Notes: generated by a model not told the origin, from the sequence alone. A DNA stretch of 41,938 nt from Nitrospirota bacterium (GCA_016178585.1 JACOTA010000039.1:1-41938); one strand, 5' to 3'; positions 1 through 41,938 are shown, counted from the stretch's first letter. Translations and numbers: made by a program.

Positions 1-2
1 AC

Positions 3-122
3 TTTGCCCGCATCAGAAGCTACCTATCCACAGCTCGTAAAAACGGCTGGAACCTCTTGCAATCCATTACCCAGTCCCTGACAGGTCAACCGTACTTGCC
101 TGAAATGCTTTTTCCTCCCTGA
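3..122 (+). CDS. IS66-like transposase, C-terminal fragment (cut by window edge)
   Basis: An open frame enters from the left edge and ends at TGA 120-122, giving 39 residues. It contains [20 protein letters not shown] followed by SITQSLTG, which resembles the extreme C-terminus of IS66-family transposases, where a similar R-S-Y-x-S-T-x-R-K-x-G stretch follows the DDE domain. The sequence just after the stop (about 123-145) should hold the right end of the element, but without the left end its inverted repeat cannot be defined. Only the family resemblance of a short tail is visible, so the assignment is moderate. Whether the full element is intact lies outside the window. Confidence 0.65.
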
Positions 123-183
123 CACTCCTGAGTAGTTACGATTTTAGAAAGATTAGACAGGTAGAGGGATGGCACCAGGGCCA

Positions 184-660
184 TTAAGCTTCAGCTTCAA
201 GTTTAACAATAATCCCCGAAAGAATTTCACTTAAATCGATTGGAATGGGAATGATGTTGGGAGGAAGCTCTCCCTGCTGAAATTCACAATTTCCTCCCAT
301 ATCCCATAAAATCACGCTAGAGATGATTTCTCTGATTTGATATTTTAATCCTTCAAAAAGTTCTTTGGGTGTGATGACGCCCATTTCCACGAGAATAGAC
401 CCCTGTCGTTTACCGGTTTTTGTAATTAAATCGGCGGAAATCTTATAGTGTTCTTGGGTGATTTTTCCAATCTTTAATAAAATATCCCCCAGGCGGTCTT
501 CGTTTTCCGAGGAGGAAGCATAAATAAGGTTCCCTTCTTTAAAGAAAAGAGATTTAATAGCTTTTTCCTGATGGAGCTTTAAAACGCCTGTTGTTTTTTT
601 GACTCGAAGCGCTTCAAAAATTTTAGGCAAGTCGGTGAAATGATAATTTCTGGTTTTCAT
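184..660 (-). CDS. DUF4388 (PATAN-like) domain protein
   Basis: A 158-residue soluble protein with no signal peptide. The N-terminal half (about residues 8-60) has the DUF4388/PATAN pattern: a predicted helix, then KTTGVLKL, then LFFKEGNLIYASSS. This domain is common in bacteria that combine gliding or two-component signalling with GTPases, and is thought to mediate protein-protein contacts. The C-terminal half (LGDILLKIGKIT, then GSILVEMGVITPKELFEGL) matches the helical segment that often follows it. The exact role is unknown. It is a single-gene unit with its own consensus promoter upstream. The start ATG at 660-658 is preceded by AAGGAAA about 12 nt away. Confidence 0.7.
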   Translation of the reverse strand: MKTRNYHFTDLPKIFEALRVKKTTGVLKLHQEKAIKSLFFKEGNLIYASSSENEDRLGDILLKIGKITQEHYKISADLITKTGKRQGSILVEMGVITPKELFEGLKYQIREIISSVILWDMGGNCEFQQGELPPNIIPIPIDLSEILSGIIVKLEAEA

Positions 661-694
661 TTATAATTTAATTTTCCTTTAATATCTATCAATT

Positions 695-722
695 ATTATA
701 AAGGATGAGTTTTGGTTGTCAA
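695..722 (-). promoter_or_regulatory. Consensus sigma-70-type promoter for the DUF4388 gene
   Basis: On the minus strand TTGACA (722-717) and TATAAT (700-695) are separated by 16 bases, a perfect match to both consensus boxes. Transcription would start near 688, leaving a leader of about 28 nt before the ATG at 660. Confidence 0.75.
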
Positions 723-794
723 TCGCCGCCCTGGCGGTTAAAACCTGATTCCAGAGCCTGATGTTCGAAAGCGTTTAAAAAAAACGGCGGTTCG

Positions 795-1616
795 TTAGTT
801 GAAAAGGCCGAATCTTTTTTTCTTTTTTGAGAATAAAATTGATAGAAAAAATAGAAACGCCGCCAAAAGAACAATGGTTGCTCCGGATGGGAGGTCATAC
901 TCATAAGAAATAATGACCCCTCCGATGGAAGCAAAGACGCCGAAACCGATGGAGAGCGCCATCATCGTTTTCATTCGGCAGGCGAATTGATAGGCGGAAG
1001 CGGCGGGAATAATGACCATTGCAAAAACCAAAAGGGCGCCCACAGCTTTGAAAGAAATGACGATGGTCAGAGAAATCAGAGTCAGCAAGAGGAAGAAAAA
1101 CCGCCGGGCCGGGATTCCCGACGCTTCCGCCATATCCTGATCAAAAGTAATAAAATGGAATTCTTTATAAAACAGGAAAATAAGGAATAAAACGACCCCT
1201 CCCAAACCCAGCATAATTTCCAAATCGGCGGGGGTTACGGAAAGAATGCTTCCAAATAAATAGCCGTAAACCTCGGCATTATAAACCTTCATCAAACCGA
1301 TAAATAAAATAGCAAGCGCCATCGTTAAAGTATAAAAAATTCCGGTTGAAACGTCGAGTTCTGATTTTCCTTTTTCGTAAAGGGCGCCTATCGTCCAAAC
1401 TGTCCCCAGTCCAAAAACGATGGCCAGAACAAACGGATTAAACTGGATTAAATACCCCAGTGTGACTCCGGCGAATGCGGCGTGAGAAGTTCCAGCTCCG
1501 ATAAAAGAAAGACCTTTCAAAATGACAAATACGCCGATAATGGAACAGAGCGTTCCAATTAAAATCGAAGAGAGGAGCGCTCTCTGCATAAACCCGTAGT
1601 GAAGAAATTCAGCCAT
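795..1616 (-). CDS. znuB: Metal ABC transporter permease (ZnuB/MntB family)
   Basis: A 273-residue polytopic inner-membrane protein of the ABC-3 family that forms the channel of a Zn/Mn importer. It has about eight hydrophobic segments and the family motif GTSHAAFAGVTLG near residue 42, and KAVGALLVFAMVIIPAASA near 190, typical of the region that contacts the ATPase. Its start overlaps the end of the ATPase gene by 8 bases, indicating translational coupling. It is the last gene of the znuA-znuC-znuB order. The metal (Zn, Mn or Fe) cannot be settled from sequence; the symbol reflects the family. Confidence 0.88.
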   Translation of the reverse strand: MAEFLHYGFMQRALLSSILIGTLCSIIGVFVILKGLSFIGAGTSHAAFAGVTLGYLIQFNPFVLAIVFGLGTVWTIGALYEKGKSELDVSTGIFYTLTMALAILFIGLMKVYNAEVYGYLFGSILSVTPADLEIMLGLGGVVLFLIFLFYKEFHFITFDQDMAEASGIPARRFFFLLLTLISLTIVISFKAVGALLVFAMVIIPAASAYQFACRMKTMMALSIGFGVFASIGGVIISYEYDLPSGATIVLLAAFLFFLSILFSKKKKRFGLFN

Positions 1617-2424
1617 GATGGTCCTCCATGATCACATACGCCCCCCGCTCTCGCTCAAGAATCATGACCTCTTTGCCGTAAACTTTTGCCAGGGTTTCGT
1701 TCACCAGGACCTCTTTTGGTTTTCCGACGGCGATCAAACTCTTGTTTAAAAGGACCAGGCGGTCGATATAAGGACTAATCGTATTAATTTCATGGGTCAC
1801 AAAAATAATGGTCAAATGAAGTTCTTTATGCAGTTTTCGGATCAGTTCAATGATGGTGTGGGAAGTCGGAGAATCGATCCCGGTGGTCGGTTCATCCAAA
1901 AGAAGAATCTGAGGAAGCTGAGCCAGGGCCCTGGCGATAAACACCCTTCTCTGCTGTCCGCCGGAAAGGTTTCCCAAAGGAGTGTTTCTAAATGAGGCCA
2001 TGGAAACATTTTCAAGGGATTTCATGACAATTTCGTTATCTTTTTCTCCCGGGCGCTTAAAAAGTCCCAAGGAACTATAACGTCCCATTAAGACTGTTTC
2101 AAACACCGTGATCGGAAAATGAGGGTCGACGTTGTCTTTTTGGGGGACATAGCCGATCTTGGCCCTGTGACGACACTGAAGTTTCTCGCAATCGCAATCC
2201 AGAATGTGAAGACGGCCTGATTGGGGTAATATCAGGCCTAAAATTGCCCGTAAGAAAGTGGTTTTTCCGGAGCCATTGGGTCCGATGACGCCTATAAACT
2301 CTCCCTCCCTGATTTCCAGAGAAAGGTCTTTTAACGCGGGTGTTGTCGTGGAGTACCCAAAAGTGGCATTCTCAAAATGAATCAGCGCGGAGTTTGGCTG
2401 GGTTCGGGTTGTTTCGATATTCAT
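1609..2424 (-). CDS. znuC: Metal ABC transporter ATP-binding protein (ZnuC family)
   Basis: A 271-residue ABC ATPase. Visible motifs are Walker A GPNGSGKTT, the signature LSGGQQRR, Walker B LLLDEPTTGID and the switch histidine in FVTHE. The region VGYVPQKDNVDPHFPITV is typical of manganese/zinc importer ATPases. It would power uptake of the metal delivered by the binding protein encoded just upstream; its ATG follows that stop codon by one base, and its own end overlaps the permease gene. Confidence 0.9.
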   Translation of the reverse strand: MNIETTRTQPNSALIHFENATFGYSTTTPALKDLSLEIREGEFIGVIGPNGSGKTTFLRAILGLILPQSGRLHILDCDCEKLQCRHRAKIGYVPQKDNVDPHFPITVFETVLMGRYSSLGLFKRPGEKDNEIVMKSLENVSMASFRNTPLGNLSGGQQRRVFIARALAQLPQILLLDEPTTGIDSPTSHTIIELIRKLHKELHLTIIFVTHEINTISPYIDRLVLLNKSLIAVGKPKEVLVNETLAKVYGKEVMILERERGAYVIMEDHHG

Positions 2425-2425
2425 A

Positions 2426-3382
2426 TTAATGTTGGATCGCCTCTATCATTTGACGAACATTGTATTCAATCAGGGAGAGGTAGGTTTCGGTTCCAGGAAT
2501 TGCTCCGGTCAACGGGGAAAGGACAATCAGTTTGGCTCCGGTTTCAGCAGCCAGGATCTGGGGAATTTTAGGGCTAAGCTGCGGTTCTGAGATAATCACC
2601 CTGATATTATTTTTCCTGATCAGGTTAATGAGGTCTTTAACCTGTTTGGCCGATGGCTCGCTCCCGATCTGGGTCATGATGTTTCCCGCCACTCTGAAGC
2701 CAAAACGTCTCGTGAAATAAGGCCAGGCGGAATGCTGTGTGACGATGGTTTTATTTTTTAAAACTTTTAACTCGTTTAATAAAGAAGTTTCCATTCCGTC
2801 GAGTTTCATAAGATAGATTCCCTGATTCTTCAGGTAAAAATCTTTTCCGGCAGGGTCTTTCTTGATCAGACCCTCCGTGATTTTTCTGACCATATTCTTG
2901 GCATTTTCCGGATCAAGCCAGATGTGCGGGTTTCCCGCTTCGTTATGGCGGGCATCGTCTGATTCGATATGTTTTTCTTCTTCCCGGATCAGTGGAATTC
3001 CGTCAGAAGTGGTTAACACCAGCAAGCCGGGATTTTCCGCGTTTGAGATCAATCCCTGAACCCAGACCTCGAGGCCCAATCCGATTTGGACTAGAATCTG
3101 GGCTTTTTTAATTGCGAGGATATCACTCGGTTTCGGCGTGTAGGTATGTTCACTCTCCATTCCAGTGAGGAGACTGGAAACCGATACCCGGGTTTGTCCT
3201 ATCTGTTCGACAAAATCTTTCAGAACCGAAAGAGTCGTAACGACATTTATTTTTGCTTCATCGGCCCGGGCCGCAAAAGGGACTGCCCAGGGAAAAATCA
3301 AAACCACAAAAATAACGATGCTTAAAACCGAAAACCTCTTTCTCAGGACAATTTTTCCCGGGCCGGGTCTTTTAGAGATCAT
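2426..3382 (-). CDS. znuA: Metal ABC transporter substrate-binding protein (ZnuA/TroA family)
   Basis: A cluster A-1 (TroA-like) periplasmic metal-binding protein of 318 residues. After a signal region ending near VPFAARADEA comes INVVTTLSVLKDFVEQIG. Candidate metal ligands are the His of SEHTYTPKPSD, the His of GNPHIWLDPENA, the His of TQHSAWPYF and an acidic residue near the C-terminus. A modest His/acidic loop (EEKHIESDDARHNEAG) is the type seen in zinc binders. The ATG at 3382-3380 is preferred to a longer frame starting at 3454 because it lies one base after the rsmI stop, has GGTGAGGA upstream, and places the signal peptide near the N-terminus. Confidence 0.88.
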   Translation of the reverse strand: MISKRPGPGKIVLRKRFSVLSIVIFVVLIFPWAVPFAARADEAKINVVTTLSVLKDFVEQIGQTRVSVSSLLTGMESEHTYTPKPSDILAIKKAQILVQIGLGLEVWVQGLISNAENPGLLVLTTSDGIPLIREEEKHIESDDARHNEAGNPHIWLDPENAKNMVRKITEGLIKKDPAGKDFYLKNQGIYLMKLDGMETSLLNELKVLKNKTIVTQHSAWPYFTRRFGFRVAGNIMTQIGSEPSAKQVKDLINLIRKNNIRVIISEPQLSPKIPQILAAETGAKLIVLSPLTGAIPGTETYLSLIEYNVRQMIEAIQH

Positions 3383-3383
3383 C

Positions 3384-4109
3384 TTATTCCTCACCCTGAT
3401 GATGTTCGCTTTCCTTAAATTGGGAATCTGTTGATTTTTTTCTTCTGCCTTCAATTAAAAGGGTTATTTCTCCTTTAACGGCCCATTTTTTTTTAACAAT
3501 GCCGGATAATGTGCCATAAATAAACTCCTCAAATTTTTTTGTCAATTCCCTGGCAATGACCACCCGGCGTTCGCCGAAAACAGAATAAAACTCTTCTAGA
3601 ATTTTTAAAATCCGGTGCGGGGTTTCAAAAAAGATTAAGGTTTTCTTTTCGTCTTTTAATTCATCGATGACCCGGAGTCTGGCCGTTTTTTTTTTAGGCA
3701 GAAACCCGTTGAAGATAAAGGCATCGGTAGGAAGGCCTGATCCGGATAAGGCCGTTAAGAGGGCGGACGGCCCAGGTAAAGGGATGACCCTTATTCCGTG
3801 GTCGATGGCCTGATTGATTAACAAATAGCCGGGATCTGAAATCGTCGGGGTGCCGGCATCGCACACCAATCCAACGTTTCGGCCTTCTTTTAAAAATTGA
3901 AGCAGAATGGGGGCCTTTTCTTCTTTATTAAAGTCATGATAACTGGTTAAAACTTTTGAAATTTCAAAATGCGAAAGAAGCTTTTGCGTGTGCCTCGTAT
4001 CTTCAGAGGCGAGGACATCCACTTCTTTTAAGATGCGTAAAGCTCTTAAAGTCATGTCCTCTAAATTCCCGATAGGGGTTGGAATAATATATAAAACGCC
4101 CTGGCTCAT
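3384..4109 (-). CDS. rsmI: 16S rRNA (cytidine1402-2'-O)-methyltransferase
   Basis: A 241-residue tetrapyrrole-methylase-fold enzyme. RsmI uses SAM to 2'-O-methylate C1402 in the decoding centre of 16S rRNA. Family motifs are YIIPTPIGNLEDMTLRAL at the N-terminus, VLASEDTRHTQKLL, the glycine-rich GLVCDAGTPTISDPG, and GPSALLTALSGSGLPTD. Length is slightly below the usual 270-290 because the C-terminal domain is short. It sits between the cytochrome genes (42 bases upstream) and znuA (one base downstream), so it is probably co-transcribed, although no functional link is evident. Confidence 0.92.
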   Translation of the reverse strand: MSQGVLYIIPTPIGNLEDMTLRALRILKEVDVLASEDTRHTQKLLSHFEISKVLTSYHDFNKEEKAPILLQFLKEGRNVGLVCDAGTPTISDPGYLLINQAIDHGIRVIPLPGPSALLTALSGSGLPTDAFIFNGFLPKKKTARLRVIDELKDEKKTLIFFETPHRILKILEEFYSVFGERRVVIARELTKKFEEFIYGTLSGIVKKKWAVKGEITLLIEGRRKKSTDSQFKESEHHQGEE

Positions 4110-4151
4110 TTGAGACGGTAGTATACACGATGCCGACTGTAATTTAAATGG

Positions 4152-4628
4152 CTAACTCATCTTTTGGCCGGAATGGCATCTTCCGCAGTCATACAGAGGG
4201 AAAGCGACTTTCCCATGGCATCTTCCGCAGAACTCTCCTTGAAAGATCCTCTGCATGGAAACAGGGTTTGCGCCTGCTTTCGGCATAAAGATGGCCGGGT
4301 GGCAGTTAATGCAGTCGAGCCACTGGGTGTGCGGAAAATGGGGAAAGACGACGTCTTTGAGAGGATATCGTTTGTCGATTTTAAAAACAATGTTGAGGTC
4401 ATACGGTTTTGAAATCGGCTGAGAAGGGTCCAGCGAGTCTTTAGGGTGAATAGGACCCTGTTGAAGCGCCTTCACCCAATCAATGTAACCGGCTGGCGTG
4501 TTAGGAAGATATTCCAAGGCAATGGATTGGGCCGGTTGGTCGTTTGGGAAAACCGGGTTGAACGGAGGGATGGCACACCCCCCGATGATCATAAACATTA
4601 AAATAAAACGCGTTATTGAACTCATCAC
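4152..4628 (-). CDS. Triheme c7-type cytochrome, predicted lipoprotein
   Basis: A 158-residue protein with a lipobox at Cys18 (MIIGGC) and three CxxCH sites: residues 106-110, 134-138 and 148-152. FPHFPH at 95-100 supplies two likely distal His ligands. This arrangement is that of the c7-type triheme domain. Before the heme domain is a shared module, YLPNTPAGYIDWVKALQQG, then PK and a hydrophobic LNIVFKI segment. The same module and heme spacing recur in the proteins at 5879-6412 and 6839-7828, so the three are paralogues. Expected location is the periplasmic face of a membrane, carrying electrons. Partner and redox potential are unknown. Confidence 0.85.
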   Translation of the reverse strand: MMSSITRFILMFMIIGGCAIPPFNPVFPNDQPAQSIALEYLPNTPAGYIDWVKALQQGPIHPKDSLDPSQPISKPYDLNIVFKIDKRYPLKDVVFPHFPHTQWLDCINCHPAIFMPKAGANPVSMQRIFQGEFCGRCHGKVAFPLYDCGRCHSGQKMS

Positions 4629-4634
4629 GTCATT

Positions 4635-5828
4635 TCACGGCGAATACTTCTTAATATGAATTTGATAAAGGTCGTCTTGATTGTTTTCTTTCCACGCCAG
4701 ATAAATTTCCTGATCTCCTGAAAAAAGGAAAGGACTTAAACCGACCCGGTCGGCGTCGGCATTAATGGGCGCCATCACTTTTGTTGTCCCTGCCGGGAAG
4801 ATGGATTGCGCGACGATCTTCGGATGCCCCTGGGGATCCCGTTCTTCCCAGGCCAGCATTAATCCGCGGCGATTCGAAGCGAGTGTGGGATTAAAAACCT
4901 TTGCCCCGCGGTCAATTATTTCTTCCGGGTCATTTTTCCATCCTTCAGGGGCCAGATGTCGAAGTTGAAGTTTAAAATCTCCTTCCCGGTTTTTTTCTTG
5001 AAAGATCAGGTAAAGGGCGCCGTTAAATAAGGTCATGGAAGGATTAAAAGCCTGCATTTGGACGTCTTTATTTAAAGATTTTTTCTGAAAAAACCATTTC
5101 CCATCCTCTAAAGCCGCATGATAAATCTGAAAAACTCTTGTTCCATCCGCCTCAGGCCAGACCAAATGACCTTTCCGACCTTCGAAAATAAAACCGGGCG
5201 CCATGGTTGTATGCTGGTTTTCCAGGCCAAATCCAGGTCCTTCGGAGATCCAGGATTTTCCTTCCCAACGTTTAATATAGAGTCTGGACCATTCTTTTTC
5301 CCCCAATTCATTCCAGGCGATATACGGCGTATCATTTGAGAAGGCCAGCACCGGGTTCCGGGCCTCCTTTCCCGAATCGACATTCAGAGAATCGCCGAGC
5401 GAAATCCATTCCGAGCCGTTCCATTCCCTTACATAAAGCTGAGACACCTGATTTCCATTTTTTTCCGTCCAGGCGAGAAAGAGGGATTTTTCATTGGAAG
5501 CCAGAAAAGGTGTGGAAGCCGGAGAAAATCGGTCTTTATTCTGACCCTTTCCAAACGCCTCCCACGTTTTTTGATTCCGGTTTAGTTTTTTAATATAAAT
5601 TTGCTGAATGCCATGGGCATCCGGTTGGGTCCATGAGGCATAAAGCCCTCCCCTCCAAAAGGCGAGAGTAGGGGAAAGGGAATGCCGGCTGGAAAGCGTG
5701 TCCGGCATCGGAATGGTTTCGGGATTTAAACGATCGGAAAGGGAAACCCACCCCTCGCCATTGGCAGAAAACGAAAGAAAAGGGAGCAAAGTTAGAGTGA
5801 ATAAAAAATTCCTGAACTTTTTCAACAT
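4635..5828 (-). CDS. Secreted seven-repeat beta-propeller protein
   Basis: A 397-residue protein with a signal peptide (FRNFLFTLTLLPFLSFSANG). From about residue 50 it has seven repeats of 40-55 residues, each with a P-x-L core, a hydrophobic strand ending in AW or similar, an acidic turn, and Q-x-Y-x-K before a Trp. Examples are SPTLAFWRGGLYASWTQ (52-68), TPFLASNEKSLFLAWTE (106-122), NPVLAFSNDTPYIAWNE (158-174) and SPFLFSGDQEIYLAWKE (365-381). Seven repeats imply a seven-bladed propeller. No heme motif or catalytic residues are recognised. It is embedded among cytochrome genes, so a scaffolding, substrate-binding or cofactor role in that system is inferred. The ATG at 5828 is chosen over 5903 because it has GGGAGAA upstream and directly precedes the signal peptide. 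Confidence 0.7.
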   Translation of the reverse strand: MLKKFRNFLFTLTLLPFLSFSANGEGWVSLSDRLNPETIPMPDTLSSRHSLSPTLAFWRGGLYASWTQPDAHGIQQIYIKKLNRNQKTWEAFGKGQNKDRFSPASTPFLASNEKSLFLAWTEKNGNQVSQLYVREWNGSEWISLGDSLNVDSGKEARNPVLAFSNDTPYIAWNELGEKEWSRLYIKRWEGKSWISEGPGFGLENQHTTMAPGFIFEGRKGHLVWPEADGTRVFQIYHAALEDGKWFFQKKSLNKDVQMQAFNPSMTLFNGALYLIFQEKNREGDFKLQLRHLAPEGWKNDPEEIIDRGAKVFNPTLASNRRGLMLAWEERDPQGHPKIVAQSIFPAGTTKVMAPINADADRVGLSPFLFSGDQEIYLAWKENNQDDLYQIHIKKYSP

Positions 5829-5878
5829 TTCAAACGATTTCTCCCGGACCGCCGCGAAAAGGGAAAAAGGGGGCAGAA

Positions 5879-6412
5879 CTACGACTTGGGTTTGGAATGA
5901 CATCGACTACAATCACTCAGGGGAAAAGAGACTTTTCCATGGCATCGCCCGCAAAATTCCCCTTGAACTATTTTTTCCATGGTAACCGGATTTGAACCTG
6001 CCTGCATTTTAAAGATGCCGGGGTGGCAATTTCTGCAGTCGAGCCATTCCGTATGGGGAAGATGGGGATAAACCACATCGGGGATGTCCCCTTTTGCCTT
6101 AAAGATGATATTAAAATCAAGCGGAGGCATGGTTGGAATATTGGGGTCTCCGGTCAGATTTTCCTTGGGGTGGATGATCCCTTGTCGAAGGGCCTGAACC
6201 CAATCGACATAGCCCTGTTTGGCCTTGGGCAAATAATCAAACGCCAGAGGATGAGCTTCCTCAGACAAAGGTTCGGATCCCAGTGCAGATTTTTCAACGG
6301 GATTAGAAGAACTTTCCGTTCCGGTGACCTTTGAAATTTCGGAGTGTGCGCAGGAAGCCATCCCTATAAAAAGAGCCAGTGAAAAAACGGTTTTAAAAAA
6401 AAATTTATCCAA
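5879..6412 (-). CDS. Triheme c7-type cytochrome, predicted lipoprotein
   Basis: A 177-residue protein with a lipobox at Cys21 (FIGMASC), a low-complexity Ser/Glu-rich linker, the YLPKAKQGYVDWVQALRQG module (60-78), and three CxxCH sites at 126-130, 154-158 and 168-172. YPHLPH (115-120) offers two distal His ligands. It aligns almost end to end with the 4152-4628 protein: WLDC-x-NCHP, GEFCGRCHGKV and FPL-x-DC-x-RCH are identical in both. A recent gene duplication is likely. Its start is 2 bases after the stop of the cupredoxin gene, so the two are coupled. Confidence 0.86.
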   Translation of the reverse strand: MDKFFFKTVFSLALFIGMASCAHSEISKVTGTESSSNPVEKSALGSEPLSEEAHPLAFDYLPKAKQGYVDWVQALRQGIIHPKENLTGDPNIPTMPPLDFNIIFKAKGDIPDVVYPHLPHTEWLDCRNCHPGIFKMQAGSNPVTMEKIVQGEFCGRCHGKVSFPLSDCSRCHSKPKS

Positions 6413-6414
6413 AT

Positions 6415-6771
6415 TTACTTTTCTTTTCCAAGCACGGTGATAAGCCCGGTCATTTTATTATGAATAAAACAAAAAAACGGATAATCACCCGGTTCTTTAA
6501 AGGTATGGGAATAAAGGGTTCCGGGGTGGAAGTTATCCGCGAAGATTTCAAGGTCTTCAGTCGGTCCAGATCCTGGTACCGACGCGAGCACATGCTGGCG
6601 TTCATCGTTATTGTGCCAAACGATCGTATCTCCGACTTTTATGGTTAGTTTATCCGGAACAAATTTATAGCTATTTAAAAGAACCTGGATGTCGTATGTC
6701 TGAGGCTCTTCACCGTAAACGGTTAAAGGACTAAAGAATAAACCCAAAAGTATGAAAATAGTCAAGATCAT
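6415..6771 (-). CDS. Plastocyanin-like cupredoxin
   Basis: A 118-residue secreted type-1 copper protein. A signal peptide (FILLGLFFSPLTVYG) precedes a single cupredoxin domain. The copper ligands are visible as His60 (ERQHVLAS) and the C-terminal loop Cys101, His104 and Met107 (FFCFIHNKM). The sequences FVPDKLTIKVGDTIVWHN and EPGDYPFFC are typical of small blue copper electron carriers such as plastocyanin, amicyanin and pseudoazurin. Being between two triheme cytochrome genes with 2-base spacing downstream, it is inferred to exchange electrons with them in the periplasm. Confidence 0.88.
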   Translation of the reverse strand: MILTIFILLGLFFSPLTVYGEEPQTYDIQVLLNSYKFVPDKLTIKVGDTIVWHNNDERQHVLASVPGSGPTEDLEIFADNFHPGTLYSHTFKEPGDYPFFCFIHNKMTGLITVLGKEK

Positions 6772-6838
6772 GGCAGGCTTTTCTTATTATCCTGAAACTG
6801 GGAGAAAATGGCAAGCGTTACACCATTCACGCAGAACG

Positions 6839-7828
6839 CTATTTCGGAGGAGCGATAGAGGGTGGACAACCGACGCCCTTATTTCCACAAAGCTCCATGC
6901 TGACATCGCCGAAACCTGGAATAACGGTGCCTTCAAACTTATCTCCTTCTTTGGGAATCACATGACACCGGAGACAATCGCTTAAAGGAAAAGCTACGCG
7001 GTTATGACAGCGCCCGCAGTATTCTCCCGATGCGATTTTCGGCATTGTCATATTCTTGTTGGTTTCCGCATGGTTCATCAGAAAAATAGCAGGATGACAA
7101 TTGGTGCAGGATAACCACATGGTGTGAATTTTGTGAGGAAAAGCGACATTGGGCATGAAATTACTTTTGGTCGGAATATCAAAAGTTAAATCGAAAGGAG
7201 GCATGTCGGCTTCTTCAGGGTTTAACGATGGTTTTGGGGTGATTTTTCCCTGTCTTAAGGTATCTGCCCAATTGACTAAACCATATTGATCTTTGGGGAG
7301 GTCAGAAACTTCCAGCGCCAGGGGATGTTTGGCTAATCCTGATTTATAAGCATCTCCGGCAAAACCGGTAGGGTCTCCCTTTCCAGCCATGACCCCCCTT
7401 CCGCTTAAATAAATAGCCTCAGAGGGGGGGATTTTCGAAACTTCTTCTTTGGTTAAAGGGCGTTCATCAGGGCCCGGAGGAAGGGTAATGTGAGAAAGAT
7501 CGACTTCATTTCCCCCTGATAAAGGTTTTTCAGGGGCCGGTTTGACAGGTTCTGGCTTGCTTTCGGCTTTCGTTTCAGCCGGAGCGGTGGGCGCAGGGGC
7601 TGGCTCTGGCTCCGCAACAGGGGTAGTCGGCGCCGGAGTAGCCGTCGCAACGGGTGAAAGAGAACCCTCTTGCGGGGAGGCCTTAGTCTCAACCTTGGTT
7701 TCATCGGAGATTCGGGCAGGAGAACCTGAATCCGAGACCTGACTCGTATGAAACCACGAGCACGAATAAAGAAAGAAAACCCCTGTACCAATCAATAAAA
7801 GCTTCGAAAACTTCAATTTATTCATCAT
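6839..7828 (-). CDS. Triheme c7-type cytochrome lipoprotein with Pro/Ala-rich spacer
   Basis: A 329-residue protein. A lipobox at Cys23 (FFLYSC) is followed by a Pro/Ala/Thr/Glu-rich spacer (about 50-105) that could span periplasm or peptidoglycan. The shared module occurs at 177-194 (DLPKDQYGLVNWADTLRQ). The triheme domain has CxxCH at 241-245, 271-275 and 285-289, with FPHKIH at 230-235 as distal ligands. The tail carries two further cysteines (314 and 321) outside heme motifs. The start is ATG at 7828 or the adjacent ATG at 7825. It is the longest of the four cytochromes and seems designed to hold the heme domain away from the membrane. Confidence 0.85.
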   Translation of the reverse strand: MMNKLKFSKLLLIGTGVFFLYSCSWFHTSQVSDSGSPARISDETKVETKASPQEGSLSPVATATPAPTTPVAEPEPAPAPTAPAETKAESKPEPVKPAPEKPLSGGNEVDLSHITLPPGPDERPLTKEEVSKIPPSEAIYLSGRGVMAGKGDPTGFAGDAYKSGLAKHPLALEVSDLPKDQYGLVNWADTLRQGKITPKPSLNPEEADMPPFDLTFDIPTKSNFMPNVAFPHKIHTMWLSCTNCHPAIFLMNHAETNKNMTMPKIASGEYCGRCHNRVAFPLSDCLRCHVIPKEGDKFEGTVIPGFGDVSMELCGNKGVGCPPSIAPPK

Positions 7829-7881
7829 AGGACATCATCCTGACGTTTATCCAAAATGGAATGAAAATGATGATCGTTAGA

Positions 7882-8271
7882 CTATTTGACAAACCCTCTC
7901 GCCTTTGGAATGGAAATGTCACTCTTTCCAGAATGGCAGCGGTCGCAATAAATGGGCGGCCAGGCGATTCTTCCGTTATGACATTTGCCACAAAAATTCC
8001 CTTTGACGATTTTGACCATGGTAATGTCATTTGCGCCCTGTTTCATTTCAAAAATATTGGGATGACAAACTTTGCATTTAAAACGAATTCTATGAAACCA
8101 GTGGGGAAAAACCACCGGAGGCATTCCGGCTTTTTCGGCATAGTGATTCAATGTAATATCACCATATTCGGCTTTGCTGGTTGTGGCCGTGCTTAAAAGA
8201 CCCGCAATTGAAAAGATTGATGCGGAAACCGCAAGGAAAAGGGTAAGGCTGAAGATTTTTTTCTTATTCAT
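7882..8271 (-). CDS. Periplasmic triheme c7-type cytochrome
   Basis: A 129-residue protein with a cleavable signal peptide (likely cut after TSKA, residue 34) and no lipobox Cys, so probably soluble. CxxCH sites lie at 66-70, 94-98 and 109-113, and FPHWFH (55-60) plus His43 could be distal ligands, giving a compact c7-like triheme domain. It lacks the DW-x-x-ALRQG module of its three paralogues and has one extra residue between hemes 2 and 3. It is the promoter-proximal gene of the cluster; ATG 8271 has GGTGAG just upstream. Confidence 0.86.
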   Translation of the reverse strand: MNKKKIFSLTLFLAVSASIFSIAGLLSTATTSKAEYGDITLNHYAEKAGMPPVVFPHWFHRIRFKCKVCHPNIFEMKQGANDITMVKIVKGNFCGKCHNGRIAWPPIYCDRCHSGKSDISIPKARGFVK

Positions 8272-8336
8272 AGGCTCACCAGTTGAATAAAAAATATTAA
8301 TCGGAGTTGTAAAAGAATTGATGAAGAATGGAGGCT

Positions 8337-8365
8337 ACTTTAGCCGAATTGGAAAAGTGTGTCAA
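8337..8365 (-). promoter_or_regulatory. Sigma-70-type promoter of the cytochrome cluster
   Basis: On the minus strand TTGACA (8365-8360) is followed after exactly 17 bases by TAAAGT (8342-8337). The leader to the first cytochrome ATG at 8271 would be about 60 nt. All ten genes down to znuB follow with gaps of about 70 bases or less and no clear terminator seen between them. Confidence 0.65.
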
Positions 8366-8464
8366 TAGGAATTTTCAGTTATTTTTATGATTTTATTCAT
8401 CAAAGGAAAATTGGGTAAAATAATCAATCGGTACAGGAGGGTTTTCGGGCCTGCCAGGGTTAAG

Positions 8465-8605
8465 CCCAAGAACAGCGATAGAAAGTTGTCATTGCGAGCG
8501 AAGCGAAGCAATCTCGCCATCGTGAACCGAGATCGCCACGCACCCTGCGGGCGCTCGCGATGACAGGCAAAACAAGGAGTTACAAATCCTATCGCTGTTC
8601 TTGAG
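8465..8605. repeat. MITE-like 141-bp repeat, copy 1 (inverted relative to copies 2 and 3)
   Basis: Ends are CCCAAGAACAGCGATAG on the left and its near-complement CTATCGCTGTTCTTGAG on the right. The interior is made of palindromes, including GTCATTGCGAGCGAAGCGA with its partner arm. Its reverse complement differs from copy 3 (21312-21452) at about two positions. The flanks here (TTAAG and GGAGA) show no target duplication. Together with the rest of the 8272-8671 gap, which has no other gene, it separates the cytochrome cluster from pdhA. Confidence 0.85.
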
Positions 8606-8671
8606 GGAGAAGCTGACCATTCTCTTCTCTCTGATTTCGACGAGAAAGAGGTCAAGCGGTTTTATGAATCG

Positions 8672-9613
8672 ATGGAGCTTGCCCGCTCTTTCGATGAGAA
8701 AGCCCTTCATTTACAACGTCAAGGCAGATTGGGGACTTACGCTTCTATCAGGGGTCAAGAGGCTATCCAGGTCGGCGCAGGTCTGGCTCTTCAACCTTCG
8801 GATTGGTGGTTTCCCGCCTTTCGGGATATCGGTATTTCGATCATCAGAGGCCTTCCTTTAAAAAACCTTTTTTTTTACTGGTCCGGGGATGAAAGAGGAA
8901 ATGTCATTCCTCCAAACCAGAACGACTTCCCGATCGCGATTCCTGTGGGAACCCATATTCCCCATGCCGTCGGCGCCGCCTGGGGGGCTAAAATCAAAGG
9001 CGATCCGATTGCCGTGCTGGTTACTTTTGGCGATGGAGCGACGTCAAAAGGAGATTTTCACGAAGGGATGAATCTTGCCGGGGTTTTTTCCCTCCCCGTG
9101 GTTTTTTTATGTCAAAACAATCAATGGGCCATATCCGTCCCCCGGTCGAGGCAAACGGCCTCCCAAACCCTGGCTCAAAAAGCCATTGCTTATGGAATGA
9201 CCGGCGTTCAAATTGATGGTAACGATGTTTTCGGGGTGCATCAAACGACCAAAGCGGCGTTGGAAAAGGCCCGTAAGGGAGGCGGACCGACCTTTATCGA
9301 AGCTGTGACCTATCGGATGGGAGATCATACAACGGCTGACGATGCCTCACGCTACCGGTCGTCTGAAGAGGTTAAAGAGTGGGAAAAGAAGGACCCGATT
9401 CTTCGGCTAAAACAGTATATGAAAAATAAAAACTGGTGGACACAGTCCTATGAAGACCAGGTCAATCAAAACAGCCAGAATCGGATCTTGGAAGCGGTTA
9501 AAGAATATGAAGAATCCCCGCCTGTCGACCCCGGGGAAATATTTGACTATGTGTTTGAAAAACCAACGCCCGATCTGGTTGAACAGAAGAAAATTTTTCG
9601 GAAGAAAAAGTGA
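8672..9613 (+). CDS. pdhA: Pyruvate dehydrogenase E1 component, alpha subunit
   Basis: 313 residues from ATG 8672. It is the TPP-binding half of the E1 heterotetramer that decarboxylates pyruvate and transfers the acetyl group to lipoyl-E2. Motifs: QRQGRLGTYASIRGQEAIQV near the N-terminus, the TPP/Mg motif GDGATSKGDFHEGMNLAG with CQNNQWAIS, and the phosphorylation-loop-like YRMGDHTTADDASRYR. The frame stays open upstream of the ATG, encoding DFDEKEVKRFYES, which looks like the usual E1alpha N-terminal helix, but it runs into the repeat at 8465-8605 with no ATG, GTG or TTG. The true N-terminus may be disturbed by that repeat. Downstream, pdhB overlaps by four bases. Confidence 0.9.
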   Translation: MELARSFDEKALHLQRQGRLGTYASIRGQEAIQVGAGLALQPSDWWFPAFRDIGISIIRGLPLKNLFFYWSGDERGNVIPPNQNDFPIAIPVGTHIPHAVGAAWGAKIKGDPIAVLVTFGDGATSKGDFHEGMNLAGVFSLPVVFLCQNNQWAISVPRSRQTASQTLAQKAIAYGMTGVQIDGNDVFGVHQTTKAALEKARKGGGPTFIEAVTYRMGDHTTADDASRYRSSEEVKEWEKKDPILRLKQYMKNKNWWTQSYEDQVNQNSQNRILEAVKEYEESPPVDPGEIFDYVFEKPTPDLVEQKKIFRKKK

Positions 9614-10590
9614 AGATGGAAAAATTGACGCTTGTTCAAGCCATTAATCTGGCCCTGAAAGAGGAGATGGCAAGCAATCCCAATGTTGTTGTGATGGGAG
9701 AAGACGTCGGTAAAGATGGCGGTGTCTTCCGCGCAACGGTAGGATTACTTGAAGCGTTCGGTGAAAAACGGGTCATCGACACCCCTCTTTCAGAAACAGG
9801 TATTGTTGGCGCGGCGGTCGGAATGGCGGCTTATGGATTAATTCCGGTTGTTGAAATCCAATTTTTGGGGTTTATTTATCCCGCAATGGAACAAATTATC
9901 TCTCATGCCGCACGGTTACGAACCCGGACAAAAAGCCGCTATCATTGCCCCATGGTCATTCGGGCTCCCTATGGCGGGGGAATTCATGCTCCCGAGCATC
10001 ACTCTGAAAGCTCCGAAGCCTTATTTTTTCATGTCCCTGGAATAAAAGTGGTTGTTCCGTCGACGCCATCGGATGCCAGAGCTCTTCTGAAATCGGCGAT
10101 CCGGGACCCGGACCCGGTGTTGTTTTTAGAGCCTGCCCGGATTTACCGGTCGATCAAGGAGGAAATCAAAGGAGATGGTTTGGTTCCTCTGGGAGAAGCG
10201 CGAACGGCCAAAACGGGTAAGGATATCACATTAATCGCCTGGGGAGCGATGCTTCAGGTTGCCTTAAAAGCTGCTGAAGCGGTTCAAAAGGAAGGAATTG
10301 AAGCGGAGGTTATAGATTTAAGGACGCTCTATCCCATGGATACGGATAAAATAATAGAGTCGATTAAAAAAACAGGCCGCGGGGTTATCGTCCATGAGGC
10401 GCCCTTAAAAGGGGGGCTGGGAGGCGAAATCGCGGCGGTCATTCAGGAAAAAGCGCTCCTCTATCTTGAGGCGCCTGTCTCAAGAGTTGCGGGCTTTAAT
10501 ACCGCGATTCCCCTTCCGAAAATGGAACAGTTTTATCTGCCGAACCCTGAGGGGATTGTCGAGGCTATTCATCGAACGCTTTGTTTCTAA
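9610..10590 (+). CDS. pdhB: Pyruvate dehydrogenase E1 component, beta subunit
   Basis: 326 residues from a GTG that overlaps the pdhA stop (GTGA); the ATG at 9616 is an equally possible start. Transketolase pyrimidine-binding domain: VVVMGEDVGKDGGVFRAT, then IDTPLSETGIVGAAVGMA; C-terminal transketolase domain: GKDITLIAWGAMLQVALKAA and VIDLRTLYPMD. It pairs with PdhA to form E1; the conserved Glu of the GED motif region helps activate TPP. The subunit order alpha-beta-E2 is the usual one for a two-subunit E1. Confidence 0.93.
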   Translation: MKMEKLTLVQAINLALKEEMASNPNVVVMGEDVGKDGGVFRATVGLLEAFGEKRVIDTPLSETGIVGAAVGMAAYGLIPVVEIQFLGFIYPAMEQIISHAARLRTRTKSRYHCPMVIRAPYGGGIHAPEHHSESSEALFFHVPGIKVVVPSTPSDARALLKSAIRDPDPVLFLEPARIYRSIKEEIKGDGLVPLGEARTAKTGKDITLIAWGAMLQVALKAAEAVQKEGIEAEVIDLRTLYPMDTDKIIESIKKTGRGVIVHEAPLKGGLGGEIAAVIQEKALLYLEAPVSRVAGFNTAIPLPKMEQFYLPNPEGIVEAIHRTLCF

Positions 10591-10616
10591 CTTTATTTAC
10601 GGGTGGAGATTTATTC

Positions 10617-11870
10617 ATGCCGAAAGAATTTAAATTTGCGGATTTAGGCGAAGGGATTACCGAAGGGGAAATTGTAAAGTGGTTTGTTCAGGAAGGGTCC
10701 GCGGTTACCGTGGACCAGACCCTTCTTGAAGTTGAAACCGATAAGGCAATCGTACCCATTTCTTCTCCTTTTACAGGGATCATTAAAGCGATTCATGGAA
10801 AAGAAGGGGAAATCATAAAGGTCGGGGATGTGTTAGTGGAGTTCTCGGACGAAAGGCTTAAAAAAGATTTCGGGTCCGTTGTTGGCATACTGGAAGAAGC
10901 CCCGGAAGATTTGGAAGAGGCGCGGCCGGATCCTGGTGTCATTGAAAAGTCCCGTGCCATTCCTTCAGTAAGGGTTTTGGCCAGGTCGATCGGAGTCGAT
11001 TTAAACCGGGTGAAAGGAACGGGTCCCGAAGGACGGATTCGAAAAGAGGATGTTTTAGCTTATTCTTCAGCTTCAGAGGTGGAAAGCAAAAGGCTTGCGC
11101 CTCATGCTGCGCCAGGCGGGAAGCCGGAGTCGGGCGGCATTGAGATCGAAGTTGTCCGCCCTCCAGATTCAGTGGAGCGGATTCCTTTTAAAGGGATCAG
11201 AAGAACGGCCGCCAGGCTTGTGGTTGATTCGGTCCAGAAAATACCCCACGTTACCTTTATGGATAAAGCCGATATGACCCGTCTGCAAGAGGTGCGGGAG
11301 CAGGAGAAGACGGCGATCGAAAAACAAGGCCTTAAGTTAACCTATCTCCCTTTTATCATCAAATCGGTCATTGCCGGGTTAAAGCTCTATCCTTATTTAA
11401 ACTCAAGTCTGGATGAAGGTCGTCAGGAAATTATATTAAAAAAATATTATCATATCGGGATCGCTGTCGATACGCCAAACGGCCTAATGGTTTTTGCCCT
11501 CAAAAATGCCGACCAAAAAAGCATTCTCGAGATCGCGAGAGAACTCAATGATCTGGGTCAAAAAGCGGTCTCCAGAACCATTGACTTAAAAGATTTAAAG
11601 GGAAGCACTTTTACGATCACTAATTATGGGGTCATTGGCGGAACTTACGGGACGCCCATCATCAATTATCCCGAAGCCGCCATTCTGGGTGTTGGAAAGA
11701 TTGAAGACCAGGCCGTTGTCATCAACGGAAAAATTGTCATCCGAAAGATTGCCCCCCTCTCCCTTGCTTTTGATCATCGCCTTATTGACGGGGCGGATGC
11801 CGGCCGATTTTTAAACGCCGTGATCGAGCATATCCAGAACCCCAACCTTCTCCTCATCGAAAGCCGATAA
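10617..11870 (+). CDS. pdhC: Pyruvate dehydrogenase E2, dihydrolipoamide acetyltransferase
   Basis: 417 residues, three domains: one lipoyl domain (about 1-77, lipoylated Lys in VETDKAIVPI), a peripheral-subunit-binding domain (IPSVRVLARSIGVDLNRVKG, then TGPEGRIRKEDVLAY), and a catalytic acyltransferase domain ending with LAFDHRLIDGADAGRF, which holds the catalytic HxxxDG. ATG 10617 is chosen over an in-frame ATG at 10581 because GGGTGGAGA precedes it and the lipoyl domain begins at once. No E3 (lpd) gene lies in the window. A branched-chain 2-oxoacid specificity cannot be excluded, but gene order and E1 sequence favour pyruvate. Confidence 0.88.
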   Translation: MPKEFKFADLGEGITEGEIVKWFVQEGSAVTVDQTLLEVETDKAIVPISSPFTGIIKAIHGKEGEIIKVGDVLVEFSDERLKKDFGSVVGILEEAPEDLEEARPDPGVIEKSRAIPSVRVLARSIGVDLNRVKGTGPEGRIRKEDVLAYSSASEVESKRLAPHAAPGGKPESGGIEIEVVRPPDSVERIPFKGIRRTAARLVVDSVQKIPHVTFMDKADMTRLQEVREQEKTAIEKQGLKLTYLPFIIKSVIAGLKLYPYLNSSLDEGRQEIILKKYYHIGIAVDTPNGLMVFALKNADQKSILEIARELNDLGQKAVSRTIDLKDLKGSTFTITNYGVIGGTYGTPIINYPEAAILGVGKIEDQAVVINGKIVIRKIAPLSLAFDHRLIDGADAGRFLNAVIEHIQNPNLLLIESR

Positions 11871-11878
11871 AAGTCTCC

Positions 11879-12016
11879 CCCAAGAGAGATAGGATTTGTA
11901 ACTCCTTGTTTTGCCTGTCATCGCGAGCACCCGTAGGGTGCGTGGCGATCTCGGTTCAAGATAGCGAGATTGCTTCACTTCGCTCGCAATGACAACTTTC
12001 TATCGCTGGTCTTGGG
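11879..12016. repeat. MITE-like repeat, copy 2 (138 bp)
   Basis: Same element as copies 1 and 3, same orientation as copy 3. It has a 3-bp deletion in the left terminal repeat (CCCAAGAGAGATAGG) and a few substitutions, some of which keep the internal hairpins paired (CACCCGTAGGGTG here, CGCCCGCAGGGTG in copy 3). It begins 8 bases after the E2 stop codon. Flanks TCTCC and TCCTC are not a clean target duplication. Confidence 0.85.
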
Positions 12017-12030
12017 TCCTCTTTTTCATA

Positions 12031-12060
12031 TTGACGGTTACGGCTGAATTGTGCTAATTT
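12031..12060 (+). promoter_or_regulatory. Possible promoter for ilvBNC
   Basis: TTGACG (12031-12036) and TAATTT (12055-12060), spaced 18 bases, with TG upstream of the -10 (TGCTAATTT), an extended -10 form. It starts 14 bases after repeat copy 2 and about 100 nt before the ilvB ATG. The leader shows no T-box or attenuator that I can recognise. Confidence 0.45.
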
Positions 12061-12158
12061 ATTGAAAAATCGTCCATTTTTATTTCCTTTTTTGGAAATT
12101 TAATTTCTTGATTTAAAGACGACTTTCTTAAAACGAAAAACAGGGTAGGAATTTTTCT

Positions 12159-13922
12159 ATGAAGTTGACAGGCTCCCAAATTTTACTTGAATCTCTTAAG
12201 AAAGAAGGGGTCGATACCATTTTTGGTCTTCCCGGAGGGGTGGTGTTGGGTATTTTTGATGCCCTTTATCATGAAAAGGCCCTGAAGGTCATCTTGACCC
12301 GCCATGAGCAGGGGGCCATGCATATGGGTGAGGGGTATGCCAAAGTAACCGGTAAAGCGGGGGTCGTTCTGGTGACCTCGGGACCCGGAGCGACCAATAC
12401 CGTGACAGGGTTAACCAACGCCTATATGGATTCCTGTCCACTGGTGGTGATTACCGGTCAGGTGCCTACTCAAATGATTGGGAACGACGCCTTTCAGGAA
12501 GCCGATATTGTCGGAATCAGCCGTCCCTGCACGAAGTATAGTTTTCTCGTCAAAGATGTCAAAGATCTTGCCCAGATTATCAAAGAAGCGTTTTATATTG
12601 CGACCACCGGGCGCCCTGGTCCGGTTTTAATTGATCTCCCCAAAGATGTGACCTTTGCCAAAACCGAGTTTAAATATCCCGATAAGGTTTCGATCCGGAG
12701 TTATAACCCAACCATTCAGGGAAATAAATGGCAGGTCAAACAGGCGGCTCTTTCCATCGCAAAGGCCAAAAGACCCGTTTTGTACGTGGGTGGCGGTGTG
12801 GTGCTCTCTAATGCTTACGACGAAATCAAGGAATTGGCTGAACTAACCCAGATTCCGGTAACGATGACCTTAATGGGATTGGGGGCTTTTCCAGGCACAC
12901 ACCCTCTTTCCCTGGGAATGCTGGGCATGCATGGCTTGGCCTGCGCCAATTGGGCCGTTCATGACTGTGATCTATTAATTGCCGTGGGGGCGCGGTTTGA
13001 CGACAGGGTTACCGGTAAGGTTTCTGAATTTGCGCCCAATTGCGAGGTGATCCATATTGATATCGACCCCACTTCGATCCGAAAGAATTTTAAGGTAGAC
13101 GTTCCGATCGTCGGGGATGTGAAGAGTGTTTTAAAAGAATTAAATGAGGTCATTAAAAATTCTTTTATCGGCAACGAAGATTTGAAGGCGTTGAGAAAAC
13201 CCTGGATGGCTCAAATTGGACAATGGAAAAAGGAACGGCCGCTGCAATATCATCAAGAAGCGGATGTCATTAAGCCCCAGTTTGTCATCGAAAAGCTCTA
13301 TGAACTCACCAAGGGAAACGCCATTGTAACCACCGATGTCGGACAACATCAGATGTGGGCGGCGCAGTTTTATAAATTTAATCAATCCCGTACCTTTTTA
13401 AATTCCGGAGGTTTGGGAACGATGGGTTACGGTTTCCCCGCGGCTCTGGGAGCCCAGGCGGCTTTTCCGGAAAAACTTGTGATTAATATTAGCGGGGATG
13501 GAAGCATCCAGATGAATATTCAGGAATTGGCGACTGCAGTGGTGGAAAACCTCCCGGTGAAGGTAGCGATTTTGAATAACCGATATTTAGGAATGGTTCG
13601 CCAATGGCAGCAGCTTTTTTACGAAAACCGGTATTCTTCCAGCTATCTCGATCAAAGCCCCGATTTTGTCAAATTGGCCGAAGCCTACGGAGCGGTGGGA
13701 CTCAGAGCGTCCAGGCCCGATGAAGTCGAGGGCGTCATTCTCAAGGCGTTAAAAGTTAAAGGGCCCGTCGTCATGGATTTTGTGGTGGATTCCAATGAAA
13801 ACGTTTATCCTATGGTTCCGGCCGGCGGGTCAAACTACGCCATGGTTTTCGAAGATCCGAAGCCTGTTCAGGAAGACAAGCCTGCCCGATTGGCAGATCC
13901 CGATTCAATTTTAACCGCGTAA
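12159..13922 (+). CDS. ilvB: Acetolactate synthase, large (catalytic) subunit
   Basis: 587 residues. It condenses two pyruvates to 2-acetolactate (or pyruvate with 2-ketobutyrate), the first common step to Val, Leu and Ile. TPP-enzyme architecture: N-terminal domain with [15 protein letters not shown] and the catalytic Glu in [17 protein letters not shown], a central domain binding FAD, and a C-terminal TPP domain with the motif [18 protein letters not shown] ending in [33 protein letters not shown] is typical of biosynthetic AHAS rather than catabolic enzymes. The start has GGTAGGAA upstream. It is followed 18 bases later by its regulatory subunit. Confidence 0.96.
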
Positions 13923-13940
13923 TTTAAAGAAATTTAACTC

Positions 13941-14459
13941 ATGCAGCGTATCATTTCAATTCAGGTTGAGAACAAGTTTGGCGTTTTATCGCGAGTCGCC
14001 GGTCTTTTCAGCGGACGAGGATTTAATATTGAAAGCCTTTCAGTGGGTCCGACAACAGATCCCACCATGTCTCAAATGACGATTGTCACTGAAGGGGATG
14101 AGCGGATTATCGAACAGATCGTCAAGCAGCTCAATAAGCTGATCGATGTCATTAAAGTGGTTGATTTAACTGAAAACGAGTTCGTCGAACGGGAAATGGC
14201 TTTAATCAAAGTCCATGCAAAGGGAGAAGATCGGGCGGAGGCCCTTCGGCTCACCGATATCTTTAGAGCAAAAATCATCGATTCCAGTCCAACTTCTTAT
14301 ACCATTGAAATCTCCGGCGAGGTAAAAAAAATAGAAGCAATGATTAACCTCCTTCGACCCTTGGGAATAAAGGAGGTCGTCCGCACCGGTCGTATCGCGA
14401 TTGCTCGTGAAGAAGCCAAAATGCTGTTGCAAAGAGAAAAGAAGGTCGCGGAAGGCTAA
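13941..14459 (+). CDS. ilvN: Acetolactate synthase, small (regulatory) subunit
   Basis: 172 residues. N-terminal ACT domain: RIISIQVENKFGVLSRVAGL, then FSGRGFNIESLSVGPT, the loop that binds feedback-inhibiting valine in the family. The C-terminal half (AKGEDRAEALRLTDIFRAKI and SYTIEISGEVKKIEAMINLL) is the AHAS small-subunit domain that activates the catalytic subunit. The symbol ilvH is used for the same family. It is likely translated from the ilvBNC message. Confidence 0.95.
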   Translation: MQRIISIQVENKFGVLSRVAGLFSGRGFNIESLSVGPTTDPTMSQMTIVTEGDERIIEQIVKQLNKLIDVIKVVDLTENEFVEREMALIKVHAKGEDRAEALRLTDIFRAKIIDSSPTSYTIEISGEVKKIEAMINLLRPLGIKEVVRTGRIAIAREEAKMLLQREKKVAEG

Positions 14460-14473
14460 TTTTAATAAAATAG

Positions 14474-16132
<1,659 letters not shown>

Positions 16133-16136
<4 letters not shown>

Positions 16137-16939
16137 TTAAAATGACAAAGGTAAAACAAAAAGGAGTTTATTTAATTCCTAACCTGTTTACCACCGGGAA
16201 TATTTTCAGCGGTTTTTACGCCATTATTTCAATATTTAATGCGGAATATCTGATGGCTGCCTACGCCATTCTTGCCGCGACCATATTTGACACCCTTGAC
16301 GGAAAAGCGGCCCGATTAGCCAATGCTACCAGCCGGTTCGGGACAGAATATGATTCCCTGGCTGATTTAATTTCTTTCGGTTTGGCCCCGGGATTGTTGA
16401 TTTATTCCTGGGCGTTGCATTCGTACAATCGCCTGGGATGGATCGCCGCTTTTCTTTTCGTCGTTTGTGGCGCATTGCGTCTTGCAAGGTTTAACGTCCA
16501 ATCCACGGTGTCAGATCCCCGGTATTTTACCGGGCTTCCTATTCCTGCGGCCGCCAGCACTGTTGCGATGATGGTCATCCTGGACAATCACATTCTAAGG
16601 CTTGGGTCTGAAGTAAAACCGGTTTTAATTCTCGTGATGACCTACGCCCTGGCTTTCTTAATGGTCAGTAATATCAAATATCGCAGTTTTAAAGATATTA
16701 ATTTAAATTCCAAACGTTCTTTTCAATATCTGGTTTGGGCGATTCTTATTTTTGTCGTGATTGTGTTAGAGCCCCATATTATGTTATTCTCAATCGTGGT
16801 TCTCTATGCGCTTTCAGGGCCGATTTCCAGGCCTTTTAGAGCGGTGTTTTCAAGGGCCTCGACGAAGAAAGAAGAGATTGATTCGGATGAAGAATTTGAT
16901 GATTTTGATGAGGAGCAGATTCATCATCCTCATCGATAA
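16133..16939 (+). CDS. pssA: CDP-diacylglycerol-serine O-phosphatidyltransferase
   Basis: 268 residues, several membrane helices. The CDP-alcohol phosphatidyltransferase motif D-G-x2-A-R-x8-G-x3-D-x3-D is visible in DGKAARLANATSRFG, then EYDSLAD. It makes phosphatidylserine, the substrate of Psd encoded immediately upstream (ATGA overlap), so both phosphatidylethanolamine steps are coupled. The C-terminal tail is strongly acidic (DSDEEFDDFDEEQ) and ends with HHPHR. An AT-rich inverted repeat (ATTTTGT/ACAAAAT at 16975-16991) follows and might be a weak terminator. Confidence 0.94.
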
Positions 16940-17039
16940 AAATAAATAAAGGCATTGAAGAGGAATAGTAAACCATTTTGTCTAACAAAATAAGAGCTTG
17001 AACATCAGGCTTTGCCTGTGTGAAAGCGGGGTTCGGGGG

Positions 17040-17325
17040 CATTGGAGGATTTCGCGAAGCGAAACCGCACAGGCCCTTGAGTCTAATAGAGAGCCGGTGG
17101 ATGGTGCAAACCGGCAGGCAAATGGTTGAACTCGCCTTGGAGCCGCATCTTTGAACGGGGGACTCATTCCTGCCAGGAGATGCCGGAAGCTTACCGTAAC
17201 CAAAAGCCAATGAAGGAACTCTTTTTGATTTAAAAAAAGAGGTCAAAGCAGGGTGGTACCACGAAGAAACCTTCGTCCCTGTGAGGTTGTCGTAACGACC
17301 TTACAGGCATGAAGGTTTCTTTATT
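17040..17325 (+). ncRNA. T-box leader (leucine specifier CTC) upstream of leuA
   Basis: The 3' end carries the T-box core GGGTGGTACCACG at 17251-17263 with its antiterminator partner CGTCCCT at 17274-17280. The 5' end has the Stem I distal segment GAGAGCCGGTGGATGGTGCA (17090-17109) with its closing arm ACCGGC, and a specifier loop GAA-CTC-GCC at 17128-17136. CTC is a leucine codon, matching the product of the downstream gene. The RNA is expected to read uncharged tRNA-Leu: unacylated tRNA stabilises the antiterminator, and leuA is transcribed. The 5' limit is approximate because base pairing at the foot of Stem I was judged by eye. Confidence 0.9.
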
Positions 17326-17328
17326 TCT
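17265..17328 (+). terminator. T-box-controlled intrinsic terminator
   Basis: AGAAACCTTC (17265-17274) pairs perfectly with GAAGGTTTCT (17311-17320). The inner arm CCTGTGAGGT (17278-17287) pairs with ACCTTACAGG (17298-17307) with one G-U. TTTATTTC follows. The stem uses CGTCCCT, the 3' arm of the antiterminator, so the two folds are mutually exclusive. Confidence 0.85.
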
Positions 17329-17330
17329 AG

Positions 17331-17510
17331 CTAGTGTAGTGAGTCCAACGCTTCTTTACATTTGGTTTGTCATTGCGAGGAACATTAGTGACGAAGCAAT
17401 CCCCTGTTTATGTCCGTTAAAAAGCGAGATTGCTTCACTTCGTTCGCAATGACAATCTTTAACATGATATGCTGGCTGGTTATAATGCAAAGTATGACTC
17501 ACTACACTAG
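17331..17510. repeat. 180-bp MITE-like element with 15-bp perfect terminal inverted repeats
   Basis: CTAGTGTAGTGAGTC (17331-17345) and GACTCACTACACTAG (17496-17510) are exact reverse complements. The interior includes GTCATTGCGAGGAACATTAG at the left and GCGAGATTGCTTCACTTCGT with GCAATGACA at the right, the same palindromic core that lies inside the repeats at 8465, 11879 and 21312, although the ends differ. No ORF, and no clear target duplication. It sits between the T-box terminator and leuA. In the 16940-17620 gap this, the T-box and two related short segments are all I see. Confidence 0.85.
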
Positions 17511-17620
17511 AGAGAGAATAAAGCGGAATAACCGGCTTTGCCGGTATGAAGCGCGGGGGAACGGGGGGCATTGAGCGGAGTACGCGAAGGCCCCTCGATA
17601 GAATAGACAGGAGAGAAAAA

Positions 17621-19165
17621 ATGAGGACCATTAAAATATTTGATACGACCTTAAGAGACGGGGAGCAGTCCCCGGGATGCAGTATGAATGTGGAAGAAAA
17701 GGTCATCATCGCCAGGCAATTGGCTCAGCTTGGGGTCGATATTATCGAAGCGGGCTTTGCCATCAGCTCGCCTGGGGATTTTGAGGCGATTCAAAAAATA
17801 TCACGGGAGGTTGAAGGACCGGTCATTTGCAGTCTTGCCAGGGCGCGAGTGGAGGATATAGAGCGCGCGGCAGCTGCCATCGCCGACGCTCCGCGAAAAA
17901 GAATTCATACTTTTCTCTCGACATCCGATATTCATCTTGAACACCAGTTCAGGATGACCCGGGATGAAGCTAAAGACCGGGCGTCTGAAATGGTCCGAAG
18001 GGCAAAAGCCCTGGTTGACGATGTGGAGTTTTCTCCGATGGATGCCACCCGGTCTGACCCGTTTTATCTTTATAGCGTTTTGGAAGCGGTGATTGATGCC
18101 GGAGCCATTACGATTAACATTCCGGATACGGTTGGATACGCAACGCCGGAGGAATTTGGCGCTCTGATTAAAGGGATTAAAGAAAATGTCCGGAATATTC
18201 AGTATGCCGTCATATCGGTTCATTGCCATAATGACCTGGGGCTGGCTGTCGCCAATTCGTTGGCCGCGATAAAAAACGGAGCGGGACAGGTGGAGTGCAC
18301 CATTAATGGAATCGGGGAACGGGCTGGAAATGCTTCCCTGGAAGAGGTGGTCATGGCGTTAAGGATAAAAAAGAATGTCTACGATGCTGATACAAAAGTG
18401 AAAACTGAAGAAATTATCAAAAGCAGCCGCCTGCTCACCCGAATTACCGGCATGCAGGTGCAGGCAAACAAAGCCATTGTCGGAGCGAACGCTTTTGCCC
18501 ATGAATCGGGGATTCACCAGGATGGACTCCTCAAAGAAAAATCAACGTATGAAATTATTTCACCGGCGTCGGTCGGTTTAAGCCAGAGTAAAATGGTCAT
18601 GGGAAAACATTCCGGACGACACGCTTTTAGAACCCGTTTAAAAGAAATGGGGTTTGAACTGACGGAAGATGAGATGAATCATGCGTTTGAAAGGTTTAAA
18701 AAGCTGGCTGACCAGAAAAAAGAGGTGTATGAAGATGACTTAAATGCCATTGTCAGCGATGAAATTTCCAAACAGCATGAAACTTTTCGGCTGAAAAACC
18801 TCTATGTGGAAAGTGGAACGCAGGTTAGTCCAACAGCGACTATTGAATTGGAGAGAGAAGGCCGGGTTATCAAAGAAATTGGTAAAGGAGATGGGCCCGT
18901 CGATGCGGTTTACAAAACGCTTGATAAACTCACTCAGAATAAAGGAAAACTTCTTTCTTATATCGTGTCGGCCATTACCGGCGGGACGGACGCGCAGGGC
19001 GAAGTTACGGTCAAGCTGGAGGAAAATGGCAAGGTCGTCGCGGGTCATGGTTCTGATACCGATATTTTGATCGCCAGCGCCAAAGCCTACTTAAATGCGC
19101 TCAACAAGCTGGCAGGAATGAGAGACCTTCATTCTGGCAAAAAAATCTCCATCCACAACCCGTAA
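17621..19165 (+). CDS. leuA: 2-isopropylmalate synthase
   Basis: 514 residues. Committed step of leucine synthesis: acetyl-CoA plus 2-ketoisovalerate gives 2-isopropylmalate. HMGL-like TIM barrel: [17 protein letters not shown], metal-binding [30 protein letters not shown]; then the linker region ([15 protein letters not shown]) and the C-terminal LeuA allosteric domain (from about 390) that binds leucine for feedback inhibition. ATG 17621 follows AGGAGAG and gives the family N-terminus; a longer frame from 17546 would add unrelated residues. Transcription is controlled by the T-box 300 bases upstream, and enzyme activity probably by leucine. Confidence 0.96.
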
Positions 19166-19298
19166 TCGATGACGGATCCAAAAACCGCTAAAGAAGCTCC
19201 CTATGAAAAAAATAAATTTTATTTAATGAAAAATTTGTGGCAAAATAATGAAGGAAAAAAATAATTTTCAACCGTTTATCGCGAGAATGGAATAAGGT

Positions 19299-20708
19299 AT
19301 GAAGCCAAAAACAATGTTTGAGAAAATCTGGGAAAACCATATTGTTCATGAGGAGGCCGGGAAGCCGTCCCTTGTTTATATCGACCGGCATCTGGTGCAT
19401 GAAGTGACGTCGCCGCAGGCGTTTGAAGGATTGCGGCTGGCGGGCCGTAAGGTCAGGCGGCCGGATTTGACCTTTGCGACGATGGACCATAATGTTCCCA
19501 CGACCGACAGGTCGCTTCCGATTGAAGACCCGGTTTCCGCTGTTCAAATAGAGACCCTGTCAAAAAACTGTAAGGAGTTCGAGGTGACGCTTTTTGATCT
19601 CAATCACCCTGATCAGGGGATCGTCCATGTCATCGGTCCTGAACTTGGTTTGACCCTTCCCGGAATGACGATTGTCTGCGGCGACAGTCATACTTCCACC
19701 CATGGCGCCTTTGGCGCGCTTGCTTTCGGGATCGGAACCAGCGAAGTGGAGCATGTTCTGGCGACGCAATGTCTCTGGCAGGACCGGCCTCAAACCTTTT
19801 TAATAGAGGTGAATGGAAAGCGTCCTTACGGGGTCGAGGCAAAAGATATGATCCTTTCGATCATCGGTCATATTGGAACGGAAGGGGGTGCCGGCTACGT
19901 GATCGAGTATGGAGGAGAGACGATCCGGGACCTCTCGATGGAAGAGCGGATGACCGTTTGCAACATGTCGATTGAAGGGGGCGCCCGCGCGGGGATGATC
20001 GCGCCGGATGAAAAAACCTATACCTATCTCAAAGGACGTCCCTATGTTCCCGGAGACTTTGAAAAAGCGGTTGCCGGCTGGAAGAAATTAACCGGTGATC
20101 CGGGCGCTCACTATGACCGGACGTTAAAGATCGATGCTGCGGCATTAACGCCGCAGGTGACCTGGGGAACGAACCCGGGCCAGGTGGCGTCTGTCGCCGA
20201 CCGTGTTCCCAACCCTTCTGCCTTTTCTGATCCAAACGCCCGGAAGTCGGCCGAGCGGGCCCTGGAGTATATGGGGCTCAAGGCCGAAACGCCTATTGCG
20301 GATATTCCGGTCAGCCGGGTTTTCATCGGGTCCTGCACCAACGGGAGGATCGAAGACCTTCGCAGGGTGGCCGGTTTTGTGAAAGGCCGCCGGGTCGCTT
20401 CTTCGGTTTACGCCATGATTGTCCCGGGATCTCAGCATGTGAAGCAAAAAGCGGAAGAGGAAGGATTGCATAAAACCTTCAAAGAAGCCGGTTTTGACTG
20501 GCGGGAATCGGGTTGTTCGATGTGTCTGGGGATGAATCCGGATACCTTAAAACCGGGAGAACGGTGTGCGTCCACATCCAATCGTAATTTTGAAGGGCGT
20601 CAGGGTAAAGGGGGCCGTACCCACCTCGTCAGTCCTTTGATGGCGGCCGCCGCCGCGATTGAAGGCCATTTTGTGGATATCAGACAATATCATTTAAATG
20701 GGGAATAA
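19299..20708 (+). CDS. leuC: 3-isopropylmalate dehydratase, large subunit
   Basis: 469 residues, aconitase family. With LeuD it isomerises 2- to 3-isopropylmalate. [4Fe-4S] ligands are the Cys in [14 protein letters not shown] and the two in [24 protein letters not shown] and [20 protein letters not shown] are substrate-site motifs. Length matches the proteobacterial-type large subunit. The start has a purine-rich AATAAGGT upstream. leuD follows nine bases later. Confidence 0.96.
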
Positions 20709-20717
20709 GGAGTAAAG

Positions 20718-21308
20718 ATGATGGAACCTTTTACAAAACTAAACGGAATTGTGGCTTCCCTTGATCTGAATAACGTCGATACCGACCAGATTATTCCCAA
20801 GCAGTTTCTTAAGCGGATTGAGCGGACCGGGTTCGGTCAGTTCCTTTTTTTTGACTGGCGGTTAGACAAAGACCATCGTTTAAATCCGGATTTTGAACTG
20901 AATGCCCCGCGTTATCAGGGCGCCGCGATTTTGGTGACCCGCGCCAATTTTGGGTGCGGCTCTTCCCGGGAGCATGCCCCGTGGGCGCTTCTCGATTACG
21001 GTTTTCGATGTATTATTGCCCCTTCGTTTGCCGATATTTTTTACAATAATTGTTTTAAGAACGGGATTCTTCCCGTCCGGTTGAGCGAAGAGAAAACCGA
21101 GACGCTTTTTCAGCATGTTCGGAAGACGCCGGGTTATCGGTTGACGGTGGACCTTCAGGAAAAGAAGATCACCTCTGAGGACGGCCTGGTCTTTTCCATC
21201 GAGGTGGATGACTATCGCCGCCATTGCCTCCTCAACGGCCTGGATGATATCGGACTGACCCTCCAATACGAGGGAAAGATAAAGGAATACGAAGCCAGAC
21301 AGGCTTAA
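20718..21308 (+). CDS. leuD: 3-isopropylmalate dehydratase, small subunit
   Basis: 196 residues (start ATG 20718 or the adjacent 20721). Swivel domain of the isomerase: [16 protein letters not shown] at the N-terminus and [20 protein letters not shown], the conserved substrate-binding loop. It combines with LeuC. The last two bases of its stop codon form part of a 5-base duplication (AATCG) flanking repeat copy 3, so the element landed right at the stop without changing the protein. Confidence 0.96.
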
Positions 21309-21311
21309 TCG

Positions 21312-21452
21312 CCCAAGAACAGCGATAGGATTTGTAACTCCTTGTTTTGCCTGTCATCGCGAGCGCCCGCAGGGTGCGTGGCGATCTCGGTTCACGATGG
21401 CGAGATTGCTTCGCTTCGCTCGCAATGACAACTTTCTATCGCTGGTCTTGGG
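21312..21452. repeat. MITE-like 141-bp repeat, copy 3, with target duplication
   Basis: Begins CCCAAGAACAGCGATAGG and ends CTATCGCTGGTCTTGGG. AATCG is present directly before (21307-21311) and after (21453-21457), a likely 5-bp target-site duplication. Internally it is a chain of palindromes with no ORF. It is near-identical to the reverse complement of copy 1, pointing to recent movement. Confidence 0.9.
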
Positions 21453-21465
21453 AATCGCTTGAAGC

Positions 21466-21494
21466 TTGATTGTAAGCAATGGGTTAGGTATACT
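21466..21494 (+). promoter_or_regulatory. Promoter for leuB-asd
   Basis: TTGATT (21466-21471) and TATACT (21489-21494) are spaced by 17 bases, 13 bases after repeat copy 3. The leader to leuB would be about 70 nt and AT-rich. This suggests leuB has its own transcription start and is not wholly dependent on the T-box message. Confidence 0.6.
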
Positions 21495-21568
21495 AACAAT
21501 TTAGAGTCTAATATTTTCAAATTAAATTCCTAACTTATTGAATTTACTTATTTTATTGGAGATTGTTT

Positions 21569-22666
21569 TTGAAGAAGGAATTTAAAATAGCCATTTTACC
21601 TGGCGATGGGATCGGTCCGGAGGTCATGACAGAGGCATTAAAAGTCATGGATCGAATTGAAGAAAAATTCGACATTAAGTTTAAACGGACCGAAGCCAAT
21701 GTCGGGGGTGCGGGAATCGATCGGGAAGGAAAAGCGCTCCCCGATCGAACGGTTCAGATCTGCAAAGAATCGGATGCTATCTTATTCGGGTCCGTTGGCG
21801 GTCCAAAATGGGAAAATCTTCCCCCGCAGGAACAGCCTGAGCGAGGCGCTCTTCTTCCCCTCCGAAAAATCTTTGGTTTATTTGCCAATTTGCGGCCTGC
21901 GATCGTCTTCCCGGCCCTGGCGAAATCATCGGTGCTTCGTTCCGATATTGTTGGGGAAGGTTTTAATATTTTGATTGTGCGGGAATTAACCGGAGGGATT
22001 TATTTTGGACAGCCCAAAGGCCGGGAAAAAATAGAACAGGGGGAAAGAGGATTTGATACACTGGTCTATACGACTCCGGAAATTGAACGGATTGCTCATG
22101 TGGCCTTCCAGGCAGCGCGAAAGAGGTCAAAAAAAGTCACCTCAATTGATAAAGCTAATGTCTTAACCACCATGGTCCTCTGGAGAGAGGTTGTTACCCG
22201 GGTTGGAAAACTCTATCCCGATGTGACTTTAAGCCATATGTACGTCGACAATGCGGCTATGCAGCTCGTAAAGAATCCCAGGCAGTTTGATGTTATTTTA
22301 GCCGACAATATGTTTGGAGATATCTTAAGCGATGAGGCGGCAATGTTGACCGGTTCTCTCGGCATGCTTCCCTCTGCTTCTTTAAGTGAAGGGAGTTTTG
22401 GGCTCTTTGAGCCTTCCGGAGGTTCAGCTCCTGATATTGCGGGGAAAGGGATTGCGAATCCCATCGCGCAGATCCTTTCTTTTGGGATGCTTCTAAAATA
22501 TGCCTGTCAATCGGAGAAGGCTTCCTTGACCGTTGAGACGGCCGTGAAAAATGTTTTGGACAGAGGTTTCCGGACATCTGATATCGCCTTGAATGCGGGA
22601 GCTGAAAAAATCGTCACCACGGGGGAGATGGGAGACTTAATTTCCATGGAGATTAAAGGAAGCTAA
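21569..22666 (+). CDS. leuB: 3-isopropylmalate dehydrogenase
   Basis: 365 residues from TTG 21569, chosen because GGAGA lies 6 nt upstream and the product starts [19 protein letters not shown]; another TTG at 21563 is too close to that site. It oxidises and decarboxylates 3-isopropylmalate using NAD. Family features: [26 protein letters not shown], the catalytic Lys/Tyr region, [20 protein letters not shown] metal-binding Asp residues, and the NAD site with [18 protein letters not shown]. The stop abuts the asd ATG. Confidence 0.95.
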
Positions 22667-23683
22667 ATGCTTAAGAAAAAACCGGCATATCAGGTTGCAG
22701 TCGTGGGAGCGACGGGGGTCGTGGGAAACGAGATGATGGAGATTCTGGAAGAAAGGGACTTCCCGGTCGAGACACTCCATCCGTTTGCTTCTCCGAATTC
22801 CGCAGGGAGAGTCGTTCAGTTTAGAGGCAAGGCCGTGAAGGTCAAGCTTTTAGAGCCCTCTTCTTTTGATGGGATCGATATTGCCCTTTTTTCCGCGGGC
22901 TCCCAAACGAGCCTGAAATATGGTCCCATTGCCGCTAAGGCGGGAACAGTTGTGATTGATAACAGCAGCGCCTTTCGAATGGAAAAAGATGTTCCTCTGG
23001 TGGTGCCCGAAGTAAATATAAAAGCAGCGTTTACCCATAAAGGGATCATTGCCAACCCGAACTGCTCGACCATTCAGATGGTGGTGGCGCTTTACCCCCT
23101 CCATCAGGCGGCGCGGATTACCCGGATTGTCGTCACGACCTTTCAGTCTGTTTCTGGAAAAGGTAAAAAAGCGGTGGATGAGCTGATGGAACAGACCCGC
23201 TCCCTCTTATCTTTTAAAGAGGTGGAGGTTAAAGAATTTCCCCACCAGATTGCCTTTAACTGTCTCCCGCAGATCGACGATTTTCTGGATAACGCCTATA
23301 CCAAAGAAGAGATGAAAATGGTTAATGAAACCCATAAGATCATGGGGGATAACTCGATCCGGGTGACGGCGACCACCGTCAGGGTCCCGGTCTTCCGGTG
23401 CCATTCCGAATCGGTCAATATTGAAACAGAAAAGAAACTAAGCGCCAATGAAGCAAGAGCCGTTCTAGCGGTTTCTCCTGGAGTGATCGTCTTCGATGAT
23501 CCCAAAAGAAAAATTTATCCTCTTCCCTCTGAACATGCCGGAAAAGATGAGGTCTATGTCGGAAGAATCAGAGAAGATTTTTCGGTTCCCTCAGGCTTAA
23601 ACCTCTGGATTGTATCGGATAATATTCGCAAAGGCGCGGCGCTCAATGCCGTTCAAATTGCCGAGGAACTCATTAAATTCTGA
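22667..23683 (+). CDS. asd: Aspartate-semialdehyde dehydrogenase
   Basis: 338 residues. It makes aspartate semialdehyde from aspartyl phosphate with NADPH, feeding Lys/diaminopimelate, Thr and Met. N-terminal NADP motif VAVVGATGVVGNEMMEILEE, catalytic Cys in IANPNCSTIQM, TTFQSVSGKGKKAVDEL, and substrate-binding RVPVFRCHSESV with the catalytic His. It directly follows leuB with no gap. Confidence 0.95.
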   Translation: MLKKKPAYQVAVVGATGVVGNEMMEILEERDFPVETLHPFASPNSAGRVVQFRGKAVKVKLLEPSSFDGIDIALFSAGSQTSLKYGPIAAKAGTVVIDNSSAFRMEKDVPLVVPEVNIKAAFTHKGIIANPNCSTIQMVVALYPLHQAARITRIVVTTFQSVSGKGKKAVDELMEQTRSLLSFKEVEVKEFPHQIAFNCLPQIDDFLDNAYTKEEMKMVNETHKIMGDNSIRVTATTVRVPVFRCHSESVNIETEKKLSANEARAVLAVSPGVIVFDDPKRKIYPLPSEHAGKDEVYVGRIREDFSVPSGLNLWIVSDNIRKGAALNAVQIAEELIKF

Positions 23684-23810
23684 CCGTCTCATCCGGGGTA
23701 TCCCCTTCGAGGGACAGCCCTTCTCCGTTGTTTCCACGACCCCTTTCCGGCTCCTTTTCCTGATTTTAAAAAGAGAACGGCCGCCCGGGCTTAAAATAGG
23801 AAAAAATGAA

Positions 23811-24728
23811 ATGGAAGTTGAAACAGAATTAATTGAAAGAATAAAAAAGTTAAAAAAAGAAAGAAATGCGATTATTCTTTCCCATAATTATCAAATCCCC
23901 GAAGTTCAGGATGTGGCCGATTTTATCGGGGATTCTCTCGAACTTTCTTTAAAGGCGTCCAAAACGGCCGCGGAGGTGATTGTTTTTTGCGGGGTCCATT
24001 TTATGGCTGAAACCGCGGCCATCCTCTGTCCCGGTAAAAAAGTCTTGATGCCCGATCTTCACGCGGGCTGTCCGATGGCCGATATGATCACGGCGGATCA
24101 GTTAAGGGCCCTGAAAGCCGCGCACCCGGGCGCCGTGGTGGTCTGCTATGTCAACACCTCGGCGGAAGTAAAGGCCGAAAGCGATATTTGCTGTACCTCT
24201 TCAAATGCCGTTAACGTGGTTAACTCCGTTCCTCCGGAAAAAGAGATCATTTTTATTCCCGATAAGCACCTGGCTGAATTTGTGGAAGAACAGACGGGAA
24301 GGAAAATGATTGTTTATGACGGTTATTGTCCCAGCCACGTCAGAATGATGGCCGAAGAGCTTCAGAAAGCGCAAGAAACTTATTGCGATGCTCCTGTTCT
24401 TGTCCATCCCGAGTCCCCTGCCGACATTATCCGGGAGGCGGATCAGGTTCTCAGTACCAGCGGGATATGCCGGGTTTCAAAAGAATCGGCGGCATCGACC
24501 ATTATTGTTGCGACAGAGCCTGGAATTCTTCATCGTTTGAAAAAAGAAAGCCCGGAGAAAACGTTTGTCCCGGCCTGTAAATGGTGCAATTGCGCCAATA
24601 TGAAGATGAATACCCTTGAGAAAATTTTGTGGGTCCTGGAAGATATGGCAAATGAGGTGGTTATTCCGGCTGAGATTCAAAGAAAGGCAAAAAAAGCCGT
24701 TGAGAGAATGCTTCAAATTACGGCATAA
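23811..24728 (+). CDS. nadA: Quinolinate synthase
   Basis: 305 residues. NadA condenses iminoaspartate with dihydroxyacetone phosphate to quinolinate, the NAD precursor, with a [4Fe-4S] cluster. Visible are SHNYQIPEVQDVADFIGDSL, VFCGVHFMAETAAIL, the central Cys region SDICCTSSNAV, and CKWCNCANMKMNTLEKI near the C-terminus. ATG 23811 gives the standard N-terminus; an open frame extends up to 23610 inside asd but encodes nothing family-like. The 127-base gap after asd shows no clear signal. nadB and nadC are not in the window. Confidence 0.93.
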   Translation: MEVETELIERIKKLKKERNAIILSHNYQIPEVQDVADFIGDSLELSLKASKTAAEVIVFCGVHFMAETAAILCPGKKVLMPDLHAGCPMADMITADQLRALKAAHPGAVVVCYVNTSAEVKAESDICCTSSNAVNVVNSVPPEKEIIFIPDKHLAEFVEEQTGRKMIVYDGYCPSHVRMMAEELQKAQETYCDAPVLVHPESPADIIREADQVLSTSGICRVSKESAASTIIVATEPGILHRLKKESPEKTFVPACKWCNCANMKMNTLEKILWVLEDMANEVVIPAEIQRKAKKAVERMLQITA

Positions 24729-24771
24729 AATTCCCTTTCCCTTATTTACGTGCCAGCCCAGGAGATAAGCA

Positions 24772-24990
24772 ATGGCAAGAAGTTTAATTGTTTTAGGATT
24801 CGTGTTGGCGGGAGTTGGCGTTATTTTTCTCTTTGCAGAGAAGTTTCCCGATAAAATTGGCTGGCTGGGAAAGCTTCCGGGCGATATTTACGTTGAAAAA
24901 AAAGATTTTAAATTTTATTTTCCGCTGACAACCTCCATTTTAATCAGTTTAATCTTAACCCTGGTTTTCTGGTTCTTTGGAAAAAGATGA
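24772..24990 (+). CDS. DUF2905 family small membrane protein
   Basis: 72 residues with two membrane helices (about 5-23 and 52-70) joined by the family loop LGKLPGDIYVEKKDFKFYFP, which is nearly invariant in DUF2905. Function unknown. GGAGA lies 7 nt before the ATG. Its stop overlaps the queA start (ATGA), suggesting coupled translation. Confidence 0.85.
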   Translation: MARSLIVLGFVLAGVGVIFLFAEKFPDKIGWLGKLPGDIYVEKKDFKFYFPLTTSILISLILTLVFWFFGKR

Positions 24991-26015
24991 AACTCTCCGA
25001 TTTTGATTATCCGATTCAAAATCATACGATTGCTCAATATCCTCCTCCCGTCAGAGACCAGGCGCGTCTTCTTGTGCTAAATCGCGCGACCGGAGAGATG
25101 GCTCATCGTCATTTTTCGAATTTGGCCGAGCTTCTTGAACCCGGCCAGGTTCTCGTCCTTAATGATACCAAAGTTTTTCCGGCGCGATTGACCGGTCACA
25201 GAGAGACCGGAGCCAGAACAGAGATATTCCTCCTTCATCCGAGGTCTTCTTTTCAATGGGAAGCCTTGTCCAGGGGAAAATTCAGAAAGTTCCATAAGGT
25301 TCATTTAAAAGGAGGATTAGAAGGGCGTTTTATCGAAGATTTAGGAGAGGGAAAGGCCCTGATAGAGTTTAAGGAAGAAGAAACCAGTGTTAAAAACCAT
25401 TTTTTAAAGCATGGGGAGGTTCCGCTTCCTCCTTATATCCGGCGGGAAAACGGTCTGCAGACAGAAGATCGTGAAAATTATCAGACGGTTTACGCGAAAG
25501 CTTACGGATCGGTAGCCGCTCCGACGGCCGGACTTCATTTCACCCCATCCTTGTTGGACAAACTCGGGAGGAAAGGGGTTGAAATCGTCACCCTTACCCT
25601 TCATGTCGGGCTGGGGACGTTTAAACCGGTCCATTGCGAAGAAATAGAACAACATAAAATGGAGAATGAATTCTATTCGGTATCAGAGGAATCGGCAAAA
25701 AAGCTCCGGTCGGCAAAGGCTGAAAACCGGAAAGTCATTGCCGTGGGGACAACCACCACCCGCACTCTCGAGACGATTTCCACTCAAAAGGGTGAAATTG
25801 TGAGCGGGAGAGGGTACACGGAATTTTTTATTTTTCCGGGGTATCTCTTTAAGGCCGTTGACGGATTGATTACAAACTTTCACCTTCCCAGAACCACCCT
25901 TCTCATGCTAGTGTCTGCCTTTGCCGGGAGAGAGCTCGTTTTACAGGCGTATGAAACGGCATTAAAAGAAAATTACCGGTTTTACAGTTATGGGGATGCG
26001 ATGTTTATCCTCTAG
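24987..26015 (+). CDS. queA: S-adenosylmethionine:tRNA ribosyltransferase-isomerase
   Basis: 342 residues. It transfers and isomerises the ribosyl group of SAM onto preQ1 in the tRNA wobble position, giving epoxyqueuosine. Family motifs: LNDTKVFPARLTGHRETGAR, the YAKAYGSVAAPTAGLHFT active-site block, LHVGLGTFKPV, and VAVGTTTTRTLET (AVGTTTTRTLE). Length is normal. Other queuosine genes are not in the window. Confidence 0.95.
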   Translation: MKLSDFDYPIQNHTIAQYPPPVRDQARLLVLNRATGEMAHRHFSNLAELLEPGQVLVLNDTKVFPARLTGHRETGARTEIFLLHPRSSFQWEALSRGKFRKFHKVHLKGGLEGRFIEDLGEGKALIEFKEEETSVKNHFLKHGEVPLPPYIRRENGLQTEDRENYQTVYAKAYGSVAAPTAGLHFTPSLLDKLGRKGVEIVTLTLHVGLGTFKPVHCEEIEQHKMENEFYSVSEESAKKLRSAKAENRKVIAVGTTTTRTLETISTQKGEIVSGRGYTEFFIFPGYLFKAVDGLITNFHLPRTTLLMLVSAFAGRELVLQAYETALKENYRFYSYGDAMFIL

Positions 26016-26027
26016 GAGGACGCAATA

Positions 26028-26627
26028 ATGAGAGACCTGGATAATCTTAAAGAGCCGTCCGAGAAACATGGCTCAAAAATTAATTTTGCTCGAGCTTCCG
26101 CCATGATCATCTTATTGTTCGGGCTGCTGGCGGGGGCATTCCTCGCCTGGCGGGCAACAACCTCCGCTCCGAAAGAGCCGAAAAAACCAGACGTTCAAAT
26201 TCCGGTGACAAAAAAAAATCCAGAGCCTGATTTAACGTTTTATAAAAACCTGAAAGATAAGAATGAAACGGAAAACAAAAAAGAACAAATTGTCGGATTA
26301 ATCCCTCCCTCTGCCTCCCGCCCGGCGCCTTCCGGAGGCCAGACATCCGGTTTCGCTGAAAATCCAGTTTCACCTCGCTTTACTTTGCAGGTGGGATCGA
26401 TGAAAGATTATCAGAAGGCTCTTCTTTTGAGTGAAAAGCTTGTAAAAAAAGGATTCCCGTCCTATGTCATTTCCGCTGAAATCCCTCAAAGAGGGATTTA
26501 TTACCGAATTAGAGTGGGTCATTATGTGACCCGAAAGGCGGCAGAGAAGGTTCTCGAACAATTGAAGCGTCAGGGAGAGGCGGAAGTGATTCTGGCGCGG
26601 GAAAACGTCATGACCAGGTCACGTTAA
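26028..26627 (+). CDS. SPOR-domain membrane protein
   Basis: 199 residues. A short cytoplasmic N-terminus, one membrane helix (about 24-41, ASAMIILLFGLLAGAFLAW), a basic/proline linker and a C-terminal SPOR domain (about 118-195: FTLQVGSMKDYQKALLLSEK, then YYRIRVGHYVTRKAAEKVLE). SPOR domains bind denuded peptidoglycan at division sites, so a cell-division or wall role is likely. AGGAGG eight nt before the ATG is a strong ribosome site. The stop overlaps the convergent gene 26624-26899 by four bases. Confidence 0.85.
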   Translation: MRDLDNLKEPSEKHGSKINFARASAMIILLFGLLAGAFLAWRATTSAPKEPKKPDVQIPVTKKNPEPDLTFYKNLKDKNETENKKEQIVGLIPPSASRPAPSGGQTSGFAENPVSPRFTLQVGSMKDYQKALLLSEKLVKKGFPSYVISAEIPQRGIYYRIRVGHYVTRKAAEKVLEQLKRQGEAEVILARENVMTRSR

Positions 26628-26899
26628 AGAAGTTTTATTTTTTTTTCTTTGGAAAGGTTTTCGAGAACGGAAATCGCGGAATGAACCCGTTGTAGCCGGC
26701 TGTTTCTTTTCCGGATTGCATTGACGTCGTGGGAAGGAAAACCTTCCGCCCGGATGAAGTTCATGATTTTTCGAAGCGCGGCATGAAAAGGTTTGTAGTG
26801 CTGGGCTTCCAGCAGTTTAACGGTGAGCGGATTTAAGACGAAAAACCCATCCGCGATGTCTTTCGCAATTGCTTCAAGACTTTTGCCATTGACTTCCAT
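26624..26899 (-). CDS. Hypothetical 91-residue protein
   Basis: Not recognised. A soluble, mostly helical, basic protein (LEAIAKDIADGFFVLNPLTV, then KPFHAALRKIMNFIRAEGFP). No signal peptide, Cys motif or membrane segment. It converges with the SPOR gene and diverges from the helicase gene at 26955; such a compact placement and full use of the gap support a real gene. Its ribosome site is weak (TATCTTTATAGTT before ATG). Confidence 0.5.
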   Translation of the reverse strand: MEVNGKSLEAIAKDIADGFFVLNPLTVKLLEAQHYKPFHAALRKIMNFIRAEGFPSHDVNAIRKRNSRLQRVHSAISVLENLSKEKKIKLL

Positions 26900-26954
26900 A
26901 ACTATAAAGATACCAAATTTTCTAAACCTGTCAAAGTCGTTCTAGAGCCAGCCA

Positions 26955-28898
26955 TTGCCGTCTAAAACTCAAAATATCATCGATACTTTCTTTTGTAAAG
27001 GGGGGCCTCTTTCAAAAAAGTTTCCTTCCTACGAGGAACGTTTTTCCCAAATAGAGATGGCCAGGAGGGTCAAAGAAGCCCTGGAGGGCGGGTACCAGGT
27101 CATGATTGAAGCCGGCACGGGCACTGGAAAAACATTTGCTTACTTGATCCCGGCGCTTCTGAGCGGAAAAAAAATTGTCTTATCGACAGGGACAAAGCAT
27201 TTACAGGATCAGATTTATTTTAAAGACCTTCCGATTTTAAAGGAAATAATGCCGAAGGCATTTTCGGCCGTTTTAATGAAAGGAAAGGAAAACTATTTAT
27301 GCAAATACCGGTATGCTGATTTTGCGGTCAATCCCCTTTTGTTGAACCAGGATGAGATGCCCTACATTGACAAAATTACAGGGTGGGCAGATCAAACGGA
27401 AAGAGGAGACAGGGCGGAAATAGCGGGTCTTCCGGAAGGTTCCGCAATCTGGAAGGAGATTTCCGTCACCGGAAACCAATGTCATGGGAAAAATTGTTCC
27501 TATTATGACGCCTGTTTCATGACCCGGATGAAAAGGGAGATGGAAGAAGCGCAACTCATCATTGTCAATCACCATCTATTCTTTGCGGACCTGGCGTTGA
27601 AAGAAAACTCCTATGGACAGGTTCTTCCTGAATATGATGCCGTTATTTTTGATGAAGCCCATCTCATTGAAGAAATCGCGTCCGACTATTTTGGGAAAGC
27701 CCTCGCCCGGTTTCACTTTCTAGAATTCATTGCGGATGCGAAAAGGGAACTCAAAGCTCTCAAATCAAAAGAAACACAGATCTGGGAGAACCTTGACCAA
27801 TTGTACAAGCGGTCTGAGGCTTTTTTTACTCTTTTCGTGGAGAGCCGTTCTCATGAAAACCGGTTCCGTCTGAATCCTTTTCAGCCAGGCTCTCCGGCAG
27901 GGGAGAGGGCCGCCTCTTTTTTAAACACGCTCCAATGGCTCAACGCCTCATTTTCAACCCTTCCGGAAAAAACAGAGGGGTGTTATAAAATTGCCGACCG
28001 GGCGGCCCAGTTAAAAACGGATGGCGAGTTTTTTTTGAAACAGAAGGATCCCTCTTTCATTTATTGGGGTGAGTTTCGAACCGGCGAAGGTGGAATGCAC
28101 CTGGTTTTACATGCCACCCCTTTACAGGTCTCCGACTACCTTCAACAATCCCTTTTTAACCAGACAGGAGCGATGATCTTTACATCTGCCACCCTGACGG
28201 TCGATAACCGGTTTGAGTATGTCAAAAAAAGAACGGGAATGGCGCCGCAGGAAGAATATCAATTTCATTCGCCTTTTGATTATGCGTCAAACGGGCTGAT
28301 TTATTTGCCGCCCCCGCTTCCGGATCCTTCGACCGATTTCTTTTTAAAAGCGGCGGCTGAAGAGATTGTTCAGATTCTTAAACTGACTTCAGGGAGGGCG
28401 TTTATCCTCTGCACGAGCCATAAAAATAAGGACTATTTTTATGGCTATTGCCGGGATAAGGTGAGGTTCTTGCTATTGAAGCAGGGGGAGGGGCCCAAAA
28501 TGGAGCTTTTACAGACTTTTAAAAAAGAGGTCTCGTCTGTCCTGTTTGCGACCCAGAGCTTCTGGCAGGGGGTCGATGTCCAGGGAGAAGCGCTTTCCTG
28601 CGTCATCATCGACAAGCTTCCCTTTGTCTCTCCCTCCGACCCGGTTGCCGAAGCGAAAATGAACGAGTTAAAAAAACAAAACTTGAATTCTTTCCTGGAA
28701 TATCAGGTCCCTTCCGCCATTATTTTGTTAAAACAGGGACTGGGCCGGTTGATCCGAAGTTCAGAAGACCGGGGTCTCCTTTCGATCCTGGATCCCCGAA
28801 TCCGGCAGAAATCTTACGGAAAACAGTTTCTCGCCTCTCTTCCCCCCTGCCGGGTTACCTCCAACCGTCAAGACATTAAAGAATTTTTTAGTTCTTAG
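26955..28898 (+). CDS. dinG: DinG/XPD-family ATP-dependent DNA helicase
   Basis: 647 residues from TTG 26955, which is the earliest sensible start; the ribosome site is poor. Superfamily 2 iron-sulphur helicase: Walker A AGTGTGKT (53-60), cysteines 116, 176, 181 and 187 in the position of the XPD/DinG [4Fe-4S] cluster (YLCKYR and QCHGKNCSYYDAC), the DEAH box at 233-236 (VIFDEAHLIEE), SATLT motif, and C-terminal motifs including FWQGVDV, LPF and GLGRLIRS (motif VI). The family unwinds 5'-overhang and R-loop structures. Known relatives are also annotated YoaA, so DinG proper versus YoaA is not decided. Confidence 0.88.
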   Translation: MPSKTQNIIDTFFCKGGPLSKKFPSYEERFSQIEMARRVKEALEGGYQVMIEAGTGTGKTFAYLIPALLSGKKIVLSTGTKHLQDQIYFKDLPILKEIMPKAFSAVLMKGKENYLCKYRYADFAVNPLLLNQDEMPYIDKITGWADQTERGDRAEIAGLPEGSAIWKEISVTGNQCHGKNCSYYDACFMTRMKREMEEAQLIIVNHHLFFADLALKENSYGQVLPEYDAVIFDEAHLIEEIASDYFGKALARFHFLEFIADAKRELKALKSKETQIWENLDQLYKRSEAFFTLFVESRSHENRFRLNPFQPGSPAGERAASFLNTLQWLNASFSTLPEKTEGCYKIADRAAQLKTDGEFFLKQKDPSFIYWGEFRTGEGGMHLVLHATPLQVSDYLQQSLFNQTGAMIFTSATLTVDNRFEYVKKRTGMAPQEEYQFHSPFDYASNGLIYLPPPLPDPSTDFFLKAAAEEIVQILKLTSGRAFILCTSHKNKDYFYGYCRDKVRFLLLKQGEGPKMELLQTFKKEVSSVLFATQSFWQGVDVQGEALSCVIIDKLPFVSPSDPVAEAKMNELKKQNLNSFLEYQVPSAIILLKQGLGRLIRSSEDRGLLSILDPRIRQKSYGKQFLASLPPCRVTSNRQDIKEFFSS

Positions 28899-29341
28899 TA
28901 GAAATGGTCCGGAGCTCTGTCAATGAACGACGATTATGTTTGCCTCTTAACCAACAAATAAAGGTGCCCTTTGTGCGCATTAGGCGAGTTTGGTCAGACC
29001 TTTCACTTCTTGAAACCAAATTTAGATTTATATTATAAGTGTAGCACGTGATCCCAATTTCGGTTTTATTTATTTACCGGAAAGCGGTTTTTAAAACTGT
29101 TTGTAAAGGGCGAAGGGAATGTAATAACAGTTGGGTTTCCTACTTCCGGAAAAAGCATAACTTCCTGAAATTCACAGGCTTGGCCTATCTGGTCCGATAC
29201 TCTACTATAAATGGAAATCGTTAAATCTTAATGCGTATTTTCAGACTTCCCTTTCTTATTTTTATAGTGTTTTAAAACGCTTGATTCCTCGACCCATAAT
29301 CGTGGTTGGTTCTAGCCTTTCATATTTTAAACAAATCTTTC
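28899..29341. other. Gene-free AT-rich intergenic stretch
   Basis: About 440 bases with no convincing ORF on either strand. The base composition is more AT-rich than in the neighbouring genes. A short inverted pair CCGGAA/TTCCGG about 60 bases apart and GTTTTAAAAC are present but form no recognisable element. It leads into the toxin-antitoxin pair, consistent with an inserted accessory segment whose edges cannot be defined. Confidence 0.5.
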
Positions 29342-29378
29342 TTGACTTGTAGCCATAAGTTAGTAAAATGTATATACA
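29342..29378 (+). promoter_or_regulatory. Promoter with overlapping palindromic operator for vapBC
   Basis: TTGACT (29342-29347), 16 bases, TAAAAT (29364-29369). Overlapping the -10 end is the perfect palindrome TGTATATACA (29369-29378). A palindrome at this place is what an autoregulating VapB-VapC complex would bind; that role is inferred. Confidence 0.5.
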
Positions 29379-29397
29379 GATAATAAAGGAGGTGTTC

Positions 29398-29595
29398 ATG
29401 GAAACAGCGACAAAAAAAATAGCAAAGCATTTCAGACTGAGTCAGACAATGATCAAAAATGCCCAGAAAATCCTTGGCGCCAAGACTGAGACAGAGACCA
29501 TTGAGTCTGCTCTTGCTGAGGTGATTTACCAGGAAAAAATGAGAAAGCTTATCGAGCGGACATCAGGTAAGTATACATTTGAGGGAATTAAATGA
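29398..29595 (+). CDS. vapB: VapB-type antitoxin
   Basis: 65 residues from ATG 29398, which has AAAGGAGGTG five to ten nt upstream; an upstream in-frame ATG at 29368 lies over the palindrome and is rejected. The sequence AKTETETIESALAEVIYQEK is the short helix region of VapB/ribbon-helix-helix antitoxins, with a C-terminal tail that would wrap into the toxin active site. The stop overlaps the toxin start (ATGA), standard for co-translated toxin-antitoxin pairs. Confidence 0.75.
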   Translation: METATKKIAKHFRLSQTMIKNAQKILGAKTETETIESALAEVIYQEKMRKLIERTSGKYTFEGIK

Positions 29596-30008
29596 AGCAA
29601 AAAGCGGTTCCAGATACTTCATTCCTTATTGACCACTTTAGAAAAGGAACGGTTCAGGATTCGTTTCTTAACTTGACAAGGCATTATCACATTGCTTTCA
29701 GCTCTGTGGTACTGATGGAGTTAATTTCTGGTGCATATGACCCAAAAGAGCGCCGGCTGATCGAGCAAATCTACCACAACTTCACTGTTATTACGGTAAC
29801 AGAGAGGCAATGGTATATTTGCGGAGACGTGATGATAAAACTTCGGAAATCCAAGAAAGTAGATCCACTTCGGATTAAGGGGTTGCTTGCTGATATCCTC
29901 ATTGCAGTATCAGTCCGTGACATCGGCGCTGTACTTATTACCAGAAATGAAAAAGACTTTAAATTGATTCAAGATGTATTTGACTTCAAGTTTCTTCCAA
30001 TAGAATGA
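29592..30008 (+). CDS. vapC: VapC-type PIN-domain toxin ribonuclease
   Basis: 138 residues, a single PIN domain. The acidic active-site residues are visible: Asp8 (VPDTSFLID), Glu43 (VLMELISG), Asp101 (LLADILIAV) and Asp122 after RNEK, with Asn119 in TRNEKDF. PIN toxins of this type cut tRNA or rRNA when freed from VapB. The length fits the family and there is no truncation. The 167 bases after it have no gene or clear terminator. Confidence 0.88.
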   Translation: MKQKAVPDTSFLIDHFRKGTVQDSFLNLTRHYHIAFSSVVLMELISGAYDPKERRLIEQIYHNFTVITVTERQWYICGDVMIKLRKSKKVDPLRIKGLLADILIAVSVRDIGAVLITRNEKDFKLIQDVFDFKFLPIE

Positions 30009-30175
30009 TTATCCCAACCGGTTTTGTTCATTAAACAGAGGGTTCCAAAATAGATCAGAATGGATGCCTGGAATTACAAGAAATAATATTAAGACTGACC
30101 ACAAAACCTGTTATCGAGCATTGATCTAAAATCAATTAAAGGATTTGGGATCTTAAGAAATACGAAGGCCGATTT

Positions 30176-31141
30176 TTAATTCTTGACCAGAATGCAGGCG
30201 GCCTCATGATCGTCGCCGGCAGGGTAAAGGGGCGGGTCAATGGTTTCACATTCTTTGATTTTTTTCGGACAGCGGGATTGAAAACGGCAGCCGGTCGGAA
30301 GGTCGATAGGGCTGGGAATATCCCCTGAAAGAAGAATCTTTTCCTGACGTCGGGTGGGGTCTGGAATCGGAATGGCGGAAAGCAACGCCTCGGTATAAGG
30401 GTGTTTAGGATTTTTAAAAAGTTCCTCCGTTTTTGCCAGCTCGACGATCCGCCCGAGGTACATGACCGCGACCCTGTCGCTAAGATGGCGGACCATGTTT
30501 AAATCATGGGCGATAAAAAGAAGAGAGAGGTTGAATTCTTTTTGTAAATCTTCCAATAAATTGATAATTTGAGCCTGAATCGACACATCCAGAGAGGAGA
30601 TCGGTTCATCTGCTATAATGAGTTTTGGAGATAGCGCAATCGCCCGGGCGATTCCAATCCTTTGCCGTTGTCCCCCTGAAAATTCGTGGGGATACCGTTT
30701 AATGGCGTCTGGATGCAAACCGATTTTTTCAAGTAAACGAAGGACTTTTTCTTTTCGTTCTTTTTTATCGCCTATTTTGTGAATGATAAAGGGCTCTTCA
30801 AGAATTTTCCCTATGGTCATTCTGGGGTTTAAGGAAGAAAAGGGGTCCTGAAAGATGATCTGTATTTCTCTTCGAAGCGCCCGCATCCGTTTCGAATCGA
30901 TCTTTAAAATATCTTCACCGTTGTAAAAGACGCTTCCGGAGGTGGGTTCAATGAGTCTTAAAATCAATCGGCCGGTTGTTGATTTTCCGCTTCCGCTTTC
31001 TCCTACAAGCCCCAGTACTTCCCCCGGGAACAAATCGAAACTAACATCGTCGACGGCATGGACGACTTTTTTTTCTGAAGAAAAAAAACTTCCTTTGACC
31101 GGGAAGTATTTTTTTAAATGAGATACCGAAAGAAGCGGCAT
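30176..31141 (-). CDS. oppF: Oligopeptide/dipeptide ABC transporter ATPase (OppF/DppF type)
   Basis: 321 residues from ATG 31141 (GGAA upstream, 11 bases after the stop of its partner). Walker A GESGSGKST, signature SGGQRQRIGIARAI, Walker B LIIADEPISSLD, and the oligopeptide-transporter C-terminal extension with cysteines GCRFQSRCPKKIKEC and later AACIL. In some homologues these cysteines hold an iron-sulphur cluster. It would pair with the ATPase encoded just upstream. No permease or peptide-binding protein gene lies in the window. Confidence 0.85.
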   Translation of the reverse strand: MPLLSVSHLKKYFPVKGSFFSSEKKVVHAVDDVSFDLFPGEVLGLVGESGSGKSTTGRLILRLIEPTSGSVFYNGEDILKIDSKRMRALRREIQIIFQDPFSSLNPRMTIGKILEEPFIIHKIGDKKERKEKVLRLLEKIGLHPDAIKRYPHEFSGGQRQRIGIARAIALSPKLIIADEPISSLDVSIQAQIINLLEDLQKEFNLSLLFIAHDLNMVRHLSDRVAVMYLGRIVELAKTEELFKNPKHPYTEALLSAIPIPDPTRRQEKILLSGDIPSPIDLPTGCRFQSRCPKKIKECETIDPPLYPAGDDHEAACILVKN

Positions 31142-31152
31142 GATCGTTTCCG

Positions 31153-32148
31153 TCAAGTTTTTTTCTCCAGCCAGCAGCTTCCCCAATGTCCGTCCTCTTT
31201 TTCTTCGAGTTTCGGAGGGTCTGTTTTACAGATCTCCATAGCATAGGGACAACGCGGTTCGAACGCACATCCCGGGGGCAGCTCCGACAGCTTGGGAACG
31301 ACCCCGGAAATTGCTTTAAGCCTCGTTTTCCCTCTGCCATTTTGATCAAATTTTGGAAGAGATTCAAGGAGACCTTGTGTATAAGGGTGGAGCGGATTGG
31401 CAAACAACGTTTGGGTTTTCACATACTCGACAATTTTTCCTGCATACATGACGGCGACTTCGTCGGCCGTCTCCGCGATGATGCCAAGGTCGTGAGAAAT
31501 CAGGACGAGGGACATGTTGAGTTTTTCTTTCAAATGCTGGAGAAGATTCAGGATCTGGGCCTGAATGGTGACGTCAAGAGCGGTTGTCGGTTCGTCGGCA
31601 AAAATGATTTTGGGGTTGCAGGAAATCGCCATGGCGATCATGACTCTTTGACGCATTCCGCCGCTCAATTGATGAGGGTATTCATGGTATCGCTTGTCCT
31701 CGGAGGAAATACCGACCCATTTAAACAGCTCGATGGTTTTTTCTTTCGCTTCTTTTCGATTCATTTTTAAATGGAGCCGCACCATTTCGGCAACCTGCTC
31801 TCCGACGGTAAAAACAGGATTCAGGGAGGTCATCGGTTCCTGAAAGATCATTGAAATTTCTTTTCCTCTCCGCTTCCTCATTTCTTCGTTGCTCAGGGCC
31901 AGCAGGGACTGGTTTTCAAATAAAATTTCGCCGGAAATGATTTTTCCGGGAGGTGGAACCAGTCGTAACACCGAGAGAGACGTCATGCTTTTTCCAGAGC
32001 CGGATTCTCCTACGAGACCGAGAACCTTTCCTTTTTCAACATTAAAAGAAATGTCGTCAACGGCTTTTACAATCCCCTGCCGGGTATAGAAGTAGGTTTT
32101 TAAGTTTTTAATTTGGAGGATGGGGAAAGAATTCGGAGGCGTGGTCAT
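31153..32148 (-). CDS. oppD: Oligopeptide/dipeptide ABC transporter ATPase (OppD/DppD type)
   Basis: 331 residues. Walker A GESGSGKSM (note Met in place of the second Thr/Ser, common in OppD), signature LSGGMRQRVMIAMAI, Walker B IIFADEPTTALD, and the C-terminal extension GCAFEPRCPYAMEIC with a later Cys. The start ATG follows the TPR gene by 7 bases, so TPR-oppD-oppF form one unit. Substrate could be peptides or nickel; sequence does not decide. Confidence 0.86.
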   Translation of the reverse strand: MTTPPNSFPILQIKNLKTYFYTRQGIVKAVDDISFNVEKGKVLGLVGESGSGKSMTSLSVLRLVPPPGKIISGEILFENQSLLALSNEEMRKRRGKEISMIFQEPMTSLNPVFTVGEQVAEMVRLHLKMNRKEAKEKTIELFKWVGISSEDKRYHEYPHQLSGGMRQRVMIAMAISCNPKIIFADEPTTALDVTIQAQILNLLQHLKEKLNMSLVLISHDLGIIAETADEVAVMYAGKIVEYVKTQTLFANPLHPYTQGLLESLPKFDQNGRGKTRLKAISGVVPKLSELPPGCAFEPRCPYAMEICKTDPPKLEEKEDGHWGSCWLEKKT

Positions 32149-32155
32149 CTATAGA

Positions 32156-32866
32156 TCAGACTTCATCCTTTTTGGCCAGGGCCAGGTAAACACCCGCTTC
32201 TTTTCTGTCCGGATCAATGGATTGGGCCTCCTCCCACTCAACCCGTGCGAGGTTGGAAAACCCTTTGATATAGTAGGTAAGCCCAAGTTGAATAAAAGCA
32301 GGAATAAATTTGGGATTAATCTCCTTTGCTCTCATGAGGACCCGGATGGATTCGTCCAGTCGTCCCTTTTCCCGGAGGGTTACTCCGATCTGAGTAATCA
32401 CATCGATTAAATTTGGCCGATGGAAGAGGGCTTTCTGGAATTCTTCCAGAGCCTGATCAAAAAGCCCGAGTTCCCGATACTGTTCCCCCAGGCGTTTATG
32501 TTCGCTGGCCAGTTTTCCCTGGATGAAGGGATCAAGCGTCTGCGGGGAGTTCTGAACAATATGGAGGGCTTTGTTAAAGACCTCCTTTGCTTCGTCAAAC
32601 TGGCCCATATCGTTATAGGTGATCGCAAGATTAAGGGAACATTCTGTATATTTGGGATTGATCTGAAGCGCTTTTTCAAAAAATTCGGCGGCGTTTTTCA
32701 AATTTCCCTGTTGGTGGGCAATCAGGCCAAGTTTGTTATGAATATCGGCGTACCCTTTAACGTCTTCCCTCAACAAAGAAAGAAAGAGCGGCTCGGCTTC
32801 TGCGAATTTTTTTTCTTCGTACAGGTGGCTGGCTTCTTTTAAAATATCTTCAAAATCAAATCTCAT
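32156..32866 (-). CDS. TPR-repeat protein
   Basis: 236 residues of mostly tetratricopeptide repeats, e.g. AEFFEKALQINPKYTECSLN, QALEEFQKALFHRPNLIDVI and SIRVLMRAKEINPKFIPAFI. No signal peptide. TPR proteins act as protein-protein scaffolds. The ATG at 32866 is preferred to an in-frame start at 32971 because the extra 35 residues are arginine-rich, non-TPR and run into a palindromic intergenic region. It heads the oppDF unit, but no functional tie can be shown. Confidence 0.75.
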   Translation of the reverse strand: MRFDFEDILKEASHLYEEKKFAEAEPLFLSLLREDVKGYADIHNKLGLIAHQQGNLKNAAEFFEKALQINPKYTECSLNLAITYNDMGQFDEAKEVFNKALHIVQNSPQTLDPFIQGKLASEHKRLGEQYRELGLFDQALEEFQKALFHRPNLIDVITQIGVTLREKGRLDESIRVLMRAKEINPKFIPAFIQLGLTYYIKGFSNLARVEWEEAQSIDPDRKEAGVYLALAKKDEV

Positions 32867-32961
32867 TTTAAACTCTATTCCACAGAAAGGATGACCCTCT
32901 TCTAATACCCTGCGGGCAAGGCGGGCGCGGAGCATCCAAGCTCGCTCTGGAAGCGTTTTCA

Positions 32962-33000
32962 CAGCGGGCATAAGTTTTTAAAAACTTTAGCTTCGCTGTA
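32962..33000. repeat. Intergenic hairpin with perfect 16-base palindrome
   Basis: ACAGCG (32962-32967) and CGCTGT (32995-33000) close a hairpin around the perfect palindrome AAGTTTTTAAAAACTT (32973-32988). It lies between divergent TPR and engB genes. A second GC-rich inverted arrangement follows (GCTTGCGAGCAAGC around 33007-33020). It might be a mobile-repeat remnant; only one copy is seen in the window. Confidence 0.5.
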
Positions 33001-33110
33001 GAACCGCTTGCGAGCAAGCTTTGTCGGAGGGGGCGACGCAAGCCCATTTCATTACTGGATAGTCAATTTACTATAAAAATGATACACTGTCAAACCAACC
33101 AGGGGTTTAA

Positions 33111-33689
33111 ATGAAAATAAAAACAGCTGAATTCGTAAAAAGTTGCGTCGCTCCCAGGTTTTATCCAAAGCCGGAGATTCCTGCCATTGCTTTTGTTGGC
33201 AGGTCAAATGTCGGCAAATCGACCCTCATGAACCGCCTGCTCAACCGCCATTCTCTTGTAAAAGTCAGTTCAACGCCGGGCAAAACCCAGACGATTAACT
33301 TTTTCCGGATTAACGAGGAATTTTTCTTTGTCGATTTGCCGGGGTATGGTTTCGCAAAGGTTCCTGAATCGGTTAAAGGTCAATGGAAAAAGATGATTGA
33401 AACCTATCTTTCTGAAAGTGAAAATTTAAGGGGGGTGGTTTTGCTGGTGGATATTCGAAGGGATCCGGTGCCGGATGATTTACTGATGAAAAAATGGCTG
33501 GAATCTTATCAAGTTCCCTGTTTCATGGTAGCCACTAAAGCGGATAAATTGTCTTCTTCTCAAAAAGCAAAATCACTCTCACAGATTAGAGAGGCGTTTC
33601 AGGTTGAGGAGTTGATTCCTTTTTCAAGTTTGACGGATGAAGGAAAAGAGCCGATCTGGAAGGAGCTGATAAAATTGCTCAAGGAATAG
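33111..33689 (+). CDS. engB: Ribosome biogenesis GTPase EngB/YsxC
   Basis: 192 residues, single GTPase domain: G1 GRSNVGKST, switch region SSTPGKTQTINFF, G3 DLPGYGFA, G4 TKADK. The family assists assembly of the 50S ribosomal subunit. The ATG follows AGGGG by 6 nt. It is encoded alone on this strand and converges, with a 10-base gap, on the TPR gene at 33700. Confidence 0.95.
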   Translation: MKIKTAEFVKSCVAPRFYPKPEIPAIAFVGRSNVGKSTLMNRLLNRHSLVKVSSTPGKTQTINFFRINEEFFFVDLPGYGFAKVPESVKGQWKKMIETYLSESENLRGVVLLVDIRRDPVPDDLLMKKWLESYQVPCFMVATKADKLSSSQKAKSLSQIREAFQVEELIPFSSLTDEGKEPIWKELIKLLKE

Positions 33690-33699
33690 GCCGTAGGCG

Positions 33700-34143
33700 T
33701 TATTTAGGCGGAAGAGGGGAATAACGGTTATCTAAATCATAGGCCTGGTTAAAGGCATTTCGCGAAGGCTCCATTTTCCCTTCTTTATAGTAGGCGTACC
33801 CCAGGAGATAATAGGCCTCTTTGTAGTCAGGATTGATTCCAATGGCCTTTTCAAGTTCTGAAACGGCATCTTTATAGTTTCGTTTTTGATACCACTCGAC
33901 ACCTTTTTTAAAATGAATTAAAGCTTCTTTTTGGTCAAACAGCGGTTCATCGGATGTCTGCATTGGGCCTTCGGGTTCGTTCAAATCCGTTTGAGGATCA
34001 TCTGTTTGAGCTGGAACAGATTTTTCTGTTTCTGGCGTTAAGGGTTGAGAAGTGGTTTGCTCCTGAGAAAGGGCCTGAAGGGAATATAGAGTAAGAATCA
34101 TTCCGGTCAGGATCAAAATATATGAAAAATAAAATTTTTTCAT
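33700..34143 (-). CDS. Secreted TPR-repeat protein
   Basis: 147 residues. Signal peptide (YILILTGMILTLYSLQALSQ), an acidic low-complexity region rich in Gln, Asp, Glu and Pro, then two TPR units (ALIHFKKGVEWYQKRNYKDA and KEAYYLLGYAYYKEGKMEPS). Likely periplasmic. Its start overlaps the end of the SurA-like gene by four bases, so it belongs to the same message as the two isomerases. Confidence 0.75.
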   Translation of the reverse strand: MKKFYFSYILILTGMILTLYSLQALSQEQTTSQPLTPETEKSVPAQTDDPQTDLNEPEGPMQTSDEPLFDQKEALIHFKKGVEWYQKRNYKDAVSELEKAIGINPDYKEAYYLLGYAYYKEGKMEPSRNAFNQAYDLDNRYSPLPPK

Positions 34144-35126
34144 CGAAGGTTTCCCGGATTATTAAAAGCCTTATCTTTCAACAGAGGCATATCTATTGTA
34201 GCACTTTTTCTTAAAATGGCCATCCATTCACCCATGGCTGTTTCACTTCTTTCCTGAAAAAGTCTTTCTTTAATCTCCTGAGAAACCTCTTCAAAAGGTC
34301 TTAAAACGGAAGGATTTTGATCCACCTTTAACAGGTGATATCCCGATTCTGTTTCAATGGGTTTGCTCCATCTTCCTGGTTCCAGGCTGAATGCCACCTG
34401 GTCGAGGGCCGCCAAAAGCTCTCCTTTTTTAAAAGAACCCAGCTCGGACAGGGTAAAATTTCGTGAGCTTTCCCGGTTTTCATCGATGAACTGCTCAATA
34501 CTCTCTCCCTCCAGGAGTTTTTTAAACAAAAAATCAGCCTCTTTCTTTATGACTTCTTTGTCAGCGGGCTCCGCCAGAGGGGGAGATTTAAACAAAATTT
34601 GAGTAATTTTCCTTTTTTCAGGAATTTTAAACATCTCGGGATGACCCTGGTAATAACGTTTTATCTCCTCTTCCTTAATGACAATGTCGGGCAATATTTC
34701 TCTCTGAAAGAGTTTTTTGAGAAGGATCTGCGTTTTGATTTCTTCAGAAATTTTTTCGATGGTAAGGTTTTCTTTCTCAAGACTCCTCTTAAAGGCTTCC
34801 TCGTTTGCCAGGCCGTTTCGGACCCGGGTTTCTTCAATAGCTTGATGGATTTCAAGCTCCGAAACGGTAACCCCTCTTTTGCGGGCCGCCTGGATTTGTA
34901 AATTCTGGTCGATGAGTTGATTGAGAATGGCCAGCAGGGCGGCAGGGTCTTTTTTCTGTTCAGGGAGCAGTCTTTCCTGAATTTCGCTTAAAAGGATCGG
35001 TTCTGAGTTAACGACTGCCGCAATGCGGTCTGCAAGGATCGCTTCAGCCTGCCGGGGAATGATATTTGCCCAGACCAACCCAAATAAAAAGATGAACAAA
35101 ATCGGTTTTTTCAAGTCGAGTTTCAT
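34140..35126 (-). CDS. SurA-like periplasmic peptidyl-prolyl isomerase
   Basis: 328 residues. Signal peptide (FIFLFGLVWANIIPRQAEA), N-terminal SurA-type chaperone helices (VNSEPILLSEIQERLLP, LIDQNLQIQAARKRGVTVSE) and one parvulin domain (KRKITQILFKSPP to ETESGYHLLKVDQ). Canonical SurA has two parvulin domains, so this is a shortened form. It would help outer-membrane proteins fold. The start overlaps the upstream isomerase gene by four bases. Confidence 0.82.
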   Translation of the reverse strand: MKLDLKKPILFIFLFGLVWANIIPRQAEAILADRIAAVVNSEPILLSEIQERLLPEQKKDPAALLAILNQLIDQNLQIQAARKRGVTVSELEIHQAIEETRVRNGLANEEAFKRSLEKENLTIEKISEEIKTQILLKKLFQREILPDIVIKEEEIKRYYQGHPEMFKIPEKRKITQILFKSPPLAEPADKEVIKKEADFLFKKLLEGESIEQFIDENRESSRNFTLSELGSFKKGELLAALDQVAFSLEPGRWSKPIETESGYHLLKVDQNPSVLRPFEEVSQEIKERLFQERSETAMGEWMAILRKSATIDMPLLKDKAFNNPGNLR

Positions 35127-36076
35127 AGATTAGAAGCCTTTAGAATGTTAGAAAATATCTTGATTTCGGTTCTGTTTCGCAATTCGATGGCCCATTTTGC
35201 AAATTGTTTGTCCCTTTTTTCCTGAAAAAGGAGGGTTTTAATTTTAGGGTTTTCTTCAGTTAAGGGAATGACTCTCTCCTTTCGTCTTTCCTCCACCTTA
35301 AAAATATGGTAGCCATAGGAAGTTTTAATGACAGGGCTTATGATTCCTATCGGGAGAGTCAGGGTCACCTCAAACCCTTCAGGCATTTGATCTGCGGTTA
35401 AAACCCCGACATCACCTCCAAGGCCTTTATCCGGGCTCACCGATTTTTCAGCGGCCATTTTGGCAAAGTCTTCTCCTTTGAGAAGGGCCTGACGGACTTC
35501 GTTGGCTTCCTTTTCATTGGGAAGAAGAATTTGGCGTATCTTGACACCTGCTTTTAATCTGTAGTCCTCGATATGCGCGTCATAATATTCTTTTATTTCC
35601 TGCGGCGTCGGTTCTTCGATATGACCGGTGGTTTTCTCCTCCAATTTTTGAATCGTATAATTTTCGGTAAGGCGTTGAATCCATCTTTCGTTAGTCAGCC
35701 CTTTGGATTTTAGCATTTCGCTGAATTCCTGTTCGGAATAATCGGCTTTATTTTTTTTGATCAGATCGTCCATGTCGTCTTTTGTAAGGGTGATTTTTTC
35801 TTTTTGGGATTCCTGAAGGAAGACTTTGGTCTGGATCAATTGTTCCAAGAGGTCTTTTTTCAAGTTATCCAGCGCTTCTCCCCTGGGGGGCAAGGGGATT
35901 TCTTTGCTAAATTCTGTAAGGGCCTGCTCCAGCTCGGATAATAGGATCGGTTCTCCCCCGACAATGGCGACCATCGGAGATAGAGGACCCTCCGGTTTTT
36001 TCTTGCATGAGGTTAAGGGGATAAAAAGAAAGATAAAAAGAATCAGGATGAGGGGGAAAAACCATGGGGTCTTCAT
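35123..36076 (-). CDS. Parvulin-type peptidyl-prolyl isomerase lipoprotein
   Basis: 317 residues from ATG 36076. Lipobox in FIFLFIPLTSC puts the mature protein in a membrane as a lipoprotein (PrsA-like arrangement). SurA_N-like chaperone region (LLEQLIQTKVFLQESQKEK) then one canonical rotamase domain (AGVKIRQILLPNEKEANEV to TSYGYHIFKVEER). Longer reading to 36220 would add a non-signal basic segment and overlap mfd, so it is rejected. The ribosome site at 36076 is weak. Confidence 0.82.
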   Translation of the reverse strand: MKTPWFFPLILILFIFLFIPLTSCKKKPEGPLSPMVAIVGGEPILLSELEQALTEFSKEIPLPPRGEALDNLKKDLLEQLIQTKVFLQESQKEKITLTKDDMDDLIKKNKADYSEQEFSEMLKSKGLTNERWIQRLTENYTIQKLEEKTTGHIEEPTPQEIKEYYDAHIEDYRLKAGVKIRQILLPNEKEANEVRQALLKGEDFAKMAAEKSVSPDKGLGGDVGVLTADQMPEGFEVTLTLPIGIISPVIKTSYGYHIFKVEERRKERVIPLTEENPKIKTLLFQEKRDKQFAKWAIELRNRTEIKIFSNILKASNL

Positions 36077-36161
36077 TTTTAAAAATAATATACTATGGAA
36101 CGAAAACAAAAGAAAGACAAAAGGAAAGGGGTTGTAGAGGGGGAACCCCCGCCGTTTACAG

Positions 36162-39100
36162 CTACAAAAGGATTTGCAGGACCTTTTTGGTTTCGGCCAG
36201 GGCTTGATGAAGATCGGCATCCCTCAAGAGGAGCTGAAATGAGAACTCCGGGATAAACCGGATTTGAGGGTTTTTGGTTAGTTTTTTTATGGTTTCAACA
36301 GAAACCTCATGGGAAGGATGGAGCGTGAAATATATTCCCTTCGAATTTTTATCAATCCGGCTAACTTTAATCACCCTGGCCAGGATACGGATTTCTATGA
36401 GTTTAAAGAGAAAAACCACCTCTTCAGGAAGCGGCCCAAACCGGTCTCTTAACTCCTCGCCCAATCCCTTTAGATCTTCCTCTTTCTGAAGAGAAGACAG
36501 CTTTTTATAAAAATAAAGCCTTTGGTAGGAATCGGGAATAAAACCTTCTGGAATAAAAGCTGAAATTCCGAGATGAAGGGAGGGATTGAATTCCTCTTCT
36601 ATTTCCTTTCCTTTTAGTTCAGCCACGCAGTTCTCAAGCATCTTGATGTAGAGTTCAAATCCGATCGATGCAATTTCGCCTGACTGCTGGGTGCCCAAAA
36701 AATGGCCGGCGCCTCTAATTTCCAAATCCCGTGCGGCAATTTTAAAACCCGCGCCCAGTTCAGTGAACTCCTGGAGCGCTTTCAGCCGCTTCTGCGCCTG
36801 GTCGGTTAACACCGATGGGTTATCGATCAGCAGGAAGGCATACGCCTGCTGACCGGATCGTCCCACCCGCCCCCGGAGCTGATAGAGTTCGGAAAGGCCG
36901 AATTGGTCCGCCCGGTTAATGATGATCGTGTTGGCCCTCGGAATATCCAAACCTGACTCAATAATTGTGGTGGAAAGAAGGATCAGATGTTCCCCTTTAA
37001 TGAATTGGCTCATCACCTCTTCAAGCTGATGTTCATTCATTTGGCCGTGTGCAATTCCAATTTGAACATCGGGAAGAAGTTCGGCGATGAAATTTCCAAT
37101 CTTTTCAATGCCCGCGACGCGGTTATGGACAAAAAAGACCTGACCCTGGCGGTCGAGCTCCCGTTTAATCGCTTCGCGGATAATCCGTCGGTCCAGACGG
37201 GTAATGACGGTTCGAATCGCCAGCCGGTCCGCGGGGGCCGTTTCAATTACTGACATGTTCCTCAAATTCATCAATGACATTTGAAGCGTTCTCGGAATGG
37301 GGGTTGCGGTCAGGGTTAGGACGTCGATCGATTTTTTAATCTGTTTGATTTTTTCCTTATGAATGACGCCAAACCGTTGTTCTTCATCGATGACCAGAAG
37401 CCCCAGATCCTTAAAGTGTACGTCTTTCTGCAAAAGGCGGTGCGTGCCGATCAGGATATCCACCGTTCCTTCGGTCGTCTGTTTAAGAATATTTTTTTGT
37501 TCTTTTGGAGAGCGGAACCGGCTGATCATTTCTACTTTTACCGGAAAAGGGGAAAATCGTTTTGTGAAATTCTGAAAATGTTGTTGGGCCAGCAGCGTCG
37601 TTGGCACTAAAATGCAAACCTGTTTGTTGTCTTTAACCGCTTTAAAAGCGGCTCGCATAGCCACCTCTGTTTTCCCGTATCCGACATCTCCGCAGATTAA
37701 CCGGTCCATAGGTTTTTCATTTTCCATATCCCGGATAACGTCATCAATCGCCCGGAGTTGATCGGGCGTTTCTTCGTATTCAAAGGTTGCGGCGAACTCC
37801 TGGCTCATCTCGTTTTCTTCGGAGTAAGAATAGCCTTTGGCAACCTCTCTGGCGGCGTAAAGGTCAAGAATTTCCCTTGTCATCGATTCGAGGGTTTTTT
37901 TGACTTTTTGTTTTCGAGTGGCCCAGCTTGACCCGCCTAATTTGTCTAACAGGGGCGTGTGCCCATCCGGTCCGGAATATTTTGAGATCAGGTCCAGGCT
38001 GTCGAGGGGGACGAAAATTTTATCATGGTCTTTATATTCGATTGTTAAAAAGTCACTGGTGACCCCGTCGATGGTAAGGTGTTTAAGCCCCAAATACCTT
38101 CCGATTCCGTGATTGGCATGAACGGCCAGATCATTGGCTTTTAAATCTTCTAATGACGAAAAGAAGGACTTGCTTTTTCTTCTGATGGGTGTTTTTACCC
38201 GGTGAGATTTTCCAAAAAGATCTTCTTCCGTTAAAAAAGCAATGGAAAGGTTTTTAAAAAGGAATCCCGAGGTTAAACTTCCGGTGGCCAGAAAAACCGG
38301 AACGTCTGGAATCCCGGCGGTTTTTAGAGGCGGACTAAACCGGGAAACCGGAATTTGATGCTCGGTGCAAATATTGATCAGACGGGAAATCTGGTTTTCC
38401 GATCGGCAAACCAGGAAAACGGTAACATTTTTGCGAATGCCTTCCAGAAGTTCGGTCATTTTTTGAAACGACAGACCTGGAAGCCCAAGGCCGAGTTGAG
38501 CTGGAGATTGAATTTCAAAATGAAATTTGTGAGTTTTTGGTTTGGCTCCGGCGGTTTCAAACCGGAGCGCGCTGAGATAAAGAGAAGACCATTGACCGGC
38601 CTCCTGAAGGAGGCCCCTGGCGCTATGGTACAGGTTCTGCGGGGCTTTTACGGCTGTCCGGTGTTCCAGCGCCTGTGTGTAATATTCAAAAACCTGGGCT
38701 TCAAAAGCAAAGAGCTCTTTTTCCATCTGATGGGGCTCATCCACAATGAGGAGGCTTTTGTCTTTAAAATAAGAAAAAAGCGAGCTTAATTCCTTTTTGT
38801 GACCGCCTCTTTTTTTGTTTAAAACTGGCCAGACTTCAACCGATTCATGGGAGGCGACCGATTTTTGATCGAAGGGGTTGAAGCTCCTCAACGATTCAAT
38901 GAGGTCCCCTTCAAACTCCAGGCGAAAGGGAAGGTCTTGATCAACAGGCCAAAAATCTAAAATACCCCCCCTGTGAGAAAATTCTCCGGGGCTCTCCACC
39001 ATGCCAACGGGTTCAAATCCAATCCCCTCCAGCTGTTCCAAAAGGTGGTCTTTCGGACATTGGTCGAATTGCCGGAGCGCTAACGCCCCTTTTTTAAATT

Positions 39101-39515
39101 CATCCGTCGCGGGGATATGAGAAATGAGAGCTTGCACCGAGGTCACCACCACTGCTTTCGACTCGGGCGGAAGCTGGCTTAAATGACGAAGGGCGCGGGT
39201 TCTTTCAGAAACAATGCCGGGAGGAGGCTCTACCTGCTCATAAGGGATGATTTCAAGGGATGGGAAGTAATACACCTCCTCCGAAAGGCCCGAAAGGGTA
39301 AAAAAGAATTGAAGGTTGTTAATGAGTTTTTCCGCCTCTTCAGAGGTCGGTGTCAGGATTAAGACGGAACGGTTGAGTTCTTGAAACAAGCAACTGATTA
39401 AAAAGGCTTTAAAAGCATCCGGGATCCCTTCAATGCGAACAGGGTTTTTTAAAGAAATCGAATCGATTTCCTGAATAATTTGCTGGATTTGATTAGAGGC
39501 TAAAAGGGAGGACAT
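36162..39515 (-). CDS. mfd: Transcription-repair coupling factor
   Basis: 1117 residues. UvrB-homology region at the N-terminus; the RNA-polymerase-interacting CarD-like domain from about residue 455 (LAVHANHGIGRYLGLKHLTI); RecG-like translocase with Walker A CGDVGYGKTE near 608, DEEQ box (LLVIDEEQRFGVIHKEKI) near 708, LTATPIPRTL, and QLRGRVGRSGQQAYAFLL; C-terminal TRCF domain. Mfd displaces stalled RNA polymerase and recruits UvrA. Length is near the usual 1150. It lies 9 bases after the heptose adenylyltransferase gene. Confidence 0.97.
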   Translation of the reverse strand: MSSLLASNQIQQIIQEIDSISLKNPVRIEGIPDAFKAFLISCLFQELNRSVLILTPTSEEAEKLINNLQFFFTLSGLSEEVYYFPSLEIIPYEQVEPPPGIVSERTRALRHLSQLPPESKAVVVTSVQALISHIPATDEFKKGALALRQFDQCPKDHLLEQLEGIGFEPVGMVESPGEFSHRGGILDFWPVDQDLPFRLEFEGDLIESLRSFNPFDQKSVASHESVEVWPVLNKKRGGHKKELSSLFSYFKDKSLLIVDEPHQMEKELFAFEAQVFEYYTQALEHRTAVKAPQNLYHSARGLLQEAGQWSSLYLSALRFETAGAKPKTHKFHFEIQSPAQLGLGLPGLSFQKMTELLEGIRKNVTVFLVCRSENQISRLINICTEHQIPVSRFSPPLKTAGIPDVPVFLATGSLTSGFLFKNLSIAFLTEEDLFGKSHRVKTPIRRKSKSFFSSLEDLKANDLAVHANHGIGRYLGLKHLTIDGVTSDFLTIEYKDHDKIFVPLDSLDLISKYSGPDGHTPLLDKLGGSSWATRKQKVKKTLESMTREILDLYAAREVAKGYSYSEENEMSQEFAATFEYEETPDQLRAIDDVIRDMENEKPMDRLICGDVGYGKTEVAMRAAFKAVKDNKQVCILVPTTLLAQQHFQNFTKRFSPFPVKVEMISRFRSPKEQKNILKQTTEGTVDILIGTHRLLQKDVHFKDLGLLVIDEEQRFGVIHKEKIKQIKKSIDVLTLTATPIPRTLQMSLMNLRNMSVIETAPADRLAIRTVITRLDRRIIREAIKRELDRQGQVFFVHNRVAGIEKIGNFIAELLPDVQIGIAHGQMNEHQLEEVMSQFIKGEHLILLSTTIIESGLDIPRANTIIINRADQFGLSELYQLRGRVGRSGQQAYAFLLIDNPSVLTDQAQKRLKALQEFTELGAGFKIAARDLEIRGAGHFLGTQQSGEIASIGFELYIKMLENCVAELKGKEIEEEFNPSLHLGISAFIPEGFIPDSYQRLYFYKKLSSLQKEEDLKGLGEELRDRFGPLPEEVVFLFKLIEIRILARVIKVSRIDKNSKGIYFTLHPSHEVSVETIKKLTKNPQIRFIPEFSFQLLLRDADLHQALAETKKVLQILL

Positions 39516-39524
39516 CGATTGAGG

Positions 39525-40019
39525 CTACTCTGTTTTTCCGCATCGTGCGACGATTTTCTCAATAAGTTTGGTTGTGGAATAGCCGGGTGTAAAGGGGATC
39601 GATACCACTTTGCCTCCTTCTTTTTCAACCAGGTCTTTCCCGATAATTCCCTTGATTTCCCAGTCGCCTCCTTTGACTAAAACATTGGGTTTGAGAAGAG
39701 AAATCAACCGGTAAGGATCCGGTTCGTCAAATGTCGTTGCATAATCCACACATTCTAATCCCGCGAGCATTTCCAGGCGGTCGTGTTGCGGCGATAATGG
39801 GCGCCTGTCCCCCTTTAATTTTTTTACCGATTCATCGCTGTTAATTCCGATCATTAAAAAATCGCCGAGCTGTTTTGCCCTGATTAAATAATGAAGATGT
39901 CCGGGATGAAGAAGGTCAAAACAGCCATTCGTAAAAACAATGGTTTTCCCGCGCTTTTTCAGATCAGCGCAGATTTCTGATAATTCTTTTTCGGATTTTA
40001 TTTTGCGGTTAAGATTCAC
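39525..40019 (-). CDS. rfaE2: D-glycero-beta-D-manno-heptose 1-phosphate adenylyltransferase domain
   Basis: 164 residues from GTG 40019 (a TTG at 40052 is the other option; neither has a good ribosome site). Nucleotidyltransferase motifs: FTNGCFDLLHPGHLHYL with the HxGH signature, GINSDESVKKLKGDRRPLSP, and ISTTK-like tail (GYSTTKLIEKI). It corresponds to the C-terminal half of HldE, making ADP-heptose. The kinase half is absent, as in organisms with separate HldA and HldC proteins. It overlaps the preceding gene by 11 bases. Confidence 0.9.
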   Translation of the reverse strand: MNLNRKIKSEKELSEICADLKKRGKTIVFTNGCFDLLHPGHLHYLIRAKQLGDFLMIGINSDESVKKLKGDRRPLSPQHDRLEMLAGLECVDYATTFDEPDPYRLISLLKPNVLVKGGDWEIKGIIGKDLVEKEGGKVVSIPFTPGYSTTKLIEKIVARCGKTE

Positions 40020-40965
40020 TGGAAGCCAGAGATTCGATGATGCCGGCAGCAAGGAGAGGAACCATTATTTCGTGGTGTCCGGTGAGGCGGTACCCTTTTC
40101 CTCCCTGCAGGGTGGGCCGCGTGACGACATTCGTAACCGGCCGGTAATGTTGTAAAAAATCCATGTTAACGGTTGTAAAATGGTCGACTTGATGCTTGAG
40201 ATTCCGGGCAATGGTTAATGCCTTTAAAAAGACCTCGGGCATAATGACGGAAGAGCCGATATTCAGATAGACTCCCCCTTCCAGCTGGCTGACGACCGAT
40301 GTTAAACGATGAAAATCCCTTAAAGATCCCTCGCCGATAGAGGCGCCGTCGGCCGAAGGATGCATGTGAATAATATCTGTCCCAACGGCCACGTGGATCG
40401 TCACGGGGATTCCCAGCCTGGCTCCGGCAGCCAGAAGACTATTGCCGCGGTATGGAAACTTCTCGGATAAAAGCTCATTTCCAATGGCCTCGCCTATTCC
40501 GTACCCCTTTTTCACGCCATCCGAAATCATTTCGTTTAATATCCGGCCGGTTTCCTCAGCCATTCCAAAAGTCCCGGAGCCCAGTTCCGCGGCGACATCT
40601 TCTGATGTGTGCCCGATGAAGGCTAGTTCAAAATCATGAATGATTCCCGCGCCGTTCATCGAAAGGGAATTAATGACCCCTTTTTCCATCAGGTCTATTA
40701 ACACGGGGTTTAACCCGACTTTGATGGGGTGAGCTCCCATTCCGACCATGACGATGTTTCCTTCACGGTGGGCCTTAACGATGGCGGAAATAATTTCTTT
40801 CAGATCGCCGGCGGCTAAAATCGGCGGAAGCTGATTTAAAAAGCTCCGAAACGAATTTCCGGCGCGGTGAGGAACGGCTTCATCATCGAGCTTAACCTTG
40901 CTTTTCCGGTTTTGGATAGAGTAGGTTTTGACCTTTTTAAAGTCAATCGGGGGAAATTTTTTCAT
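40009..40965 (-). CDS. Deoxyhypusine-synthase-like protein without the catalytic lysine
   Basis: 318 residues, no signal peptide. The layout resembles deoxyhypusine synthase: a first Rossmann-like block (NIVMVGMGAHPIKVGLNPVL) corresponding to the LGYTSNLISSG region; SMNGAGIIHDFE at the position of TTAGGVEEDLIK; GIPVTIHVAVGTDIIHMHP corresponding to the SPALTDGSLGDM block; GGVYLNIGSSVIMPEV at 230-245 corresponding to the GGGVVKHHI loop. The active-site Lys of that loop is replaced by Met242. Hence it is unlikely to modify eIF5A, which bacteria lack; NAD binding may remain. Its place between gmhA and the heptose adenylyltransferase gene suggests a sugar-related job. Comparison was from memory, so family assignment is moderate. 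Confidence 0.55.
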   Translation of the reverse strand: MKKFPPIDFKKVKTYSIQNRKSKVKLDDEAVPHRAGNSFRSFLNQLPPILAAGDLKEIISAIVKAHREGNIVMVGMGAHPIKVGLNPVLIDLMEKGVINSLSMNGAGIIHDFELAFIGHTSEDVAAELGSGTFGMAEETGRILNEMISDGVKKGYGIGEAIGNELLSEKFPYRGNSLLAAGARLGIPVTIHVAVGTDIIHMHPSADGASIGEGSLRDFHRLTSVVSQLEGGVYLNIGSSVIMPEVFLKALTIARNLKHQVDHFTTVNMDFLQHYRPVTNVVTRPTLQGGKGYRLTGHHEIMVPLLAAGIIESLASSES

Positions 40966-40983
40966 TGAGAGGGTTCTGTGATC

Positions 40984-41577
40984 TCAGGGTTGCTTAAGCG
41001 ATCCGTATAATAATTCATCAACCAGTTCACAGATGACATGTCCGAGCGTGATATGGGTCTCCTGGATTCTGGCCGTGCTGGCAGACGGGACGATAAACGC
41101 CAGGTCCGACAAAGAGGCGAGTTTCCCCCCTGTCCCTCCGGTTAACCCGATCGTTTTAATTCCCTTTTCTTTCGCGGCCAAGACGCCTTTAATCACATTG
41201 GGAGAATTTCCGCTTGTGCTGATCGCAAAAGCAATATCACCGGCTTCTCCAAGCGTTCGAATCTGGCGGGAAAAAATCTCGGAATAATCATAATCATTGC
41301 TGATACTGGTGATGACGGCCATATCGGTTGCCAGAGCAAGCGCGGGAAGACCGGGGCGCTCGATTTTAAACCGGTTTACGAATTCCGCCGCAAGATGAGA
41401 AGCGTCACAGGCGCTTCCACCGTTTCCAAAAAACAGGAGTTTTTGGCCTTTTTTTAAGGCTTCTACAGTTTTCTGAACGGCCTGAACGATTTTATCAGCA
41501 GACCCATTGACAAAATCTTTTTTGGTTTCAATACTGTTGTCAAAAAGGTCGCGGACTTTTTGATGAAGAATTTCCAT
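40984..41577 (-). CDS. gmhA: Sedoheptulose-7-phosphate isomerase (SIS domain)
   Basis: 197 residues from ATG 41577, 13 bases after the preceding stop; longer starts at 41619, 41643 and 41646 are possible, and 41643 has AGGA upstream. SIS fold with LLFFGNGGSACDASHLAAEF, ALATDMAVITSISNDYDYSE, ISTSGNSPNVIKGV, and a C-terminal RIQETHITLGHVICELVDE where Glu and His act in the isomerisation. GmhA starts the ADP-heptose pathway for LPS core. Confidence 0.92.
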   Translation of the reverse strand: MEILHQKVRDLFDNSIETKKDFVNGSADKIVQAVQKTVEALKKGQKLLFFGNGGSACDASHLAAEFVNRFKIERPGLPALALATDMAVITSISNDYDYSEIFSRQIRTLGEAGDIAFAISTSGNSPNVIKGVLAAKEKGIKTIGLTGGTGGKLASLSDLAFIVPSASTARIQETHITLGHVICELVDELLYGSLKQP

Positions 41578-41590
41578 AAGAGAAGGGCTT

Positions 41591-41764
41591 CTAATCTGAC
41601 TCGGGCTCTGAATTTCCATGTTTATGAGTGACTTTATCCTCATCAAACATGTCCTGCAATTCCTCTTCTAAAAGTTCCGCTTCGTTCGGCACTTTAATCA
41701 GGGGAATAGAAAGCGATATCGGTTTTTTGGGAGGTTGCTCCCCCTTTTTTGGTTCTTCCGGCAT
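41591..41764 (-). CDS. Small unrecognised acidic protein (57 residues)
   Basis: ATG 41764-41762 with AAAGGGG five nt upstream, stop TAG at 41593-41591. The sequence begins MPEEPKKGEQPPKKPISLSI and has an acidic helix ELLEEELQDMFDEDK and a polar tail. It shows no motif or membrane segment. Located 13 bases before gmhA in the same direction, it looks like the first gene of the heptose unit. Support is the good ribosome site and the spacing to gmhA. Confidence 0.5.
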   Translation of the reverse strand: MPEEPKKGEQPPKKPISLSIPLIKVPNEAELLEEELQDMFDEDKVTHKHGNSEPESD

Positions 41765-41938
41765 GGAGACCCCTTTCTAATTAAGTCTATTTTAAATATG
41801 ATGGTCTCGTAAAAAGTCAGCATACTGGAATCAGATGAAAATATTGATCAGAAAACTCATATTTCCCTTTATTTTCAAGGGTTTTTGTGGTAAAAAGCTT
41901 CTTAATTCCACACTGTTTAAGGAGCCATCGTGATTTAT

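Follow-up and report, generated by a model that had tools for sequence, protein, structure and literature searches.

A probable periplasmic relay of Uet-type extracellular electron transfer, encoded apart from its outer-membrane conduit in a Nitrospirota bacterium

We analyzed a 41,938-nucleotide stretch of DNA, hereafter referred to as the window, which is contig C39 in the genome of a Nitrospirota bacterium (GCA_016178585.1; 2.45 Mb, 96% complete), and focused on the six adjacent minus-strand genes at positions 4152-8271. All six open reading frames reported in an earlier note on this DNA are present; from 5' to 3' they are CytA, CytB, Cup, CytC, Prop, and CytD, with intergenic gaps of 53, 67, 2, 50, and 6 bp, and rsmI sits 42 bp beyond CytD at the downstream end (all gene coordinates below are on the minus strand). 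CytA (7882..8271; 129 aa) is a soluble exported triheme c7-type cytochrome. Three triheme lipoproteins follow at intervals, namely CytB (6839..7828; 329 aa), which has a long Pro/Ala linker, CytC (5879..6412; 177 aa), which has a TTG start, and CytD (4152..4628), which has 158 aa when read from a GTG codon and 157 aa with an ATG start at 4625. Between them lie the genes for Cup (6415..6771; 118 aa), a secreted type-1 copper protein (cupredoxin), and for Prop (4635..5828; 397 aa), a secreted seven-bladed beta-propeller. The most likely start of Prop is 5828 rather than 5903, judging from the clear signal peptide (MLKKFRNFLFTLTLLPF...) that begins there. The shared promoter supposed in the earlier note is plausible for all six genes from their spacing, and its candidate site upstream of CytA (TTGACA-17-TAAAGT; 8337..8365, minus strand) is suggestive only: sites of this kind are no commoner in the region than in shuffled sequence.

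Each of the four cytochromes carries exactly three CXXCH motifs and exceeds the curated cut-offs of both models of the c7-type triheme domain, PF14522 and TIGR04257 (CytA, 54.5 and 69.7 bits, respectively; CytC and CytD, 66.8 and 62.2 bits for TIGR04257), and the 12 hemes predicted at the outset therefore stand. Genome-wide, these are the only four strong triheme homologs. Among solved structures, CytC comes closest to the individual triheme domains of 3ov0, a dodecaheme protein (E = 2.5e-32). Only two distal histidines (HxxH) are found per triheme domain, and in 237 of 250 domains a methionine precedes the second CXXCH by 9 residues. This HxxH pair and conserved Met match the homologous domains of GSU1996, for which a His-Met heme has been shown (PMC10138318), and suggest that two hemes of each domain are bis-His and the third is His-Met. 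CytA, Cup, and Prop bear signal peptides of the ordinary kind; by inspection, CytB, CytC, and CytD appear to be lipoproteins (lipobox ...LYSC in CytB and IGGC in CytD). The same three cytochromes share a module that CytA lacks, as had been noticed, although the strict form DW-x-x-ALRQG has to be widened to [DN]W-x-x-[AT]-L-[RQ]-Q-G (NWADTLRQG in CytB, DWVQALRQG in CytC, and DWVKALQQG in CytD).

The type-1 copper center assigned to Cup was confirmed by matches above cut-off to PF00127 (36.8 bits) and PF13473 (36.1 bits) and by its His, Cys, His, and Met copper ligands, which are invariant in 12 orthologs. Among the compared genomes of the class Nitrospiria, 13 have a Cup ortholog (families f1, f3, f5, f6, and f7), in each of them as the gene immediately preceding CytC. 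For Prop, a confident AlphaFold model (pLDDT 82.4, pTM 0.83) shows a seven-bladed propeller, in keeping with the seven repeats counted earlier; no Pfam family matched it, and comparison with the PDB by sequence and by fold returned generic propellers with no specific relative. The Prop and CytD genes adjoin in families f1 and f5, and four other Nitrospirota MAGs encode a propeller-triheme fusion, one protein of about 565 residues whose C-terminal part is 44-54% identical to CytD. That two window neighbors occur naturally fused makes a good case for a joint action of the two proteins. Matches to Prop in the Manganitrophaceae (family f9; this identity, like the placement of the window genome in the class Nitrospiria, follows from the named relatives that the triheme query matched) were rejected as orthologs; they are other propeller proteins, encoded away from trihemes.

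The arrangement is conserved well beyond this genome. In the sister genera (G001 and G002), all six genes, their order, and their flanks are preserved; family f5 retains CytA, CytB, CytC, Prop, and CytD, with Cup before CytC; and five other Nitrospirota MAGs share the order CytA-CytB-Cup-CytC, four of them with the propeller-triheme fusion encoded elsewhere in the genome. The conserved synteny on which the earlier note had staked its reading is thus present in sister genera and in more distant Nitrospirota, and the cupredoxin and the propeller do co-occur with the cytochromes across genomes. Triheme genes near rsmI, as in the window, are also seen in several genomes of Manganitrophaceae and of other members of the class, a sign that the triheme part may have remained at an older site.

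We then compared the cytochromes with those of the undecaheme electron transfer (Uet) pathway (UetA-J), which was described from Tenderiales and Gallionella (PMC10734462, PMC5371394) and comprises the tetraheme UetA, the PPIase UetB, the porin UetC, the trihemes UetDEG, the NHL proteins UetHI, and the undecaheme UetJ (PMC10734462). Ca. Tenderia has three triheme paralogs that, together with an intervening TPR gene, occupy Tel_16515 to Tel_16530; going by locus tags, an undecaheme gene (Tel_16545) is close by (PMC5371394). A tree of 56 triheme domains resolved two clades (98/100 support), both of which contain Nitrospiria, Manganitrophus, and Pseudomonadota Uet-locus members. The first clade unites CytA with the first and fourth trihemes of the Pseudomonadota Uet loci (UetD type), and the second unites CytB, CytC, and CytD with the second and third (UetE/UetG type). 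By sequence, then, CytA is homologous to the UetD type and the three lipoproteins to the UetE/UetG type, both of them published (PMC10734462, PMC5371394), and the initial view of the cluster as an undescribed system found no support.

With A and C denoting trihemes of the CytA and CytC clades, the Pseudomonadota order is NHL-UetA-UetB-UetC-A-C-UetF(TPR)-C-A-NHL-UetJ, found in Leptothrix, Polaromonas, Rhodoferax, and Thiodiazotropha, among others. Leptothrix discophora shows this arrangement and also the DW module; its published placement is close to isolates from a group that reportedly encodes UetJ (PMC13386937). The DW-x-x-AL module is common to the UetE/UetG type and is therefore not a novelty of this locus, although it had looked like one. 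In the Manganitrophaceae, the order is UetJ-NHL-UetC-UetB-UetA-NHL-h5, adjoining a divergent A-C-TPR-X375; the Uet-like locus of Manganitrophus may correspond to a PCC complex reported in PMC9040806. When named loci were found by their trihemes alone, a homolog of UetA, UetB, UetC, or UetJ lay in the fetched stretch of 31 of 80. The name Uet, as used here, rests on gene order and heme counts matched to the published descriptions.

Searching the window genome with UetA and UetC of Manganitrophus located a conduit operon on another contig, C28. Its genes encode, in order, a Reg_prop protein (X375), a pentaheme cytochrome, an NHL protein, UetA, UetB, UetC, a second NHL protein, and UetJ. UetA is a tetraheme cytochrome (4 CXXCH), UetJ has 956 aa and 11 CXXCH, UetB is a PPIase of family PF00639, and both NHL proteins belong to PF01436. 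UetC is 33% identical to its Manganitrophus homolog; its predicted model has 30 long antiparallel strands and a terminal Phe (pTM 0.59, moderate confidence, with barrel closure uncertain), and among PDB structures it is most similar to MtrB from the Mtr complex (E = 4e-9). No triheme gene occurs in this operon. The same genome therefore does contain a Uet-type porin-cytochrome operon, where the earlier note had seen no recognizable partner. Across the class, CytC homologs (E <= 1e-20) were detected in 28 of 98 genomes and UetJ in 27, all within those 28. The exception, G015, has a CytC homolog with no UetJ match, yet it has UetA and UetC, and its window-type CytA and CytB directly adjoin the pentaheme of the Uet operon. 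A naive Fisher test on the co-occurrence of trihemes and UetJ gave P of about 3e-23, a value that ignores kinship: presence followed family lines (seven families with both, six with neither), so that the association represents far fewer independent events than 98.

Taken together, these findings suggest that the six genes supply the periplasmic relay for extracellular electron transfer of the Uet type, at a genomic site apart from the outer-membrane conduit, a reading to which we assign a probability of roughly 0.77. By most tested features the cluster belongs to the Uet pathway, and we infer that the relay on C39 is functionally coupled to the conduit on C28. UetJ, seated within the UetC porin, and the extracellular UetA would exchange electrons with a partner outside the cell. 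CytB, CytC, and CytD have no Asp at position +2 and, by the usual sorting rule, would be tethered to the outer membrane, where they may relay electrons from UetJ on its periplasmic face; the soluble CytA and Cup would carry them on to the inner membrane. Cup may pair mainly with CytC, and Prop may hold CytD in place or dock it to a partner. The predicted His-Met heme and the type-1 copper suggest a high-potential chain, which, together with the lifestyles of the known Uet bearers, favors electron uptake over export. Electrons probably flow inward, from iron, manganese, a cathode, or another cell. On the inner-membrane side, the whole genome gave no match to an NrfD-like subunit (PF03916), the mark of alternative complex III, and the 96% complete assembly has no heme-copper oxidase; it does contain a homolog of a bd-like oxidase, as a partial match. 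The original proposal of an electron-transfer module is supported, as is a probable connection between a partner outside and the inside of the cell.

The direction of flow is the point on which the main alternative turns. The same Uet relay could run outward, in anaerobic metal respiration or in direct interspecies electron export; multiheme conduits are able to run both ways, Geobacter uses c7 trihemes in metal reduction, and a genome with no heme-copper oxidase would suit such a lifestyle. We nevertheless regard outward flow as rather unlikely. A bd-like oxidase homolog is present, and Manganitrophaceae are believed to depend on this type of oxidase (PMC9040806). In addition, the predicted His-Met heme and the type-1 copper speak for high potentials, and the Uet bearers described so far are cathode or iron oxidizers (PMC10734462, PMC5371394).

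Alternatively, the cluster might be a separate periplasmic redox system, distant from Uet, that serves for example a periplasmic oxidoreductase or the cytochromes with 24 and at least 11 hemes on contig C17. On that contig, the 24-heme cytochrome is accompanied by an FAD oxidoreductase and a membrane protein resembling cytochrome b561. Moreover, the window-type set of families f3, f6, and f7 coexists with a triheme pair linked to Uet, and the neighbor of this set in f3, f5, and f7 is an ExbB/ExbD/TPR module, not UetABCJ. The relatives G004, G007, and G008 contain a second triheme pair, and their window-type set could therefore serve a different partner. In the window genome and its sisters, by contrast, the cluster holds the sole triheme genes while the Uet operon has none; every triheme-bearing class genome has Uet parts; and the G015 arrangement places window-type cytochromes at the Uet operon itself. 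A separate system is accordingly improbable in our estimation. Least credible of all is a wholly undescribed electron-transfer system unrelated to Uet: the exact six-gene combination was not found in the literature searched, but the clear homology to Uet and the co-occurrence with it, above all the C28 operon and the tree, largely refute this reading.

Several features of the periplasmic relay are new with respect to Uet. The triheme set is split off, whereas in Manganitrophaceae and Pseudomonadota the trihemes adjoin the conduit; Cup lies directly before CytC; and Prop is paired with CytD. No Cup ortholog was found in Manganitrophaceae or in the Pseudomonadota Uet loci, and a Uet system with a cupredoxin and a propeller did not appear in the literature searched, a body that lacked the original paper naming Uet. 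The combination that had gone unrecognized is thus new within that literature in its cupredoxin and propeller, even though the cytochromes themselves are Uet types. More tentatively, and at somewhat below even odds, we propose that several Nitrospirota families run a hybrid heme-copper Uet, a high-potential uptake branch in which the cupredoxin would be obligatory for one triheme lipoprotein and the propeller would carry another. If so, these mostly uncultured bacteria would draw electrons from metals or other cells. Uet, known from iron- and cathode-oxidizing Proteobacteria, now extends across at least seven families of Nitrospiria, including manganese oxidizers. Its periplasmic half and its conduit need not travel together, and cluster-based searches for the pathway will therefore miss such cases. 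The cupredoxin-triheme pair and the propeller-triheme fusion offer entry points to periplasmic electron transfer in uncultured groundwater bacteria.

Compared with other known systems, the cluster differs from MtrCAB and MtoAB in that it contains no decaheme cytochrome or porin, and its partner on C28 has 11 hemes. The amicyanin- and plastocyanin-type cupredoxins share the type-1 copper ligand set with Cup, but Cup falls below the NCBIfam curated cut-offs of both equivalog models (34.3 against 110.2 bits and 41.8 against 87.85 bits, respectively), and its partner is a triheme cytochrome. The PpcA-family cytochromes c7 are likewise small periplasmic triheme carriers with a c7 domain; their match in sequence is weak (E of about 1e-3), and all of their hemes are bis-His, unlike the trihemes here with two distal His and a conserved Met per domain. 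The Geobacter dodecaheme GSU1996 (3ov0) likewise has c7-type triheme domains, each with a predicted His-Met heme, but joins four of them in one chain and has no DW module, cupredoxin, or porin link. Closer still is the Candidatus Manganitrophus locus (GAC4, CP114561, and relatives), also from Nitrospiria, with a triheme pair by UetA, UetB, UetC, and UetJ, NHL proteins, a pentaheme, and rsmI close by; it differs in having one A-type and one E-type triheme, no cupredoxin, and the X375 Reg_prop protein instead of Prop. From the published Uet pathway, the system differs in having four trihemes, in the order A-B-C-D, on a contig separate from the conduit; in the added cupredoxin and non-NHL seven-bladed propeller; in the absence of a UetF TPR gene from the cluster; and in the extra pentaheme and Reg_prop protein of the conduit operon. 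We do not class it as a canonical Uet locus because the cluster has no UetF, the genes do not form one locus, and Cup and Prop have been added. What the two have in common is the two triheme types in homologous positions, UetA, UetB, UetC, two NHL proteins, and an 11-heme UetJ.

A dispersed inverted-repeat element lies immediately upstream of CytA, the first of the four triheme cytochrome genes in the minus-strand cluster, and recurs within the window (8487-8566, 11916-11995, 21352-21430 and also at about 17368). Its termini read TGTCAT(T/C)GCGAG...CTCGC(A/G)ATGACA, a strong hairpin can form from it (folding z -2.95), and a sequence that flanks it is carried by many contigs of the same genome. 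We also observed that a pyruvate dehydrogenase E1-alpha-like gene (8590-9613) apparently lacks an N-terminal stretch present in G001, the genome of a sister genus (357 aa versus 313 aa), and that the repeat copy at 8487-8566 occupies the expected place of this stretch. Downstream of the triheme cluster, after rsmI, lies a metal uptake operon of the ZnuA/ABC-3 type (795-3454), the neighbourhood of which is kept in both sister genera examined (G001 and G002).

Elsewhere in the window's genome, contig C17 encodes a 24-heme c7-type cytochrome together with an FAD oxidoreductase, a membrane protein that resembles cytochrome b561, and a cytochrome of at least 11 hemes whose gene is interrupted by the contig end (L185, 5689-12822). 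This gene set is possibly a second multiheme system. UetJ, the 11-heme cytochrome of the published undecaheme electron transfer (Uet) pathway, is directly followed by a giant ORF of >2,900 aa in this genome and >1,580 aa in G002 (L189, 11255-20000, and L192, 1-4755), for which the stretches scanned in the two genomes gave no Pfam match.

In three families of the class Nitrospiria (f3, f5 and f7), the triheme cluster is adjoined by a module of a TPR protein, ExbB and two ExbD proteins (L147-L153, L155), and the window's genome carries such a module beside a pentaheme cytochrome on contig C11 (L186, 6219-11965). The module is motor-like and was repeatedly found next to these cytochromes.

The Uet-type cluster was present in all Manganitrophaceae genomes searched (L161, L096 and L086 among others), and six further families of the class also carry it; PCC_1 has been reported as limited to Manganitrophaceae (PMC9040806). 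Aquificales MAGs (L088, L090, L091 and L093) encode the UetD-type and UetE/UetG-type triheme cytochromes as fused hexaheme versions, which adjoin an 11-heme cytochrome and a possible porin of 708 aa. This Aquificales arrangement is distinct and compact, and it lies outside both Nitrospirota and Pseudomonadota.
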